Source of the DNA: Ostreibacterium oceani
GTDB taxonomy: Bacteria; Pseudomonadota; Gammaproteobacteria; Cardiobacteriales; Ostreibacteriaceae
Assembly: GCF_009362845.1 (NCBI RefSeq)
Contig: NZ_WHNW01000002.1
Coordinates: forward strand, 186,001 to 250,000
Length of the DNA stretch: 64,000 nucleotides
Direction: 5' to 3'
The translations under genes and the position numbers were made by a program. The notes beneath the pieces are model-generated. The model was not told where the DNA came from. It saw only the letters and a program-made list of their open reading frames with translations, and made no database searches. Shown piece after piece: positions 1 to 64,000 of the stretch. How positions within the stretch are numbered: position 1 is the stretch's first letter; each line of letters begins with the position of its first letter.

Positions 1-110
1 TGGATAGCACCACCATTTTCTTTGACAATCGATGTATAACGCTCGACCATGGTTGGTACCTGCTCGCTTTGATCAGGATGCACCATAAATACAATTTCAT
101 AATGTCTCAT
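1..110 (-). CDS. rpsF: 30S ribosomal protein S6 (N-terminal part)
   Basis: Only the first ~36 codons lie in the window; the gene runs off the left edge. The reading begins [19 protein letters not shown], the characteristic S6 N-terminus (first beta strand plus the HPDQSEQVP loop). S6 binds S18 and the central domain of 16S rRNA in the small subunit. The ATG at 110 follows an AAGGGG Shine-Dalgarno. A consensus sigma-70 promoter and a leader hairpin lie just upstream, consistent with the first gene of an rpsF-(priB)-rpsR-rplI type operon, although the downstream genes are not visible. Confidence 0.93.
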
Positions 111-140
111 TTAAAGCCCCTTACGGATATTAGTTAAACA

Positions 141-160
141 GCCACTGAGTATTCAGTGGC
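141..160 (-). promoter_or_regulatory. Leader hairpin in the rpsF mRNA
   Basis: A perfect inverted repeat (GCCACTGA, loop of 4, TCAGTGGC) lies between the promoter and the Shine-Dalgarno, followed by a CCG trinucleotide close to the ribosome binding site. S6:S18 autoregulatory leaders in other bacteria combine a hairpin with an exposed CCG. The hairpin is seen in the sequence; the regulatory role is inferred. It has no U-tract, so it is not a terminator. Confidence 0.4.
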
Positions 161-173
161 AAGGAGAGCAGCT

Positions 174-201
174 ATTATACCGATAACACACTAAACTGCA
201 A
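174..201 (-). promoter_or_regulatory. Sigma-70 promoter of rpsF
   Basis: On the minus strand there is a TTGCAG -35 (196-201), a 16-bp spacer and a perfect TATAAT -10 (174-179). Transcription would start about 60 nt upstream of the rpsF ATG, leaving room for the leader hairpin at 141-160. Confidence 0.7.
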
Positions 202-264
202 CTGATTATTTTGCGTGATTAATGTTATTAATCTGTTATCAATCGCATCGCGATGGCGCTGACA

Positions 265-300
265 CTTCATTGTAGCGCTTCATTGTAACGCTTCATTGCA
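265..300. repeat. 13-bp tandem repeat spanning the stop codon
   Basis: The unit CTTCATTGTAGCG occurs at 265-277, 278-290 (one change) and 291-300 (partial). The stop codon of the 851-codon gene (TCA at 293-295 on the plus strand) lies in the partial copy, so two more copies follow the gene end. Confidence 0.85.
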
Positions 301-2848
301 GCACTGCACTGAGTTGCGCTTTGCGCTCATGGCTAATGGTGCTATTGGACACTATAGCTGACAGGGCTTTTTTCTCGGCATCGGTCAACGGCATAGTGCG
401 AATAGGATGAATCACATATTGCTGAAACTGTTTTGCACTCAGGGGAAAGTACCAATTTGTCACTAAATCCAACGCGCTGTCATATTTTTGTTGCAGTAAC
501 AGGCTGCGCAATTGATACGCCAAAGACGATAATGTCGACGGGTGTAGGCGTTTATAATCCGCAATAATTTGCTGCGTCTGTGTGATTTTTTTCTGCGCCA
601 AGCTCACATCAGCGGCTACACGCATGGCAGGCGGATAGCGATAACCCAATGTAGGGAATATTGCTCGCCATGCATTGCTCAAATCCCCATCAGCGGCTTT
701 GGCACGGGCAATTAGGCTAATCAACTCTAAATAATCGCGCCGCGAGATATCGCGCCGTTGTGTAATCCATTCATCCAATGCTTGAATCGCTTCATCCGCG
801 TAATTATTGCTCGTTTGATGAGGGGATTGTTGTGTTTTTTGCCACTCGCGCGCCACTGTTGCCTGGCTTTCGGAGTGACTTATCGAGCCGCTTGCCGAGT
901 CGCTTGCAGAGTCATTTACCAAGCGGGTTGACTGCATTAGCAGTGCATCCACATAATTTTTTAGCATGAAAAATGAGCCCTTTTCCTCATAGTGTTTTTT
1001 TAGCTCGGTCAGCGCCTGCGCATCGCCGGCACCGTATTGAAACAACAAATTCAACAATGCCACACGGTCATTGGGTTGCTCGCTATAGGTTAATGCTTGC
1101 TGAATTAACGCCACATCCCCCAGATGATTTAACCCAATTAGCACGTCTTGATTCAACCGATAGTGATTCTTTTTCAGTGAAAAAAGTAATTCACCGCCTG
1201 ACTGTGCGTTAATTCTAAACCGTTTCGTTTGGTGGTGATAGCGTGAATCCAGCCGCGAAAATAGCGTCTCGCGCCCAGCCAAATAAGCCGCAGTCACCGT
1301 CGGGCGCAAGTAGTATTGCCTATCTAACAATGCGGTCAAAATTGGCACTGAGGCAAGCGGCGAATCCGCAATCAAAATAAACTGGTCAACGGCCTGCTGA
1401 TAAGTGTCTTCTTGAGCCGCCATCACCCTAAACCAGCGGTACAACAACAATCCCGTTTGCGAATGCGCATTTTCAGCAAAAACACGCAGCAACCGCTCTG
1501 CCAACAACTGATTCGACTCAATTTCAGTCAAATATACCGCCATGTCGTAATAGGCATTAAGCAAACGAGACTGCCAATAATTAATCAATACCGCTTCATG
1601 CAAAACACCACCCACAGGCAACGGCGTTTGCTTATGAATTGCTTGCTCGAAATGATTAATCAACAAACTCGGGGAAAAATCCACTGGCTTTGCTAAAGCA
1701 TGGCTCATTTCATCTATCGCGTCAATATCCAAGCGCAAGCTGCCTGATTGATAAACCAAGTGATTCATTTCCTTGCTACCCAAAAAATCGTGATAAACCA
1801 TCAGCGGATATAACAAAAGATACTTCGAACGAATTTGGTAGGCATCGAGATGCCTTAATCCATACAATATGTGGGTGAGGCTCACTGGCTTGCCCTGTAA
1901 CGCCAAGACTTGATCTTGCCACGCGGCAACATCTTGGTAATGCGCGGCTTTTTTAATTCGAAACAACGTCGCAATCGGCGTATTGCCTGTAATCGCCTCG
2001 GTATCATAAAAATTGGTCAATGGGTGGTCACCCAGCTTTGCAGCGGTATGCTCGGCAAAAACGGTATATCCTAAATTATGCGCCAGTAGCGTTAATAGCC
2101 CATCATCTCTAACGCCTGTACGAGACTCTAGCCACGCCACGAGCATCCAACTATTGGCTTGCACAATATCCATCGCATCTAGCGTATCTTCTACCAAAAA
2201 ATTCATCAGCACCAGGTGTTGCGCCACCGTTGCCAAGGATTCATCATCAGTTTGTGCTTGGGTATTGTGCGCTATCGCTTTGGCAATTAACTCATTAATA
2301 GTCAGTGGCAACTGCGACAAATCTCTATTAATCCGTTGGGTAATTTTAGACTGCGTGCCCATCAATGCTGCCGCCGTTAATCGCAGTCCTTCGTGCAGCG
2401 TATAAAATCCTAAGTCCTCAAACCGAGCAATGATTCGCTGCTGTTGTTGTAGCGCGTATTGATTATCTTGAAACACCAGATTAACGGGGGGGGCGTCAGG
2501 AAATTGCTGATTAAATAGCTGAATGACCGTCAAAAACCGCCTATCGATGGCCATCACGGCGGCATTTTCTATCTGCGCTAATGTCTCGGCTAGTGGCTCG
2601 GCTGATTGCACAGCTAGTTGGTCGACTGATTGCTTTACCGCATCACTGGCGGCGCCAGTTGTCGCAGTGCTTTCAGCCGATGATACGCCAGGCGCTATTG
2701 TTGTGGCGGCGGCAGACGATATCATACCAACTAACGCCACGATAGTGCATAGTAGGCTGATACCGCGTTTTTTGTTCATGTCTATGGCTAGGCTAATCCT
2801 CAAGCGAGCTGCCCGGCTGCATTCATTAGCAATTATTTGGTTAGCCAT
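293..2848 (-). CDS. Large exported alpha-helical repeat protein of unknown function
   Basis: An 851-residue protein I do not recognise. A signal-peptide-like stretch starts at Met24 (MNKKRGISLL, a hydrophobic core, then SSAAA), so it is probably periplasmic or envelope-located. The rest is rich in Leu, Ala and Gln with many predicted short helices, resembling TPR-like alpha-solenoids. A Ser/Asp-rich linker lies around residue 650. I found no catalytic motif. The start is uncertain: ATG 2848 has AAGGAT about 10 nt upstream, while ATG 2779 gives a cleaner signal peptide but no nearby Shine-Dalgarno. It is flanked by divergent or unrelated genes (rpsF, thrC), so context gives no function. Confidence 0.75.
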   Translation of the reverse strand: MANQIIANECSRAARLRISLAIDMNKKRGISLLCTIVALVGMISSAAATTIAPGVSSAESTATTGAASDAVKQSVDQLAVQSAEPLAETLAQIENAAVMAIDRRFLTVIQLFNQQFPDAPPVNLVFQDNQYALQQQQRIIARFEDLGFYTLHEGLRLTAAALMGTQSKITQRINRDLSQLPLTINELIAKAIAHNTQAQTDDESLATVAQHLVLMNFLVEDTLDAMDIVQANSWMLVAWLESRTGVRDDGLLTLLAHNLGYTVFAEHTAAKLGDHPLTNFYDTEAITGNTPIATLFRIKKAAHYQDVAAWQDQVLALQGKPVSLTHILYGLRHLDAYQIRSKYLLLYPLMVYHDFLGSKEMNHLVYQSGSLRLDIDAIDEMSHALAKPVDFSPSLLINHFEQAIHKQTPLPVGGVLHEAVLINYWQSRLLNAYYDMAVYLTEIESNQLLAERLLRVFAENAHSQTGLLLYRWFRVMAAQEDTYQQAVDQFILIADSPLASVPILTALLDRQYYLRPTVTAAYLAGRETLFSRLDSRYHHQTKRFRINAQSGGELLFSLKKNHYRLNQDVLIGLNHLGDVALIQQALTYSEQPNDRVALLNLLFQYGAGDAQALTELKKHYEEKGSFFMLKNYVDALLMQSTRLVNDSASDSASGSISHSESQATVAREWQKTQQSPHQTSNNYADEAIQALDEWITQRRDISRRDYLELISLIARAKAADGDLSNAWRAIFPTLGYRYPPAMRVAADVSLAQKKITQTQQIIADYKRLHPSTLSSLAYQLRSLLLQQKYDSALDLVTNWYFPLSAKQFQQYVIHPIRTMPLTDAEKKALSAIVSNSTISHERKAQLSAVLQ

Positions 2849-2995
2849 ATGACGAGAAATCCTTATTGTGTTATTATCCTAGTTACCCTAGTTACTGTGT
2901 TAATACTGCTCTATCAACAATCACGGCCACGATTACGACTAACCAAGCAACCACCCCAACAAACGACCCACACGGATACGCTGTTACGCTACTAG
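2849..2995 (+). CDS. Possible 48-aa single-pass membrane miniprotein
   Basis: An ATG abutting the start codon of the divergent 851-codon gene opens a 48-codon frame. It has a 17-residue hydrophobic segment near the N-terminus (VIILVTLVTVLILLY), then a basic, Gln/Thr-rich tail. The N-in membrane topology is plausible, but I see no Shine-Dalgarno and no recognisable family. It could be chance in a non-coding gap. Confidence 0.25.
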   Translation: MTRNPYCVIILVTLVTVLILLYQQSRPRLRLTKQPPQQTTHTDTLLRY

Positions 2996-3014
2996 TATTA
3001 GTCATGTCACTTCG

Positions 3015-4415
3015 TTAGGCATTGTTCATCACCAGCGCTTTGACCGCATCAACCTCATTTTCCAAAACAATCACCTGTTTTGCTTTCGTCTCAATGCCTT
3101 CGTACCCTGCGGGCCTTGGTGGTATTTTACCCAAGGCCGCCTGCATGGTGTCTTCAAATTTGGCTGGCAACGCTGTTTCAAGGCAAATCGTCACCCCAGG
3201 AGCTGCTAACGTTTTAGCGACATAAACCCCATCAGCGGTATGCGGGTCAATATAATCGTTTGATTGCTGATAGACCGATTGAATGGTTGCCAGCCGATTG
3301 TCGTGAGACGATTGCCCCGACACCAAGCCTGATGATTCAATTGATGCTGACAAATCGCTCAAATCCAATACACCAGTCGAGGCTAATACCGCCCAATGTG
3401 CGGCTAATTCACCCGCATCATCGCCCAACATATGATAGACATAGCGCTCGAAATTAGATGCTTTACCGATATCCATCGACGGGCTAGAGGTTTCCAGCAC
3501 CTGCGCAGCGGTTCTCACTCGGTACTGCTTTGTCTGCAAGCATTCATGCAATACATCATTTTCATTGGTCGCAACAATTAATTTATTTATCGGCAACCCC
3601 ATCCGCTTGGCGACAAAACCCGCATAGACATTACCAAAATTACCCGATGGCACACAAAAAGAAATCGGCTCGTCAACGCCTGCCGCTTTGGCAGCAAAGT
3701 ACCCTTTAAAATAATAGACCGTCTGCGCCATGATTCGCGCCCAATTAATCGAATTCACCGCGCCAATGTGGTATTTTTCTTTGAAATCCGCGTCCGCATT
3801 AATGGCTTTGACGATATCTTGACAATCATCAAAAACCCCTTTAATCGCAATATTAAAAATATTGGGCTCGTCAAGTCCATACATTTGCGCTTGTTGAAAA
3901 GGTGACATCCGCCCGTGCGGAGACAGCATAAAAACATTCACTCGCTGCTTGCCCAGCATGGCATGTTCAGCCGCTGAACCCGTGTCACCCGAGGTTGCGC
4001 CAATAATATTTAGACGCTGATTATTACGCGCCAATACATACTCAAACAAATGTCCGATTAGCTGCATCGCAATGTCTTTAAACGCCAATGTTGGCCCATT
4101 AGACAGCCCTAAAATGGCGGTTTTTTCATCCAAAAAACGTAGTGGCGTAATGGCTTGATCGCCAAAATTATCCGCATTATAGGCTTGGTTTACGATGGTT
4201 CGCAAATCTTTGGATGGAATATCATCAATAAATAACGAAAAAATCTCAAAAGCCAAATCTGGGTAACTTAATCCAGCCCAGCGCGTCAATGTCTCGCTAT
4301 CAACACGGGGGATAACCGCTGGCACCGCCAAACCACCATCAGGCGCTATCCCCATAACGAGCGTTTCGGTGAACGTTTGCGGTGGCATTTTACCGCGTGT
4401 GCTAACATATTTCAT
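3015..4415 (-). CDS. thrC: Threonine synthase
   Basis: A pyridoxal-phosphate enzyme converting O-phosphohomoserine to threonine in the cytoplasm, the last step of the pathway begun by hom in the same block. The 466-residue length is typical of the long-form ThrC. The N-terminus MKYVSTRG is canonical. The PLP lysine is in NGPTLAFKD (about K113), and SGNFGN binds the cofactor phosphate. The ATG at 4415 follows AGGA 10 nt upstream within the recJ 3' end; only 6 bp separate it from the recJ stop, so the two genes are cotranscribed and perhaps translationally coupled. Confidence 0.96.
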   Translation of the reverse strand: MKYVSTRGKMPPQTFTETLVMGIAPDGGLAVPAVIPRVDSETLTRWAGLSYPDLAFEIFSLFIDDIPSKDLRTIVNQAYNADNFGDQAITPLRFLDEKTAILGLSNGPTLAFKDIAMQLIGHLFEYVLARNNQRLNIIGATSGDTGSAAEHAMLGKQRVNVFMLSPHGRMSPFQQAQMYGLDEPNIFNIAIKGVFDDCQDIVKAINADADFKEKYHIGAVNSINWARIMAQTVYYFKGYFAAKAAGVDEPISFCVPSGNFGNVYAGFVAKRMGLPINKLIVATNENDVLHECLQTKQYRVRTAAQVLETSSPSMDIGKASNFERYVYHMLGDDAGELAAHWAVLASTGVLDLSDLSASIESSGLVSGQSSHDNRLATIQSVYQQSNDYIDPHTADGVYVAKTLAAPGVTICLETALPAKFEDTMQAALGKIPPRPAGYEGIETKAKQVIVLENEVDAVKALVMNNA

Positions 4416-4421
4416 TTGTCT

Positions 4422-6113
4422 TTATTCCTCAATATGAATTACTTGCAAGGACAGCTGGTGCTTACCCTGCCAATGATTAACGTTTAACTGATAGGCAATT
4501 TGATGGGTGTTTTGTCTAAATTTATAATAATCTTTAAATTTATCAAAAGCAATGCCTTTGAAGTGCCGTCCGCTTTGTTGCTCAATTAATGATAATTGTG
4601 CATGGTTATCACCAACACCTCGAATCGCATCAATAAAAAAGGTATTACGAAAACGTGGCATCGGCATGCCATTCCCCCAAACTTCCAACGTTTTCAGAAA
4701 GATTGCATTATCAACATTCATCTCATAAGGCAACAGTTCACCATCGGTCAAGACGACCTGCTTGGGTGGATTTGCCGTTAATTGCGCGTCAATAATCGGA
4801 TTAATAAGGGTTGAAAATTGTACAAAATGCGCAGGCAACAGAGAAAGCCCTGCGGCTTTGGCATGCCCGCCATAATGACGAATCATTTCAGGGTAGTCAC
4901 TTGCCATCGCATTGAGTGCTTGCACCAAGTTGACACCTTCTGCTGCACGAGCAGAACCTTTGAGCAAGCCATTATTTTGGGTAAAAACAAACACCGTTTT
5001 TTGATAACGACTCTTTAGCCGTCCCGCCAAAATACCAATCACCCCTTCGTGCCACGTCTCGTCACACAAACAAATCACTGGCTGATTGGCTGTGGGTATC
5101 TGCTCGATCCATACTTGCGCCTGGGCTTTCATCTCGTTTTCTATTGCTTTACGTTCACGATTGAGACGATCTAGTTCTAGCGCGTAGTCTTTGGCCAACA
5201 TTGGGGTTTTGGCCAACAAACAATCTACGCCCAACTGCATGTCGGCCACACGCCCTGCTGCATTTAATCTCGGGGCAATTTGAAACGCAATTTCTTCAAC
5301 ACTCAGTGTCTTTTTATCGCAACCACTGACTTCTAATAACGCATTGATGCCAATACTTGCGCGATTATGGCGCAATTGTTTCAACCCATGCTCGACCAAA
5401 ATACGATTGTTATAATCCAACTCGACCACATCCGCAATCGTGCCAATCGCCACCAACGCAAGCAACGCTGAATAATCAACCGCATCAATGCGTGCATCGC
5501 CGCGCTCTCGATAAATTTGGCGTAGCGCGAGCATCACGTAAAACGCCACACCAACCCCAGCCAAACATTTGCTGGGAAAATCGCAACTGGGTTGATTCGG
5601 ATTGACGATAACATCGGCATCAGGCAAACAATGCGTCGGCAAATGGTGGTCAGTAATAATCACCGCCACACCGTGTTGCTTTAGGCTATCAACAGCTGCA
5701 TTCGCGGTAATTCCATTATCAACGGTCATAACGATATCTGGAGTCAATGGTAACACCGCATCGACCACCGCTTGCGACAACCCGTACCCCATTTCAAACC
5801 GATTAGGAATAAAACTCACTACCTTTGCACCCAATGGCTGCAACACAGACAGCACCAGCGCAGTTGACGTCGCACCATCGGCATCATAATCCCCGACTAA
5901 GACAATCTGCTGCCCTGCCTGTATTGCGTCATAAAGTCGTATGGCAGCGGACTTAGCCTGAGACAACTGTGACACTGAATATAAATCAGTTAGTGGTTTT
6001 TTTAGCGTTGCTGTATCAATCTGACGCCCAGATAACACACGGCGGTGACAGGGAGAAAAGTCGATAGGGTAGTTATCTAGCTCAATATAACAGGGGTTAT
6101 CTTGTAATTTCAC
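4422..6113 (-). CDS. recJ: Single-stranded-DNA-specific 5'-3' exonuclease RecJ
   Basis: A 563-residue DHH-family nuclease (E. coli RecJ is 577) that degrades ssDNA from 5' ends in RecF-pathway recombination and mismatch or base-excision repair. Metal-binding motifs are visible: DYDADG (D75, D77, D79), VDNG (D132), DHH at 155-157, and the DHHA1 motif HYGGHAKAAG near residue 420. The start is GTG without an obvious Shine-Dalgarno, suggesting low expression. It sits between hom and thrC, so a repair gene is embedded in a threonine operon; recJ is adjacent to hom/thrC or dsbC in several other gammaproteobacteria. Confidence 0.96.
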   Translation of the reverse strand: MKLQDNPCYIELDNYPIDFSPCHRRVLSGRQIDTATLKKPLTDLYSVSQLSQAKSAAIRLYDAIQAGQQIVLVGDYDADGATSTALVLSVLQPLGAKVVSFIPNRFEMGYGLSQAVVDAVLPLTPDIVMTVDNGITANAAVDSLKQHGVAVIITDHHLPTHCLPDADVIVNPNQPSCDFPSKCLAGVGVAFYVMLALRQIYRERGDARIDAVDYSALLALVAIGTIADVVELDYNNRILVEHGLKQLRHNRASIGINALLEVSGCDKKTLSVEEIAFQIAPRLNAAGRVADMQLGVDCLLAKTPMLAKDYALELDRLNRERKAIENEMKAQAQVWIEQIPTANQPVICLCDETWHEGVIGILAGRLKSRYQKTVFVFTQNNGLLKGSARAAEGVNLVQALNAMASDYPEMIRHYGGHAKAAGLSLLPAHFVQFSTLINPIIDAQLTANPPKQVVLTDGELLPYEMNVDNAIFLKTLEVWGNGMPMPRFRNTFFIDAIRGVGDNHAQLSLIEQQSGRHFKGIAFDKFKDYYKFRQNTHQIAYQLNVNHWQGKHQLSLQVIHIEE

Positions 6114-6158
6114 GCGCGGCTATCGTTTTATCAAATCAATTCTTTATCAATTAACTTG

Positions 6159-7451
6159 TTAAAATTTTTCAACTCGAATTCGATGGACATCACCTTGCAC
6201 CGCATCTAGCTGAGCAATTTGCGTTATTGCCGTTTGCAAATCGGCCTCATTCACCACCGGCGTGACAATAACGATAGGGACGTAGACCGCATTATCGCTT
6301 TCTTTTTGTTGCAATAACGCTTCGATGCTAATGGATTGATTCGCAAAAATTCTTGTCACATCAGCCAACACGCCAGGTTTATCCTCAACGGAAAATCGTA
6401 AATAATTGGCGCTTTGGTGTTCGGCAACGGGCAACACGCGTGTCGAATGGTTGCTGTTATTCGCGTAGCCTAACGGCGACACATGACCTGCCGTCAAGTT
6501 CGTAACCAAGCCAAGCACATCAGCCATTACCGCTGAAGCGGTCGGCAATGAACCTGCGCCCGCGCCATAAAATAGCGTTTCACCAACCGCATTACCAAAG
6601 ACCCTAACGGCATTCATTACGCCATCAACTTTTGAAATCAGCGCCGTTTCGGGTACTAATGTCGGATGGACACGAATTTCAATCCCCTCTGGTCGGCGTA
6701 ACGCAACGCCAAGGTGCTTAATTCGGTAGCCTAATGTCTCGGCATAGCGAACATCCTGAGGCGCAATGTGGCTTATCCCTTCAATTTCCACTTTGTCTAA
6801 ATCAAGCGCCACGCCATAAGCAATGGACGCTAAAATCGTCAGCTTATGTGCCGCATCAATCCCTTCAACATCAAATGTCGGGTCTGATTCAGCATAACCT
6901 AAATCCTGTGCCTCTTTAAGCACCTCACCAAAGGCACGGCCTTCGTTACGCATCGCGGTCAAGATGTAATTGCTCGTCCCATTGATAATGCCCGCGACCG
7001 AATTAATTTCATTGGCAATCAGCCCTTCTTTAAGGGATTTAATAATCGGAATCCCACCCGCAACGCTGGCTTCAAAGGCAACTTGCACGCCTTTTTCAGC
7101 AGCACGCGCAAAAATCTCACGACCTTTGCTGGCAATCAATGCTTTATTGGCGGTAACAACGTGCTTGTTGTTTTCAATTGCACGCAAAATCAACTCATAA
7201 GCGGCTTCTTCACCGCCGATTAACTCTAACACCACATCAACATCATCACGATTGACAATCGCTGTCGCGTCATTGATGCAATCGATACCTACTGGCTTAT
7301 CAATACCATCCCAATTTCTTTTGGCTATGGCAGTGACAACTACGTTACAGCCTGTTTTATCCTGCCAAGATAGTTGATTTTTCTGCAGCAATGCAACAAT
7401 GCCCTGACCCACAGTGCCATAACCTAAAATACCTAATCGTAATGTTTTCAT
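6159..7451 (-). CDS. hom: Homoserine dehydrogenase
   Basis: A 430-residue monofunctional enzyme reducing aspartate semialdehyde to homoserine with NAD(P)H, the branch point to threonine and methionine. The Rossmann motif GYGTVGQG is at the N-terminus (residues 10-17), with catalytic-domain motifs such as AGIINGTSNYIL and a C-terminal ACT domain (KPGVLADVTRIF) from about residue 350, which usually mediates threonine feedback inhibition. It is first in the hom-recJ-thrC block, 45 bp upstream of recJ. The gap carries degenerate AATTGAT repeats. Confidence 0.96.
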   Translation of the reverse strand: MKTLRLGILGYGTVGQGIVALLQKNQLSWQDKTGCNVVVTAIAKRNWDGIDKPVGIDCINDATAIVNRDDVDVVLELIGGEEAAYELILRAIENNKHVVTANKALIASKGREIFARAAEKGVQVAFEASVAGGIPIIKSLKEGLIANEINSVAGIINGTSNYILTAMRNEGRAFGEVLKEAQDLGYAESDPTFDVEGIDAAHKLTILASIAYGVALDLDKVEIEGISHIAPQDVRYAETLGYRIKHLGVALRRPEGIEIRVHPTLVPETALISKVDGVMNAVRVFGNAVGETLFYGAGAGSLPTASAVMADVLGLVTNLTAGHVSPLGYANNSNHSTRVLPVAEHQSANYLRFSVEDKPGVLADVTRIFANQSISIEALLQQKESDNAVYVPIVIVTPVVNEADLQTAITQIAQLDAVQGDVHRIRVEKF

Positions 7452-7530
7452 GTGTTTTCTGCCTTAGCTATATGCCAGTCACTTTTTGCTGCTTTTTTGT
7501 TATTTTATTATCGCTGTTCTTAGCGGTGTT

Positions 7531-7572
7531 CTCACTGCTCACTGCTCACTGTCCACTGATCATTGTCCACTA
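7531..7572. repeat. 7-bp tandem repeat 3' of cvpA
   Basis: Six head-to-tail heptamers of the CTCACTG family (three exact, then TCCACTG, ATCATTG, TCCACTA) lie in the 141-bp gap between cvpA and hom. The cvpA stop region (CAGTAGTGG on the minus strand) resembles the unit, suggesting growth from the gene end. Confidence 0.8.
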
Positions 7573-7592
7573 CCTCCCAAGCGCCACCTCCA

Positions 7593-8453
7593 CTACTGTG
7601 AGTATGACTCGAGGATGAGCTCCGCTTTATCAGTATTCTCCGCATTCTCAGTATTTGGGGTGACGGCGGGATTATCAGGCGCTGAGGCTGAGTTGCCCTC
7701 ATTCGCTGATTCCAAATTAATGGCTGGCGCGTCTTCAGCGATAGAGTTTAAGATTGCTTGCTGCGTCTCACTATCGACTGGCTTATTTTGTTCATCAATG
7801 GCCTGCATTTTTTCCGCCAGAGGGTCTGGGCGGGTTGCTGTTCGAGCTGCTGTTCCTGACGTGTTTGAAGTCGCCTCTGTGGCATCGCCGCCTTCGGCTG
7901 TCGGGGCAAGTCGTTCTGTTAGTTTCCCAACCTCGTCTTTACTCGCTTCAAAATAGTCCGCAATCTCTTTGGGTAGGTAGGTCAATAGCTCTTTTGTAAT
8001 GACCTTAAAGATAGGTACCGTTGTCGAGACTTTCCACCAATTTTTCTCGGCAACCCCGGGGATAAAGCCCAAGACAAACACAACAATACAACAAATCAGC
8101 GCGCCACGAACAATACCAAACAACATACCAAAAAAACGATTCAAAAAAGACAAGCCGCTTGCCTTTAACAACTGGCTAATGAGCAAATTGACCAGCGCAA
8201 CCGAAAACAACACACCAATAATAATCAATGCAAAGGTAATGATATAGCTTACGCGTGGTTGCTCAAAAAATTGCGAGACATACTGATTAGACAGCGCCTC
8301 AGAAAACGTCAGTGCACAATAAATCGCGAGCGCAAGCCCAACCAAAGATAAAATCTCACGAACACCGCCACGGATTAACCCCACGATGACAGAAATCACC
8401 AAAATACCAATAAAAATAGCGTCCAGCAGACCTACTGTTTCTAAAAATCCCAT
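7593..8453 (-). CDS. cvpA: CvpA family membrane protein with extended C-terminal tail
   Basis: An inner-membrane protein of 286 residues; E. coli CvpA, linked to colicin V production and envelope homeostasis, is about 162. The N-terminal ~160 residues hold four membrane helices and the family motif GLIRGGVREILSLVG. The C-terminal ~120 residues are hydrophilic, rich in Ala, Asn, Glu and Thr, and probably disordered. The start has a good GGGAG Shine-Dalgarno. It follows the SPOR-protein gene by 12 bp, reproducing the dedD-cvpA order of enterobacteria, but purF does not follow here. Confidence 0.9.
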   Translation of the reverse strand: MGFLETVGLLDAIFIGILVISVIVGLIRGGVREILSLVGLALAIYCALTFSEALSNQYVSQFFEQPRVSYIITFALIIIGVLFSVALVNLLISQLLKASGLSFLNRFFGMLFGIVRGALICCIVVFVLGFIPGVAEKNWWKVSTTVPIFKVITKELLTYLPKEIADYFEASKDEVGKLTERLAPTAEGGDATEATSNTSGTAARTATRPDPLAEKMQAIDEQNKPVDSETQQAILNSIAEDAPAINLESANEGNSASAPDNPAVTPNTENAENTDKAELILESYSQ

Positions 8454-8465
8454 CGGTTATCTCCC

Positions 8466-9248
8466 TTAGCGCTGAATCGTTGGATTGTAGCCATTGGCTT
8501 TGATTTTATCAAAAGCCTTTTGCATTTCTTTGTCATCCGTGAACGGGCCAACCAACACGCGCTGATAGGTTTGGTCGTCAACGGCGGTGGTTTCTGTTTT
8601 AACGGGGAAGTTTTGTCGCTTTAGCATTGAGGCTAATTTTGTCGCATTTTCTAAATCCGCAAAACTACCGACCCTAACCCAAGTAATTTCTGCATCAACC
8701 TGTGATGAATCAATTGGCGTTTGTGGGGCTTGGTTAATTGGACGCGAAACCGATGCGCTTGAGTTCCCAGCCGTTACCCCAGCGGCTGCAGTAGCCGCTG
8801 AATTGTTTGTTGCATTACTCGCGGTGTTATTCGTTGCACTATTCGTTGTGCTATTCGTTGTACTGCCACTTTCTGAATCACCCAAGCTTTCCAACGCAAT
8901 GGGAATTAGGTTATCTGCTTTATTGCCATCAGCGTTATTTGCAGGGTTATTTGCTGCATTACTTGCTGCATCCGCCGTTGCCAACGATTCTAAGGTGAGA
9001 CTAGGCTGCGCTATCGCGTTATCGCTCTCGTTGATCGACAGTTCAGGCTGCGCCACACCACCTTGGCTAGTTGACGCCTGGTTTGTTGACGCGTTCGGTG
9101 GGTTGATGCTCACCTGAAAATCAGGATTACGCAATGTGTCGTTTTTGGGTGTCAATATGGCAGGAATAAACAGTAATGCCGCAACGGACAAAACCAAACC
9201 ACCTATTACTCTATTTCTCACTACTGGGTTTCTAACTAACGTATTCAT
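8466..9248 (-). CDS. SPOR-domain cell-division/peptidoglycan-binding protein (DedD-like)
   Basis: A 260-residue protein with one N-terminal membrane anchor (about residues 14-32, after VRNRVIGG), a long Asn/Ser/Ala-rich periplasmic linker and a C-terminal SPOR domain (about 185-260, WVRVGSFADLENA...RVLVGPF). SPOR domains bind denuded glycan strands at the division septum. Location just upstream of cvpA supports the DedD assignment, although FtsN-type paralogues look alike. The linker contains in-frame 15-bp-type repeats (NTTNSATNN). A consensus promoter lies 33 bp upstream of the ATG. Confidence 0.85.
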   Translation of the reverse strand: MNTLVRNPVVRNRVIGGLVLSVAALLFIPAILTPKNDTLRNPDFQVSINPPNASTNQASTSQGGVAQPELSINESDNAIAQPSLTLESLATADAASNAANNPANNADGNKADNLIPIALESLGDSESGSTTNSTTNSATNNTASNATNNSAATAAAGVTAGNSSASVSRPINQAPQTPIDSSQVDAEITWVRVGSFADLENATKLASMLKRQNFPVKTETTAVDDQTYQRVLVGPFTDDKEMQKAFDKIKANGYNPTIQR

Positions 9249-9280
9249 TCCTTATCTAAGACGAGTTAATAAAGGCTGTC

Positions 9281-9309
9281 ATTATACCGAGTCAATCCCG
9301 AATTGTCAT
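9281..9309 (-). promoter_or_regulatory. Sigma-70 promoter of the SPOR-cvpA operon
   Basis: On the minus strand ATGACA (9304-9309), 17 bp, then TATAAT (9281-9286): five of six and six of six matches. The -35 lies inside the palindrome TGTCATTGACA (9304-9314), which could be an operator. Confidence 0.7.
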
Positions 9310-9354
9310 TGACAGATTTAAAAACCTGCCGTGGTTTTAGCATACACCGCCAAA

Positions 9355-10059
9355 TCACGCCGTCGCCAATATTTTATTAACATCAAAAACAGTTAGTTGC
9401 TCAGCTTTTTTCAATAGCTGATAAATCGTTGTTGGTGGCATCACTTGATTGGCTAACAAGCGGACGCAGAATTCACGCAAACCATTCACCTCTGCCAAAA
9501 ATTGCGCATGATTCTTACTATGACTTGGTATTTGACGGATTAAATTATCTATAGCCGTCAGTGCCATTTGCGGCTGCTTCGACAGAATAAGAATGTAGAT
9601 TATTTGCTTTTTAAGCAGATAATCATCTGGAAATGATTTGGCTGCGGGTTTTAATACTTGGTAGGCTGTTTTAATATCATTAGCCTCCAAACAGGCCAAT
9701 ACATATTCGCTGATAACCGATAAATTTTCAGGCATTAATTCATACGCTTTCGTAAGCGTCTGACATGCCTCCATTGGTCGCTGAAAAGCACGCTGAGAAC
9801 GCCCAAGATACAAATAAGCCTCCCACGCGTCATCATTTTGCGCAATCACGCGACGATAAATCGCAGTCGCTTCTTTAAACGCCGCCCGTATTTCTGCTGA
9901 TACATGTTTTTCTCTGATTGCCTTAGACCAAAATGGCCGCATCAAATTATTGGCCTTTCCAAGGGCTTTGACATGCGCTTCGGGTGTTTGATCCAACCTA
10001 TCCGCAGGAATGGTGAAAAACGCCAAAATAACCGAACCAAGCCAAATAATTAAAGACAC
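9355..10059 (-). CDS. Membrane-anchored TPR-like protein of unknown function
   Basis: A 234-residue protein starting at GTG (AGG 9 nt upstream), with a short N-terminal hydrophobic anchor (LIIWLGSVILAFF). Tetratricopeptide-like helices follow (AWEAYLYLGRSQRA, ACQTLTKAYELMPEN, AYQVLKPAAKSFPDD). It resembles generic TPR scaffolds such as the CcmI/NrfG C-terminal region, but no cytochrome maturation genes are near. It stands alone between the OmpA-type gene and the SPOR operon, all on the minus strand. Confidence 0.75.
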   Translation of the reverse strand: MSLIIWLGSVILAFFTIPADRLDQTPEAHVKALGKANNLMRPFWSKAIREKHVSAEIRAAFKEATAIYRRVIAQNDDAWEAYLYLGRSQRAFQRPMEACQTLTKAYELMPENLSVISEYVLACLEANDIKTAYQVLKPAAKSFPDDYLLKKQIIYILILSKQPQMALTAIDNLIRQIPSHSKNHAQFLAEVNGLREFCVRLLANQVMPPTTIYQLLKKAEQLTVFDVNKILATA

Positions 10060-10186
10060 GGCGAAAAACCTAATCGTAAAAACAAGGTAACCAACAACCG
10101 CTTAAAACAATCTGTTTGGATATTTTCTTGGGACATGATTTTGCTGCCTACCTCAGTGACACATCTAACCGTATTAGCCTAACCGA

Positions 10187-10228
10187 CTCGATTTTAACTG
10201 CCCGATTTTAACTGCCCGACTTTAACTG
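10187..10228. repeat. 14-bp tandem repeat
   Basis: Three consecutive copies of a CCCGATTTTAACTG-type unit (10187-10200, 10201-10214, 10215-10228; one or two changes) between the OmpA-gene terminator and the TPR gene. Confidence 0.85.
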
Positions 10229-10235
10229 CTAGCGC

Positions 10236-10268
10236 AAAAAAGGCATGAGAGAAACCCTCACGCCTTTT
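10236..10268 (-). terminator. Rho-independent terminator of the OmpA-family gene
   Basis: On the minus strand AAAAGGCGTGAGG and TCTCATGCCTTTT form a ~13-bp stem (one G-U pair) with a short loop and a run of six T. It lies about 35 bp after the stop at 10304. Confidence 0.8.
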
Positions 10269-10303
10269 CGTCAAGTGTAGTCTGTGCTTAATCGCAAGCC
10301 TTA

Positions 10304-10972
10304 TTAGTAAATTGGGCTATACGCTGCTTGCTCGTTGCCTTGCTGAATGGCGCGTATAAAGACTTCTACACGGCGGTTTTGCGCACGACCTGCTTCGTTG
10401 TCATTGCTGGCAATGGGAAACTGCTCACCATAACCACGCGCAACAATACGACCAGACACAACACCTTGGCTTGCTAAATAATTGCCTGCAGACGTCGCAC
10501 GCTGTTGTGATAGGTCTAAGTTATACGCCGCTTGACCAGTGCTATCGGCAAAACCAAGCACATGAACGGCTGTTTCAGGGTACTGATTAATCACGCCAGC
10601 AACCTGTGTCAACGCACTTTGCGCAGTGGGTTTTAAATTCGCTTGATTGACATCAAAGGTAATCGCATTCGGAATATTTAACTTGATTGTCGAATCATCA
10701 ATACGGGTGACCGTAATACCCGTGCCTGAGACCGCATCTTCTAACTGCGATTGCTGTTGATTCATATAATGCGTAATGGTCCCACCTGCCAGCGCCCCTA
10801 ACACGGCACCAACATAGCGGCCTCTTTCGTCATGCACTTGGTGCCCAATCACGCCACCGACAGCCGCGCCACCTAATGCACCTAGTGCAGTTTTTTGTCC
10901 ATCAGTTAGTGACTGACAACCACTTAACGCCAAGCCTAACCCGATGGCAAGATAAACGTTTTTTCGCTTCAT
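10304..10972 (-). CDS. OmpA-family outer-membrane lipoprotein (YiaD-like)
   Basis: A 222-residue protein with a lipoprotein signal ending in the lipobox LSGC (Cys19). A glycine-zipper region follows (GALGGAAVGGVIGH and GAVLGALAGG, about 30-65). The C-terminal OmpA peptidoglycan-binding domain (about 100-210) shows GFADSTG, NLDLSQQRA and GRAQNRRVEVFI, the residues that contact diaminopimelate. It probably tethers the outer membrane to the cell wall. The start has a strong GAGGAAG Shine-Dalgarno and the gene is monocistronic with its own terminator. Confidence 0.9.
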   Translation of the reverse strand: MKRKNVYLAIGLGLALSGCQSLTDGQKTALGALGGAAVGGVIGHQVHDERGRYVGAVLGALAGGTITHYMNQQQSQLEDAVSGTGITVTRIDDSTIKLNIPNAITFDVNQANLKPTAQSALTQVAGVINQYPETAVHVLGFADSTGQAAYNLDLSQQRATSAGNYLASQGVVSGRIVARGYGEQFPIASNDNEAGRAQNRRVEVFIRAIQQGNEQAAYSPIY

Positions 10973-11015
10973 CTTTGTCTTCCTCTTGTTATGATAATGT
11001 TTAGTTCCAACCCCA

Positions 11016-12092
11016 TTATAACGGGTTTCTAAAGTGGATAGTTTTCAGTAACATTGCATCGCCGTAACTAAAAAATCGATAACGCTGATTAATGGCGTGT
11101 TGGTATGCACTACGTATGGTTTCATAACCAGCTAACGCGCTGACTAACATCATTAAGCTTGATTTCGGCAAGTGAAAATTTGTAATCAAACGATCGACAA
11201 TTTCAAACGGATAACCTGGACGAATAAATAAGTCCGTATCGCCGCCTGCCATCACAATTCGCTGGTCTTGCGCCGCGGACTCAAGCGCACGCAAGCTTGT
11301 CGTACCGACGGCGGTAACTCGGCGCCCATCTGTTTTCGCCGCATTGACTATTCGCCGCGTCTCATCGGGTATCTCAAATAACTCAAAGTGCATTTGGTGG
11401 GTATCAAGCCATTCATTTTTTACCGGCTGAAACGTGCCCGCACCAACGTGCAGCGTTATGTAAGTAATTTCCACGCCTTTATCCGCCAGCTTGGCTAACA
11501 ATGCATTATCGAAATGCAATCCAGCGGTAGGCGCAGCAACCGCACCCGCTTTTTCGGCATAAACTGTTTGATAGCGTTGACTATCCTCTGCGATGGGCGC
11601 ACGTTGAATATAAGGTGGCAACGGAATATCACCGCTTGCCTGCATCAAGGTCTCCCAATCGCTGTCATCATTAATCAGTTCAATGATAAAAAACACCCCT
11701 TGCCGACCAGAAACCATCGCGCGATGACCCGCAATATCGATTTCCACCCCTGGCTTTGGCGCACGATTGGCACGAATCATGCAAAGCGCAGTGTTGTTGT
11801 CCTGGATACGTTCGACAAAAATCTCTAATTGCCCACCTGAGATTTTTTTCCCCTGTAAACGCGCCGGTACTACTTTGGTATTGTTTAACACCAACACATC
11901 GCCTGCATTAAACTCACGCACAATATCGGCAAAAACCCCATCACAAAAATCATTTTCGCCGTTGACTTGTAGTAATCGACTGGCGCTACGTTCTTTTGCA
12001 GGGAATTGTGCAATCAAATCCGCGGGCAACTCAAAATCAAAATCAGATAAAGTATAAGGTAAAGCCGTATAGGTTTTATTCAGTGAATGCAT
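11016..12092 (-). CDS. queA: S-adenosylmethionine:tRNA ribosyltransferase-isomerase
   Basis: Transfers and isomerises the ribosyl group of S-adenosylmethionine onto preQ1 at the tRNA wobble position, giving epoxyqueuosine. Family hallmarks are DFDFELPADLIAQFP at the N-terminus, VLNNTKVVPARLQG, PPYIQR, YQTVYAEKAGAVAAPTAGLHF and TNFHLPKSSLMMLVSAL. The ATG at 12092 gives 358 residues; an in-frame TTG at 12101 is less likely. The usual partner tgt does not follow, so queuosine genes are dispersed here. Confidence 0.95.
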   Translation of the reverse strand: MHSLNKTYTALPYTLSDFDFELPADLIAQFPAKERSASRLLQVNGENDFCDGVFADIVREFNAGDVLVLNNTKVVPARLQGKKISGGQLEIFVERIQDNNTALCMIRANRAPKPGVEIDIAGHRAMVSGRQGVFFIIELINDDSDWETLMQASGDIPLPPYIQRAPIAEDSQRYQTVYAEKAGAVAAPTAGLHFDNALLAKLADKGVEITYITLHVGAGTFQPVKNEWLDTHQMHFELFEIPDETRRIVNAAKTDGRRVTAVGTTSLRALESAAQDQRIVMAGGDTDLFIRPGYPFEIVDRLITNFHLPKSSLMMLVSALAGYETIRSAYQHAINQRYRFFSYGDAMLLKTIHFRNPL

Positions 12093-12137
12093 GTACGTCA
12101 AGCCAAGAAAAAATGCTAGTCTACCGAAAGCCGCCTA

Positions 12138-12173
12138 GCGTCGCAACTGAAATTGGCGTCGCAACTGAAATTG
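12138..12173. repeat. 18-bp tandem duplication
   Basis: Two exact copies of GCGTCGCAACTGAAATTG (12138-12155, 12156-12173) followed by a degenerate third, in the gap between the HEXXH peptidase gene and queA. No gene is evident there. Confidence 0.9.
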
Positions 12174-12232
12174 ACATCGCCCTGAAATAACACACCGCCA
12201 GCACAAAGCTCCCATAAAAAGCGCCCATCATC

Positions 12233-13147
12233 TCATAATAAAATCCGTGACGGCCAACCCGACGCCAGCAGCCGTTCAAAATCAATCTGCAGCCGTGCCA
12301 AGCCATAATGCAAATCGAGGGCATCAACAATATCCATGCCTGTATTTGTCACCGAATGCAAGGTTTTTGCCAACGCCTGACGACCACCCTCACTGCCCAT
12401 CATGGTGTGCACAATCCCCCAGCTAATATAGCGCAATTGATAACCCGACTGCTGATCTAGCAAAGCCCATTGCTGATCAGGGATGCGCAAATAAGTCGCC
12501 ATATCAACCATCGATTTGTCACGCCTAGCCCATTCTCGCAAAATAGCCAGTTTACTATCTGACACATAGACAACCACACTTGCATTGCTGACCTCCGCCA
12601 ATTCAAAAAACTCAGACAGCCCTTCGTTCAATGATAATGGCGCATTATTGGTATAGTGTTCGTAAATTAAGTGTTGCGCTTCGTGGATAATGGTTTGTGC
12701 GTAGTTAGGCGTTTTTTTGACAATCAACTCATTATTCATTGGGATATAGTAACCTAGTGTATTTTTATCCAAACGAAAAGGGTGTTTATCGGCAAAGATT
12801 TCATAATCGGCAACAGATAACACGCGTAAGGGAAAGACCACTTCGCGCTCATAGCGCGCATGCAACCCATGAAACCCAATTATTTTTTGTATGATTCTTG
12901 CGAGATCAGACTCCTCACGAAAACTCAATGCATTCTCAATATCGTTAATTTTGACCTGCACACGGTCGGGCAAAGTATTCGCCAGCGCATTATTTGGCAC
13001 ACTCAACCAAAGCAGTGACCATATTAATAACGGTGGCAATCGAGATAATCGCGGCAATGACAACAGGCGTGCTAGCCGTAATTGCCGTAATCGCAACCTG
13101 CCCATTAGCTGCGTAACAGACAGCAACGCCGCAAAAAAGCCAACCAT
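12233..13147 (-). CDS. Putative secreted zinc metallopeptidase (HEXXH, gluzincin-like)
   Basis: About 304 residues. The N-terminus is Arg/Leu-rich with a hydrophobic segment ending in NNALA, consistent with export. HEAQH at 155-159 matches the zinc-binding HEXXH, and NEG with E175 sixteen residues later fits the third ligand seen in peptidase-MA/DUF1570-type gluzincins; the preceding TIIHEAQHLIYEH is typical. The substrate is unknown. The start overlaps the gshB stop (TGATG), so it is translationally coupled to gshB. A GTG one codon earlier is an alternative start. Confidence 0.75.
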   Translation of the reverse strand: MVGFFAALLSVTQLMGRLRLRQLRLARLLSLPRLSRLPPLLIWSLLWLSVPNNALANTLPDRVQVKINDIENALSFREESDLARIIQKIIGFHGLHARYEREVVFPLRVLSVADYEIFADKHPFRLDKNTLGYYIPMNNELIVKKTPNYAQTIIHEAQHLIYEHYTNNAPLSLNEGLSEFFELAEVSNASVVVYVSDSKLAILREWARRDKSMVDMATYLRIPDQQWALLDQQSGYQLRYISWGIVHTMMGSEGGRQALAKTLHSVTNTGMDIVDALDLHYGLARLQIDFERLLASGWPSRILL

Positions 13148-14091
13148 CACCCTGCCAACACCATCGATTCGATTTTAGCAATCAAGCGGTCGGCAATTTG
13201 CTCGCCTGTTGCGGCCTCTATTTCGCGAATGCACGTTGGGCTGGTCACGTTAATTTCAGTCACATAACCCCCGATTACATCCAAACCGACAAACAATAAC
13301 CCTAACGCCTGCAAGCGCGGCTTAATCGCTTCGCAAATCGCACGTTCGCGAGCACTGAGCGGCTGAACCTCGCCACGTCCGCCGACAGCCAAATTAGCAC
13401 GAAAATCAGCGTCGCTGGGAATTCTCGCTAATCCATGGGCTGCTGGCTCGCCATCTACGAGTAAAATACGCTTGTCACCTGCGCAAACTTCGGGCAAAAA
13501 GGCTTGAATCATCAGTGTTTGCTGACCATTGCCTAATGCTTCTAGTATGGCGTTGGTGTTAGGCTCACCTTGTGTCATTTTAAAAATCCCCTTGCCACCC
13601 ATGCCATCCAAAGGCTTTAACACGGCCTGCTTATGCGCTGAAATAAAGGCTTTAATACGGCCAATATCCTGACTAATCAACGTCGGCGGGGCTAACTCGG
13701 GAAAGTCGGTAATAAAAAACTTCTCATTGACTTGGCGCAACGCATTGGGTGGATTCACCACCAACGTACCTTGTGCGACAGCCATATCGAGAAAATACGT
13801 ACTGTAAATATACTCCATATCAAAGGGCGGATCTTTACGCATTAAAATCGCATCAAACGCATGCAACGGACAACTTATCGCGTCATCCAAAGCAAAGTAA
13901 TGCCCTGCTGTGTCGCTAACCGTGATTGCTTGACAAGCAGTCATTGCGATACCATCTTCTGCCCATAAATCCTGTTGCTGAAAATAATACAGCGCATGTC
14001 CTCGCGCTTGAGCAGCGAGCATCATGGCAAAAGTCGAGTCCTTGTAAGGCTTAATTTCCTCAACTGCATCCATCAAAATTCCAATCTTCAA
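13147..14091 (-). CDS. gshB: Glutathione synthetase
   Basis: ATP-grasp ligase joining gamma-glutamylcysteine and glycine. The 314-residue length matches E. coli GshB (316). Motifs: MKIGILMDAVEEIKPYKDSTFAM at the N-terminus (partly quoted by family comparison), LMRKDPPFDMEY, VLKPLDGMGGKGIF (ATP grasp), GDKRILLVDGEP and EINVTSPTC. Translation appears to begin at TTG 14091, which has a strong AAGGGG Shine-Dalgarno 8 nt upstream and gives the canonical KIGILMD start. It is divergent from gshA, so both glutathione biosynthetic genes share one 177-bp control region. Confidence 0.95.
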   Translation of the reverse strand: MKIGILMDAVEEIKPYKDSTFAMMLAAQARGHALYYFQQQDLWAEDGIAMTACQAITVSDTAGHYFALDDAISCPLHAFDAILMRKDPPFDMEYIYSTYFLDMAVAQGTLVVNPPNALRQVNEKFFITDFPELAPPTLISQDIGRIKAFISAHKQAVLKPLDGMGGKGIFKMTQGEPNTNAILEALGNGQQTLMIQAFLPEVCAGDKRILLVDGEPAAHGLARIPSDADFRANLAVGGRGEVQPLSARERAICEAIKPRLQALGLLFVGLDVIGGYVTEINVTSPTCIREIEAATGEQIADRLIAKIESMVLAG

Positions 14092-14156
14092 TTGACTATC
14101 CCCTTAAATAATTCAGTCTAAAACCAACCCACAAAACCAAACAATAATTTCACCTT

Positions 14157-14191
14157 CACTATAACAAAATCTAACAAATTACGGTATAGTG
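14157..14191. promoter_or_regulatory. Inverted repeat in the gshB/gshA divergent control region
   Basis: CACTATA (14157-14163) and TATAGTG (14185-14191) are inverted copies 21 bp apart. Each contains a TATAGT -10-like element pointing outward, toward gshB and gshA respectively. The matching -35 elements are poor, so this is either a weak divergent promoter pair or an operator. Confidence 0.35.
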
Positions 14192-14268
14192 GATATAAAC
14201 AAACGTCAACAAATTCGGACAAACCCAAAAAAAAACCGAACCAAAGAACCCGAACCCAAAAAAACCTT

Positions 14269-15858
14269 ATGATGAGCATCCTGAAAACCCTTGATTTTTT
14301 TACAGCACATCAAAAACTCGACCAACTCAGCTCAGGCCGCTGCGGCATCGAAAAAGAAGGACTGCGTTATACACAACAACACCAGCTCTCCACCGCCCCT
14401 CATCCTACGATTCTCGGGCACTCGTTAACGCACGAGCGACTCACCACCGACTTTGCTGAGAGCTTGTTAGAGCTTGTCACGCCCGCCATGAAAACGAGCA
14501 CCGCCGCATTAACCGAACTAAACAACCTGCACCATATTTTGGCACATAGCCAAGCTGATTACCTATTAAACGGCTCAATGCCTGCGTATTTAGATGACCC
14601 CGAATCTGTTGCTATTGGTTATTACGGCGAATCAAACTCAGGCAAAATGCGGCGTCTGTACCGCCAAGGCCTTGCGATACGTTACGGCAAAGCCATGCAA
14701 CTTATCGCAGGAATCCATTATAACTATTCTTTTTCTGATGCGTTACTAGATACCTATGCACAATCTCAAGGCACTGTCGCTGACCGCCAATTTGTTGACA
14801 ATGCTTATCTCAATGTCATTCGAAACATTCGCCAATTTGGCTGGATAACGGCGTATTTATTTGGTCATTCGCCTGCGCTTGACGCCTCGTTTTTACGCGG
14901 TAAATCGCACTGTTTAGAATCACTCGATGGCGACACGCTGTGCCTACCTTATGCCACCTCATTGCGCCTGTCTGATATTGGCTACCAAAGCAAAACCGAT
15001 ACCATCGTACGCGCCAACCGCCTTGACGACTATCTGCATGATTTGCGTCGATCGGTATTAACCCCATCGCCAACATTTGCCGCACTCGGGCTATTTGGTG
15101 CCGATGGCAAACAGCAACAAATGAATACCCACTTACTACAGATTGAAAACGAATATTACACCGCAGCGCGCCCCAAACAAATCACCGAACCGGGTGAAGC
15201 GCCGCTACACGCGCTACAAAGCAGGGGCATTGCCTATGTCGAATTACGCACGCTAGACATTAATTGCTTTGCAGCCAATGGCATCAGCCAAGCGCAGTTA
15301 GATTTCCTCACCGTTTTTATGGTCTACTGCCTGTTCAACCCCGCGCCTGCACTGACTGTCGAGCAAGAACACCACGCCAAAACCAACCTATCCAAGGTCG
15401 CTTGTTGTGGCCGCGATCCGAGTTTAACATTAACCGATAAAGACCAACAAACAACGGTGCCAGAATGGGGTAATCGCCTACTTGACGCAATGCTGCCTAT
15501 TGCGATTGCCTTGGATGAAGCCAACAAAGGCAACACATTTATTGATGCAATAAACGAGCAAAAAGCCAAATTCGATAACGCCGAACGCACGCCTGCAGCG
15601 CATATTTTAGCAACGCTTCAAGGGGACAAAAGCCACGCACCAACTAGCTATCACCATTTTATTACCTCGCTAAGCCAGACGCAGTATCAAGCAATGCATC
15701 AAATTGAATTAACGCCTGCGCAAATCCGCCAACGCGACACCGATGCCCGACAATCATACGACAGCGCGGAGGCGCTATTTGCAGCCTCCGCCGCCAAACC
15801 CTTTGCGCGTTATTTGGCTGACTATTACGACCAAATTATTGCCTTAGCCACGAATTAA
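14269..15858 (+). CDS. gshA: Glutamate-cysteine ligase
   Basis: First enzyme of glutathione synthesis. The 529 residues agree with the gammaproteobacterial GshA family (E. coli 518). Signature segments: GRCGIEKEGLRY near residue 25, the TDFAESLLELVTP region, YGKAMQLIAGIHYNYS, and YVELRTLDINCF. The start ATGATG is preceded by an A-rich leader without a clear Shine-Dalgarno. A HIT-family gene follows after 21 bp and is probably cotranscribed. Confidence 0.96.
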   Translation: MMSILKTLDFFTAHQKLDQLSSGRCGIEKEGLRYTQQHQLSTAPHPTILGHSLTHERLTTDFAESLLELVTPAMKTSTAALTELNNLHHILAHSQADYLLNGSMPAYLDDPESVAIGYYGESNSGKMRRLYRQGLAIRYGKAMQLIAGIHYNYSFSDALLDTYAQSQGTVADRQFVDNAYLNVIRNIRQFGWITAYLFGHSPALDASFLRGKSHCLESLDGDTLCLPYATSLRLSDIGYQSKTDTIVRANRLDDYLHDLRRSVLTPSPTFAALGLFGADGKQQQMNTHLLQIENEYYTAARPKQITEPGEAPLHALQSRGIAYVELRTLDINCFAANGISQAQLDFLTVFMVYCLFNPAPALTVEQEHHAKTNLSKVACCGRDPSLTLTDKDQQTTVPEWGNRLLDAMLPIAIALDEANKGNTFIDAINEQKAKFDNAERTPAAHILATLQGDKSHAPTSYHHFITSLSQTQYQAMHQIELTPAQIRQRDTDARQSYDSAEALFAASAAKPFARYLADYYDQIIALATN

Positions 15859-15879
15859 TCGACCTAACTACCCCACAAA

Positions 15880-16338
15880 ATGACGGCTCAAACTCGACAA
15901 ACCTCACTCCCTCCTGCTCTGCACCCACAATTAGCAAAAGACACCGTTGCTGTCGTGGAAAATGCGGCTTATTGGCTGCGGCTACATAAAAACGCCTTAG
16001 TACCTTGGTTAATCATCGTTCCCAAGACACACGCACGTGAGCTAATCGACTGCTCACCAGCACTAAAATCAACGATTTACCAATTGATTGAAACGGTTGG
16101 GCACTATACCAACGCACTACCGCAAATTGAAAAACTCAATATTGCATCGCTAGGCAATGTCGTTCCACAGCTACATATCCATGTTATCGGTCGGCATAAG
16201 GGCGATTTTGCTTGGCCTGAGCCTGTCTGGGGAAAATCGGCTTTTCAGGCTTATTCAGCAACACAAAGAAACCAGCTCATCAATACGTTGCAGGCAACCA
16301 TTATAGAAAATTATCGCAACAGCGCTAACAACGAATAA
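15880..16338 (+). CDS. HIT family protein (Gln-variant triad)
   Basis: A 152-residue histidine-triad nucleotide-binding protein, likely a nucleotidyl hydrolase or transferase acting on AMP-type substrates. The triad segment is VVPQLHIHVIGRHKGDFAWP: H99 and H101 are kept but the first His is Gln97, as in a known proteobacterial HIT subgroup whose motif is followed by WPGPVWG (here WPEPVWG). H101 would be the catalytic nucleophile. Its 3' end overlaps the convergent LysE-type gene by 28 bp. Confidence 0.85.
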   Translation: MTAQTRQTSLPPALHPQLAKDTVAVVENAAYWLRLHKNALVPWLIIVPKTHARELIDCSPALKSTIYQLIETVGHYTNALPQIEKLNIASLGNVVPQLHIHVIGRHKGDFAWPEPVWGKSAFQAYSATQRNQLINTLQATIIENYRNSANNE

Positions 16339-16934
16339 GCAATAAGCCACATCACACAACCAATCATGCCATCCAAAATACGCCAAGTGAGGGGGCGCTG
16401 GAATAACGGCACCAATAATTTAGCAAACGCGGTTAATCCATAAAACCATACCAGCGACGCCATCATTGCACCCAGCGCAAAAAGCCAGACCGTGTCAGGA
16501 AACCTTGCATTGGCGATACTGGCAATCAATAACATGGTATCTAAATAAACGTGGGGGTTTAAAAACGTCAATCCTAACGCAATAGCAATGGTTTTTTTAG
16601 CGCTCATGGGTGCGGCTGTCGTGGTACCCATGCGCTGCGGAAAAAACATCCGACGAAAAGACAACGCACCATAAACAAACAAAAAAACCACACCAAAACC
16701 CGCAATCCACTGCGTCAGCATAGGGTATTGAGAAACCAGCACACTAACGCCAGCAATACCCACGGCAATCAACAGAATATCACTCAGCGCACAGACAGTT
16801 GCCACCTTCCATTCGTGTTGCGCACGCAGTGACTGCGTCAGCACAAACGCATTTTGTGCACCAATTGCAACAATCAGGCTACCGCCTAGCAAAAAACCCT
16901 GTAGCAAAGCCGAGTCTAGTATCAAATGTAGCAT
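16311..16934 (-). CDS. LysE/ArgO-family amino-acid exporter
   Basis: A 207-residue inner-membrane protein with six hydrophobic segments. The LysE-family signature appears at the N-terminus: LLGGSLIVAIGAQNAFVL, then CALSDILLIAVGIAG and FLNPHVYLDTMLLI (the GAQNAF and NPHVYLD motifs are typical of ArgO/LysE rather than RhtB). It likely exports arginine or lysine. The start has AGGATTT just upstream. The 5' flank consists of 14-bp tandem repeats, the first of which includes the Shine-Dalgarno. Confidence 0.88.
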   Translation of the reverse strand: MLHLILDSALLQGFLLGGSLIVAIGAQNAFVLTQSLRAQHEWKVATVCALSDILLIAVGIAGVSVLVSQYPMLTQWIAGFGVVFLFVYGALSFRRMFFPQRMGTTTAAPMSAKKTIAIALGLTFLNPHVYLDTMLLIASIANARFPDTVWLFALGAMMASLVWFYGLTAFAKLLVPLFQRPLTWRILDGMIGCVMWLIAYSLLALLR

Positions 16935-16935
16935 G

Positions 16936-16989
16936 GTAAATCCTGCTTGTTAAATCCCGCATGTTAAATCTTGCACGTTAAATTTCGCC
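16936..16989. repeat. 14-bp tandem repeat upstream of the LysE-type exporter
   Basis: Four head-to-tail copies of GTTAAATCCTGCAT-like units (16936-16948, 16949-16962, 16963-16976, 16977-16989). The copy nearest the gene supplies its ribosome binding site, so copy number could move or duplicate that site. Confidence 0.85.
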
Positions 16990-17168
16990 TAGTAAGTCAT
17001 TAATAACGCCCCCCGCTTTTCTTTTCTAACGGTGGTTTCGGCCGCTATTTCGGAAATAATTTCAAAGGCGATGCCGCAAGCAAAGCGCCAGTAGCAAAAA
17101 GTTAGTAAGCAAAGAATCCGTAAGGCAGTCTAGCACACAAGGCGTTAGCAGACAAAACGGCAAATCGA

Positions 17169-17732
17169 CTAATTATCAATATCCTCAGCTGATTCGAGTG
17201 TAATTGGTGTCGCTGGTGCGGTTGGTGTCGCTGGTGCGGTTGGTGGCGCAGTTGGTTTTTTTGACTCGGTAGCGCCCAACGTGCTTTCCATCCAGTCTTT
17301 CGCTGATAATTGCATACAGGCATTTGCGGCATCCCCTAGCGTGAATAATCGACTATCCAGTGTTTTTGATTTGGCTGTTATGCACGCTAGAAATTCATTT
17401 TTTTGCCAGCCTAGCGTTGTATCAATCACCTCTTGTCGCGCCAAAAAAATTGACGCCAATTGCCGTTGCTGCGTTTTTTCTGCTAATTGATTAAAATCAG
17501 ATAGCAGTTGATTTTCAATCACCGGTAGTGAGGGGGCTTCGGTCAAGGGAGCTTCGGACGATGCGAACAAGGCGTTTCCTGTCACTTGTGCGCTAGAATT
17601 ACCCGTTTTATTTCCCTGTAATCCTGACTCGCCTAGCCACTGCGACGCGACGATTAAGAGACTAGCCAAAATCATCGCAATCGCCAATAGGACCGCGAAT
17701 ACTTTGGCAAACCGCAGAAAAAAATCAAACAT
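17169..17732 (-). CDS. Membrane-anchored protein of unknown function
   Basis: About 187 residues. An N-terminal transmembrane helix (VFAVLLAIAMILASLLIV) is followed by a Ser/Asn/Ala-rich linker, a helical region around 75-140 with two Cys (LACITAKS, NACMQLS), and a Pro/Thr/Ala tail with TAPATP repeats. The Cys pair could form a periplasmic disulphide. I do not recognise the family. ATG 17732 is preferred over an in-frame TTG at 17741; neither has a clear Shine-Dalgarno. Confidence 0.65.
   Translation of the reverse strand: MFDFFLRFAKVFAVLLAIAMILASLLIVASQWLGESGLQGNKTGNSSAQVTGNALFASSEAPLTEAPSLPVIENQLLSDFNQLAEKTQQRQLASIFLARQEVIDTTLGWQKNEFLACITAKSKTLDSRLFTLGDAANACMQLSAKDWMESTLGATESKKPTAPPTAPATPTAPATPITLESAEDIDN
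17207..17250. repeat. In-frame 18-bp repeat (TAPATP)
   Basis: A GGTGTCGCTGGTGCGGTT unit occurs twice and partly a third time, encoding TAPATP near the C-terminus of the anchored protein. The unit length keeps the frame. Confidence 0.8.
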
Positions 17733-17886
17733 TATCGTCAATTGTAGTAAGAAAATGATAGGATAATATAACAGATTTTAGCGCAGCCAAAAAGCCAAAT
17801 TTATCAAACAAAGTCTTATTATCTGCTTAAGGGATTCGTCGTCCTTCATCATTTTTTCCCTTACTCACTCAAAAAATGAGATTTTG

Positions 17887-17915
17887 TTGCAGTCTGTGCC
17901 GACTTCTGTTACTAT
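17887..17915 (+). promoter_or_regulatory. Promoter of the UmuD-like gene
   Basis: TTGCAG (17887-17892), 17 bp, TACTAT (17910-17915), 36 bp before the chosen ATG. Because this promoter lies downstream of the longest possible frame start, it supports ATG 17951. No canonical CTGT-N8-ACAG SOS box is visible. Confidence 0.5.
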
Positions 17916-17950
17916 TTGAATTAAGTTACAATTTTCAAAAGAGGTTTGCA

Positions 17951-18457
17951 ATGGCAAGAGGCGGAGCAAGAACAGGGGCAGGCAGGCCCAAAGGCGAAGA
18001 AACAAAAGTGATGCGTATCCCTGTCGGGAAAGTCAGAGATGTCATGGCGGTCATTGAAAGCGAGTCGTACGAAATACCGCTGTATTCTTGTAAGATTCAA
18101 GCGGGCATACCAGCACCCGCAGACGACTACATTGAAGGGATTGTCAACCTAAACTCACTACTCATTCCTAGACCTAAACAAACCTTTCTCGTCCGAGCGA
18201 CGGGTGATTCAATGATTGATGTCGGTATTTTTAACGATGACACGCTTATTGTTGATAGCAGTATCCCGCCCAAACACGGAAAAATCGTTATCGCGGCTTT
18301 AAATGGCGAACTAACCGTCAAACGCTTATCAATCCAGGCTGATGGCAAGACCTATTTATTGCCTGAAAACCCACAATTTAACCCAATCCCCGTCACACCA
18401 GAATGCGACCTACATATCTGGGGCGTCGTGATTAACTGTATTCGTAAATTAGGCTAA
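17951..18457 (+). CDS. UmuD-like self-cleaving S24 family protein without a UmuC partner
   Basis: 168 residues; ATG 17951 has GAGG 6 nt upstream. The C-terminal S24/LexA-like protease domain has Ser87 in TGDSMI, Lys124 in LTVKRL and a cleavage site Ala51-Gly52. The spacings (36 and 37 residues) equal those of E. coli UmuD (C24-G25, S60, K97). The extra N-terminus is MARGGARTGAGRPKG followed by a UmuD-like MRIP. UmuD' supports error-prone polymerase V, but no umuC is adjacent, so it may act with a distant polymerase or as a regulator. It is flanked by convergent M42 peptidase and divergent genes. Confidence 0.85.
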   Translation: MARGGARTGAGRPKGEETKVMRIPVGKVRDVMAVIESESYEIPLYSCKIQAGIPAPADDYIEGIVNLNSLLIPRPKQTFLVRATGDSMIDVGIFNDDTLIVDSSIPPKHGKIVIAALNGELTVKRLSIQADGKTYLLPENPQFNPIPVTPECDLHIWGVVINCIRKLG

Positions 18458-18531
18458 AATCAGGTTAGACTAAGCGTAAATTCACAACCATTCAAACTCA
18501 CAACCGCCCAAACTCGTAAGCGCCTCATCAA

Positions 18532-19608
18532 TTAAGCGCTATTTTGTCGCAAGTATCCTTGTAATAAACTGGCTAGTGCAAGCAGCGAATCCATATGCGT
18601 TCGTTCATAGCCATGCGAACCATCGACTTCAAAACACGCCAGCGCACACCGTATATCATGACCCGCCTCAATTGCGGCCGAGGCATCGCTGCGGTAATAA
18701 CGAAAGACATCACGAGAATAAGCGATGCCCAGACGCTGACAAATCACCTCTAACTGCTGAGTTAGCTGTCTGTCGTAAGGCCCTGATGCGTCTTTGTAAA
18801 CCAGCGTAACACCACCATCGCACGTATTTTGCTTGCAATCGGCTGTACTGATATCAATTGCAAGACACTCTTTTATCGTCGGTGAAATGGCATGCTGTGC
18901 GCCCGTGCCGATTTCCTCAGATACCGTAAAGATAATGTCGCACGGCTGAATGGCCGCTTGTGCGCTAGACTGCTGTGCTTGTTGTTGTGCCTGGGTAGCC
19001 AATATCGCCAAAACAACCGCAACCGCCGCTTTGTCATCGAGGTGGCGTGCATTGATAAAGCCGTTGTCTGTGAACTCAGGCACGCTATCAACGGCAACCA
19101 CGTCGCCTAACCGAATACCCAAGGCAACCACATCAGTTTTTGAATAAATTCGTTCGTCCAATCGCAGCCGTAAATTATCCCAGCCAACTGGCTGACTATC
19201 GACAGCATGGGCATACACATGACCAGAAGCCTTTTGTGGCAAAATCGTCCCACGGAAAACACGCTGATCTGAAATCAAACTAACGCGCGCGCCTTCGGCA
19301 AATCGCGCCGACCAACTCCCCAGCATAGCCAGCCGCAGCGTTCCATCGGCCTCTATCTCGGATAGCATCGCGCCCAAAGTATCTACATGCAGCATTATCG
19401 CACGACTAACACTGGCATTAACCTCATCTGTTTTTGGCGGGCCTCCTACGCTAGCGATAACCGCACCACGATTCGTTACCCGATAATCTACCGATAGCGT
19501 GGCTAGTTGTTTACATAAATAAGCAACCACTTCGCCTGTATAGCCTGTTGGGCTAGGGATGGCCAGTAATTCAGTAAGGTACTTGCGAATAAGATTGTCT
19601 ATTGTCAT
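18532..19608 (-). CDS. M42 family metallopeptidase (NAGGN-associated type)
   Basis: 358 residues with the two-zinc M42 aminopeptidase fold. Visible ligand and catalytic motifs: LHVDTLGAM (His, Asp), NARHLDDKAA (Asp), TVSEEIGTGA (catalytic Glu pair), AIDIST (Asp) and SHGYERTHMDS (His). Segments such as MLGSWSARFAEGARV, ILPQKASGHV, DVFRYYRSDASAAIEAG and HGYERTHMD match, from memory, the subfamily associated with the osmolyte N-acetylglutaminylglutamine amide. It likely hydrolyses small or blocked peptides. It is 37 bp downstream of the GntR gene, at the end of the peptide-transporter operon. Confidence 0.88.
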   Translation of the reverse strand: MTIDNLIRKYLTELLAIPSPTGYTGEVVAYLCKQLATLSVDYRVTNRGAVIASVGGPPKTDEVNASVSRAIMLHVDTLGAMLSEIEADGTLRLAMLGSWSARFAEGARVSLISDQRVFRGTILPQKASGHVYAHAVDSQPVGWDNLRLRLDERIYSKTDVVALGIRLGDVVAVDSVPEFTDNGFINARHLDDKAAVAVVLAILATQAQQQAQQSSAQAAIQPCDIIFTVSEEIGTGAQHAISPTIKECLAIDISTADCKQNTCDGGVTLVYKDASGPYDRQLTQQLEVICQRLGIAYSRDVFRYYRSDASAAIEAGHDIRCALACFEVDGSHGYERTHMDSLLALASLLQGYLRQNSA

Positions 19609-19645
19609 GCCGATGAAGTCTCCAATTGGCTAATGAATCACGATA

Positions 19646-20416
19646 TTATTTAGCGACTTGTAAAAATTGATTATCAAGGGTTGCGGCGTGTTTTTCCATG
19701 TATTGGTGCAAAAAAGTCATATGCGTTGAGATTAAGCGCCTCGTGGTCTCAACGTCTTTTGCCCGCATCGCCTCTAGCAGGAGCAACTGATTATCAAACC
19801 CTTTGCGCCGCAGATGGTCATCAAAATCGCTTTGCTGTAACTGTACAGTAGTCAGCTCTTTGAGCATCGTATGCAGATAACGACAGTAAAAACTCAATAG
19901 CACATTCGGACATTTTTCCACATAAACATCATAAAAATCAATACTTCTCACCAGCTGCTTAAACCATTCTTTGCGATTTTGCGCAGGAAAACTATAGTCA
20001 CGCATAATGGATTTTGCCTGCTCAATATCCTCGGCATCAAGATACGGGATTGCGCTGGCAGCCAACTCTGGCTCGAGTAATTTTCGCAACTGATACACAT
20101 CCGCCATCGTCAATGGATGAAAATAAAAATAATGCCCTAACGCTTCCAAAGGCACATTCATATTTTGTTCAGCGACAAAACAGCCGCCGCCTGGTCCTGT
20201 TTTCGTTTGAATGATGCCCTGAGCTTCCAAAACGCGCATGGCTTCTCGAATGGTGCCTTTACTGACGCCATAATGCTCGATTAACGCCTTTTCGCCTGGC
20301 AAACGGTCATTTGGGGCTAAGGAATTTTCAACAATCCAAGTCTTAATTGCATCAACCACCACCGTGGTTCGTCGCATAGCTAACGCAGGCTTAGGTGACT
20401 CAGTGTATTTTGTCAT
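19646..20416 (-). CDS. GntR-family (FadR subgroup) transcriptional regulator
   Basis: About 256 residues from ATG 20416, 41 bp after the ATPase gene. The N-terminal winged helix-turn-helix (about 18-80) has RLPGEKALIEHYGVSKGTIREAMRVL with the GntR signature GVSKGTIREAM. The C-terminal all-helical FCD-type domain (about 110-235) includes DVYQLRKLLEPELA, typical of FadR subgroup regulators sensing carboxylates. It probably controls the transporter operon and the divergent hydrolases in response to the imported substrate. A longer upstream frame overlaps the ATPase gene and is not favoured. Confidence 0.88.
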   Translation of the reverse strand: MTKYTESPKPALAMRRTTVVVDAIKTWIVENSLAPNDRLPGEKALIEHYGVSKGTIREAMRVLEAQGIIQTKTGPGGGCFVAEQNMNVPLEALGHYFYFHPLTMADVYQLRKLLEPELAASAIPYLDAEDIEQAKSIMRDYSFPAQNRKEWFKQLVRSIDFYDVYVEKCPNVLLSFYCRYLHTMLKELTTVQLQQSDFDDHLRRKGFDNQLLLLEAMRAKDVETTRRLISTHMTFLHQYMEKHAATLDNQFLQVAK

Positions 20417-20457
20417 TGACTTAATGCGTAATAACTCATGAATAAATAATAAAAAAC

Positions 20458-21444
20458 CTAACCAACCGATTGATTCAATGGGTAATTGCATAACACGACG
20501 TGCGCGGCTTTTTCCGACCCACATTGTAGCTGATTTGGGGTGCTTTTAACACAATCCATTTGTTTATACGCACATCGCGGCGCAAAAGCACAACCTGGCG
20601 GCGGAGAAAGCGGATCAGGCAGCTCGGTCACTGTTTGTTCACCCGTAATGCCTTTTTTACCTGGCACGGGCGCTGAAGAAAGTAATAATTCAGTATAGGG
20701 ATGCGCTGGTTTTGCAAAAACTTGTCGCGCTTCGCCACCCTCAACAATCGAACCAAAATACATGACAACCAGTTTGTCACAAATCGCCTCAACCACCGCC
20801 AAATCATGGCTAATAAACACATAAGTCAAATTAAACTGCTGTTTTAAATCAGCTAACAAATTGAGTACTTGGGCTTGAATAGAGACATCCAATGCCGATA
20901 CGGGTTCATCAAGCACAATAATCTCAGGCCTTGCAGCCAATGCGCGCGCAATGCCAATTCGCTGGGCTTGCCCCCCTGAAAACTCATGCGGATAACGACT
21001 GAGGAATTCAGGACGCAAATTAACCGTTTCCATTAGCATCGCCAACTCGGATTTTATTTGCTTTGCATCCAATCCACGCAATTTTTTCAGGGGCACTTCT
21101 AATGACTGCGCAATCGTTTTTCGTGGATTAAGCGAGCTATTGGGGTCTTGAAAAACATACTGAATTTTACGCGCTAACGCTTGCTGGCCGCTTGCATGTA
21201 AATCCAGTATATCCTCGCCACCAATCATAATTTTTCCCGCAGTCGGTTTATCCAGCCCGACCAACATACGAGCCAGTGTTGATTTCCCACACCCTGACTC
21301 ACCAACCACCCCCAAAGTCTGCCCTTTTTCTACCGACAACGACATGGATTTAACCGCATGCACCACTTGTTTTGGCTTGCCCAAAAAAGACGTTGAAATC
21401 ACAAATTCTCTGGAGACATTTTCTGCCACTAAAATAGGGTTCAT
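20458..21444 (-). CDS. Peptide ABC transporter ATP-binding protein (DppF/OppF type)
   Basis: 328 residues. Walker A GESGCGKST (48-56), signature FSGGQAQRIGIARAL, Walker B IIVLDEPVSALD and the switch His (FISHDLAVV) are intact. The C-terminal Cys-rich oligopeptide extension is present (PPGCAFAPRC...C...C), which in this family binds an Fe-S cluster. ATG 21444 has a strong GGAGG Shine-Dalgarno and overlaps the upstream stop by ATGA, so it is coupled to the permease-ATPase fusion. It would pair with the fused ATPase to form the heterodimeric motor. Confidence 0.93.
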   Translation of the reverse strand: MNPILVAENVSREFVISTSFLGKPKQVVHAVKSMSLSVEKGQTLGVVGESGCGKSTLARMLVGLDKPTAGKIMIGGEDILDLHASGQQALARKIQYVFQDPNSSLNPRKTIAQSLEVPLKKLRGLDAKQIKSELAMLMETVNLRPEFLSRYPHEFSGGQAQRIGIARALAARPEIIVLDEPVSALDVSIQAQVLNLLADLKQQFNLTYVFISHDLAVVEAICDKLVVMYFGSIVEGGEARQVFAKPAHPYTELLLSSAPVPGKKGITGEQTVTELPDPLSPPPGCAFAPRCAYKQMDCVKSTPNQLQCGSEKAAHVVLCNYPLNQSVG

Positions 21445-23525
21445 TCGCTTCCTCCTTCTCCGACTGGGTAAATACAACGCACTAATCGGTGATTGTCGAT
21501 ACTTTCTAACCCGATAGCGGCTTCTTGGCACTGCGGCATAGCACGGTCACAACGCGCTGCAAACGCACAGCCCTTTGGTAAGTCATTTACCACGGGCGGC
21601 ATACCTGGAATGGGTCTTAATTTTCGTGATGACTGCCCTAAAATAGGCACACACTCAATTAAGCGCTGGGTATAAGGGTGTTTTGGACTATCTAACACTG
21701 CATCAACCGCACCATATTCAACGATTTTCCCAGCATACATCACCGCAACATCATCACAAATTTCAGACACGACGCCAAAATCATGTGTGATAAAAATCAA
21801 CGCGGCATTGCGTTCCGCCTGCAAGGCTTTGAGTAGTTTAATCACCTGCGCCTGGACAGTTACATCTAAAGCGGTCGTTGGCTCATCAGCAATAATGACA
21901 TCAGGATCATTGCTCAGCGCCATAGCAATACCAACTCGCTGTCGCATGCCGCCTGATAGCTCGTGCGGGAAAGCTCGCATTCTTGCATTGGCATTAGGTA
22001 TACGAACACTTTCTAATAACGCAATAGCTTTGTCGTGCGCCGCTTTTCTAGATAGGCGTTGATGCGTTTGAATGGCTTCGATTAACTGCTCACCAATGCG
22101 CTGCTGCGGGTGCAAGGTTGCCAAGGGATCTTGAAAAATACACGCAATTTTTGCCCCGCGAATTTGCCGCAACGCTTCATCCGATATTTGCATCAAATCA
22201 ACAGGCTCACCGTCAGACACCTCATTAATAGATGCTTTATCCGCCGTTAATTTTTGTTTATTAGACGGCGCAAACCAAACCCTGCCACCCACAACCTCAC
22301 CTGGCGGCGAAGGCACCAGCCCCAATAAAGACATCGCTGTCACCGATTTTCCAGAGCCCGATTCACCCACAATACCGATGCAACGCCCCGCAGCGACTTT
22401 AAAACTGACATCATTAACCGCACGGTAGACACTATTCCCAACGTAAAATCGCGTATCCAACCCGACAACATCTAGTACGTTGTCAGTCTGCCCATCTGCA
22501 TCAGAAGCTAAATCAGAGACCAAATTACTTGGTGCAACGTCTTGCGCTGCATTGGTTTGATTTCTACCGTCATCCTGTAAATCAGCATGTAACGGAATAT
22601 TGACTTTTGTTCGGCTTGCAGGACGCGCCAGCGCACCCGATTTCAACCGCGGATCTAATACATCGCGAATCCCATCACCGAGCAAGTTCATACTCATAAC
22701 AATTAAAAAAATCATAATACCTGGAATAATCGAGACATGAGGGGCATTTAGCATCTGTTTTCGGCCTTCGCCTAACATTGAGCCTAAATCCGCCTGCGGT
22801 GGCTGCGCACCTAAGCCTAAAAAGCTCAGCCCCGCCGTTTCTAAAATCATCCAGCCAATCGTCGTCGACATCGTAATAACAATAATAGGCAGCACATTTG
22901 GTAAAATTTCGGTCGCCAAAATACTGATATGTCCTTTGCCTGATAGCTTTGCCGCTTCAATAAATTCCTTATGCGCAATGCCCAGCGTTACCCCACGAAT
23001 ATTGCGCGCAAAAAACGGAATATTCACTACGGCAATCGCATACAGGGCATTCATCAACCCAGGACCTAAAGCCGCCACGATAGCTAACGCCAATAAGATA
23101 TAAGGAAAGGCCATCAACATATCGATACCTCGCATTAACAGGTTATCAACATACCCACCAAAGTAACCCGATATAATACCTAACAAACCACCCACCAGCG
23201 CTGCAACTAAAGTAGCCGAAATACCCACTAACAGACTAACGCGTGTCCCCCAAATCAACCGTGATAATACATCGCGCCCCAAATGATCCGTACCAAGCCA
23301 GTGCCCATCCGAAAAAACAGGCAACAATCGATTAGCCAGCTCGCCTTCGTTTGGATTTTGTAACGGTAAAATCGGGGCTAATAGCGCCACCAAAATAACC
23401 AGCACCAGCACCACTAAACCCATTGTTGCCAAGTGGTTTTTGCGCAGCAATCGCCAAGCAGTCGGTCGCCCAGACGCGGACTTTTTAGCGGGTGGATGGT
23501 TGGGTTGTTGCGTCACTGTTGTCAT
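21441..23525 (-). CDS. Peptide ABC transporter: DppC-type permease fused to DppD-type ATPase
   Basis: 694 residues joining two normally separate subunits. Residues 1-300 form the inner-membrane permease (HWLGTDHLGRDVLSRL near 75-90; EAA loop EFIEAAKLSG 188-197). An acidic, Gln/Asn-rich linker (about 300-350) leads to an ABC ATPase with Walker A GESGSGKS (387-394), signature LSGGMRQRV, Walker B VIIADEPTTALD and the oligopeptide C-terminal Cys cluster. The frame is continuous and both halves are intact. Such permease-ATPase fusions exist in other bacteria but are uncommon. The start is 13 bp after the dppB-type gene. Confidence 0.93.
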   Translation of the reverse strand: MTTVTQQPNHPPAKKSASGRPTAWRLLRKNHLATMGLVVLVLVILVALLAPILPLQNPNEGELANRLLPVFSDGHWLGTDHLGRDVLSRLIWGTRVSLLVGISATLVAALVGGLLGIISGYFGGYVDNLLMRGIDMLMAFPYILLALAIVAALGPGLMNALYAIAVVNIPFFARNIRGVTLGIAHKEFIEAAKLSGKGHISILATEILPNVLPIIVITMSTTIGWMILETAGLSFLGLGAQPPQADLGSMLGEGRKQMLNAPHVSIIPGIMIFLIVMSMNLLGDGIRDVLDPRLKSGALARPASRTKVNIPLHADLQDDGRNQTNAAQDVAPSNLVSDLASDADGQTDNVLDVVGLDTRFYVGNSVYRAVNDVSFKVAAGRCIGIVGESGSGKSVTAMSLLGLVPSPPGEVVGGRVWFAPSNKQKLTADKASINEVSDGEPVDLMQISDEALRQIRGAKIACIFQDPLATLHPQQRIGEQLIEAIQTHQRLSRKAAHDKAIALLESVRIPNANARMRAFPHELSGGMRQRVGIAMALSNDPDVIIADEPTTALDVTVQAQVIKLLKALQAERNAALIFITHDFGVVSEICDDVAVMYAGKIVEYGAVDAVLDSPKHPYTQRLIECVPILGQSSRKLRPIPGMPPVVNDLPKGCAFAARCDRAMPQCQEAAIGLESIDNHRLVRCIYPVGEGGSE

Positions 23526-23538
23526 GATTGCTTCTCCA

Positions 23539-24513
23539 TCACGTTCTTAACCGTGGGTCTAAAATATGCTGCAAAACATCAGCAAACAAATTAAATAAAA
23601 CATAGCTAGCCGCCACAAACAACACGCCGCCCTGCACTAGCATAATGTCGCGCGTTGAAATGGCTTTGACCAGCATACTGCCGATTCCAGGCCATTGAAA
23701 CACGGTCTCGATATAAACCGCGCCACCCAAAACAAACCCAGCCTGAATACCAATAACAGGGACGATGTTGACGAATGCGGCTCGAAAAGCGTGGCTTATG
23801 ATGACACGAGATTCTTTGACGCCTTTGGCCCTTGCCGTTCGAATGTAATCTTGGCGCAGGACTTCTAGCATATTCGAGCGTGTCAACCGCGCGACAACCC
23901 CCGTTGCCACAATGGCTAAGGTAATACTTGGTAATAATAAGTGCCGCAACAAATCAGGCAAGTCACCGCCACCATAAATCGAATACATATTACTCGCGGG
24001 CAACACCCCGAGCTTAACCGAAAAAATCCAGATCAAAATCAGCCCCAACCAAAACGAAGGCACCGAAATACCAATTAGCACAAAAAAAGTCAGTATCTTA
24101 TCCGTCCATCCATATTGTCGAATTGCAGAGAAAACACCACCCACGAGACCAAAAATAATGCAAATAAATAGCGATGTACCCGCCAAAATTAATGTCGCAT
24201 TAAAGCGTTCTAGCACCTCATCTAATACAGGCCGATTGAGACTATATGAGCGCCCCAAATCGCCTTGCAGCACATTGCCCAGCCAGATAACATACTGTAC
24301 TGGCAACGGCTTATCTAACCCGTAGTCTGCGCGTAATTTGGCGACATTTTCATCCGTTGCAAAGGCACCTAATTGCGCAGTTGCCGCATCGCCCTCAATC
24401 CGCGACATGATAAAAAACACGATAATAGACAGCCCTAGCAAGACAGGGATTAAGGCGAACAGCCGTTTTAACGTATAGCGGAATATGGCATGACCAAAAA
24501 GGCGCTGTAGCAT
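23539..24513 (-). CDS. Peptide ABC transporter permease (DppB type)
   Basis: A 324-residue inner-membrane permease with six predicted helices; the family N-terminal segment YTLKRLFALIPVLLGLSIIVF and the long first periplasmic loop (DYGLDKPLPVQYVIWL) are present. The cytoplasmic EAA loop reads DYIRTARAKGVKESRV, and the terminal motif is ILDPRLRT. The start has GAGGAG upstream. It forms the channel with the permease half of the next gene. Confidence 0.94.
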   Translation of the reverse strand: MLQRLFGHAIFRYTLKRLFALIPVLLGLSIIVFFIMSRIEGDAATAQLGAFATDENVAKLRADYGLDKPLPVQYVIWLGNVLQGDLGRSYSLNRPVLDEVLERFNATLILAGTSLFICIIFGLVGGVFSAIRQYGWTDKILTFFVLIGISVPSFWLGLILIWIFSVKLGVLPASNMYSIYGGGDLPDLLRHLLLPSITLAIVATGVVARLTRSNMLEVLRQDYIRTARAKGVKESRVIISHAFRAAFVNIVPVIGIQAGFVLGGAVYIETVFQWPGIGSMLVKAISTRDIMLVQGGVLFVAASYVLFNLFADVLQHILDPRLRT

Positions 24514-24666
24514 AGCAATGACTCCTCTGGATATTCACAAAATGGGTGGATAACTAAATTTGGGCAGTAAATTAGGGCAGTAATTCGGGTACTCAATAAG
24601 GTACTCAACAGGACATTAAATGAAAAACCGAACAAAAAACAGGCACCTGTTAATTTGCCAATAAAA

Positions 24667-24697
24667 GCGCGTGCCCACAACGCATGTGAGTACGCGC
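24667..24697 (-). promoter_or_regulatory. Stem-loop between binding-protein and permease genes
   Basis: GCGCGT (24667-24672) pairs with ACGCGC (24692-24697), with an inner CACA/TGTG stem, 12 bp after the binding-protein stop. There is no T-run, so it is not a terminator. In transporter operons such structures often stabilise the binding-protein mRNA relative to the downstream permease part; that role is inferred here. Confidence 0.4.
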
Positions 24698-24709
24698 AAT
24701 CAATCGCAG

Positions 24710-26281
24710 TTACTTACTCACCTCATGCAACAACAAGAAAAACGATGGTTGTAGCTTGAAGTTTTTAACGGCTGAACTCGTTACCGCGTTTTGCTTCCAG
24801 TTCGCAACAAATGCCCATGGCGCATCCTCATAGACGACTTCTTGCATCGTTTTATAGAGCGCTGCACGTTTTTCTTGGTCGGTTTCTTGGCGTGCTTGCG
24901 TGAGCAATTCGTCTACTTCGGCATTTGAGTAATAACCCGAATTAAAACCACCGCCTTCGCCAGGCCACGCTTCTGTTCGTAACGTCAAATACGGTAGTGT
25001 ATCAGGATCGTTTGTCATCCACGCCATTTGCGCCATATCCGCCTTGCCTTCAAGACCTGGATTGACTTTACCTAAAAACGTATTCCATTCGTAGGTTTCA
25101 ATGTTGACCGTTAATCCAACTTTTGCTAAATCAGACTGAATGGCTGTCCCCATGGAAATAGGGTCTAGCATACCAGAACCACCTTCGGTTACATAAAACG
25201 TCAACTCTGCACCTTCATGACCTGCTTCTTTAATCAATGCGTTGGCTTTTTCAGGGTCATAGGGATAAGGTGACAGAGATTCGTTGAACGCCCAAGCAAA
25301 CGCAGGGGCAATAGGGCCTGCCGCCACTTCGGCTGTGCCTTGTAGAATATTGTCAACCAGTGCTTGTTTATTTATGGCATAGTTAATTGCTTGGCGCATC
25401 GCTTTAGACTTAAACGGGCCTTCTTTGGTATTGAGAATCAAAAACCACAAGTGCGGGCCTGCTTGCTCATGAATCACATAATTATCTGAGCCTGAAAAGT
25501 TTTGCAGATTATCGGGCGGAACCTCAACCATAATATCAATACCACCAGACAACATCTCCGCTACGCGCGTATTGGCATCGGTAATCGGGCGAAAAATCAC
25601 CGCTTCTAGCGCGGGTGCACCACCCCAATAATTTTCATTGCGCGTCAATACGACTTTAGAATTACTCTCCCACTCGGCAAACTGGTAAGCACCAGTCCCC
25701 GATGGATTGCGCCCGAAATCTTTGCCGTGTTTCTTAACCGCCTCAGGAGACACAATCAACCCTGTTGGATACGCCAAATTAGATAAAAAGGGGGCGTATG
25801 GCTCCGATAATTCAAATTTAACGGTCAAGGGGTCAACCACGGTGACGTTGTCAACCGAGCCAAAGAAAAAAGACAATGGAAACGGACCCGTATCATGCTG
25901 CGGATGGTTTTCATCTAGCATACGGTCAAAGTTAAATTTAACGGCCTCTGCATTAAATTCGCTGCCATCATGAAACGTCACCCCTTCTCGCAAGGTAAAG
26001 GTATACGTTTTACCATCATCGCTAATGGTCCATGATTCGGCCAATGCTGGCTCAACGGATAGCGTGCCATCTTTATAGCGCACCAACCCATCATAGGCGT
26101 TAACGAGTATTCTAAAGTCATTCACCGCGGTTACGGTGGCAGGGTCCAGTGATTTCGGTTCGGCGATCTGACCGACAACAAGGACCTCTTTGGGTATCTG
26201 TGCCTGTACCAAACTCATCCCGCCTATCGTCATCGTCACGACAACCGCGGTTAAGGTTTTTTGAACTATTTTTCTCAACAT
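24710..26281 (-). CDS. Periplasmic peptide-binding protein (SBP family 5)
   Basis: 523 residues. An N-terminal signal peptide ends MSLVQAQ. Family-5 motifs follow: VGQIAEPKSLDPATV, LAESWTISDDGKTYTFTLREGVTFHDGSEFNAEAVKFNFDR (partial quote by segments), PSGTGAYQF and a C-terminal cluster typical of DppA/OppA. It captures peptides or related amide compounds for the DppB/DppCD/DppF-type channel encoded downstream. It is first in the operon, with GGAG before the ATG. The specificity cannot be read from the sequence. Confidence 0.92.
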   Translation of the reverse strand: MLRKIVQKTLTAVVVTMTIGGMSLVQAQIPKEVLVVGQIAEPKSLDPATVTAVNDFRILVNAYDGLVRYKDGTLSVEPALAESWTISDDGKTYTFTLREGVTFHDGSEFNAEAVKFNFDRMLDENHPQHDTGPFPLSFFFGSVDNVTVVDPLTVKFELSEPYAPFLSNLAYPTGLIVSPEAVKKHGKDFGRNPSGTGAYQFAEWESNSKVVLTRNENYWGGAPALEAVIFRPITDANTRVAEMLSGGIDIMVEVPPDNLQNFSGSDNYVIHEQAGPHLWFLILNTKEGPFKSKAMRQAINYAINKQALVDNILQGTAEVAAGPIAPAFAWAFNESLSPYPYDPEKANALIKEAGHEGAELTFYVTEGGSGMLDPISMGTAIQSDLAKVGLTVNIETYEWNTFLGKVNPGLEGKADMAQMAWMTNDPDTLPYLTLRTEAWPGEGGGFNSGYYSNAEVDELLTQARQETDQEKRAALYKTMQEVVYEDAPWAFVANWKQNAVTSSAVKNFKLQPSFFLLLHEVSK

Positions 26282-26369
26282 TATGATTCTCCTACGGTAT
26301 TAAATTGGTGGTTTGTGTTAGTGTTTATATCTATCAAATTCTGCTATCAATAAAAAGCATAAAAGAAAT

Positions 26370-26394
26370 TTGTATTACCCATACTATCATGATA
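26370..26394. promoter_or_regulatory. Candidate GntR operator in the divergent control region
   Basis: TTGTATTACCC (26370-26380) fits the FadR-subgroup consensus TNGTNNNACNA except at the last base, and the perfect palindrome TATCATGATA (26385-26394) lies next to it. Both sit in the AT-rich 156-bp gap between the transporter operon and the DUF1028 gene. Confidence 0.3.
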
Positions 26395-26437
26395 AATTGT
26401 ATTTTTAAACTAATTATTAATGATAAATTAAATCACG

Positions 26438-27127
26438 ATGACATTTTCGATTATCGCCTATGACACCAATACCGATACCATCGCGGTCGCTGCCGCCACG
26501 GGCAACTTGTTGGTCGGACAATTTGTGCCACATTGCATTCATGGTGTTGGCGCTGTTGCCTCACAAGGTCGCACACCAAACCCTACACTGGTCTGGCAGT
26601 GCCTACAACAGTTGGCCAAAAACGCTGATTTACAAGACTTTCAACAGACCATTGGGCGCACCATCACCGATAACCGCCTCAACCAAGGCGCACAAATTAC
26701 CGTGATGAATCGACATGGCCAAAGCTGGGGCTATACGGGCATCGATAATTTACCTGAAAAAGGCATCTTAATTGACGATCATGTTGCAATCTCAGGCAAT
26801 TGGCTCAGTCATGACGGGGTGCTACCGGCCATATTAAACGCTTATCAACAAAACATAGCGCGTCCATTATTTGACCGCCTAATAAGCTGCCTAACCAGCG
26901 CAGATGAAATCGGTGGAGATAGTCGCGGCTTATTTTCAACAGCAATCAAAATGGATGACGGCAATCATTTTCCAATTGATTTGCGCGTTGATTACAGCCA
27001 AACCCCTATCACCGACCTGCAAACGCTCTATCAAAAAACACAAAGCAGCACCTATCAACAATTTTTACGCAGCCTACCCAAACAAACTAACGCCCCGTTA
27101 AAACGCTTACTCAAAGGAAACCCTTAA
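26438..27127 (+). CDS. DUF1028 family protein (Ntn-hydrolase-like)
   Basis: 229 residues. The N-terminus MTFSIIAYD plus AVAAATGNLLVG and the segment GVGAVASQG(R)TNP-like stretch (here GRTPNPTLVW) are the DUF1028 pattern. These proteins share an Ntn-hydrolase-like fold and often neighbour peptide transporters, gamma-glutamyltransferases or RidA proteins, suggesting amide or peptide hydrolysis; no activity is firmly known to me. There is no clear Shine-Dalgarno. Its stop TAA overlaps the next start (TAATG), so it is coupled to the M20 hydrolase. Confidence 0.85.
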   Translation: MTFSIIAYDTNTDTIAVAAATGNLLVGQFVPHCIHGVGAVASQGRTPNPTLVWQCLQQLAKNADLQDFQQTIGRTITDNRLNQGAQITVMNRHGQSWGYTGIDNLPEKGILIDDHVAISGNWLSHDGVLPAILNAYQQNIARPLFDRLISCLTSADEIGGDSRGLFSTAIKMDDGNHFPIDLRVDYSQTPITDLQTLYQKTQSSTYQQFLRSLPKQTNAPLKRLLKGNP

Positions 27128-28416
27128 TGAATATTGATACCCATTTTGATTTTGATTTTGATTTTGATTTTGATTTTGATTTTGATTTTGGCCAACTCAC
27201 GCTAGAGAGAATCAACGCGGCCGCACGGTGCACGACAAATGCCGACACCAAAAACTTCGGTGTTACTCGGTTATTTTTAACGCCAGAGCACCGTGCGGTG
27301 CTTAAACTACTCACCGAATGGATGCAAACGGCAGGCATGTCAACGACACTAGATGATGCTGGCAATCTACGAGGTTACTACTACAGTGACAACCCACAAG
27401 GCAAAACACTGATTATCGGTTCGCATATCGACAGCGTTAAACAAGGCGGTAAATTTGACGGCATCATGGGTGTCATTCTAGGCATCAGTTGTATCCAGGC
27501 ACTACATGACAGCGGACGCTCGCTACCATACCACGTCATGATTGCCGCCTTCGGCGATGAGGAAGGCAGCCGTTTCCAAGACTCAATGATCGGCAGCAAA
27601 GCACTGGCAGGCGGCTTTGATTCGACATCGCTTGCTAGGGTTGACGAAAATGGCATTACCATGGCAGAGGCCATGACAGCATTTGGGCTCAATCCAGATA
27701 ATATTCCCGCTTGCGCGCTAGACGCCCAATCCATACTGGGCTACCTAGAAGCGCATATCGAGCAAGGCCCCCTATTAGCGCAACACAACCTACCCGTCGG
27801 CATCGTCACTGCCATCACAGGAATAGAAAGGCAAGCCATTGAAATAATAGGTGAAACAGGGCACGCTGGCACGGTGCCCATGGATAGTCGCCAAGACGCA
27901 CTGGTCGCAGCCAGCAAAGCTATTGTGGCGATCGATACCTACTTAAAACAAACCACAGACTTAGTCGGCGTCGTTGGTGAAATTAGCGCAGCGCCTGGCA
28001 GTGTGAATGTTATTCCAAACCGAGTACAGTTCTCATTAGAATTTCGCTCCCCTGAAACACGAATTCGCCAACAAGCCAGCGACCATTTTCAAGCACAATT
28101 CAAAGCGATTGCTGACGAAGCCAACGTCAAAATTACCGCAAAAACAGTCTATCAATCTGAGGCAACCACCTGCGACGCGTCTTTGAGCCAAGCCCTCGCC
28201 GCAGCAGTTAAACGCACTGGGCACAACCCCCTTCACTTATTTAGCGGCGCGGGGCACGATGGTCAAGCAATGGCCAAACTGACACGCATTGCCATGTTAT
28301 TTGTCCGCTGCAAAGGCGGTATCAGCCATCACCCTGATGAGTCTGTTAGCCAAGAAGATTTGGATGTCGCTGGACGCGTTATGCTTTATTTTCTACAGCA
28401 ATACCAACCAGCATAA
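27127..28416 (+). CDS. M20 family amidohydrolase (allantoate / N-carbamoyl-amino-acid hydrolase type)
   Basis: 429 residues. Dinuclear-metal motifs: IGSHIDSVKQGGKFDG (His, Asp), GDEEGSRF (catalytic Glu pair), EAHIEQGPLL (His) and SGAGHDGQAMA (His). These define the AllC/HyuC/beta-ureidopropionase branch, which removes carbamoyl or similar N-caps from amino acids. The N-terminus after MNIDTH is an (Asp-Phe) run encoded by a hexanucleotide repeat, unusual for the family. Its partners are DUF1028 immediately upstream and the divergent peptide transporter. Confidence 0.9.
   Translation: MNIDTHFDFDFDFDFDFDFDFGQLTLERINAAARCTTNADTKNFGVTRLFLTPEHRAVLKLLTEWMQTAGMSTTLDDAGNLRGYYYSDNPQGKTLIIGSHIDSVKQGGKFDGIMGVILGISCIQALHDSGRSLPYHVMIAAFGDEEGSRFQDSMIGSKALAGGFDSTSLARVDENGITMAEAMTAFGLNPDNIPACALDAQSILGYLEAHIEQGPLLAQHNLPVGIVTAITGIERQAIEIIGETGHAGTVPMDSRQDALVAASKAIVAIDTYLKQTTDLVGVVGEISAAPGSVNVIPNRVQFSLEFRSPETRIRQQASDHFQAQFKAIADEANVKITAKTVYQSEATTCDASLSQALAAAVKRTGHNPLHLFSGAGHDGQAMAKLTRIAMLFVRCKGGISHHPDESVSQEDLDVAGRVMLYFLQQYQPA
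27144..27190 (+). repeat. Hexanucleotide microsatellite encoding Asp-Phe
   Basis: About 7.8 perfect copies of TTTTGA, reading (Phe-Asp) in frame near the N-terminus of the M20 hydrolase. Copy-number changes keep the frame but change the length of the tail. Confidence 0.95.
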
Positions 28417-28455
28417 GCATAACACGCCCAGTTAGGCCCAGCCACGCTGGTCGTA

Positions 28456-29025
28456 TTATCGTTGCAGCACTTGGTAAATATCTGCAAAGGTTGGGCGGTT
28501 ATTGATGCTAATCGACAGATGAGCCAGCTTTGCAATTTCACTCGCTGAAATCACGCCACGAATTAGCCCGTTGGGCTTGTCAATGACTAGACAGTGGTGC
28601 TTACCTTCTGCACTTAAGGCATCAATCACATCAGAGACGCTTGCTTGAGCTAGCTCTTCGTAGCTGATTGCTTTGCAATTTTTTCTTGATTCCATTAAAT
28701 CGCTCACGCGAATTTCGTCCCGCTTCAGCCCGCGATTAACTTGCTGCATCACCAAAGTCCCTGACAAGTCAGCCCGACTAATCAGACCCACTAGCTCTTC
28801 TTGCTCATTGACGACTAGACGCAACGTCGTATGGCTTTTTTCCATTAAAGTCTGCGCTTCATCTAGTGACGCATTGGATTCGATCATGATGGGACGATAC
28901 CGCGTAAAATCGGTAAAAATATCTAACGCACTAGAAGACAAATTTGATTGAGAGTTTTCCTCAGGTTTTGTTAGATGATATATATTATCAACGGGATAAA
29001 ATTTTAACTTAATAGGCTGGCTCAT
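28456..29025 (-). CDS. CBS-domain-pair protein
   Basis: 189 residues, almost entirely a tandem CBS pair: the first about 50-105 (RPIMIESNASLDEAQTLMEKSHTTLRLVV by segments) and the second about 115-175 (HHCLVIDKPNGLIRGVISASEIAKL). Such soluble CBS proteins bind adenine nucleotides and act as energy or ligand sensors. It is preceded by a very good GAGGAG Shine-Dalgarno and a promoter. It lies convergent to the M20 hydrolase gene and downstream of pyc, and its partner is unknown. Confidence 0.85.
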   Translation of the reverse strand: MSQPIKLKFYPVDNIYHLTKPEENSQSNLSSSALDIFTDFTRYRPIMIESNASLDEAQTLMEKSHTTLRLVVNEQEELVGLISRADLSGTLVMQQVNRGLKRDEIRVSDLMESRKNCKAISYEELAQASVSDVIDALSAEGKHHCLVIDKPNGLIRGVISASEIAKLAHLSISINNRPTFADIYQVLQR

Positions 29026-29066
29026 GCTTTACTCCTCTACATAAAACGCGTAATGATTAAAGTGTT

Positions 29067-29096
29067 ATTATACCTTAGTCGCTATCGTTGTGCTAA
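29067..29096 (-). promoter_or_regulatory. Promoter of the CBS-domain gene
   Basis: Minus strand TTAGCA (29091-29096), 18 bp, TATAAT (29067-29072), about 40 bp upstream of the ATG. The -10 is perfect; the -35 matches four of six. Confidence 0.5.
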
Positions 29097-29178
29097 TTTG
29101 CTACCGACAACCGACTACTAACCAAGCACTAACCAACTACTATCCAACTTACTAGACACCCAGCTTATTTTATCCCAG

Positions 29179-32100
29179 CTACGCTAGCGTAATCAGTAAC
29201 TCATTCACCGTAATTGATTGCCCTGCTTTGACCCATACGCTTTTGACGGTGCCTGAAACAGGTGCAGAAATGGTTGACTCCATTTTCATCGCCTCTAAGC
29301 TCAGTAATTTTTGTCCTGCGCTCACGGCTTGCCCTGCCTCGACCCAGACATTAACGACCATGCCTGGCATTTGCGAGGCGATTTGTTTGGGGTCTTGCAC
29401 ATCGGCTTTTACAAAAGCCGTGCTAACCGCTTCAATCGCCGCATCCGATACGATAATTTCTCGCGCCTGACCGTTTAACTCATAAAAAACTTTGCGCTGC
29501 CCTTTGTCGTTCACCTCGCCCACCGCGATGAGCTTAATGATTAGGGTCTTGCCTTGCTCAATATCAACGGCAATCTCTTCACCGATGGCCAGCCCATAAA
29601 AAAACACGGGCGTCGGCAATAGGCTAGTGTCACCGTAATGCTTTTGGTGGGTATAAAAATCCTCGCTGACCTGCGGATACATCAAATGCGACAAAATCGC
29701 TTTTGTGCTGGGCGCTTCACCAATTAATGCATTAAGCAATGCTTTTGATTTTGCAAAATCAGCAGGCGCTAGCAATGCACCCGCCCTTTTTTCAAGTGGT
29801 TTTTCGTTTTTTAGTATCGCGCGCTGCACCGCCTCGGGGAATCCTTGGTAAGGCTGCCCCATTTTGCCACTGATTAAATCCTTAACCGACGCTGGGATTG
29901 CCAATTGCTGGGATGCATCGATTATATCCGCCTCAGTTAATTCATTTGCCACCATAAATAACGCCATATCGCCGACGGCTTTTGAGCTAGGCGTTACTTT
30001 AACAATATCGCCAAACAGTTGGTTAACCCGTGCATACATTTGGCAAACCGCTTGCCAGCGATCCGCCAAGCCTAAGGAAATCGCTTGCTGATAAAGGTTA
30101 GTATACTGACCACCTGGCATTTCGTGTTCGTACAAATCCGTTGTGGCGGGGTAACTTTGGCTATCAAACGGCGTATAAAAATCTCTGACACAACGCCAAT
30201 AATCGGCAATTTTATCGACTGCCTCACCACGCAACCCACTCCCCCTGGGGTGCAATCGCAACAGCTCCACCAAACTATTTAAATTGGGTTGCGACGTATT
30301 CCCCGACATCGGCGCCATTGCCGCATCGACAATATCAACGTCGGCATTTATCGCGCTTAACAGCGTCGCACCTTGCATACCATTGGTATCATGGGTGTGC
30401 AAATGAATCGGAATCCCAATCTCTTGCTTAAGTGTTTTGATTAACAGCGTGGCCGCATCTGGCTTTAGTAGCCCTGCCATGTCTTTAATCGCGAGTATAT
30501 GCGCCCCCATTGACTCCAAAGACTTAGCTAAATCGACGTAATATTGCAGCGTGTATTTTGTGCGTTTGGGGTCAATGATGTCACCGCTATAACAGATTGT
30601 GGCTTCGCAGATTGCGTTAGTTTTTTGCACACTTTCCATCGCCATCTGCAAATTAGGCAGCCAATTCAGTGCATCAAACACACGAAATACATCAATGCCT
30701 GCGTCTGCCGATTCTTGGATAAAGGCATCCACTAAATTATCGGGATAGTTGGCATACCCCACGGCACTAGAAGAACGCAATAACATCTGAAATAGCACAT
30801 TGGGGACTTTGGCACGCATGTCAGTCAAGCGTTGCCAAGGACATTCTTTTAAAAACCGCATCGCTGTATCAAAGGTCGCCCCACCCCACATTTCTAACGA
30901 AAAAAACTCAGGCGTCAATCGCGCATAAGTATCAGCGATAGCCAGCATATCATGGCTACGTAATCGGGTTGCCAGTAACGATTGATGCGCATCGCGCAGG
31001 GTTGTATCGGTAATAAAAACCTGTGGCTGCGACAGCACCCACTGACTAAACGCTTGAGGCCCTTGCGCGAGTAGGCGTTGCCGCAGGCCATCTGGTATCT
31101 CAGCAAGGCTGGCTTGAGGCAATTGTGGCATCTCAACCGCATGTAGGCGTTTGGATTTTGGCTTATCCACTACCGTTGGATTGCCATTGACGATAGTTTC
31201 TGATAGATAATTTAACAACTTGGTGGCACGGTTTCGCTTAGGTGGAAAATCAAACAGTTCAGGCGTTTGATCAATAAACCGTGTTTTACATTCCCCCTGA
31301 ATAAACGTATCGTGTGCCAACACCTTGAGCAAAAAAGGGATGTTGGTTTTGACACCACGCACACGGAACTCTTTTAACGCACGCTCCATCCGCTGGATTG
31401 CTTCTTCAAAGTGTCGCCCTCTTGCGGTAACTTTTACCAATAATGAATCATAAAATGGGTACACTACGGCACCAGAAAATGCGGTCCCTGCATCCAAACG
31501 AATGCCAAACCCCGATGCAGAGCGGTAATGCTCGATGCGCCCATAATCTGGCATAAACTGATTTTCAGGGTCTTCGGTCGTCACTCGGCACTGTATCGCC
31601 ATACCGTGGGTGGCAATTTGCTGCTGATTATCGATACCAATCGCATTGTGTGAGAGTTTTTCACCGCTAGCGATAAGAATCTGGGCTTTGACAATATCTA
31701 ATCCCGTCACCTCTTCGGTCACTGTATGCTCAACTTGAATACGGGGGTTGACCTCGATAAAATAAAACTTATTCTCTACATCATCGACCAAAAACTCAAC
31801 CGTGCCAGCGTGGGTATAGCCAACTTGATGACCTAAACGAATCGCTGCGTCACAGATTTGTTGCCGTAACACACTATCCAAATTCGGTGCAGGGGCAATT
31901 TCAATCACTTTTTGGTGGCGGCGCTGCACCGAGCAATCGCGCTCGAATAAATGCACCAAGTTACCGTGTTTATCGCCCAATAACTGGATTTCAATATGGC
32001 GGGCTTTTTCGATAAATTTTTCGATAAACACCGCAGCGTTGCCAAATGCTTTTTTGGCTTCTGACTGTGCCTCTTGTAGCTGCTGCGCTAGCGTGTCTTC

Positions 32101-32622
32101 GCTACGCACAATCCGCATTCCGCGTCCGCCACCGCCGTGTGCGGCTTTGATGAGCAGCGGATAGCCTTGTACCGCCGCAATAGCCTTAGCATCAGCAAAA
32201 TCAATCACGGCTGCTTTACTGCCTTCTAGCGTCGGCAACCCCGCCGCTTGTGCGAGTTGGCGCGCACTGACTTTATCCCCTAATGCTGTCAATACGCTAA
32301 CCTCAGGCCCAACAAAAATCAATCCATTGTCAGCACACGCTTTGGCAAAATCAGGGTTCTCGGATAAAAAACCATAGCCTGGATGGATGGCATCCACGCC
32401 GTTTTCTTTCGCGATTGCAATAATCGCATCAATCGCTAAATAGTTTTTTATGGGTTCGCCTGGCTGACCAATTTGATAAGCTTCGTCTGCTTTAAATCGA
32501 TGCAATGCGTAGCGATCTTCGTAGGTGTAAATGGCGACCGTTTTAATCCCTAATTCGGTTGCGCTGCGAAAGATACGGGTGGCAATTTCACTGCGGTTAG
32601 CCACGAGTAATTTTTTAATCAT
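29179..32622 (-). CDS. pyc: Pyruvate carboxylase (single chain, biotin-dependent)
   Basis: 1147 residues, the normal length of the single-chain enzyme that makes oxaloacetate from pyruvate, bicarbonate and ATP. In order: biotin carboxylase (about 1-450; MIKKLLVANRSEIATRIF, AAHGGGGRGMR, EVNPRIQVEHTVTE), carboxyltransferase (about 530-800; DTTLRDAHQSL, HLHTHDTNG), PYC/OADA tetramerisation region, and biotinyl carrier with EAMKM (biotin Lys about 1113). ATG 32622 has GGAG upstream. Many gammaproteobacteria lack this single-chain form, so it marks the anaplerotic strategy here. Confidence 0.96.
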   Translation of the reverse strand: MIKKLLVANRSEIATRIFRSATELGIKTVAIYTYEDRYALHRFKADEAYQIGQPGEPIKNYLAIDAIIAIAKENGVDAIHPGYGFLSENPDFAKACADNGLIFVGPEVSVLTALGDKVSARQLAQAAGLPTLEGSKAAVIDFADAKAIAAVQGYPLLIKAAHGGGGRGMRIVRSEDTLAQQLQEAQSEAKKAFGNAAVFIEKFIEKARHIEIQLLGDKHGNLVHLFERDCSVQRRHQKVIEIAPAPNLDSVLRQQICDAAIRLGHQVGYTHAGTVEFLVDDVENKFYFIEVNPRIQVEHTVTEEVTGLDIVKAQILIASGEKLSHNAIGIDNQQQIATHGMAIQCRVTTEDPENQFMPDYGRIEHYRSASGFGIRLDAGTAFSGAVVYPFYDSLLVKVTARGRHFEEAIQRMERALKEFRVRGVKTNIPFLLKVLAHDTFIQGECKTRFIDQTPELFDFPPKRNRATKLLNYLSETIVNGNPTVVDKPKSKRLHAVEMPQLPQASLAEIPDGLRQRLLAQGPQAFSQWVLSQPQVFITDTTLRDAHQSLLATRLRSHDMLAIADTYARLTPEFFSLEMWGGATFDTAMRFLKECPWQRLTDMRAKVPNVLFQMLLRSSSAVGYANYPDNLVDAFIQESADAGIDVFRVFDALNWLPNLQMAMESVQKTNAICEATICYSGDIIDPKRTKYTLQYYVDLAKSLESMGAHILAIKDMAGLLKPDAATLLIKTLKQEIGIPIHLHTHDTNGMQGATLLSAINADVDIVDAAMAPMSGNTSQPNLNSLVELLRLHPRGSGLRGEAVDKIADYWRCVRDFYTPFDSQSYPATTDLYEHEMPGGQYTNLYQQAISLGLADRWQAVCQMYARVNQLFGDIVKVTPSSKAVGDMALFMVANELTEADIIDASQQLAIPASVKDLISGKMGQPYQGFPEAVQRAILKNEKPLEKRAGALLAPADFAKSKALLNALIGEAPSTKAILSHLMYPQVSEDFYTHQKHYGDTSLLPTPVFFYGLAIGEEIAVDIEQGKTLIIKLIAVGEVNDKGQRKVFYELNGQAREIIVSDAAIEAVSTAFVKADVQDPKQIASQMPGMVVNVWVEAGQAVSAGQKLLSLEAMKMESTISAPVSGTVKSVWVKAGQSITVNELLITLA

Positions 32623-32642
32623 ATAGACACTCTCCGAAACCA

Positions 32643-32663
32643 CTGCGCTGGCAATTAGCGCAG
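32643..32663 (-). promoter_or_regulatory. Hairpin in the pyc mRNA leader
   Basis: A perfect 7-bp inverted repeat, CTGCGCT and AGCGCAG, with a 7-nt loop, about 20 nt upstream of the pyc ATG and just before its GGAG. It could modulate ribosome access; there is no T-run. Confidence 0.35.
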
Positions 32664-32801
32664 CTGGCATTAAACTTATCAATTTTTCCTTAGCTTACGT
32701 CAATGCTAGCACAATATAATTGACTGGCAAGACAGCAAAGCAAAGCGTGTCGTTTTCACTACGATTTGCGTATCGAGAAAATGTCGGTTGCGCGATTTTA
32801 T

Positions 32802-32834
32802 GCGCCAACGTTATTGCGCGCCAAACGTTATTGT
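32802..32834. repeat. 16-17-bp tandem duplication spanning the ispF stop
   Basis: GCGCCAACGTTATTGC (32802-32817) and GCGCCAAACGTTATTGT (32818-32834) are tandem copies. The second contains the ispF stop codon (TTA at 32828-32830 on the plus strand). Confidence 0.85.
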
Positions 32835-33301
32835 GCAAACAATAAACAAACAGCGTGTGCGGCGATACCTTCTCGGCGGCCTGCAAAGCCTAATTGTTCT
32901 GTCGTTGTTGCTTTGATATTCACCACGCTATCAACCAAGCCTAAATCCATCGCAATATGGTGCCGCATAGCCGAAATATAGGGTTGCATTTTGGGTGCCT
33001 GTGCAACAATGGTGGCATCAACATTACCAACGCGATACCCCTGCTGGCTAATTTTGTCATTGACTTGGCGTAATAACTCACGGCTATCAATCCCCGCATA
33101 ACGCGCATCATCATCAGGGAAATGAGACCCAATATCACCCAACGCAGCCGCACCCAACAACGCATCACAGATTGCGTGCAGCAACACATCGCCATCAGAA
33201 TGCGCGACAAATCCCGATTCAAACGGAATCGAGACCCCACCAATAATCAGTTTATCGCCTACGCCAAAACGGTGTACATCAAATCCATGTCCTATTCGCA
33301 T
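32828..33301 (-). CDS. ispF: 2-C-methyl-D-erythritol 2,4-cyclodiphosphate synthase
   Basis: 157 residues, the usual IspF length. It cyclises the product of IspE in the methylerythritol-phosphate isoprenoid pathway. The zinc ligands are in [10 protein letters not shown] (D8, H10) and the [19 protein letters not shown] motif is intact, as are IGSHFPDDD and a terminal ATTTEQLGF(A)GR. It follows ispD by 3 bp, with GAGGA overlapping the ispD end, so translation is coupled. Confidence 0.97.
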
Positions 33302-33304
33302 TAT

Positions 33305-33994
33305 TTAATCCTCACTCGGGTGTTTTAACCAACTTTGTGCAAAAACCAAGTCTTCTGGTACGGTGATTTTTATATTTTGGCGACTGCCTAAAACAACCTT
33401 TGGGCAAAGCCCTAAGCCTTCAACCGCTGCGGCTTCATCGGTAATTTGGCTGCGGTCGCAATCGATTAACGCTTGCATTAACAAGCCAAAACGAAACATC
33501 TGTGGCGTTTGCGCCAAAAAAAGCGATTCTCGATTTAGTGTTTTTTCAATGACATTTGCCTTTGCCTGCTTGACGGTTGCGGTAATCGGCTCTGCCAAAA
33601 TCCCGCCGACCTCATCCGCCACCAGTGTTTGATACAACCGTTCAATATCTGTCGCTAACACGAGTGGCCTAGCGGCATCATGCACCATCACCCAATCTTC
33701 GCTGAGGGCATCAAGTGACGCAAGCGCCTTTAACCCCGCAAAAACCGAATCGGCACGCGAAGCACCACCCGTACAGGTTACCACCCCGACCACCTCGCTA
33801 GGCAAGGTATCTCCTTTGGGTAATACCACCACCGTATTTAGCGTATGCTGATATTGACTTGCCCATTCCTGAAAACGCGATACCGAATGCCCCAATAGAC
33901 TCAGACCATTGAGTTGCAAATATTGCTTTGGTTGCTCAGACTGCATGCGCTGACCTGTGCCTGCCGCTGGGATAATGAGATTAATTTTTGCCAT
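33305..33994 (-). CDS. ispD: 2-C-methyl-D-erythritol 4-phosphate cytidylyltransferase
   Basis: 229 residues. It transfers CMP to methylerythritol phosphate. The nucleotide-binding N-terminus IIPAAGTGQRMQSEQPKQYL (residues 7-26 in part), VHDAARPLV and ITDEAAAVE are diagnostic. Its start overlaps the dapE 3' end by 14 bp, and ispF follows after 3 bp, making a dapE-ispD-ispF unit, an uncommon grouping (ispDF are more often with ftsB or truD-surE). Confidence 0.96.
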   Translation of the reverse strand: MAKINLIIPAAGTGQRMQSEQPKQYLQLNGLSLLGHSVSRFQEWASQYQHTLNTVVVLPKGDTLPSEVVGVVTCTGGASRADSVFAGLKALASLDALSEDWVMVHDAARPLVLATDIERLYQTLVADEVGGILAEPITATVKQAKANVIEKTLNRESLFLAQTPQMFRFGLLMQALIDCDRSQITDEAAAVEGLGLCPKVVLGSRQNIKITVPEDLVFAQSWLKHPSED

Positions 33995-35141
33995 AAAGCG
34001 TCATCAATACTCGTTGGTAAACTTGGGTCAGCCGCGGTAAATCATCGATTTTGACGCACTCGTCTACTTGGTGAATTGTCGCATTGACTGGCCCGAATTC
34101 CACCACCTGCGGCCCAAATGGTGCGACAAAACGTGCATCACTCGTCCCACCGCCTGTCGATAACTTAGGCGACTGGCCTAATACTGACTGACAAGCCGCT
34201 TGCATCGCTTGCGTCAAGTCACCTTCGCGGGTTAAAAACGGCTCCCCCGCCAATTCATGATACAAATCGTAGGTGTAGCGCTTGCCAGTATTGGTCGCGA
34301 GCGTTTGCAGCGTCTCTGCGACCAAGGTATGCACGCGTTCGATAATTGTCTCTGCGCTTAACTGGTTAGAGAAGCGAAAGTTAAATCGGATGGTTGCCTC
34401 TCCTGGGATAATATTTGACGCGCCGGCACCGCCAGATAATTCCCAAATTTGTTTACTCGTTGCAGGAAAATATTCATTGCCTTGACACCAAATTTCATCC
34501 GCTAAACGCGTAATCACTGGGCCTAAGGCATGAATTGGATTTGCTGCCAAGTCAGGGTAAGCCACATGCCCCTGCTGCCCCAAAATAGTCAAATGAACGT
34601 GCATAGAACCACGCCGCCCATTTTTTATGGTATCGCCAAGCACCTTGTCCGATGAAGGCTCACCAAAAATCACATAATCCATATTCACGCCGCGCTCGAC
34701 TAAATACGGCATGAGCTGTTTAATACCATCATGCGCGGGACCTTCTTCGTCGGCGGTGAGCATGATAGCGATACTGCCTTGGTAATCAGGATATTGGGTT
34801 ACAAAATTTGTCGCAGCAAGACACATTGTCGCAACGCCGGCTTTCATGTCTGCCGCACCTCTAGCATACAGATAGCCACCGCGTTCTGTTGGTGCAAAAG
34901 GTGGCGTTGTCCATTTTGACAAATCCCCTGGTGGCACTACATCAACATGCCCCGCAAAGACCGTTAATGGCTGACCATTACCATGTACGGCCCATAGATT
35001 CTTTACCGCACCAAAGGTGACGATTTCTGTTTGAAAACCAAATTCAGATAAATAGCTTTCTATTACGTCAAAGCAGCCCGCATCATCAGGCGTAACCGAT
35101 GGTTTGTCTAACAAGTTCAGGAGTAATTCTTTTTCATTCAC
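33981..35141 (-). CDS. dapE: Succinyl-diaminopimelate desuccinylase
   Basis: 386 residues (E. coli 375). An M20-family zinc enzyme removing succinate from N-succinyl-LL-diaminopimelate for lysine and peptidoglycan synthesis. Metal and catalytic motifs: FAGHVDVVPPGD (His, Asp), ARGAADMKAGVA (bridging Asp), LTADEEGPA (catalytic Glu pair), FGEPSS and the C-terminal GGTSDARF and PVNATIHQVDECV (His). Translation seems to start at GTG 35141. It leads the dapE-ispD-ispF operon. Confidence 0.95.
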   Translation of the reverse strand: MNEKELLLNLLDKPSVTPDDAGCFDVIESYLSEFGFQTEIVTFGAVKNLWAVHGNGQPLTVFAGHVDVVPPGDLSKWTTPPFAPTERGGYLYARGAADMKAGVATMCLAATNFVTQYPDYQGSIAIMLTADEEGPAHDGIKQLMPYLVERGVNMDYVIFGEPSSDKVLGDTIKNGRRGSMHVHLTILGQQGHVAYPDLAANPIHALGPVITRLADEIWCQGNEYFPATSKQIWELSGGAGASNIIPGEATIRFNFRFSNQLSAETIIERVHTLVAETLQTLATNTGKRYTYDLYHELAGEPFLTREGDLTQAMQAACQSVLGQSPKLSTGGGTSDARFVAPFGPQVVEFGPVNATIHQVDECVKIDDLPRLTQVYQRVLMTLYGKN

Positions 35142-35317
35142 AGGCTAACCCAATGGAAAACAGCTAAAAAAAACCACAATTAAGATTATGTCTTAGTCTT
35201 AATGCGCATTAATTTAAATTTTTTATTGAATTCAGTCAGTCGACCATGTTAGGATAGCTAAAACAATAAAAAAATCATATAATCACTTTATTATAAATCT
35301 AACCCTAAAAGAAAGCT

Positions 35318-36115
35318 ATGTTTGGTGCGACACAACAACAAGAAAATAACCAGCCCGTCCTTGCCGCTCGTGATATCTATAAATCATTTGGTGACCTACA
35401 AGTACTCAAAGGGGTTTCCTTGGATGCGTATCGGGGTGATGTCATTAGTATTTTGGGGTCTTCGGGCTCTGGCAAGTCTACCTTTTTACGCTGCATTAAC
35501 TTGTTAGAGCGGCCTGAGTCAGGTGACATCATACTCAATGGTGAATCCCTCTTATTCAAGAATGGACGCTACGGTAGAGAGGCGGCCGACAAAAAACAAC
35601 TGGCACGTTTTCGTACTAATTTGGCCATGGTATTCCAAAGCTTTAACTTATGGTCTCATTTGACCATTATGGAAAACATGATCGAAGCACCAATACAAGT
35701 CCTCAAACTAAAAAAAGCGGATGCCATCGACCGTGCACAAGCCTTACTGACCAAAGTCGGTATGCTAGAAAAATCTAACCACTACCCGATTCAATTATCT
35801 GGCGGCCAACAGCAACGCGTCGCGATTGCGCGCGCCTTGATGATGAATCCTGAAGTCCTGTTATTTGACGAACCCACCTCTGCCCTAGACCCCGAACTCG
35901 TTGGTGAAGTCCTGAAAATCATGAAAGACATTGCGCTTGAAGGCTCAACCATGATTATCGTCACCCACGAACTTGCCTTTGCCCGCGAAGTTTCGGATCA
36001 GATTATTTTTTTACACCAAGGGAAAATCGAAGAAGCTGGCACGCCGCATCAGTTTTTCCATGAAACGCAATCAGAGCGCGTCAAACAATTTTTGTCTAAT
36101 AACCTCAAAGGGTAG
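35318..36115 (+). CDS. Polar amino-acid ABC transporter ATP-binding protein (HisP/GlnQ type), orphan
   Basis: 265 residues with Walker A GSSGSGKST (47-55), signature LSGGQQQRVAIARAL, Walker B LLFDEPTSALDPE and the switch His in VTHELAFAREV. The insertion NGRYGREAADKKQL before the Q-loop (MVFQSFNLWSHLT) is typical of HisP/ArtP-like basic amino-acid importers. No cognate permease or binding protein is adjacent, so it either serves a permease elsewhere or is an orphan. The stop region is duplicated in tandem downstream. Confidence 0.92.
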   Translation: MFGATQQQENNQPVLAARDIYKSFGDLQVLKGVSLDAYRGDVISILGSSGSGKSTFLRCINLLERPESGDIILNGESLLFKNGRYGREAADKKQLARFRTNLAMVFQSFNLWSHLTIMENMIEAPIQVLKLKKADAIDRAQALLTKVGMLEKSNHYPIQLSGGQQQRVAIARALMMNPEVLLFDEPTSALDPELVGEVLKIMKDIALEGSTMIIVTHELAFAREVSDQIIFLHQGKIEEAGTPHQFFHETQSERVKQFLSNNLKG

Positions 36116-36148
36116 CCTTGATTACGTCAAAGGTTAGCCGTTGATTAC
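36105..36148. repeat. 22-bp tandem duplication spanning the stop codon
   Basis: TCAAAGGGTAGCCTTGATTAC (36105-36125) is repeated with small changes at 36127-36148; the first copy contains the TAG stop of the ABC ATPase (36113-36115). A further degenerate GATTACGCGTTGATT follows. Confidence 0.85.
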
Positions 36149-36195
36149 ACACCGATTACGCGTTGATTCCTCACTGATTGCGCACAATTAAACAA

Positions 36196-37461
36196 TTAAG
36201 CCGATTGCGGCGATACCTTTTCTGACCCCTGCCCCGACACCTGACCCAGCGGTTTAGCGACCCGCCAATAAAACAGCACCAAAGCAAGTGTCACGACAAT
36301 CGCAAATCCTTGTAGCCAATTCCACCCCAGCAGCTGTAACAACATACCTGCAGACAGCGCACCCATTGCCGAAAAAACACCAACCACCAAATCATTAATG
36401 CCTTGCGCTTTGAACTTAATCGCCCCTTCAGAAAACAATTCCCCCACAATATAAGACGCAGCGGTATAAAGGATATTCCAAGCCAACCCCAACGCAATGA
36501 GCGAAATTGCAAACGTGACAGCGGTTTGATTCGCAATAAATACCACGCTGGCGAGGCATTGAAAGCCAAATCCCAGTATGATAAATCGCCGCACACCCAA
36601 ATAGGTGAGTATTTTCATATTAAACAACGAAGGGAAAAACATCGCGAGCACGTGCATTTGGATATAATAAGTCACTGAGTTAAAATCAAATCCTTGGATT
36701 TTCATCTGTATTGAACTGTTGATCATAATCATATTCATTAATCCATAAGCAATACCGCCGCAGGTAATTGCAAACAAAAAAACGGCGTTTCCTTGTAACG
36801 ATGCCTGTCGTGTGACGGGCGGCGTTACCGCTGCTTTTGATGTCGATGCTTGCGTCACTGATTGAATACCTTCATCACTGGGCAGGGGGTTGGCTTGATA
36901 ACGCACAAACGGGATAAAAACAATCAACAGCGTGAGCAACATACCAATCACACCGATGGCCAAATACACACCAATATACGGGTTCATGCCAGCCAACAGG
37001 CTGCCGACATTACGCGAGATGAATGGCCCGAGCAAGGCCGCAAATGTGCCACCAAACACCACAACAGATAGGGCTTTGGCGTGTAGTTTTTTGGGCGTCA
37101 AATCCAATGCGGCAAAACGAAGCAATGCACTATTTGCTAAAAATACGCCGACTAAAAAATGGGCTGCACACAACAGGACAAAACTACCTTTGGCCACACT
37201 GACTCCACCCAAAACAGCCGCCAAAACGAGCAACAAACAAGCCCCGATGATAATAGGCTTTCGTCCAAAATGCGCCTGCAACGCAGACGAACCAAAGGCC
37301 GATAACATCACGCCAATAAATTGCAACCCATAAGGCAACGTCGCCCAAAATAAATTCGGCGCCAGTGCCGCACCAATCAACCCAGAAACCGTCACAGAAA
37401 CAACCGCGACAGTCACCCCTAAACCATAACACAGCATAAGCCAATAGACCGAAGGGTTCAT
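36196..37461 (-). CDS. MFS transporter
   Basis: 421 residues with twelve predicted membrane helices in two six-helix halves separated by a cytoplasmic loop (about 190-225). The loop-2/3 motif is a variant (AHFGRKPIIIGAC), matching the major-facilitator GXXXDRXGRR consensus in position. The substrate cannot be assigned. The start has AGGAATT upstream. It is divergent from the cytochrome gene and convergent to the HisP-type ATPase. Confidence 0.85.
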   Translation of the reverse strand: MNPSVYWLMLCYGLGVTVAVVSVTVSGLIGAALAPNLFWATLPYGLQFIGVMLSAFGSSALQAHFGRKPIIIGACLLLVLAAVLGGVSVAKGSFVLLCAAHFLVGVFLANSALLRFAALDLTPKKLHAKALSVVVFGGTFAALLGPFISRNVGSLLAGMNPYIGVYLAIGVIGMLLTLLIVFIPFVRYQANPLPSDEGIQSVTQASTSKAAVTPPVTRQASLQGNAVFLFAITCGGIAYGLMNMIMINSSIQMKIQGFDFNSVTYYIQMHVLAMFFPSLFNMKILTYLGVRRFIILGFGFQCLASVVFIANQTAVTFAISLIALGLAWNILYTAASYIVGELFSEGAIKFKAQGINDLVVGVFSAMGALSAGMLLQLLGWNWLQGFAIVVTLALVLFYWRVAKPLGQVSGQGSEKVSPQSA

Positions 37462-37779
37462 ATTAATTCCTGATAATTACGCAGATTCCCCTGCATGATA
37501 ACAACCGCCACAACATCGCCATAACACCGCCATAACAACACGACAACAGCGATAGCAGCCCCACTTTAGCGTCCACCTAAACCGCCATTATGGTAATGGC
37601 GCGCTACTTTGTCAATCACAATAACACAGGCAATAACACGGATATAAAAAATAGCTTGCGTGTGATATTGTGCTTTGTCGGCACAACAACGCCAAAAAGG
37701 ACTATTTTCCATTGGCATTTTATGGTTAAATATAGTGTAATGTAATGATACGAACGAATTCATTTTGGAGAATAAAAAA
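37462..37779. other. 318-bp divergent intergenic region
   Basis: No gene is evident. The left part carries degenerate AACACCGCCAT-type repeats next to the MFS gene. The right part contains the candidate cytochrome promoter (37712-37741). A long minus-strand frame reading through here and across the cytochrome gene is a shadow. Confidence 0.6.
37712..37741 (+). promoter_or_regulatory. Candidate promoter of the cytochrome gene
   Basis: TTGGCA (37712-37717), 18 bp, TGTAAT (37736-37741), followed by the GGAG Shine-Dalgarno at 37767-37770. Spacing is acceptable and both hexamers are imperfect. Confidence 0.4.
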
Positions 37780-38577
37780 ATGAGTGATAAACCTGCGGTC
37801 TCTTCTCTAGTTAAGCTACAAATGGTGTTTTGGGCATTGTTGATGCCAGTGGCTTTAATTGTCGGCGGCATCGCCATTGCCCTTTTTTGGTTAGGCGATA
37901 CCGAACTAGAAGATGCGACAAATCTCCAAGTACAAGAGACACGTACGCAACCGATTGGAAAAGTCATCCTGCCTGGCGAGGGGCAAGCCAACCTCGTTGC
38001 CGCGGCCGCACCACCACCCGAAGAAACATACCAATCTGTCTGTGCGGCTTGCCATACCACCGGTCTATTAGAATCACCAAAATTTGGCGATGCGGCCGTC
38101 TGGGAGCAGCGTATTAGTGATATCGGCGGATTTGACAATTTAGTCGCCAGCGCCATTGCAGGCAAAGGCAATATGCCTGCCAAAGGCGGTGCTGTGACGC
38201 TGAGCGATGAAGACTTCCGACTCGTTGTACAGTACATTACTGGTCGTCCTGTTGATGATAACAGCGATGACAGCGGTGATAGTGATAGTAGCAATGCCGC
38301 TGACGATGCAGCTAATGACGATGCAACCGACACAAGCACAGCGGCAGCCGACCAAGAAACGGATGAAAGCGCAAATGAGGGAGCGAGTGAGGGCGTCAAC
38401 GAGAAGGTTGATGAAAGCACCAGTAATGAAGCTGGCAGCGAAGCGATTGATAGCGAAGCAACAAGTCAGCCTGAAAATAGCCCACCTGAAAACAGCTTAC
38501 CCGAAGACAGCCCGCCCGAAGACAATACCCCTGACAACAGCGCGTCAGAAGCAACCTCAGGAACCGCCCAGCAGTAA
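37780..38577 (+). CDS. Membrane-anchored c-type cytochrome (cytochrome c5 type) with acidic tail
   Basis: 265 residues from ATG 37780 (GGAG 9 nt upstream). An N-terminal transmembrane helix (about 13-37) anchors it facing the periplasm. One heme site, CAACH in SVCAACHTTG (about residue 90), is followed by the distal Met region KGNMPAKGG, as in cytochrome c5/CycB-type proteins. From about residue 160 a ~105-residue tail rich in Asp, Ser, Glu and Asn is low-complexity and disordered. It likely shuttles electrons in respiration; the tail is far longer than the family norm. Confidence 0.88.
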   Translation: MSDKPAVSSLVKLQMVFWALLMPVALIVGGIAIALFWLGDTELEDATNLQVQETRTQPIGKVILPGEGQANLVAAAAPPPEETYQSVCAACHTTGLLESPKFGDAAVWEQRISDIGGFDNLVASAIAGKGNMPAKGGAVTLSDEDFRLVVQYITGRPVDDNSDDSGDSDSSNAADDAANDDATDTSTAAADQETDESANEGASEGVNEKVDESTSNEAGSEAIDSEATSQPENSPPENSLPEDSPPEDNTPDNSASEATSGTAQQ

Positions 38578-38727
38578 CTCCTCAGTAATCGCCCAGAAAA
38601 CGCCCAGTAATCGTCACGCTAGATTATCGCGCCACCAACACAACAAATAAAACGCTGAAATTAACAACCCATAGAATCACTTAGCGCAAGGCACATAACA
38701 AGCAAGGCACATAACAAAAAATCAAAT

Positions 38728-38762
38728 AAAAAGCCGCAAGCATCAAAAACTTGCGGCTTTTT
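38728..38762. terminator. Bidirectional rho-independent terminator
   Basis: AAAAAGCCGCAAG (38728-38740), a 9-nt loop and CTTGCGGCTTTTT (38750-38762): a perfect 13-bp stem with A and T tracts. It separates the convergent cytochrome gene and the second peptide-transporter operon. Confidence 0.9.
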
Positions 38763-38773
38763 ACATACCGTTT

Positions 38774-38812
38774 ATGTGTGCTTTCGCGTGTGTGCTAACG
38801 TGTGTGTGCTAA
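38774..38812. repeat. 12-14-bp tandem repeat abutting a stop codon
   Basis: Three CGTGTGTGCTAA-like units end directly at the stop codon (CTA at 38813-38815) of the DppC-type permease gene. Confidence 0.8.
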
Positions 38813-39742
38813 CTACCCCTTAAAAAGTTTGGGGTTAAACACGTCGCGCAGCCAGTCACCTAACAAGTTGATGATTAACACCACCAAAACCAGCACCAAA
38901 CCTGGGAATAGCGTAATCCACCATTCACCCGACTGGATATAGTCAAATCCATTACTAATTAACGAACCCAGCGATGGCTTTTCGGCAGGCATACCCAGCC
39001 CCAAAAACGACAACGCCGCTTCGCTCATAATCGCATTGGCGATTTGCACGGTTGAAATCACCAAAATGGGCGATAAGCAATTGGGTAATATGTGACGAAA
39101 CATAATTCGTAATGGTTTAAATCCCATGACTTTGGCCGCCTCGACGTATTCTTTTTTCTTTTCAGACAGCGCAGACGAACGGATGGTGCGCGCATATTGC
39201 GGCCACTCAGCAATACCGATAATCAACACCAGTAGTAGTAGCGCATATTCACTGTAAAATTGTGCACCAAATAGCGTCTTAAAAATTGCTGAAATCACAA
39301 TCGCCACCATCAATGTCGAAAATGACAGCTGAATATCAGCGAACCGCATCAATAAACTATCGAGTTTGCCGCCATAATAAGCCGCAAACAATCCAACGAC
39401 AATCCCTACCACCATTTGCAAAATAACGGCTAACAAACCAATCGCCAAAGAAGTACGAAGACCATAAATAATCGTTGAAAAAATACCACGCCCTTGCTCA
39501 TCCGTGCCCAGCCAAAAGCGCCCATCGCCGCCTGACATCCAGCTAGGCGGTAACTGTGAATCCAAAATGTCAATCGACGCCAAATCATAAGGATCGTGTG
39601 GCGCGACCCAAGGCGCAAAAATAGCGGCAATCACCATTAGTAAAAAAATGGAGAATGAAACGATAATGGTTTTATTTTGCCGAAAATAGTAAAAAAAATC
39701 AGATTGGAAAAATTGCGACATGACATTGCTACCAGCGCTCAT
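38813..39742 (-). CDS. Peptide ABC transporter permease (DppC/OppC type), second system
   Basis: 309 residues. N-terminal helix, then the OppC-N region, FWLGTDEQGRGIFSTIIYG and the EAA loop EYVEAAKVMGFKP, with six helices in all. It ends VFNPKLFKG. The ATG at 39742 is 2 bp after the dppB-type stop and carries a near-perfect AGGAGGT Shine-Dalgarno. It is the last gene of a four-gene transporter operon. Unlike the first system its permease is not fused to an ATPase. Confidence 0.93.
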   Translation of the reverse strand: MSAGSNVMSQFFQSDFFYYFRQNKTIIVSFSIFLLMVIAAIFAPWVAPHDPYDLASIDILDSQLPPSWMSGGDGRFWLGTDEQGRGIFSTIIYGLRTSLAIGLLAVILQMVVGIVVGLFAAYYGGKLDSLLMRFADIQLSFSTLMVAIVISAIFKTLFGAQFYSEYALLLLVLIIGIAEWPQYARTIRSSALSEKKKEYVEAAKVMGFKPLRIMFRHILPNCLSPILVISTVQIANAIMSEAALSFLGLGMPAEKPSLGSLISNGFDYIQSGEWWITLFPGLVLVLVVLIINLLGDWLRDVFNPKLFKG

Positions 39743-39744
39743 GA

Positions 39745-40719
39745 CTATTTACCTCCTAACAAATTGACGCGTGGATCAATTAATCCATAAATCAAATCAA
39801 TAATGGTGTTGGTGACCACAAATAATAACCCAACAAAAATAATATACGTCGTCAGCAAGGGAATATCCGCCCGATTGACAGCTTCTAAAAACATCAGCCC
39901 AACCCCTGGCCACTGAAAGACCGTTTCAGTCAGTATGGTATAAGCCACCATTATCCCTAATTGAACACCGCCAACAGTAATCACCGGCAACATGGTGTTT
40001 TTAAGCGCATGACTATACCAGATGGTTTTTTCTTTGATACCTTTGGCATACGAAAACCGTATATATTCTGAGGACAATGCCTCTATCATCTCTGAACGCA
40101 CCAATCGAATGAATAGTGGCAGCATAATCGAAGACAACGCCAACGATGGCATAATCAAATGCTTCAAGCCATCCACGGTAAATAGCCCCGATTGCCAACC
40201 AAACGTATCACTGGTTTCGCCACGCCCATAAGAAGGCAACCACCCTAAATAGAGTGAAAACACATTAATCATCAGGATAGCGGTCAAAAATACGGGCACC
40301 GAAATACCAACAATACTCAACCCCATAATAAACTTTGTCAGCACGCTATTTGGTCGAATTGCGGTATAAACACCCAGCGGTATCGAAACAAACACAATAA
40401 ATAGGCTCGCGATAAAGACCAATTCTAGTGTCGCAGGCAACTTATCTAAAATCACTTTTGTTGTCGGTTCTTTAAAAAAGTAGCTGGTACCGAAATCACC
40501 TTGGACTGCATTTTTCAAAAAACGCCCGTACTGAATCAAAAATGGGTCATCAAGCCCTAATTGATCGCGCATAGTGGCTTTTTCCTCAGCAGAAGCGGTA
40601 ATGGCGACCAATTGAGACACGGGATCGCCCAATTTGCTCTGTACCGCAAACGCAATAAACGAAATAACCAGCATCACGATGCTAGCCTGTAGCAGCCTTG
40701 CAAAAAGAAACTTTATCAT
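39745..40719 (-). CDS. Peptide ABC transporter permease (DppB type), second system
   Basis: 324 residues, six membrane helices. Family features: LLQASIVMLVISFIAFAV at the N-terminus, DQLGLDDPFLIQYGRFL in the periplasmic loop, the EAA loop EYIRFSYAKGIKEKTI and the C-terminal IDPRVNLLGGK. It pairs with the following DppC-type subunit. There is no strong Shine-Dalgarno. Confidence 0.93.
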   Translation of the reverse strand: MIKFLFARLLQASIVMLVISFIAFAVQSKLGDPVSQLVAITASAEEKATMRDQLGLDDPFLIQYGRFLKNAVQGDFGTSYFFKEPTTKVILDKLPATLELVFIASLFIVFVSIPLGVYTAIRPNSVLTKFIMGLSIVGISVPVFLTAILMINVFSLYLGWLPSYGRGETSDTFGWQSGLFTVDGLKHLIMPSLALSSIMLPLFIRLVRSEMIEALSSEYIRFSYAKGIKEKTIWYSHALKNTMLPVITVGGVQLGIMVAYTILTETVFQWPGVGLMFLEAVNRADIPLLTTYIIFVGLLFVVTNTIIDLIYGLIDPRVNLLGGK

Positions 40720-40786
40720 AATTTATTGATTGCCAGACAGCCTGAGACCATCAAAAATAGCACAGACTGCCCAGCAATCACCTCCA

Positions 40787-42337
40787 TTATTCTTCAATAA
40801 TCAAGTCGCCTAACAAGGGGAATTCTTTCAAATTGACGTAGTCTTTTAAGTTAGTCACTTTGTTAGCCAAACCCCAAGATAGATTTTGCCAGTGTAGTGG
40901 CACAAACGCCGCATCGTCGTATTCGATTTTTGACACTTGCTTTAATAACGCTGCACGTTTTTCTGCGTCTGTTTCTTGGTTAGCGGCATTAACCAGTGCG
41001 TCCATCTCAGGATTACTGTAATGCCCACAATTATATTGCCCCCGCCCCGTTTCAGCATCGCGCGTCATCGTCAAGTATTCAGAGTAATTCGCCGAATCAC
41101 CCGTATCGGATGACCAACCAATCAACTGAATACCATTCTCACATTTATCAAACTCAGGCCAATACTGCGCTTTGGGCATTGTAGTTAGCTCGACCTTGAT
41201 ATTAATTCGCGCCAACATGGCAGCAATGGCTTGTGCGATTTTTTCATCATTAACATAACGATCATTGGGCGAAATCATCGTCACGGTAAAGCCGTCTTCG
41301 TAACCAGCTTCTTTCATTAATGCTTTGGCTTTATCCAAATCAAATCGCGGCGTCAAACTCGGATCATGCCCCGCGTAACCTACAGGACTATTTTGCCCCG
41401 CTGGCGTTGCAAATCCGCGCATGATTTTATCGACAATACCTTCGTTATTAATCGCATGAATAACCGCCTGACGCACACGCACATCTTTAAATTCAGGCAC
41501 GACTTTTTGATTCAGTTGCACCGTGATAATGCGGTCACTAGGCAGCGTTAACAAATGGTGATTGTCGCTTTGCTCAACGCGATCCAAATCGGTTGGCGCG
41601 ACGGGAGAAATCAAATCCACACCACCAGATAAGAGTGCGGCCAAACGGGTGGCGTTTTCTTTGATTGGTACCCATTTCACATTCTCAACATTACCTGACT
41701 CACCCCAATAATCTGGGTTTTTTTCTAGCACAAGCTCTACGCCTTGTTGACGGCTTTTTAGTTTAAAGACCCCTGTGCCTGATACATTAGTTGAGGCAAA
41801 CGAGCCCGTATTTTTCTCAATGGCATCTTTGGCCTTACCATCCTCACTCTGTCCTGTATAAAACTTCGAATCCATCACAAACAAATACGTCGCATTTGCA
41901 AGGACCAAAGGATAAGGGGCTTTGGCGATTAACTCGACGGTATGGTCATCTACTTTAACCATTTCAGCATAAGGTTCAAATACGGCTTTGAAATCCCCTG
42001 ATTCACGGTAGCGGTTAAAGCTCCAAATCACATCATCGGCCGTCATATCATTGCCTGAGTGAAACTTCACCCCTTGACGCAGATAAAACCGCGTCACGGT
42101 CGGGCTGACTTTTTCCCAGCGTTCGGCCAACCGCGGCACATACTCCAACTGGCTGTTCGTGCGGACAAGCGGGTCAAACAGCAAATGTGACATTTGCAAT
42201 GTGGCGCCTGATAGCTGCTCCATTGGATCCATTGATACGGGATCAGAGTCATACGCAATGGTTAAGTCTGCTGCTTGCAGGCTGAAGCTCATCGCAATCG
42301 CTAGGGTTAATGTTTTCATTTTTGTCGTTAATTTCAT
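40787..42337 (-). CDS. Periplasmic peptide-binding protein (SBP family 5), second system
   Basis: 516 residues with a signal peptide ending around SLQAADLTIAYD. Family-5 motifs: DPVSMDPMEQLSGATLQ, PRLAERWEKVSPTVTRFYLRQG (in part), TADDVIWSFNRYR, GTGVFKLK and a final PLHWQNLSWG. Its domain arrangement and GsiB/DppA-like features suggest peptides or glutathione-like ligands. The start has GAGGAG. The gene order ATPase fusion - binding protein - permease - permease matches gsiABCD, so glutathione import is one possibility. Confidence 0.92.
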   Translation of the reverse strand: MKLTTKMKTLTLAIAMSFSLQAADLTIAYDSDPVSMDPMEQLSGATLQMSHLLFDPLVRTNSQLEYVPRLAERWEKVSPTVTRFYLRQGVKFHSGNDMTADDVIWSFNRYRESGDFKAVFEPYAEMVKVDDHTVELIAKAPYPLVLANATYLFVMDSKFYTGQSEDGKAKDAIEKNTGSFASTNVSGTGVFKLKSRQQGVELVLEKNPDYWGESGNVENVKWVPIKENATRLAALLSGGVDLISPVAPTDLDRVEQSDNHHLLTLPSDRIITVQLNQKVVPEFKDVRVRQAVIHAINNEGIVDKIMRGFATPAGQNSPVGYAGHDPSLTPRFDLDKAKALMKEAGYEDGFTVTMISPNDRYVNDEKIAQAIAAMLARINIKVELTTMPKAQYWPEFDKCENGIQLIGWSSDTGDSANYSEYLTMTRDAETGRGQYNCGHYSNPEMDALVNAANQETDAEKRAALLKQVSKIEYDDAAFVPLHWQNLSWGLANKVTNLKDYVNLKEFPLLGDLIIEE

Positions 42338-42399
42338 CTTAGTCTCCTCTTTTTAATTATTCATTATTTATAGTTAAGTCAATCAATTATCGAATCGCA

Positions 42400-44169
42400 C
42401 TACGCTGGGGTCGCGGTGCTTTCCGATTGTGCAAAAATAGGCATTAATTCAATCAAACGGCGCGTATATTCATGCTCGGCATGCGTAAACAATTGCTCCG
42501 TTTCGGTAATTTCAACCATATCCCCATGTTTTAAAACACCGATTCGATCACACATCTGGCGAATAACCGGCAAATCATGGCTGATAAATATCATGGTTAA
42601 TTGCAGCTCTTTTTGTAAATCTTTTAATAAATTAAGAATCTGCGCTTGCACCGACACATCCAACGCCGATGTCGGCTCATCGCAGATTAATAATCGCGGG
42701 CGCGTCGCCAATGCACGCGCAATAGAAATCCGCTGGCGCTGCCCCCCTGAAAACTCATGCGGAAATTTATTGACCGCATTTGCCGCGAGCCCCACATGTG
42801 AAACTAAATCTCTAACAATCGAATGCGCCTGTGTCTTACTGTCCACCAAACCATGAAACAGCATGGGCTCAGCGATAATATCCGCCACTCGCATGCGAGG
42901 GTTTAGCGAAGAATAAGGATTTTGAAAAACCATCTGCATTTGTCGGCGCAGCGGCATTCGGGCTTTTTCATCTTTTAGCGACATCAGGGATAGTCCTTCA
43001 AAGATAATATCCCCTTTATCGGGTGGGTAAAGCCCTGTGACGGCACGTGCAATCGTTGATTTACCCGAGCCTGATTCGCCAACCAACCCAAACGTTTCGC
43101 CCTTATTGACGTGAAAACTGATGTTTTTTAGGGCGTGTACATATGTGCGATTGGCTTTGAAAAAGGCATTATTGGTGGCAAATTTTAAGTCGATGTTGTT
43201 GACTGACAGAATCGGGCCGTCGTAATCGACTGTTTCTAATGCCTTACCTAGCCAATGCGTTTTGACGTCAATCGGTTGCTTTTCCGTATCCACCGATTCA
43301 ATATAGGTGACTAGCGGAAAGCGATCAAATTTTTTATCACCACGTGGCACGGCAGAAATAAGGCTCTTTGTGTATTCGTGCTTGGGCTGTCTGAGCACTT
43401 GCTCTGTTTCGCCGATTTCCATTAATTGTCCGCGATACATGACAGCCACGCGATCGGTTACCGAAGCAACAACCCCCATGTCGTGCGTCACTAATACACA
43501 GCCTACATTACGCTCTTTGCATAGCGTTTGAATGAGTTGCAATATTTGGTCTTGGATTGAAACATCCAGCGCGGTTGTCGGTTCGTCGGCAATAATCAAT
43601 TTAGGATCTGTGGATAACGCAATCGCAATCACCACACGTTGCCGCATACCGCCTGAAAACTGATGGGGGTATTGCTTGATGCGGATTTCAGGCTCGGGGA
43701 TACCGACAGACGCCAACAATTCAACGGCACGTACTGCTGCTGTTGCTTTATTAATACCCAAATTAGTGACCATGGTTTCAATCATTTGTTCTTCAATCGT
43801 GAACAAGGGATTTAACGAGGTCATCGGGTCCTGAAAGATGAAGCCAATGTCTTTGCCACGTACTTTGCGCATGGCCTCACGAGACAGCGAAGTGAGTTGC
43901 ACGCCGTCCAAATACGCCTCACCACCAGAGACATAGCCTGGCGGGCTGAGTAATTGGGTGACGGCATTACCAACAGTTGACTTGCCAGCGCCTGATTCGC
44001 CGACAATACCGAGTATTTCACCGCGATTAACCGTCAAGGAAACCTTATCAACCGCATAAAAAATACCATGGCGAGAAGGATAGGCAACGCTCAAGTCATT
44101 CACTTCTAGTAACACACCGCATTGCATGGGCTCTGTTGCGCTGGGCTCTGTTGCGCGTTCAGTCATCAT
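42400..44169 (-). CDS. Double ATP-binding protein of the second peptide transporter (GsiA-like)
   Basis: About 589 residues holding two complete ABC ATPase modules: Walker A GESGAGKST in the first half and GESGSGKST in the second, each with its own signature (FSGGMRQRVVIAIAL, FSGGQRQRISIARAL) and Walker B (LIIADEPTTALD, LLICDEPTSALD). This is the DppD-DppF tandem as in GsiA/YejF. ATG 44169 is chosen over an in-frame TTG at 44214; the N-terminus contains a short ATEP duplication. It heads the operon leading to the binding protein. Confidence 0.94.
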   Translation of the reverse strand: MMTERATEPSATEPMQCGVLLEVNDLSVAYPSRHGIFYAVDKVSLTVNRGEILGIVGESGAGKSTVGNAVTQLLSPPGYVSGGEAYLDGVQLTSLSREAMRKVRGKDIGFIFQDPMTSLNPLFTIEEQMIETMVTNLGINKATAAVRAVELLASVGIPEPEIRIKQYPHQFSGGMRQRVVIAIALSTDPKLIIADEPTTALDVSIQDQILQLIQTLCKERNVGCVLVTHDMGVVASVTDRVAVMYRGQLMEIGETEQVLRQPKHEYTKSLISAVPRGDKKFDRFPLVTYIESVDTEKQPIDVKTHWLGKALETVDYDGPILSVNNIDLKFATNNAFFKANRTYVHALKNISFHVNKGETFGLVGESGSGKSTIARAVTGLYPPDKGDIIFEGLSLMSLKDEKARMPLRRQMQMVFQNPYSSLNPRMRVADIIAEPMLFHGLVDSKTQAHSIVRDLVSHVGLAANAVNKFPHEFSGGQRQRISIARALATRPRLLICDEPTSALDVSVQAQILNLLKDLQKELQLTMIFISHDLPVIRQMCDRIGVLKHGDMVEITETEQLFTHAEHEYTRRLIELMPIFAQSESTATPA

Positions 44170-44297
44170 TTTACACCGTAGAGGATAAGAAGAATCACGA
44201 TAGCACACAAGCAAAATCGATACAATCTTTTTTTTTATACGAGCTATTGGGCTCAGTTATCGCAATGTTTCGAAGCGATAAAAAAACCCAAAAAAGG

Positions 44298-45008
44298 CTA
44301 AAAAGAAATATACCGCCCTGGGCGATGATTGATGGTAATGGCTAAGTTTAACACCGCCGCACCAAGAAACGACGCGATGATAACGCCTGCATGCCCGATT
44401 GCATGTCCACCTGTATACCCAATCCACGCAAAAGACGCAATAACAGCCACATCCAGTAGCAATTGTGACAACCCTGCATTCCAATGAAATTTATCCTGCA
44501 AATACAGCACCAAAATATTAAATCCCCCCATGCTCGCACGGTGGCGAAATAAAAATATCAGCCCAACACCAACCAACAATCCGCCTAATACCGCCGCAAA
44601 ATAGTGATTAATCGATTCAATCACAATCCAATAACGCATCAACTCAATCAATACGACTAAGCCAAACACAGCCAATAACGACTTGGTAAAAAAGGCACGC
44701 CCAAAGCGATAATAACCCAACACAAAAAACGGAATATTCATACATAACAACGACAAAGAAAGCGGAAAACCAAGACTATAATGCAACAATAGCGCCAACC
44801 CCGTTACACCGCCCGTCATCAGCTGCGCTGATTGAAAAATGGTAATCCCAAGGCTCATTAACAGCATCCCTGTCAGTACGCCCTGCGCATCGTCAAACAA
44901 CGAGTGGGGTGCGCCTTTGGGCTGTTTCAAATGGTTTTGAGAATGGCGCTGAGGGTGGCGCTGAGGATGGCGCTGAGACTTGGCCAATAACTGAGATAAC
45001 CAACGCAT
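44298..45008 (-). CDS. YitT family (DUF161-type) membrane protein
   Basis: About 236 residues. Five to six hydrophobic segments carry the YitT motif region AQLMTGGVTGLALLLHY and later LFRHRASMGGFNILVLYLQ, seen in this family of uncharacterised inner-membrane proteins. The N-terminal cytoplasmic stretch has QRHP repeats from a 12-bp tandem. ATG 45008 has AAGG five nt upstream; ATG 45029 is an alternative. It follows lolD by 36 bp. Confidence 0.85.
   Translation of the reverse strand: MRWLSQLLAKSQRHPQRHPQRHSQNHLKQPKGAPHSLFDDAQGVLTGMLLMSLGITIFQSAQLMTGGVTGLALLLHYSLGFPLSLSLLCMNIPFFVLGYYRFGRAFFTKSLLAVFGLVVLIELMRYWIVIESINHYFAAVLGGLLVGVGLIFLFRHRASMGGFNILVLYLQDKFHWNAGLSQLLLDVAVIASFAWIGYTGGHAIGHAGVIIASFLGAAVLNLAITINHRPGRYISF
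44944..44979. repeat. In-frame 12-bp repeat (QRHP)
   Basis: Three copies of a TGGCGCTGAGGG-like unit encode QRHP in the N-terminal tail of the YitT protein. The unit length is a multiple of three. Confidence 0.8.
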
Positions 45009-45044
45009 CGTGACCTTATAACCTGTCATCTATGCACTGGACTA

Positions 45045-45794
45045 TTACTGCCCAGCGCTTGTGACTAGCGGGTTTTCAGACAACTGCAATCGCTTGTCGG
45101 TTAGGGTGTACGTTTTTTCCATTCGGTCTGCGATGGCGTAGTCATGGGTGACAATAATCAATGCGGTATTTTCACTGCGCTGCAATGTAAACAGCAAATC
45201 CATTACCGCTGCTGCATTTTCTTGGTCCAAATTCCCTGTCGGCTCATCGGCGAGCAAACAATCAGGATTCGTCACCATCGCCCGTGCAATCGCCACACGC
45301 TGTCGTTCACCGCCTGATAATTCCGCGGGTTTATGTGCGGCACGCGACGCAACACCAACTTTCTCTAGTAGCGGCATTGCTGCTGCTTTTGCCTCACGTG
45401 GCGTAATACCACGAACAAACAAAGGCATCATCACGTTTTCTAGCGCACTAAACTCTGGCAACAAGTGATGAAATTGATAGACAAACCCCAAATGCTGGTT
45501 ACGAATTTCGCCCTGTTGTTTGGCGTTAGGCGAGCGCCCGCTGGCTTTGACAAGACATTGGTTACAAACCAATACCTCGCCCGACTGCGGTTTATCCAAG
45601 CCGCCCAACACATGCAGCAGCGTACTTTTCCCCGAGCCTGATGCCCCGACAATCGCCACGCTCTCACCTGCAAAAACAGTCAAATCAAGGCACTGCAAGA
45701 CCTCGACACGCTGGTGTTTTTCGCCATACGCATAGTCAATTTGCTTGGCCATGACAACGGGGGTTTTATTTTCGGTTCTCATGGTTTCATTCAT
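45045..45794 (-). CDS. lolD: Lipoprotein-releasing system ATP-binding protein
   Basis: 249 residues. ATPase of the LolCDE complex that extracts outer-membrane lipoproteins from the inner membrane. Walker A GASGSGKST (50-58), signature LSGGERQRVAIARAM, Walker B CLLADEPTGNLD and the Lol motif region FVYQFHHLLPEFSALENVMMPL are characteristic. Its start overlaps the lolC stop by 8 bp, so the subunits are translationally coupled. Confidence 0.95.
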   Translation of the reverse strand: MNETMRTENKTPVVMAKQIDYAYGEKHQRVEVLQCLDLTVFAGESVAIVGASGSGKSTLLHVLGGLDKPQSGEVLVCNQCLVKASGRSPNAKQQGEIRNQHLGFVYQFHHLLPEFSALENVMMPLFVRGITPREAKAAAMPLLEKVGVASRAAHKPAELSGGERQRVAIARAMVTNPDCLLADEPTGNLDQENAAAVMDLLFTLQRSENTALIIVTHDYAIADRMEKTYTLTDKRLQLSENPLVTSAGQ

Positions 45795-47037
45795 AAGCTA
45801 GCGCCCTCGCAGGGTCAGTTCTAGCCGCTTTAAATGCGGGGTAAATCGTCGCGAGAAAACTTAACAACAACGCACACAATGCAATTAACACAATCACACC
45901 GACTTCAATTTTTGGGTTCAAACTCGAAATAAAATAAAGCTCAGCAGGCAACCTAAACCCAAAATTAGCTTCTAGAAACTGCATCAGATTAGGGACTTGC
46001 TTAGCAAATAACACACCACCGACCACACCCAAAATAGTGCCAATCAACCCCAATGCCGTGCCCTGTATCATAAAAACCCGTTGAATGGTTTGCGGCGTCA
46101 CGCCAATGGTACGCAATATCGCAATATCGCTTTGTTTATCATTAACCACCATCACCAGTGTCGATAAAATATTAAACGCAGCCACCATTACGATAATTAA
46201 TAAGATAAAAAACATCGCCGCTTTTTCAACTTTGACGGCATCGAAATACGTACGGTTTTGCGAAGTCCAGTCAATCGCATAGTATGGCGATGGCAATGCC
46301 TGATTGAGTGATTCGGTTAGCGTTTGCGCGGCAAACAAATCCGCCAGTTTTAATTGGTAACCATCATAACCTGAGCGCTGAAACAGCGTCGCCGCATCAT
46401 CAATATCAATCAAAATCAAACCCGTGTCATACAAAAAATGTCCCGATTCAAATAGCGAAATCACAGTAAATCGTTTGATCCGCGGGATAATACCAGCGGC
46501 CGAAACTGTGGTTTTGGGAACGACCAAAGTCAGTTTATCACCCGGGTAGATACCCAGTTGGTCAGACAGTGATTTGCCGATAATGACATTGAATTCGCCC
46601 GGTGCTAAGCCATTGACTTCATCACCTAAGCTCGCAATGACTTCTGAGACAGCAGGCTCGCGGGCCGCATCAATGCCTTTGACCTGAACCCCTTGGTAGC
46701 TTTGCCCTATGCCGATAAGGGCTTGGCCTTCGATGTAAGGAGCGCTCGCGATAATTTGTTCGATTTCTGGATTATCTTGGCTGTCGGGCAATACGTCGGC
46801 AATATCAACGCTGGGGTCAATATAATCCTGCACACCGACGATTTTTGCATGTGCCGTCATCGAGAGGATTTTTTCCCTGACTTCACTGGTGACGCCGTTC
46901 ATAACAGATAGCACCACAATCAAAGCCATAATGCCCACCGCAATGCCGAGCACAGAAACGACCGAGATAAAAGACACAAAACCCTTGCCTTTGGTCGCAC
47001 TCAGATAACGTTTCCCAATATAAAAAGACAAATTCAT
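45787..47037 (-). CDS. lolC: Lipoprotein-releasing system membrane subunit (LolC/LolE type)
   Basis: 416 residues with an N-terminal helix (SFISVVSVLGIAVGIMALIVVLSVMNG in part), a large periplasmic domain (about 50-265) and three C-terminal helices of the MacB/FtsX permease fold. The N-terminal FYIGKRYLSA is a family signature. Only one such subunit is present here, with no second lolE, so this species may use a homodimeric LolF-type transporter. Confidence 0.93.
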   Translation of the reverse strand: MNLSFYIGKRYLSATKGKGFVSFISVVSVLGIAVGIMALIVVLSVMNGVTSEVREKILSMTAHAKIVGVQDYIDPSVDIADVLPDSQDNPEIEQIIASAPYIEGQALIGIGQSYQGVQVKGIDAAREPAVSEVIASLGDEVNGLAPGEFNVIIGKSLSDQLGIYPGDKLTLVVPKTTVSAAGIIPRIKRFTVISLFESGHFLYDTGLILIDIDDAATLFQRSGYDGYQLKLADLFAAQTLTESLNQALPSPYYAIDWTSQNRTYFDAVKVEKAAMFFILLIIVMVAAFNILSTLVMVVNDKQSDIAILRTIGVTPQTIQRVFMIQGTALGLIGTILGVVGGVLFAKQVPNLMQFLEANFGFRLPAELYFISSLNPKIEVGVIVLIALCALLLSFLATIYPAFKAARTDPARALAYE

Positions 47038-47173
47038 GATAATTAGGCAAAGCCTCGATGACCGTTATTTATTCGTTATTCACAGCAGGAAAGCAGTCAG
47101 AACAACAGTTATTTATAGCATATCAATATGCTTAAACCAACCTCTTGAACTTAACCCTGCGAATCCATCTGGG

Positions 47174-47587
47174 TTATTTTTTCTCTAGTGGCAACCCATC
47201 TAACAGCCACTGTCTAACACCACCTTGTAAATGATAAACCGCATTAAACCCACTTTTTTTCAAGCGCCCAAGTGCGACCTGAGAGCTTCGACCGCTATCG
47301 CAATATAGCGCGATTGGTTTATCTTTGGCCTGCGATGCTAATTTATCTAACAGTGCCTCTAGGGTCATATTTTGCGCGCCGACAATATGACCACGCTGGT
47401 ATGCCGACTCATCACGCAAGTCAACTAATGTGGCGCCATCATTAATCATTCTCGAAAAGGCCGCACTCGATAGCAGCTGGTGCTTTGCGCCGCCTCGCAT
47501 AAATTCGGTCACCAACAGATAAACCAACAAGCCAATTGATACGGCAAACAAAAAAATATTCTGGTGGAAAAAGGCTTCAAACGTCAT
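47174..47587 (-). CDS. Membrane-anchored rhodanese-like protein
   Basis: 137 residues. An N-terminal membrane helix (about 10-27) precedes a rhodanese domain with ATLVDLRDESAYQRGHIVGA and the catalytic loop YCDSGRSSQ, with Cys96 as the sulphur-carrying residue. This resembles YibN-type proteins. It likely transfers sulphur at the membrane. It is isolated between lolC and a repeat-rich gap. Confidence 0.88.
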   Translation of the reverse strand: MTFEAFFHQNIFLFAVSIGLLVYLLVTEFMRGGAKHQLLSSAAFSRMINDGATLVDLRDESAYQRGHIVGAQNMTLEALLDKLASQAKDKPIALYCDSGRSSQVALGRLKKSGFNAVYHLQGGVRQWLLDGLPLEKK

Positions 47588-47767
47588 CGGGGTCTCTCAG
47601 CTAAAGCGTGGTTAACAAAATCAATCGCATATTATACGTCAAATCGCTACGTAATACAGTGGCAAAATGTCGTTTTTCTAAACAATGGCATTAAACATGG
47701 CATTAAAAACACCATTAAACCTACCTTAAACCCTGTCCTCAAGTGATATCATGGTGGGAGGTGATTG

Positions 47768-47815
47768 GCGTATTTTACCGCGCATTTTGTCGCGTATTTT
47801 ATCGCGTATCTTACA
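47768..47815. repeat. 12-bp tandem repeat
   Basis: Four head-to-tail units of GCGTATTTTATC type (47768, 47780, 47792, 47804), differing at one to three positions each. Confidence 0.85.
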
Positions 47816-47880
47816 CTAACTTACAACCAAAACGGTGATATGATACCCTACATACCTTGTTGGTCTTAAGCTAGACCCCT

Positions 47881-47940
47881 GCGCATTAGACCTTGAGCTG
47901 ACCCTGCGCATTAGACCTTGAGCTGACCCTGCGCATTAGA
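47881..47940. repeat. 25-bp tandem repeat
   Basis: A 25-bp unit beginning GCGCATTAGACC and ending GACCCT occurs exactly at 47881-47905 and 47906-47930, plus ten bases of a third copy. Confidence 0.9.
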
Positions 47941-47960
47941 TTACAGCGCTTGAATGTCTT

Positions 47961-48030
47961 GTTATACCAACCGTTATAGCAACCGTTATAGCAACCGTTA
48001 TAGCAACCACTATGCCAACCGTTATACAAA
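47961..48030. repeat. 12-bp tandem repeat upstream of chrA
   Basis: Five to six copies of GTTATAGCAACC (47961, 47973, 47985, 47997, 48009 degenerate, 48021 partial), ending about 40 bp before the chrA start. Each unit brings a GTTATA, so the array resembles repeated -10-like elements. Confidence 0.9.
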
Positions 48031-48069
48031 GTTTATACAAAAATAATCCAAAAATAATCCAAAGACGCT

Positions 48070-49422
48070 ATGCAAACCACGTTACAGACACCTTTATTTC
48101 GTGAATTTTTTCGCACTTGGCTCCATATTGGCCTAGTCTCTTTTGGTGGACCTGCGGCACAAATTGCCTTAATGCACCGCTTGATCGTCGATGAGAAAAG
48201 ATGGCTATCAGAGACTCAGTTTCTGAATGCGCTCAATTTTTGTATGCTATTGCCTGGACCAGAAGCCATGCAACTCGCGACCTATTGCGGCTGGCGCCAA
48301 CGTGGCATGATAGGCGGCGTGATTAGTGGCGGTTTATTTGTGCTGCCAGGCGCCATCATTATCGCGCTACTCGCCGCCTGCTACGTGCACTATGCTGATG
48401 TCAGCTTGGTGCAAAGCGCCTTTGTTGGTATCAAGGCCGCCGTAATTATGATTATACTCCAGGCGCTCTTGCGGATTAGCCAGCGTGTTTTGCTTAGCCT
48501 GCACCATCAATTCATCGCATTAGCGGCTTTTTTGGCACTTTTTTTGCTGCAACTGCCTTATCCCTTGGTTATCTTTGGCGCAGCAAGTGCGGGGTATTTT
48601 TTATTCCGAAAACCCAATAAATCACCGTTAACGACCAACTTAACAACCGCCACCACAACCGCCACCACAACGGCCACCACGGCACCAGCACACAGCAAAC
48701 CCTGCCATCAAACCACGATAAGAACCCTTGTTATCGGGATTAGCTTATGGGCATCACCCCTGCTGGCCACCTACGCTTTATTTGGTAAAAACATGCTCTT
48801 TGACATGGGCGTTTTTTTCTCTAAACTGGCGGTTATTAGCTTTGGCGGCGCCTATGCCGTGCTTGCCTACATGACACAAACACTCGTCCAAGAAAATGGC
48901 TGGATAAGCACACCACAAATGATAGACGCGCTGGGGCTCGCCGAATCAACCCCTGGCCCATTAATTTTAGTGACTGAATTCACCGCGTATATCGCTGCTT
49001 ATTACGAATATGGCACCTGGTATGCAATCGCTGCTACGCTAATGACCCTATGGGTTACCTTTGTGCCATGCTATTTGTGGATCTTTATTGGCGCACCCTA
49101 CCTACAATGGCTCAGTCAGATGCCTACGCTAAAAAACATACTCAGCGGTATTACCGCAGGCATTGTCGGGGTCATGTTAAATTTAGGCATTTGGTTTGCA
49201 TTAACCGTTTATTTCCAAGAAATCAAACAAACCACCTCATTTTTAGGCGTTCAATTGCCCACGGCCTTACCCACGGTTTCGCTGTCCGCATTTGACATGA
49301 TACCGTTTGCCATCAGTCTGTTGGCTGCCGCTTTATTGTTTAAATACAAAACCAATCTATTGCTGACGTTGGCGTTATGCGCGTTAACGGCAGCAGGACT
49401 GGGAATGATATTATCTGCCTAA
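48070..49422 (+). CDS. chrA: Chromate transporter family protein ChrA
   Basis: 450 residues with two homologous CHR domains (about 10-180 and 245-440). Signatures: FREFFRTWLHIGLVSFGGPAAQIALM and LLPGPEAMQLATYCGWR in the first half; FFSKLAVISFGGAYAVLAYM and LGLAESTPGPLILVTEF in the second. ChrA effluxes chromate from the cytoplasm; some homologues may carry sulphate. The linker between halves contains a TTAT-rich repeat from a 12-bp tandem at about 48642-48681. No chrB regulator is adjacent. Confidence 0.93.
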   Translation: MQTTLQTPLFREFFRTWLHIGLVSFGGPAAQIALMHRLIVDEKRWLSETQFLNALNFCMLLPGPEAMQLATYCGWRQRGMIGGVISGGLFVLPGAIIIALLAACYVHYADVSLVQSAFVGIKAAVIMIILQALLRISQRVLLSLHHQFIALAAFLALFLLQLPYPLVIFGAASAGYFLFRKPNKSPLTTNLTTATTTATTTATTAPAHSKPCHQTTIRTLVIGISLWASPLLATYALFGKNMLFDMGVFFSKLAVISFGGAYAVLAYMTQTLVQENGWISTPQMIDALGLAESTPGPLILVTEFTAYIAAYYEYGTWYAIAATLMTLWVTFVPCYLWIFIGAPYLQWLSQMPTLKNILSGITAGIVGVMLNLGIWFALTVYFQEIKQTTSFLGVQLPTALPTVSLSAFDMIPFAISLLAAALLFKYKTNLLLTLALCALTAAGLGMILSA

Positions 49423-49460
49423 CCGCAGGTATGCCAGTACCCGCTTAATCAAAATGCCCT

Positions 49461-49507
49461 TAGTTAATCGCTAGTCGTTAATCGCTAATCGCTAGTCGTT
49501 AATCGGC
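49461..49507. repeat. 14-bp and 7-bp tandem repeats spanning a stop codon
   Basis: TAGTCGTTAATCGC-type units, alternating with a 7-bp TAATCGC, run through the stop codon (TTA at 49499-49501) of the PhnA-like gene. Several TTA/CTA triplets provide repeated stops. Confidence 0.85.
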
Positions 49508-49852
49508 TACCTTTTTGACAAAGATTGATTTCAACGCCATCGGGCCAATACCTGGTATTTTGCAGTCAATATCATGATCGCCGTCGACTAAGCGAATATT
49601 TTTGACTTTTGTACCGACTTTGACCACAGAGGATGAGCCTTTGACTTTTAAATCCTTAATGACACTCACGGTATCACCGTCCTGTAATGGCGTGCCATTG
49701 GCATCTAGCACGGTTTTCACATCAGAGACTTCATGCGCGGCATCCTTTGTCCATTCATGCCCGCATTCGGGGCAAATAAGCAACCCGCCATCCTCATAGG
49801 TATAAGCTGATTGGCACGCTGGGCATGACGGTAATTCATTTATCCAGTTCAT
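49499..49852 (-). CDS. PhnA/YjdM-like zinc-ribbon protein
   Basis: 117 residues from ATG 49852. An N-terminal zinc ribbon (CPAC near residue 10 and CPEC near residue 29) precedes a C-terminal domain with [26 protein letters not shown] and [18 protein letters not shown], as in the E. coli YjdM family (formerly PhnA), whose role is unknown despite the phosphonate name. The start overlaps the upstream stop (ATGA), so it is coupled to the DUF21-CBS gene. Confidence 0.9.
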
Positions 49853-50874
49853 TTTTTCTTGGCCTGCCATTGTTTTTTAGCATACTGCTGCATATCCGCT
49901 ACGCGGTCTTTTTCATCTAAGATTTCCAGCCCAATCAAGGTCTCAATAATGTCTTCTAACGTCACGATACCATCTAAGCCACCATATTCATCAATCACTG
50001 ATGCAATGTGTGCGCGATTTTTTGACAGCTGCTCCCATGCATCAAATAATACCGTATTGTCAGGCAACACACCAATGTCACGCTTGATATCTTTAAGGCA
50101 TAAATCACTTTCTGAACTAGCTAACTTTTCAAAAATCTCAGCGCGCAACACATACCCCGTCACATGGTCTTTACTGCCTTCATAAACGGGAATTCTCGAA
50201 AAATGATACGTTGATTTCTCCGCAAAAAAGTCTGTCAGTGTCATGGCCTGATCGGCTGCGACAACTACCGTTCTTGGTGTCATCACTTGGGAAACCGTTT
50301 TATGCTTTAATTTCACTAAATTTTGCATGATTTTGTTTTCCTCAGATGAAAACACGCCCTCTTGTGTTGCCATGTTGGCCATGGCGGAGAGTTCTTCTCG
50401 GCTAGTCGTTGCCATCGATTTATCCTTAGACAACAAACGGGTGATGTAGGACGACGCGACAACCAATGGGTAAGTAATGAATAGACAAATCTTTAACAGC
50501 TTAACAACAACGCCAACCAGCGGCCTCGCGTAGTTCGCGCCTAGCGTTTTAGGGATGATTTCAGTCACCACCAAAATCAAAATCGTCAAAATCGCCGACA
50601 CAAGGCCAAAATACGCCTCCCCAAAGACGATAGTTGCTTGCGCGCCCACGCCAGCCGCCCCTACCGTATGCGCAACGGTATTTAATGACAGTATAGCCGA
50701 CAACGGCCTATCAATATCTGCTTTGAGTTCCAACATCGCTTTTGCACTGTTATCGCCCGCCTCTGCAATCGATTTTAGGTAAGCGTTCGGCACAGACAAC
50801 AGTACCGCTTCCATAATCGAGCAGATAAACGAGACAAAAAGCGCAATAAATAAATAGACAAATAATAAAATCAT
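49849..50874 (-). CDS. DUF21 (CNNM) and CBS domain membrane protein
   Basis: 341 residues. The N-terminal DUF21/CNNM domain (about 1-175) has three to four helices; a CBS pair follows (about 190-320; [39 protein letters not shown]). The C-terminal CorC_HlyC domain found in longer relatives is missing. Such proteins are linked to magnesium or cobalt transport. The start has a strong GGAG Shine-Dalgarno. Confidence 0.9.
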
Positions 50875-50929
50875 TAGGTTCTCCTAGGTACCAACCAATC
50901 AACAATAAACAACAATAAAGGACAATTAA

Positions 50930-51976
50930 CTAGAGCGCGTTAAGCCACTCATCAATCCAATTACGGCGCTCTGATTCGATTAGCGCCGTATCCAACAGCG
51001 GGAGCGACATCGGCTTTGCCGTCTCACTAAATATCGGTGGCATTGCTATGTCCACCACAGGATACATCCAGTTACTGGTGGGGATTTCTTGTTGAAACGC
51101 CTCGCTCAACATAAATTGCAAAAACGCATTGGCTAGTTCAGGCGCTTGGCTGTGTTTGGGAATAGCGGCCACTTCGACCTGCAAGTAATGCCCTGCGGTA
51201 AACGTTGCGGCTTGGTATTGGCTGTCGTTCTCAATCATATGATGGTAAAAGGGTGATGTCGTATAGCTTAACACCATATCCGATTCGCCTTTTAAAAACA
51301 ACCCATAAGCCTCACTCCAGCCGCGCGTGGTGGTGACCACATTATCAGACAATCGCTGCCAAATTGAGGGTGCTTTATCGCCATAAGCTGCCTTTATCCA
51401 CAGTAACAAGCCCAACCCTGGCGAGCTGGTGCGTGGATCCTGAATGATGATTTTTATGTCACTATCAGCCAATGCGTCGAATGATTGTGGCACATCAGTT
51501 AAGCGATTTTGATCGTAAACAAACGCAAAATATCCATAATCAAACGGCAGATAAACTGAGCTATCCCAAGCAATCGGCAAGGTTAATTGCGCGTTATCGA
51601 TTTGGTGTGGTACGAATAATCCAGCCGCATCCGCTATCCCCATCAGATTTTGGTCCAAACCAATCACTAGGTCGGCAATGCTCCGCTCACCTTCGATTTT
51701 AAGCCGAGTTAGTATGGATTGTGCATCACCAAAATGGTGGTACTTGACTTCACATTGGCACTGTTTTTCAAATAGTGGCGTGACCGCCTCAGTGATACCG
51801 CCTTGGACAAAACTGCTGTAGGTGTAAATATCTAGCGTGTTGTTATTGTTGCTATTATTGACGTTATCATTTGCATTCTCTTCGGTGTTAGCGTTAATGA
51901 TACTCACTTGCAAAAAAAGCAAGCATATCAATCCTAATCTCATCATTTGCTGTGTTATCGTATGGCGATTTTGCAC
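50930..51976 (-). CDS. ThiB-like periplasmic thiamine-binding protein, orphan
   Basis: 348 residues. A GTG start (GAGG 8 nt upstream) gives a signal peptide (MMRLGLICLLFLQVSIINA), an Asn-rich linker, then the family-1 binding fold with ThiB hallmarks: LDIYTYSSF, ADLVIGLDQNL, IIQDPRTSSPGLGLLLW, GESDMVLSYTTSPFYH and TSNWMYPVV. It would deliver thiamine or its phosphates to ThiP/ThiQ, but neither gene is adjacent. Confidence 0.87.
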   Translation of the reverse strand: MQNRHTITQQMMRLGLICLLFLQVSIINANTEENANDNVNNSNNNNTLDIYTYSSFVQGGITEAVTPLFEKQCQCEVKYHHFGDAQSILTRLKIEGERSIADLVIGLDQNLMGIADAAGLFVPHQIDNAQLTLPIAWDSSVYLPFDYGYFAFVYDQNRLTDVPQSFDALADSDIKIIIQDPRTSSPGLGLLLWIKAAYGDKAPSIWQRLSDNVVTTTRGWSEAYGLFLKGESDMVLSYTTSPFYHHMIENDSQYQAATFTAGHYLQVEVAAIPKHSQAPELANAFLQFMLSEAFQQEIPTSNWMYPVVDIAMPPIFSETAKPMSLPLLDTALIESERRNWIDEWLNAL

Positions 51977-52007
51977 CCTATCTACCTCTCAATTATTTGT
52001 CTTGTGT

Positions 52008-52937
52008 TTAAAAATGGTCAATCCCCTGATTGAGCCCTAGCTGCTGCAAACTGCTGTCATTATCCGACCAATTTTCTTTGATTTTAACCCAAGTACGCAA
52101 CTCAACGGGCTGTCCGAGCAACAATTGTAATTCCTTTCGTGCTTGCGTACCAATCATCTTAATAATTTTACCGCCTTTGCCGACGACAATCGGTTTTTGG
52201 CTGGCACGTTCTAACAAAATAGTCACAAATATTTGCACCTTGCCATCGACTTCTTTGTAGCTGTCGGTAATCACCGCAATTGAATAAGGAAGCTCTTGGT
52301 GTAATGCTTTGAATAGCTTTTCGCGGACAATTTCGCTGGCAATAAAGCGCATACTTGCCGTTGTCAGCTGATCGTCTGGGTAAATTTTGTCACCCAGTGG
52401 CAGATAATTCGCAATCACGTCCAGTAAATGCGACACGTTGCGATTTTTAAGGGCTGAAACGGGGACAATTTCTGCGTATGGATAGCGCGTTGACATCGCT
52501 TCAATCTCAGGAATAATAGCGTCCATGTTTGACAACAAGTCCATCTTATTAAGTACCGCAATCACAGGAATATCATGCCGCTTGAGCAACTGCAACACAT
52601 AGTCATCGTCTGTCGTCCAGCGCGTGCTATCACAAATATGGACAATCACGTCGACTTGCTCCAACGCCAGACGTGCCGATTTATTCATGTACTGATTAAT
52701 TTTTTTATCGGCTTGTTGGTGCAGCCCTGGGGTATCAACAAAAATATATTGCGCCTTTTCACTGGTGTGAATTCCTAATAGATTTTGGCGTGTCGTTTGT
52801 GGCTTGCGCGAGGTTATCGCCAGTTTTTCCCCCAAAATATAATTCAATAGCGTTGACTTGCCTACATTTGGGCGACCGACAATCCCAATGTAGCCTAGTT
52901 TATAGTGTTTATTTGTCTTTTTATCTGTTGTATTCAT
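52008..52937 (-). CDS. era: GTPase Era
   Basis: 309 residues from ATG 52937. An essential GTPase that binds the 3' end of 16S rRNA during 30S assembly. G motifs: GRPNVGKST (G1), DTPGLH (G3), NKMD (G4), and the C-terminal KH domain has PIVVGKGGKIIKMIG. Two upstream in-frame ATGs (52967, 52982) lie in a 15-bp repeat encoding MNTDP; 52937 has the better upstream GGA. It is the last gene of lepA-lepB-rnc-era, separated from rnc by a repeat-filled gap. Confidence 0.95.
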   Translation of the reverse strand: MNTTDKKTNKHYKLGYIGIVGRPNVGKSTLLNYILGEKLAITSRKPQTTRQNLLGIHTSEKAQYIFVDTPGLHQQADKKINQYMNKSARLALEQVDVIVHICDSTRWTTDDDYVLQLLKRHDIPVIAVLNKMDLLSNMDAIIPEIEAMSTRYPYAEIVPVSALKNRNVSHLLDVIANYLPLGDKIYPDDQLTTASMRFIASEIVREKLFKALHQELPYSIAVITDSYKEVDGKVQIFVTILLERASQKPIVVGKGGKIIKMIGTQARKELQLLLGQPVELRTWVKIKENWSDNDSSLQQLGLNQGIDHF

Positions 52938-52960
52938 GGGTTCCGTCTTCGTAGGGTCTG

Positions 52961-52990
52961 TATTCATGGGGTCTGTATTCATGGGGTCTG
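52961..52990. repeat. 15-bp repeat duplicating the era start codon
   Basis: Two copies of TATTCATGGGGTCTG, each containing an in-frame CAT (ATG on the minus strand), with a related copy near 52931. The repeat creates alternative era starts that differ by five codons. Confidence 0.75.
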
Positions 52991-53059
52991 TGTGTCTGTA
53001 CTCGTTTGTAATGAATGTGATTTAATCACTAGCACGCATTGATTGACTGGTTATGTAGG

Positions 53060-53143
53060 CGATTAACTGAGCCGATTAACTGAGCGATTAAGTGGGCGAT
53101 TTACTGAGCAATTAACTGGCCGATTAAGTGGACGATTAACTGG
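53060..53143. repeat. 12-bp degenerate tandem array 3' of rnc
   Basis: About seven consecutive CGATTAACTGAG-type units (CGATTAAGTGGG, CGATTTACTGAG, CAATTAACTGGC and so on) between the rnc stop at 53149 and era. Most units carry TTA, a stop in minus orientation. Confidence 0.9.
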
Positions 53144-53148
53144 TTCAA

Positions 53149-53841
53149 TTACATGCCAAATTCGTGCAGTAGCGCAAGCGTTGTTTTCGCGGCTTTTTGC
53201 TCTGCTTTTTTTTTGCTGCTGGCGGTGGCGGTTGATTCGTGCGTGCCAACACGACAACAAACAACAAACTGCTTGTCGTGATCAGGCCCCGATATGGATA
53301 GTAATTCGTATTCAGGGCGGCCTTCGCCGCGGCTTTGCAAGTACTCTTGCAATTGGGTTTTTGCATCTTTCAGCACGCTGGCATCAGGCAGCTCTCGTAG
53401 GTATTTTTGATACATCGCTTCGACAATGGCATAGGTCGCATCAAAGCTATTATTATCCAAATAAATCGCCGCAACAATGGCTTCTACGGCATCCGCCAAT
53501 GTCGAATCCCGTTGATACCCACCTGTACGTAGCTCACCTGAGCCAACACGGATATAGTGTTTTAATTGCAAATCGTCGGCGATTTTAGCCAGCGTCACAC
53601 CGCGCACCATATTCGCACGCAACCGTGTCAAATCGCCTTCGTTCGCTTCGGGTCGCAAAGAAAACAACAAATCACTCAAAATCGTCTCGAGTAGCGCATC
53701 ACCCAAAAACTCTAGCCGCTCGTTGTTATGCTGACTTTTACTGCGGTGTGTCAGTGCTTGGACTAACAAGTCCCTATTGGTAAACGTATAGCCTAGGGTG
53801 TTTTCTAAGCGCGCTAAGTCTGCTTTTTCGTTATCTACCAT
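53149..53841 (-). CDS. rnc: Ribonuclease III
   Basis: 230 residues (E. coli 226). A double-strand-specific endoribonuclease processing rRNA and structured mRNAs. The catalytic signature NERLEFLGDALLETILSDLLF (in segments) is intact, with VEAIVAAIYLD for the second acidic cluster, and a C-terminal dsRNA-binding domain (KTQLQEYLQSRG...SKKKAEQKAAKTTL). It overlaps the lepB stop by 7 bp. Confidence 0.96.
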   Translation of the reverse strand: MVDNEKADLARLENTLGYTFTNRDLLVQALTHRSKSQHNNERLEFLGDALLETILSDLLFSLRPEANEGDLTRLRANMVRGVTLAKIADDLQLKHYIRVGSGELRTGGYQRDSTLADAVEAIVAAIYLDNNSFDATYAIVEAMYQKYLRELPDASVLKDAKTQLQEYLQSRGEGRPEYELLSISGPDHDKQFVVCCRVGTHESTATASSKKKAEQKAAKTTLALLHEFGM

Positions 53842-54737
53842 ATTTTTTTAAAAAAGCGATCACAATTCCCATCACCCTTAAAACAATCAAAGTTCAAAAT
53901 CACGCGCGCCGCTTTGCCTATCACAAGGCTGTCATCGACAAAGCCAAATTCACGCCCATCTGCCGAATTATCTCGATTATCACCCATGACCAAATACTGC
54001 CCTTCAGGCACGCGCCACTCACGAGGGCGGTACTGATTCGGCGGGTATTGACTGTATTGAATGGTGTGCGAATAACCACCCAAATTTTCGTTAAGCACTT
54101 CGTAATTCACTGTGACGGCCTGCCCTGCGGTGTTTAAAACGGTTTGCTGCTGTGTTTCATTGGTTTTTTCTAAGACAACGGGCTCGCCATTGAGTGTCAT
54201 GCGCCGATTGTCATAATAAACCACATCGCCTGGCAAACCAATCACGCGCTTGATATACGATTGCGATGGGTCTTTGGGGTATTTAAATACCAATACATCG
54301 CCACGCGCAATCGGCGCACCGTCGGTCAAGCGACTATTCGTAATCGGTAACCGCAATCCACGCGAAAATTTATTCACCACCAATACATCACCGACCAACA
54401 GCCCTGGCTCCATAGACCGTGACGGGATAACAAAAGGCTCATATAAAAAGCTACGCACACCCACGACAATCAGTAAAATCCAAAACAAATCGGCAAAAAA
54501 ATACACTTTGCGTTTAACGCCCGTATTGAGCTCTGCTTCTAATGCTTGCATTTTTGCCAGTCTATACGCCTGCTTTTGTTTTTTATCACGCGGCTTGGCG
54601 TATTGATTGTCTGCCGCTTTTAGTGCTTGTTGTATAGATTTAGCAAAGCTCATTCGATACACCGCATAGCATATTGCCGCGACTAAAAATAGCCCAATTA
54701 GCGCTGGCTCGAAAAATTGCCTCAATGAATCAAACAT
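53835..54737 (-). CDS. lepB: Signal peptidase I
   Basis: 300 residues. An inner-membrane protease removing signal peptides. An N-terminal helix (about 12-28) and a second hydrophobic segment (about 82-98) precede the catalytic domain. The serine is in IPSRSMEPGL, the general-base lysine in SYIKRVIGLPGD, and the conserved MGDNRDNSADGREFG box is present. A strong GAGGAA Shine-Dalgarno precedes the ATG. Confidence 0.96.
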   Translation of the reverse strand: MFDSLRQFFEPALIGLFLVAAICYAVYRMSFAKSIQQALKAADNQYAKPRDKKQKQAYRLAKMQALEAELNTGVKRKVYFFADLFWILLIVVGVRSFLYEPFVIPSRSMEPGLLVGDVLVVNKFSRGLRLPITNSRLTDGAPIARGDVLVFKYPKDPSQSYIKRVIGLPGDVVYYDNRRMTLNGEPVVLEKTNETQQQTVLNTAGQAVTVNYEVLNENLGGYSHTIQYSQYPPNQYRPREWRVPEGQYLVMGDNRDNSADGREFGFVDDSLVIGKAARVILNFDCFKGDGNCDRFFKKIW

Positions 54738-54775
54738 GTTTTTTCCTCGTTGTTAAACCAATCCGTAGGTTCTTG

Positions 54776-54820
54776 TTTCGTCTGTCGTTGTTTCGTGTGT
54801 CGTTGTTTCGTGTGTCGCTG
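54776..54820. repeat. 15-bp tandem repeat between lepA and lepB
   Basis: Three copies of TTTCGTGTGTCGTTG (54776, 54791, 54806) with one or two changes, in the 112-bp gap. Confidence 0.9.
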
Positions 54821-54849
54821 TAACAAATGCAATAAATAAACATAAACCA

Positions 54850-56640
54850 TTAATTATCAGTTTTGAGTACCGCTAAAAATGCTTCTTGGGGGATATCGAC
54901 TTTGCCCACACTCTTCATGCGTTTTTTACCTTTCTTTTGTTTTTCAAGTAATTTCTTTTTACGCGACACATCGCCACCATAACACTTCGCCAATACGTTT
55001 TTCCTAAGCGCCTTGACGGTAGAACGCGCCACAATATGCGAACCAATAGCCGCCTGAATGGCGACTTCAAACATCTGCCTGGGGATGAGTTCTTTCATTT
55101 TCTCAACCAAATCCCGCCCACGGTATTGGGCTTGGTCGCTGTGTACAATCAGCGCCAGTGAATCCACTTTATCGCCATTGATAAGGATGTCTAACTTAGT
55201 CAGTTTGGCGGCCTGAAAGCGGACAAAGCTATAATCAAACGAAGCAAAACCACGCGATACCGACTTAAGTCGGTCAAAGAAATCCAACACCACTTCACTC
55301 ATCGGCATTTCAAAGCTTAATTGCACTTGATTGCCTGCATATTGCATGTTTTTTTGCACGCCGCGTTTTTCGATACAAAGCCCAATCACCGCGCCAAGGT
55401 AATCCTTGGGCACTAAAATATTCGCGATAATAATTGGCTCACGAATTTCATTAATTTCGTTAGGCTCAGGCAGGTTGGCGGGGTTGTCAATTTGCATCAC
55501 GTCGCCTGTTTTGGTCTCAACCTCGTAAATAACGGTCGGGGCGGTGGTGATTAAATCTAAATCATACTCTCGCTCTAGGCGTTCCTGCACAATCTCCATG
55601 TGCAACATCCCTAAAAAACCACAACGAAAACCAAACCCCAAAGCAGTCGATGTCTCAGGCTCAAAAAACAGCGACGCATCATTTAGCCTAAGCTTTTGCA
55701 GCGCCTCACGAAGCTTTTCGTAATCCTCAGACTCGACAGGGAAAAGGCCTGCAAAAACACGGGATTGAACCTGTGTAAACCCAGGCAATGGGGTATCAGC
55801 GAGATTCTGCGCATCCATCACAGTATCACCGACTGGCGCACCGTCAATGGCTTTGATACCCGTAATCAAATAACCCACTTGCCCCGCATGTAGCACGTCT
55901 TTGTCTTGTCTTTTGGGGGTGAAGATACCGACTTTATCGACAATATGCTCGGCCTTGGTCGAGCAAATGCGAATTTTCTGTTTTTTGCTAATTTTGCCAT
56001 CAACGACACGAATCAACGACACCACACCGACATAATTATCAAACCATGAATCAATAATCAACGCTTTTAATGGCGCATCCGGGTTGCCCTTGGGTGGCGG
56101 AATAAACTGCACCAACTTTTCTAGCAATTCAGGTACGCCTTGCCCTGTTTTGGCGCTACAGCGTGGTGCATCGCTCGCATCAATACCGACAATATTTTCG
56201 ATTTCAGCGCAAACGCGATCAGGGTCTGCCGCTGGTAAATCAATTTTGTTGAGTACGGGTAAAATTTCCACATCTTGTTCGATGGCGGTATAACAATTGG
56301 CGACCGATTGGGCTTCCACGCCTTGTGCGGCATCGACCACCAATAACGCGCCTTCGCAAGCCGCCAGCGAGCGTGAAACTTCGTAGGAAAAATCCACGTG
56401 CCCTGGTGTGTCGATAAAATTGAGTTGATAAACTTCACCGTCTTTGGCGTGGTAGTCAAGGGTCACGCTTTGCGCCTTAATCGTAATCCCGCGCTCGCGC
56501 TCTAGATCCATCGAATCAAGGACTTGCGCAGACATTTCGCGCTCAGTTAATCCGCCACAAATTTGGATAATGCGATCGGATAGCGTCGATTTACCGTGAT
56601 CAATGTGTGCAATGATAGAAAAATTTCGAATATGCGCCAT
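54850..56640 (-). CDS. lepA: Elongation factor 4 (LepA)
   Basis: 596 residues from ATG 56640 (an upstream in-frame TTG is not favoured). A ribosomal GTPase involved in initiation or back-translocation. G motifs: HIDHGKST (G1), DTPGHVDFS (G3), NKIDLP (G4). The LepA-specific C-terminus (about 490-596) includes [18 protein letters not shown] and the [15 protein letters not shown] signature. It heads the operon lepA-lepB-rnc-era under the promoter at 56675-56703. Confidence 0.97.
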
Positions 56641-56669
56641 AGTAGCGTCCAATTAATTCCCGTAAAAAA

Positions 56670-56698
56670 GCGACATTATACCGAACAACCTTTATAAT
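56670..56698 (+). promoter_or_regulatory. ribF promoter
   Basis: Plus strand GCGACA (56670-56675), 17 bp, TATAAT (56693-56698), about 97 bp upstream of the ribF ATG. Its -35 overlaps the lepA -10 and the reverse. Confidence 0.55.
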
Positions 56699-56702
56699 GT
56701 CG
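56671..56702. promoter_or_regulatory. Perfect inverted repeat between lepA and ribF
   Basis: CGACATTATA (56671-56680) and TATAATGTCG (56693-56702) are exact inverted copies, 12 bp apart. Together they build two symmetric, fully overlapping divergent promoters. Confidence 0.8.
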
Positions 56703-56703
56703 T
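56675..56703 (-). promoter_or_regulatory. lepA promoter
   Basis: Minus strand ACGACA (56698-56703), 17 bp, TATAAT (56675-56680), 35 bp upstream of the lepA ATG. The -35 keeps GACA of the consensus. Confidence 0.6.
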
Positions 56704-56794
56704 GCATTGAGTTCGTTTAATTTTTTAAACCCCGATTTAAAAACCGTATCCATCAGTATAACGCAACAACGACAAACCCCGTACAAAACTTCGC

Positions 56795-57778
56795 ATGCAA
56801 ATCATTCATTCGCTAGAAAACCCGACCAAAAACCCCATTGCCCTCACCATTGGTAATTTTGATGGCGTGCACATTGGGCATCAAGCGATTTTCAAACAAC
56901 TACGGATAGCGGCTAACGCACGCCAGTTAACGCCAGCGGCGATGACATTTACCCCGCACGCACGCCACTTATTCCATGAAATTGACAACTACCTAATCAC
57001 GACACCTCACGCTAAATCCGCTCTGATTCAACAAGCTGGCATTGACCTATTATGGGAAATCAATTTTGACGAAGCCTTTGCACGGCTAAGCGCAGACGCT
57101 TTTATCGCGCGTTTAATTGAGCAACTGCAAGTCAAATACGTATTAATCGGGGATGATTTTCGTTTTGGTCATCGTGGCGAGGGGGATTTTGCCCATTTGC
57201 AGTCAGCGTGTGAACGCGCCAATATTACTGTCGAACAATCACCAACCGTGAATTGGCAGGGCGAGCGCGTCAGCAGCAGTCGCATCCGTGCCGCCATCCA
57301 GTCGGCGCAGTTTGATGTTGCTAGACAACTACTAGGACGTGACCTCTGCTATCGCGAGACGGTCATTTATGGGCAACAAATTGGGCGTACGCTCGATTAC
57401 CCCACCGCGAATTTATCCTTTGATCAGACTTTGTGCTTACCCAATGGCGTGTTTGCCGTCAGCGTTGGCATTGACGAGAGCGCCTTTAACGAGAGCGCCT
57501 TTGACGAGAACGCCTGCATTGATGCAGACACCACCCATCCACTAAGGTGGCCCGCACTATGCAATATCGGCAAAAAACCCACCATCGGGCATCACCAACG
57601 CCTAGTGGAAGTCCACATACTCGATTTTAACCAATCGTTGTACGGCAAGTCGCTGACGATTTATCCGCACAAAAAACTACGCAATGAACAAACCTTTGCC
57701 GATTTAACCGCACTCAAAGCCCAAATCCAAGCCGATGAAGCCGCTGCCCGCGTGTTTTTCAACCTACCGCCCAGTTAG
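56795..57778 (+). CDS. ribF: Bifunctional riboflavin kinase / FAD synthetase
   Basis: 327 residues. Makes FMN and FAD. The N-terminal FAD synthetase (about 1-180) has LTIGNFDGVHIGHQ and GDDFRFGHRGEGDF; SSSRIRAAI closes it. The C-terminal flavokinase (about 185-315) has IGRTLDYPTANL (the PTAN motif) and a terminal HIL/EVHILDF stretch. An insertion of about 20 residues around 227-245 comes from a 15-bp tandem (ESAF repeats). ileS and lspA, common neighbours, are absent. Confidence 0.95.
   Translation: MQIIHSLENPTKNPIALTIGNFDGVHIGHQAIFKQLRIAANARQLTPAAMTFTPHARHLFHEIDNYLITTPHAKSALIQQAGIDLLWEINFDEAFARLSADAFIARLIEQLQVKYVLIGDDFRFGHRGEGDFAHLQSACERANITVEQSPTVNWQGERVSSSRIRAAIQSAQFDVARQLLGRDLCYRETVIYGQQIGRTLDYPTANLSFDQTLCLPNGVFAVSVGIDESAFNESAFDENACIDADTTHPLRWPALCNIGKKPTIGHHQRLVEVHILDFNQSLYGKSLTIYPHKKLRNEQTFADLTALKAQIQADEAAARVFFNLPPS
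57473..57517. repeat. In-frame 15-bp repeat inside ribF
   Basis: Three GACGAGAGCGCCTTT-like units (57473, 57488, 57503) encode DESAF/NESAF/DENAC in a loop of the flavokinase domain. Confidence 0.85.
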
Positions 57779-57806
57779 CCTACCCAGTTAGCCTGCCCAG
57801 TCAGCC
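57770..57806. repeat. 13-bp tandem repeat spanning the ribF stop
   Basis: CCCAGTTAGCCTG units at 57770, 57783 and 57796 (partial). The ribF stop TAG (57776-57778) lies in the first copy, and TAG recurs in the second. Confidence 0.9.
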
Positions 57807-57823
57807 GATAAAAAAGCATAAAA

Positions 57824-57851
57824 AAAAAGCGAGGCAGTTGCCTCGCTTTTT
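57824..57851. terminator. Bidirectional terminator between ribF and the porin gene
   Basis: AAAAAGCGAGGC, tetraloop AGTT, GCCTCGCTTTTT: a perfect 12-bp stem with A and T tracts on either side, shared by the two convergent genes. Confidence 0.92.
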
Positions 57852-57878
57852 AGTGTTTCGTTGAGAACGAACTGACGA

Positions 57879-58799
57879 TTAGAAGTCAGTACGGATACCC
57901 AATGAAAGTACTTGTAACTCATCAGCGTTATCGCCTTCGTCGAAGTACGAGTACTCAGCCCAAACGCGTGAACGCTTGCTGAAGTTGTGCTGGTAGCCAA
58001 GTGCAACGTGAACTTGCTCATCGGCGTCAGTATCAGTGTCTAACACTTCAAAAATAGCACGAAGGGTATCGGCATCAGACAAGTAGTACTCACCCGCTAA
58101 ACTTAGGTTCAATGGATTCGCATCAGAACCATCATCACCATACTCAGCTGCCAAACCAATACGGAAGGCATCGTTAGAGTAACCAGCTGCTGCACCAACC
58201 AAAGATGTTTCATCATCCAAACCGTTAGTTGAGAAGTAAGTCAAGCCAGCGAAAATGCCTGCATTGGCATAGCTTAAACCAATATTGTACGCATCAACGT
58301 GATCATCGTTACCACCTAGACCATTATGAATCAATGCAACCTGCGCTTTGAAACCGCCCATTTCTGGCGTGGTATAGATTAGTGAATTAGAAATACGGAA
58401 AGCACCTAAGTAAGTACGGTCGTAAGAGAAGCTACCGTTAAAGATATCATTGTAACCAACGATATTGTAGTACGGTGACCACTGTGAGCCTAGTGCCACA
58501 GAACCAAAACCGCCTTTAAGACCAACAAAGCCCAAACGGTTTGATTGACCACCACCGTTGGTGTCTGCCTGAACAGCAAACTCATAACGGTAGAATACGT
58601 CTAGGCCGTTACCGATTTCGTCCGTACCACGGATACCCCAGCGTGAGCTGTTGTTTCTAACGTGCGAAGAGGTGGTATCGCCATCGTCGGTTACTTCAAC
58701 CGCCATACGAACCGAACCATATAATGTTGTGTTGTTTGCTTGCGCAACGCCAGCCAATGATGCTGAAGCGATTGCTAGTGCAAGAATTGATTTTTTCAT
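57879..58799 (-). CDS. Outer-membrane porin (general Gram-negative type)
   Basis: 306 residues. A signal peptide (MKKSILALAIASASLAGVAQA) precedes beta-barrel sequence: NTTLYGSVRMAVEV, SSRWGIRGTDEIGNGLDVFYRYEF, SNRLGFVGLKGGFGSVALG and a C-terminal Phe (GIRTDF) needed for BAM recognition. It resembles 16-stranded trimeric porins of the Neisseria/Burkholderia type, somewhat short. Shine-Dalgarno AGGAG is strong and a perfect terminator follows, suggesting high expression. The 175-bp leader is AT-rich with no clear operator. Confidence 0.92.
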   Translation of the reverse strand: MKKSILALAIASASLAGVAQANNTTLYGSVRMAVEVTDDGDTTSSHVRNNSSRWGIRGTDEIGNGLDVFYRYEFAVQADTNGGGQSNRLGFVGLKGGFGSVALGSQWSPYYNIVGYNDIFNGSFSYDRTYLGAFRISNSLIYTTPEMGGFKAQVALIHNGLGGNDDHVDAYNIGLSYANAGIFAGLTYFSTNGLDDETSLVGAAAGYSNDAFRIGLAAEYGDDGSDANPLNLSLAGEYYLSDADTLRAIFEVLDTDTDADEQVHVALGYQHNFSKRSRVWAEYSYFDEGDNADELQVLSLGIRTDF

Positions 58800-58963
58800 G
58801 TTAATCTCCTAACAGTAAATCGAAAATTGATAAAATTTTGTACGGAATTTGTTTGTTTATTTGCAAGACATACTTTACCTGCTTTTTGGTAGAAATACAA
58901 CACTAATTCAAAAATAATGTTGTTTTTTTGCAACAGCGCCGCGCTAAAATCCAGCAAAGCCGC

Positions 58964-58985
58964 TCATAAATCACTCAAAAATCAC
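58964..58985. repeat. 11-bp tandem duplication at the comF stop
   Basis: TCATAAATCAC (58964-58974) and TCAAAAATCAC (58975-58985) are tandem copies. The comF stop is the TCA at 58975-58977 and a second TCA opens the other copy. Confidence 0.8.
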
Positions 58986-59796
58986 CCAACTGACCTCGTG
59001 CAAATACAAACAAATCAACGTGTTGCACACCATTTTTGCGTAGCGACTTCGCCAACTGCCCCGCCGTTTGCCCTGTGGTAAAAATATCATCCACTAGCAT
59101 AATTTTTGACGGTAACGGTCGATTAATCTGAAAATGGTGGTGATTTTTTTGTCGCGCGGCCTTGGGTAGCGTGGCTTGCTTGCGCTGATAAAATGGCAAC
59201 GCCACGCTATCAGGCGCTAATACAGGTAACTGCCACGCGCTGGACAACCGCTGTGCAAATAACTGCGGCAGATTAAACCCACGCCGCATCAACCGCGCCG
59301 TGGGTATCGGCATGGCTAACAAATGATAATCGGTGACCCGTTGCGGCAATGGTTGCGGCAATGGTTGCGATTGCGATTGCGGGTGTTCCATGGCATAAAT
59401 CGTTAATAAGTAATCAAGCGCGGCCAGCGCACCCACCTCACGACGGATTTTGGCACGAATAATCAGCGCGGCCAGCGTATCAACATACGTCCCGACAAAT
59501 TGAATCGACGCAAACGCAGGCGGCGTCTGAATACAAGACTGACAACGCAGGGTTTGCGTAGGCGAAGGTAAGGCAACCCCGCACACACGACAAGCGACAT
59601 CAGGCGATTGAATACCCGCACGACAGGCTTCACAAACGGGGTGATGGCTGACTGCTTCACAAATGGCGCAGCGCGATTGCAATAGCGCCTTCATGCGCTG
59701 CTGCAGGGTGGGTAGCACTTGTTGCCTGAATTGCTGGCTGAATGGTTGGCTTATCGTTTTTTTTAGTTTGCCACCGCTTTTTCGCCGTTTTTCCAT
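58975..59796 (-). CDS. ComF family phosphoribosyltransferase-like protein
   Basis: 273 residues from ATG 59796 (GGAG 8 nt upstream). Two zinc-ribbon pairs (C43/C46 with C55/C58; C69/C72 with C85/C88) precede a type-I phosphoribosyltransferase domain with the PRPP loop MLVDDIFTTGQT (233-244). ComF/GntX proteins act in DNA uptake or use of DNA as nutrient. A Gln/Pro repeat (QPLPQPLPQ) sits mid-protein. It is divergent from yciB by 61 bp. Confidence 0.92.
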   Translation of the reverse strand: MEKRRKSGGKLKKTISQPFSQQFRQQVLPTLQQRMKALLQSRCAICEAVSHHPVCEACRAGIQSPDVACRVCGVALPSPTQTLRCQSCIQTPPAFASIQFVGTYVDTLAALIIRAKIRREVGALAALDYLLTIYAMEHPQSQSQPLPQPLPQRVTDYHLLAMPIPTARLMRRGFNLPQLFAQRLSSAWQLPVLAPDSVALPFYQRKQATLPKAARQKNHHHFQINRPLPSKIMLVDDIFTTGQTAGQLAKSLRKNGVQHVDLFVFARGQLGDF

Positions 59797-59857
59797 TGAC
59801 TTAACTCCACATTTCCTTACAATAACCGTCTGGCACTCACCAACCCCCCGCGCACCC

Positions 59858-60472
59858 ATGCACTCACTATTAGAATTTTTACCCCTTGCAACGCTTGTTA
59901 TCGGCTTTTTGCTCGGCAAAGCCATCAGCCCCGACGAAGCCATGATTTATCTATCCTATGGCGCCGCGATTGGCACCGTTTTGCAATTTGCTATCTACAA
60001 AATCACCAAACTACCAATGCAGAAAATGACGTTTTATACGGGCATTTTACTGCTGGTTTTTGCAACCGCTACCATTGTACTCAAAAATGACATCTTCATA
60101 AAATCTAAACTCACGATTATCCCGTGGGGGTTTGCGATTTTTTTCTATCTATACCCTATCTTCAAAGGACAAACGTTCTTACAGGATATGTTAGGCAGCC
60201 AAATCACACTCGCCAAAAAACACTGGTCGGTCGTTAATTGGGCCTGGATTATTTACAATGTCCTCGTGGGACTCATTAATGCGATTATTATGTGGAACAT
60301 TGCGCTGGATTTACTATCCGATGATGCGTGGGTGATTTATCGCGTGGCGACGTTTGGCTCGTCGTTAGTTTTCGTCATTTTGCAGACCGTGTATATCTTT
60401 AAGTTTGGGCAATTCGACACCGCAGACAAACCCGCAGATAAACCCGCAGACAAGCCCCAAAACCAAGAATAA
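59858..60472 (+). CDS. yciB: YciB/IspZ family inner-membrane protein
   Basis: 204 residues; E. coli YciB (septation protein A) is 179. Five to six hydrophobic segments; family segments include WGFAIFFYLYPIFKGQTFLQDMLG and the NWAWIIYNVLVGLINAI stretch. It is linked to cell-envelope synthesis and septation. The C-terminal tail has ADKP repeats (about 190-200). ATG 59858 is chosen because upstream frame overlaps comF. BolA follows after 60 bp. Confidence 0.87.
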   Translation: MHSLLEFLPLATLVIGFLLGKAISPDEAMIYLSYGAAIGTVLQFAIYKITKLPMQKMTFYTGILLLVFATATIVLKNDIFIKSKLTIIPWGFAIFFYLYPIFKGQTFLQDMLGSQITLAKKHWSVVNWAWIIYNVLVGLINAIIMWNIALDLLSDDAWVIYRVATFGSSLVFVILQTVYIFKFGQFDTADKPADKPADKPQNQE

Positions 60473-60500
60473 CGTAAAGATAACGCAAAAATAACGCTGA
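60467..60500. repeat. 11-12-bp tandem repeat spanning the yciB stop
   Basis: GAATAACGTAAA, GATAACGCAAA and AATAACGCTGA follow each other; the first contains the stop TAA (60470-60472), and TAA recurs in both later copies. Confidence 0.8.
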
Positions 60501-60532
60501 ATAAATAAAACCAGAAAACAGGATCGCTAACC

Positions 60533-60841
60533 ATGTCTGAACATTCATCGACATCAACACCGACATCAACACCAACATCAACGCCAGCTGACGTCATGTC
60601 AGCCATGACGACCCGCTTAACAACGGCTTTTACCCCCACCCAGCTCGACATCATCGACGAATCACACCTACATATTGGCCATGCAGGCGCCCAATCTGGC
60701 AAAGGCCATTACGCCCTGACAATCACCAGCGAGGCCTTTGCAGGCAAAAGCCGTTTGCAATGTCACCGCATGATTTATCAAGCATTGGGCGAATTAATGC
60801 AAGACAACATCCACGCCCTCAGCATTAAAATTAACACCTAG
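60533..60841 (+). CDS. BolA family protein
   Basis: 102 residues. An N-terminal Thr/Pro/Ser repeat (TSTPTSTP) is followed by the BolA domain with LHIGHAGAQSGKGHYALTITSEAFAGKSRLQCHRMIYQALGE (in segments), including the conserved HR-type (CHRMIYQAL) motif and the His cluster that, with a monothiol glutaredoxin, binds a [2Fe-2S] cluster. The start has AGGATCG upstream. It is in line with yciB, an arrangement seen in other gammaproteobacteria. Confidence 0.9.
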   Translation: MSEHSSTSTPTSTPTSTPADVMSAMTTRLTTAFTPTQLDIIDESHLHIGHAGAQSGKGHYALTITSEAFAGKSRLQCHRMIYQALGELMQDNIHALSIKINT

Positions 60842-60877
60842 TGTAGCGTACCTAGTGTAGCGTACCCAGCGCACCAC
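60836..60877. repeat. 14-bp tandem repeat spanning the bolA-family stop
   Basis: ACCTAGTGTAGCGT at 60836 and 60850 (identical), then a degenerate ACCCAGCGCACCAC at 60864. The stop TAG (60839-60841) is in the first copy. Confidence 0.9.
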
Positions 60878-60887
60878 ACCCAGCACA

Positions 60888-61802
60888 TTACTTTAAGGCA
60901 AAATTCAGCGCAACCTGCTGATTAGCAGTCACACCTGCCGGTCTTGGCTGATAGCGACCGACTTTCTTTACCGCCGCAACGGCCGCTTTGTCTAAATGCC
61001 GATTGCCCGAGCTTTGCACCACTCGCACCCCAGAAATATCCCCTTGCGCACCCAGCGTAAACGCTACCACCACACGACCCTCTGCACGAGCTTGGCTCGC
61101 ACGTCTAGGGTAGCGCTTATTGCGCTCGATAGCTTGCCGCAACCCTGATTGATAAGCGGCTATCGCCTGTGGATTACTCGCCTGTGGATTACTCGCCTGT
61201 GGATTACTCGCCTGTGTGTTATTTTTTGCCTCAGCCTGCTTTTCGGTGCTCTTTTGCGCACTCTTTTGCGTACTTTTTTCGCTGCTTTGCGCATCGCGAT
61301 CTAAACGAGACTGTTCAGCACGTTCTTTTTCGGCACGTTCTTTTTCGGCACGTTCTTTTTCGGCACGTTCTTTTTCGGCACGTTCTTTTTCGGCACGTTC
61401 TTTTTCGGCACGTTCTTTTTCGGCACGTTCTTTTTCGGCACGTTCTTTTTCGGCACGTTCTTTTTCAGCACGTTCTTTTTCAGCACGTTCTTTTTCGGCG
61501 CGTTCTTTTTCGGCGCGTTCTTTTTCGGCGCGTTCTTTTTCGGCGCGTTCCTTTTCGGCACGTTCCTTTTCAGCGCGTGCATCTCTGATGTGTAGTGCGC
61601 TTAGTGATAGCACCCGTTGCGCGACACTCGCCTCGCTGGGCTGCACCGACAAATCACGCCCCCACTGAATGCCAGCTATCGCTAAGCCAAAAACTAACAT
61701 CGTTAGCAAAAAAGACAATCCGTAGCGTATTAGTGCCTGCTTCGTCGCGACTATTGTAGGCGATTTCTCGGCAACAGATTTTTCGGCAACATTCACAGGC
61801 AA
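60888..61802 (-). CDS. tonB: TonB protein with AEKER repeat spacer
   Basis: 304 residues. An N-terminal membrane anchor (about 27-46, LSFLLTMLVFGLAIAG) is followed by a periplasmic spacer and a C-terminal TonB domain (about 225-304: NKRYPRRASQARAEGRVVVAFTLGAQGDISGVRVVQSSG in part, then ...AVKKVGRYQPRP). TonB transmits proton-motive force to outer-membrane receptors. The usual Pro-rich spacer is replaced by 17 tandem AEKER units, likely a single charged helix, then NPQAS repeats. Start appears to be TTG 61802. It is the last gene of exbB-exbD-tonB. Confidence 0.93.
   Translation of the reverse strand: MPVNVAEKSVAEKSPTIVATKQALIRYGLSFLLTMLVFGLAIAGIQWGRDLSVQPSEASVAQRVLSLSALHIRDARAEKERAEKERAEKERAEKERAEKERAEKERAEKERAEKERAEKERAEKERAEKERAEKERAEKERAEKERAEKERAEKERAEKERAEQSRLDRDAQSSEKSTQKSAQKSTEKQAEAKNNTQASNPQASNPQASNPQAIAAYQSGLRQAIERNKRYPRRASQARAEGRVVVAFTLGAQGDISGVRVVQSSGNRHLDKAAVAAVKKVGRYQPRPAGVTANQQVALNFALK
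61164..61208. repeat. In-frame 15-bp repeat (NPQAS) in tonB
   Basis: Three exact copies of CGCCTGTGGATTACT (61164, 61179, 61194) encode ASNPQ/NPQAS on the minus strand. Confidence 0.9.
61321..61575 (-). repeat. 17-unit 15-bp tandem array (AEKER) in tonB
   Basis: Seventeen consecutive CGTTCTTTTTCGGCA units with synonymous third-position changes (GCA/GCG, CTTTTT/CCTTTT) toward the proximal end. The central units are identical, pointing to recent expansion. Confidence 0.95.
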
Positions 61803-61813
61803 CCCAGTATCAG

Positions 61814-62197
61814 TTAGCGCGTTTCGGTCAATACCGACACCCGCGTCACGGCGTGTTGATTTAAAATATCTGTCACCCGAACAAATGCCTGAAACGGTGT
61901 GTCGGCATCAATTTTCAATGTCACCGATGCCGCCTCGGTTAATTGCGCCACCTGTTCATCTAGCGCTACCAGCGTGATAGGCGCATCGTCCAAATAATAC
62001 TGCCCGTCTGCTGCAACGGTAATCAATACGTTTTTGCTTGCATCTGCTGGATCGGTGGTGCTAGTGGCACTGGACTCTGGCAAAGTGACTTCAATCTGGC
62101 CTTGCGAGACAAACGACGCCGTCATCAACACAATAGCCAACAAGACCAACATAATATCAATAAACGGAATGACATTCATTTGATCCACTTTTTTCAT
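61814..62197 (-). CDS. exbD: Biopolymer transport protein ExbD/TolR
   Basis: 127 residues. An N-terminal membrane helix (about 14-34) contains the conserved proton-channel Asp in NVIPFIDIMLVLLAIVLM (D14). A periplasmic domain follows. With ExbB it energises TonB. It starts immediately after the exbB stop, and tonB follows 12 bp after its own stop. Confidence 0.92.
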   Translation of the reverse strand: MKKVDQMNVIPFIDIMLVLLAIVLMTASFVSQGQIEVTLPESSATSTTDPADASKNVLITVAADGQYYLDDAPITLVALDEQVAQLTEAASVTLKIDADTPFQAFVRVTDILNQHAVTRVSVLTETR

Positions 62198-62198
62198 G

Positions 62199-62648
62199 TC
62201 AATTACCGCGTGGCGTGCTAAATTGGCTTAACCATTCGGATTTTTTCACCTCAACGCGGCGCAACAAACCGTTATATGCCATAATCGTTGGAATCGCCAC
62301 CAAAATACCCACTGCCGTTGCCTTTAGCGCTAACGCCAAGCCAATCATAATTTGCCCCACGACAATCTGACCACCCGCCTCACCGATATCATAAAAGGTA
62401 ATCAGGATGCCAACAACCGTCCCTAGCAACCCAACATAAGGCGCATTCGCCCCAATCGTAGACAATGTCGTCAGATGCTGGGTTAGCTGTCGATCTAGGG
62501 TATAAACATCATTAAAATCATGGATATTGATGCGCCAATAATAAATTAACCGCTCAATGGTGAGCCACACCGCAATAAACGCCATCACGCCTAAAGAACC
62601 CAAAATAGCATAATCAACGTAGTCTTTTAATAGGGCAATCCACTGCAT
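62199..62648 (-). CDS. exbB: Biopolymer transport protein ExbB/TolQ-like
   Basis: 149 residues, the short form of the ExbB/TolQ/MotA family with three helices. The conserved segments are TLSTIGANAPYVGLLGTVVGILITF and LKATAVGILVAIPTIMAYN, which line the proton channel. The tonB neighbour indicates ExbB rather than TolQ. Its N-terminus starts at a helix with a short AGG Shine-Dalgarno. Confidence 0.92.
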   Translation of the reverse strand: MQWIALLKDYVDYAILGSLGVMAFIAVWLTIERLIYYWRINIHDFNDVYTLDRQLTQHLTTLSTIGANAPYVGLLGTVVGILITFYDIGEAGGQIVVGQIMIGLALALKATAVGILVAIPTIMAYNGLLRRVEVKKSEWLSQFSTPRGN

Positions 62649-62657
62649 AATAACAAC

Positions 62658-63614
62658 CTAATAAGCTTTTGTTTTTTTAAATAATTTACCCTGCAACTGC
62701 GCCAAAATAATGCCAGTTAGAATCAAGGCAAAGCCGAGTAATATTTTAACCGTAACGCTTTCGCCCAAAAACATCACGCCAAAGACAAACGCAAATACCG
62801 CCTCGGTACTCATAATCAATGCTGCACTCGTCGCATCAATGTGGCGTTGTCCGACGATTTGCAAGGTAAAGGCAAATGCCCCCGAAATAATACCGGTATA
62901 AAGAATTGCATCACGAATCCCCCAAATCGTTTCCCAGCTAGGTAGGGTAAAATGCCCAAACAGCGCCAGCACGGCCATCGTGAAAAAACTCAACCCTGAC
63001 ACGGTAATCATTTGAATAATCGCCACATTGAGTACATTGCTATAGCGCGCAAAAATTGCCAACCATAATACCTGTGCCGCCCAACCCAACGCACAAAACA
63101 AGGTCATTACATCACCAATATTAAACGACAACTCAGCGTCTAACGTCCCGTCATGACTGCCTAAAAAATACACCCCGACAAAGGTAATCACAGCACCAAT
63201 CCACACCTCTAGCGGGCAGCGCTGACGAATAAATAACGCCAGTATGGGCACCAATATCATATACAACGAGGTTAAAAACCCCGATTTACCCGCCGTCGTA
63301 TAGGCGAGCCCCCATTGTTGTAAGTTAATACCAATGTACATAAAAAAACCCGCCGCACCACCAACCCACCACGCCGAATACTGCCGTTTTGCCGACTGCA
63401 TCACCGCCGCGCTGGGCTGGAATAGTTTTTTGGGCAATAAGTAAAGCAACAACAAGGCAGGCACGGCAATGCCAAAGCGCAGGGCATTAAACGTCAGGGC
63501 ATCGACCGTTTCTGCCGCGCCTTTTTGAAAGATAAATGCACTCCCCCAAATCATTGCCGTAACGAGCAACAACATCGCACCGTGCAGCCCTGCCAATCGT
63601 GATATCAATGACAT
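62658..63614 (-). CDS. DMT superfamily permease (EamA type)
   Basis: 318 residues in two five-helix EamA repeats (about 10-150 and 168-310). Family features: LLLVTAMIWGSAFIFQKGA, the LQQWGLAYTTAGKSGFLTSLYMILVP segment, and the SAALIMSTEAVFAFVFGVMFLGE motif in the second half. Substrate (metabolite export or uptake) is unknown. It lies 9 bp upstream of exbB on the same strand, so it may be the first gene of that operon. Confidence 0.88.
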   Translation of the reverse strand: MSLISRLAGLHGAMLLLVTAMIWGSAFIFQKGAAETVDALTFNALRFGIAVPALLLLYLLPKKLFQPSAAVMQSAKRQYSAWWVGGAAGFFMYIGINLQQWGLAYTTAGKSGFLTSLYMILVPILALFIRQRCPLEVWIGAVITFVGVYFLGSHDGTLDAELSFNIGDVMTLFCALGWAAQVLWLAIFARYSNVLNVAIIQMITVSGLSFFTMAVLALFGHFTLPSWETIWGIRDAILYTGIISGAFAFTLQIVGQRHIDATSAALIMSTEAVFAFVFGVMFLGESVTVKILLGFALILTGIILAQLQGKLFKKTKAY

Positions 63615-63738
63615 AATATGTTTTTGGTGTTTTCGTATCGATTGTTAAAAACACCCCCTATTCTAAGCCACAATTTAACAAAGTCAACAAAAAACAAATC
63701 GTTGCTTAGCCGCACGCTCAGATACGGCCGCAACACGA

Positions 63739-64000
63739 CTATGATTCAAGCCCTGTCGCATAGCCCTCGCGGTAACTGGGAAACATCAATTCAAGCCCTA
63801 ACGCCCTAAGGCGCGCATTGCAACAGCGTTTGCCCTGCATGGTTTTGATAGCTTGTGCGGTAATAATCACTTGCTTTGTCGTGGCAATTGCGCTTTTTTC
63901 GGGCAGCATTTCCGCAGCTGCGGCTGATAATCCTACTGGCGATTCTTTAACAGCAAGTCTATTAGCAATATAATCATAGACTTCATGCAATGGCGCAGGG
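63739..64000 (-). CDS. SDR-family NAD(P)-dependent epimerase-like protein (C-terminal part)
   Basis: The last ~86 codons of a gene continuing beyond the right edge. The reading PAPLHEVYDYIANRL, then GKRCCNARLRALGLELMFPSYREGYA, matches the C-terminus of YeeZ-like/atypical SDR epimerases (KRVSNARL...LRYPTYREGL pattern). The NAD-binding Rossmann part is outside the window. The in-window TTG at 63990 is internal, not the true start. Confidence 0.75.
   Translation of the reverse strand, partial: PAPLHEVYDYIANRLAVKESPVGLSAAAAEMLPEKSAIATTKQVIITAQAIKTMQGKRCCNARLRALGLELMFPSYREGYATGLES

Follow-up and report, generated by a model that had tools for sequence, protein, structure and literature searches.

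Opposing promoters with overlapping core elements have been described before. In pLS20 the boxes of the promoters Pr and Pc correspond exactly, given the boxes that the authors favour in the available part of their paper (PMC4207663), and a reciprocal −10/−35 layout is therefore already in print. The same part of that paper, citing Bendtsen 2011, holds that overlapping promoters can form a switch if their strengths differ and if a regulator has strong and unlike effects on the two. At five bidirectional promoters of E. coli, weakening one −35 element in vitro hardly affected the divergent RNA, according to the portion of the report available (PMC12825309, Warman 2026). Improving one −35 element lowered transcription in the opposite direction, and the change made at bdcR did not stimulate as expected (PMC12825309, same portion).

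Here we discuss a site in Ostreibacterium oceani, between the divergent genes lepA and ribF (Table 1), at which two predicted sigma70-type promoters are plausibly placed so that two polymerases cannot bind together. It lies in a stretch of 64,000 nucleotides, here called the window, which is part of contig C2 (367,438 bases, one of 36 contigs). The arms CGACATTATA (56671-56680) and TATAATGTCG (56693-56702) are exact reverse complements. The original prediction of a 10-bp exact inverted repeat with a TATAAT on each strand, and of −35 hexamers (ACGACA and GCGACA) at 17 bp on both sides, is confirmed by the sequence, and the names given to lepA, lepB, rnc, era and ribF hold. The lepA reading frame is listed from a TTG at 56652, but the ATG at 56640 is its likely start. 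Both hexamers agree with TTGACA at only four of six positions. In a consensus scan the two promoters score 10 of 12 each and are the sole promoter-like matches within 56500-57000; shuffled versions of this interval give a mean of 1.1 matches, so two matches per se are unremarkable. Each −35 element was also said to coincide with the −10 element of the opposite promoter, which is right as to overlap and too strong as to coincidence, since the boxes abut and have one base in common on either side (56675 and 56698). The sequence thus contains two opposite, predicted −35/−10 promoters of sigma70 type with overlapping cores. Setting the start 7 bases past each −10 element places the predicted starts at about 56668 (minus strand) and 56705 (plus strand), 37 bp apart, with predicted leaders of about 28 nt for lepA and 90 nt for ribF. 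Occupancy by one polymerase at a time, as had been proposed, follows from this geometry and is documented for other overlapping pairs in the parts available of PMC4207663 and PMC12825309. A search of 56400-57000 returned no match to Rfam families at the gathering score.

Table 1. Genes and predicted promoter elements at the lepA/ribF site (window coordinates).
Feature	Position	Strand	Basis or remark
era	52008-52982	-	same strand as lepA, after rnc
rnc	53149-53841	-	same strand as lepA, after lepB
lepB	53835-54737	-	same strand as lepA, after it
lepA (elongation factor 4)	54850-56640	-	TIGR01393
-35-like GCGACA (4/6), predicted ribF promoter	56670-56675	+	other strand of lepA discriminator and last lepA -10 base
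10-bp exact inverted repeat, 12-bp loop	56671-56702	.	sequence
-10 TATAAT, predicted lepA promoter, then discriminator GTCGC	56675-56680	-	consensus scan and f3/f4 relatives
-10 TATAAT, predicted ribF promoter	56693-56698	+	consensus scan; 96 nt from ATG
-35-like ACGACA (4/6), predicted lepA promoter, 17-bp spacer	56698-56703 (read 56703-56698)	-	consensus scan
TATAAC, possible relic or alternative of inherited ribF -10	56757-56762	+	32 nt from ribF ATG
ribF (bifunctional riboflavin kinase/FAD synthetase)	56795-57778	+	TIGR00083

The explanation that we consider probable is a lineage-specific, overlapping divergent pair of sigma70-type promoters, composed of an inherited lepA promoter and an extra TATAAT on the ribF side, and not a regulatory circuit. 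Its lepA half can be followed in related genomes. The O. oceani genome is alone in its family among the genomes searched, and families f2, f3 and f4 are sister families in the same order. lepA loci were retrieved from 30 of the 32 genomes of the order; two were left out, L062 because the contig stops within it and L065 because its frame is broken, and the set used comprises 28 loci, those of O. oceani and of 27 relatives (nine in f3, one in f4 and 17 in f2). Gene starts in relatives, for lepA and ribF alike, were taken as the ATG of the match or the first in-frame ATG upstream. TATAAT or TATACT followed by a CG-containing discriminator is found 32-56 nt from the lepA ATG in nine of the ten f3 and f4 relatives, with discriminators such as GCCGCC, GTCGCC and AGCGCC; L046, for example, has TTTCGGTATAATTACGCC where O. 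oceani has GTTCGGTATAATGTCGCT. This recurrence supports a minus-strand promoter at its predicted place. The exception is the f3 relative L042, with TAAAAT, and it counts against our explanation, as do the 17 f2 relatives, none of which has TATAAT or TATACT in the interval 28-60 nt before the ATG of lepA. The f2 loci have a TATAAT at 74-118 nt in nine cases and none within the 125 nt scanned in the other eight. No conserved −35 element was found at the lepA loci of the f3 and f4 relatives, where the best hexamers agree with the consensus at only 2-4 of 6 positions, so the lepA ACGACA does not look inherited.

Two side observations concern these loci. G+C-rich, CG-containing lepA discriminators are seen in f3 and f4 at L037 to L041, L043, L044, L046 and L050; G+C-rich discriminators are often tied to control by ppGpp and DksA. 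The excluded lepA match at L065 (G017:C5) contains internal stops and a frame break, so that either the gene has decayed or the sequence is in error.

The ribF half has a different record. ribF loci came from 29 of 52 matching relatives, and leaving out L031 gave 28, ten of them in f3. A TATAAT lies 20-28 nt from the ribF ATG in seven of the ten f3 relatives, followed by GC-rich bases (e.g. GCGCGC), and none is listed for L021, L022 and L029. The plus-strand TATAAT of O. oceani, at 96 nt, finds no support from relatives across the 28 ribF loci, a further point against our explanation. The sequence of O. oceani at 32 nt from the ribF ATG is TATAACGC, in which TATAAC is followed by GC. The consensus scan requires a final T in the −10 element, and TATAAC could not be listed by it. 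It is possible, if unlikely, that only the lepA promoter matters and that most ribF transcription begins nearer to the gene, at this TATAAC or elsewhere, the plus-strand TATAAT being minor or silent. Both the position of the f3 elements, which the TATAAC at 32 nt resembles, and the distance of the plus-strand TATAAT from the gene argue for such a start. The TATAAC, however, is without the last T, a base that is usually well conserved in −10 elements; the hexamers at 16, 17 and 18 bp upstream of it match TTGACA at 2, 1 and 0 of 6 positions (TTTAAA, at 15 bp, matches at four), and the more distant TATAAT is itself a perfect −10 element. Judged from one genome set beside distant relatives, the ribF promoter that was inherited may be functional to this day or may have been lost by decay, and the overlapping promoter may be the newer of the two.

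How far the arrangement exceeds chance depends on which of its properties is counted. Reciprocally overlapping promoter-like pairs number 4 in C2, and 30 first-order Markov sequences gave 3.7 ± 1.7; the reciprocal layout as such is therefore at the level of chance. The lepA/ribF site is nevertheless the only reciprocal pair in C2 in which both members reach at least 10 of 12, and the only one in which both −10 elements are perfect; none of the 30 Markov sequences gave a pair of either kind. Non-overlapping, outward-facing perfect −10 elements at most 60 bp apart form three pairs in C2, with gaps of 12 (lepA/ribF), 38 and 53. ORF calling yields 34 divergent gene gaps in the contig, five of which have perfect −10 elements on both strands, and among these five the reciprocal −10/−35 spacing occurs only at the lepA/ribF pair. 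The structure is thus not trivial, yet anyone who picks sites by eye from a window should occasionally come upon one that is this rare. At a given place and intergenic composition the probability is about 0.0009 for TATAAT and 0.001 for GTCG, and chance at one of many sites or selection for the −35 elements could both explain these two motifs.

Other sites in the contig came to light in the same survey. At 119552-119559 of C2, outside the window, a divergent gap contains ATTATAAT, in which perfect −10 elements overlap each other, a candidate bidirectional promoter with a shared −10 element. In another divergent gap, at 221278/221290 of C2 (35278/35290 of the window), perfect −10 elements face each other. 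Exact 10-bp inverted repeats with a loop of at most 40 have 121 starts in C2, compared with 9-27 in five Markov sequences, and are therefore a general feature of the contig. Repeat arrays are present in the window as well: in a putatively TonB-like ORF at 60888-61802 on the minus strand, a 15-base unit that encodes an AEKER-type repeat occurs 17 times (61314-61571), and another array with a 15-base unit, 3.6 copies long, lies at 61163-61216.

Among the exact 10-bp inverted repeats of C2, that of lepA/ribF is the only one with TATAAT in its arms. A favoured genome motif behind the symmetry was considered and rejected: TATAATG[CT]CG has two sites in C2, both belonging to the lepA/ribF pair, against 2.3 in ten Markov sequences. 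Across 32 genomes of the order, a hand count gave 49 sites for TATAATGYCGCC and 22 for the control; the TATAATGYCGCC sites are mostly in family f3, and O. oceani has one. With exact 10-bp arms that begin 22 bp from each other, roughly two turns of the helix, the repeat would also suit a dimeric transcription factor that uses it as an operator for both genes. Such an operator is highly improbable here, and one belonging to a regulon can be rejected, as the genome of 2.18 Mb contains the 20-letter pattern only once when at most three mismatches are allowed, and an exact copy of the half-site TATAATGTCG is present at just one further place, in C12. The arms, moreover, can be read as −10 element plus discriminator, and neither neighbour is a regulator. 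The identity of all ten arm bases does exceed what two promoters need, which tells against our explanation. It could reflect selection for exact symmetry, each discriminator doubling as the opposite −35 element and the pair having a fixed lepA-operon/ribF ratio and common growth-rate control through the G+C-containing discriminator, and this we regard as very unlikely. Were the symmetry selected, a change in one discriminator would also alter the −35 element of the other promoter.

lepA and ribF are adjacent at none of the 27 lepA and 28 ribF loci of relatives (each viewed with at most 1.5 kb of flank, the family itself being represented by O. oceani only). ATTATA within 40 bp upstream of the listed −10-like hexamers is likewise absent from the 27 lepA loci and from the 18 ribF loci that have such a hexamer, out of 28. 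Conservation in relatives, offered as a check by the original prediction, thus turned out negative for the pairing; only the lepA-side −10 element recurs, in f3 and f4. The symmetric pattern GACATTATA-N12-TATAATGTC, with at most two mismatches, was searched for in 369 genomes and has 12 sites, which belong to 11 genomes, O. oceani included; a reversed control has 29 sites, counted by hand. The layout is therefore not enriched in the class but rarer than its reversed control, and class-wide use of it is rejected on these counts. Four of the other 11 sites lie inside ORFs and seven are intergenic, of which only L097 and, loosely, L095 stand between divergent ORFs.

A separate observation from this search concerns L092 (at 355) and L099 (at 1501), 3.4 kb apart on the same contig (G129:C205), where two palindromes of the form TACATTATACTC...GAGTATAATGTA occur. 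One is perfect over 30 bases and the other has perfect 12-base arms; they look more operator-like than promoter-like.

These counts bear directly on the proposal that promoter competition links lepA-lepB-rnc-era with ribF without a regulator. The geometry permits only one polymerase at a time, and competition does occur between strong promoters with a related arrangement (PMC12825309, portion available). The gene pair is not kept in the relatives examined, however, the layout shows no enrichment in the class, and basal competition was not seen at the five E. coli promoters covered by the same portion of PMC12825309. With a TATAAC closer to ribF besides, the suggested coupling of translation and secretion to flavin synthesis finds no support, and we consider a competition link very improbable. 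Given −35 elements that match at 4 of 6 positions on both sides, basal competition is more likely to be weak, and mutating one promoter would be expected to leave the other unchanged. A single −10 element is common to both directions in the E. coli promoters, so they serve the lepA/ribF site as an analogy only.

The promoter pair that we favour could have arisen in few steps. lepA and ribF would have become neighbours in the lineage of O. oceani by a rearrangement, and the intergenic region probably arose then. The minus-strand promoter would be the inherited lepA promoter, TATAAT with a G+C-rich discriminator. Read on the other strand, its −10 element and discriminator GTCGC give GCGACATTATA, which would supply a passable −35 element, GCGACA, and one added TATAAT 17 bp further on would complete a plus-strand promoter able to serve ribF. 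GTCG after this TATAAT would in turn provide a −35-like hexamer for the lepA promoter. We infer that both promoters are active; only one of them could be occupied by polymerase at any moment. With promoters of ordinary strength this probably costs either gene little, and the effect on expression would be weak.

Should both promoters be active, the site would offer a small, naturally occurring instance of reciprocal −10/−35 overlap, and it would plausibly illustrate how, following a rearrangement, a second promoter can be built upon an existing one. Its value would be that of a test case for promoter evolution and not of a new regulatory system. With the bidirectional promoters of Warman it has in common, as far as the available parts of PMC12825309 and PMC10268837 describe them, divergent sigma70 transcription through sequence symmetry, steric exclusion and, in some cases, a position between divergent genes. 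Those promoters, according to the same parts, have starts 7-25 bp apart (18 being commonest) and a shared −10 element, whereas the lepA/ribF site has two separate −10 elements and predicted starts about 37 bp apart, which places it outside their definition; this difference in geometry also tells against our explanation. The comparison with pLS20 is limited to the part of PMC4207663 available. There, Pc is several hundred-fold stronger than Pr in the absence of the regulator, RcoLS20 represses Pc and activates Pr, and starts were mapped by primer extension, whereas the two halves of the lepA/ribF site score alike and their starts are predicted. Pr/Pc is a precedent for boxes that coincide; what it and the lepA/ribF pair would have in common is opposite, overlapping promoters with room for one polymerase at a time.
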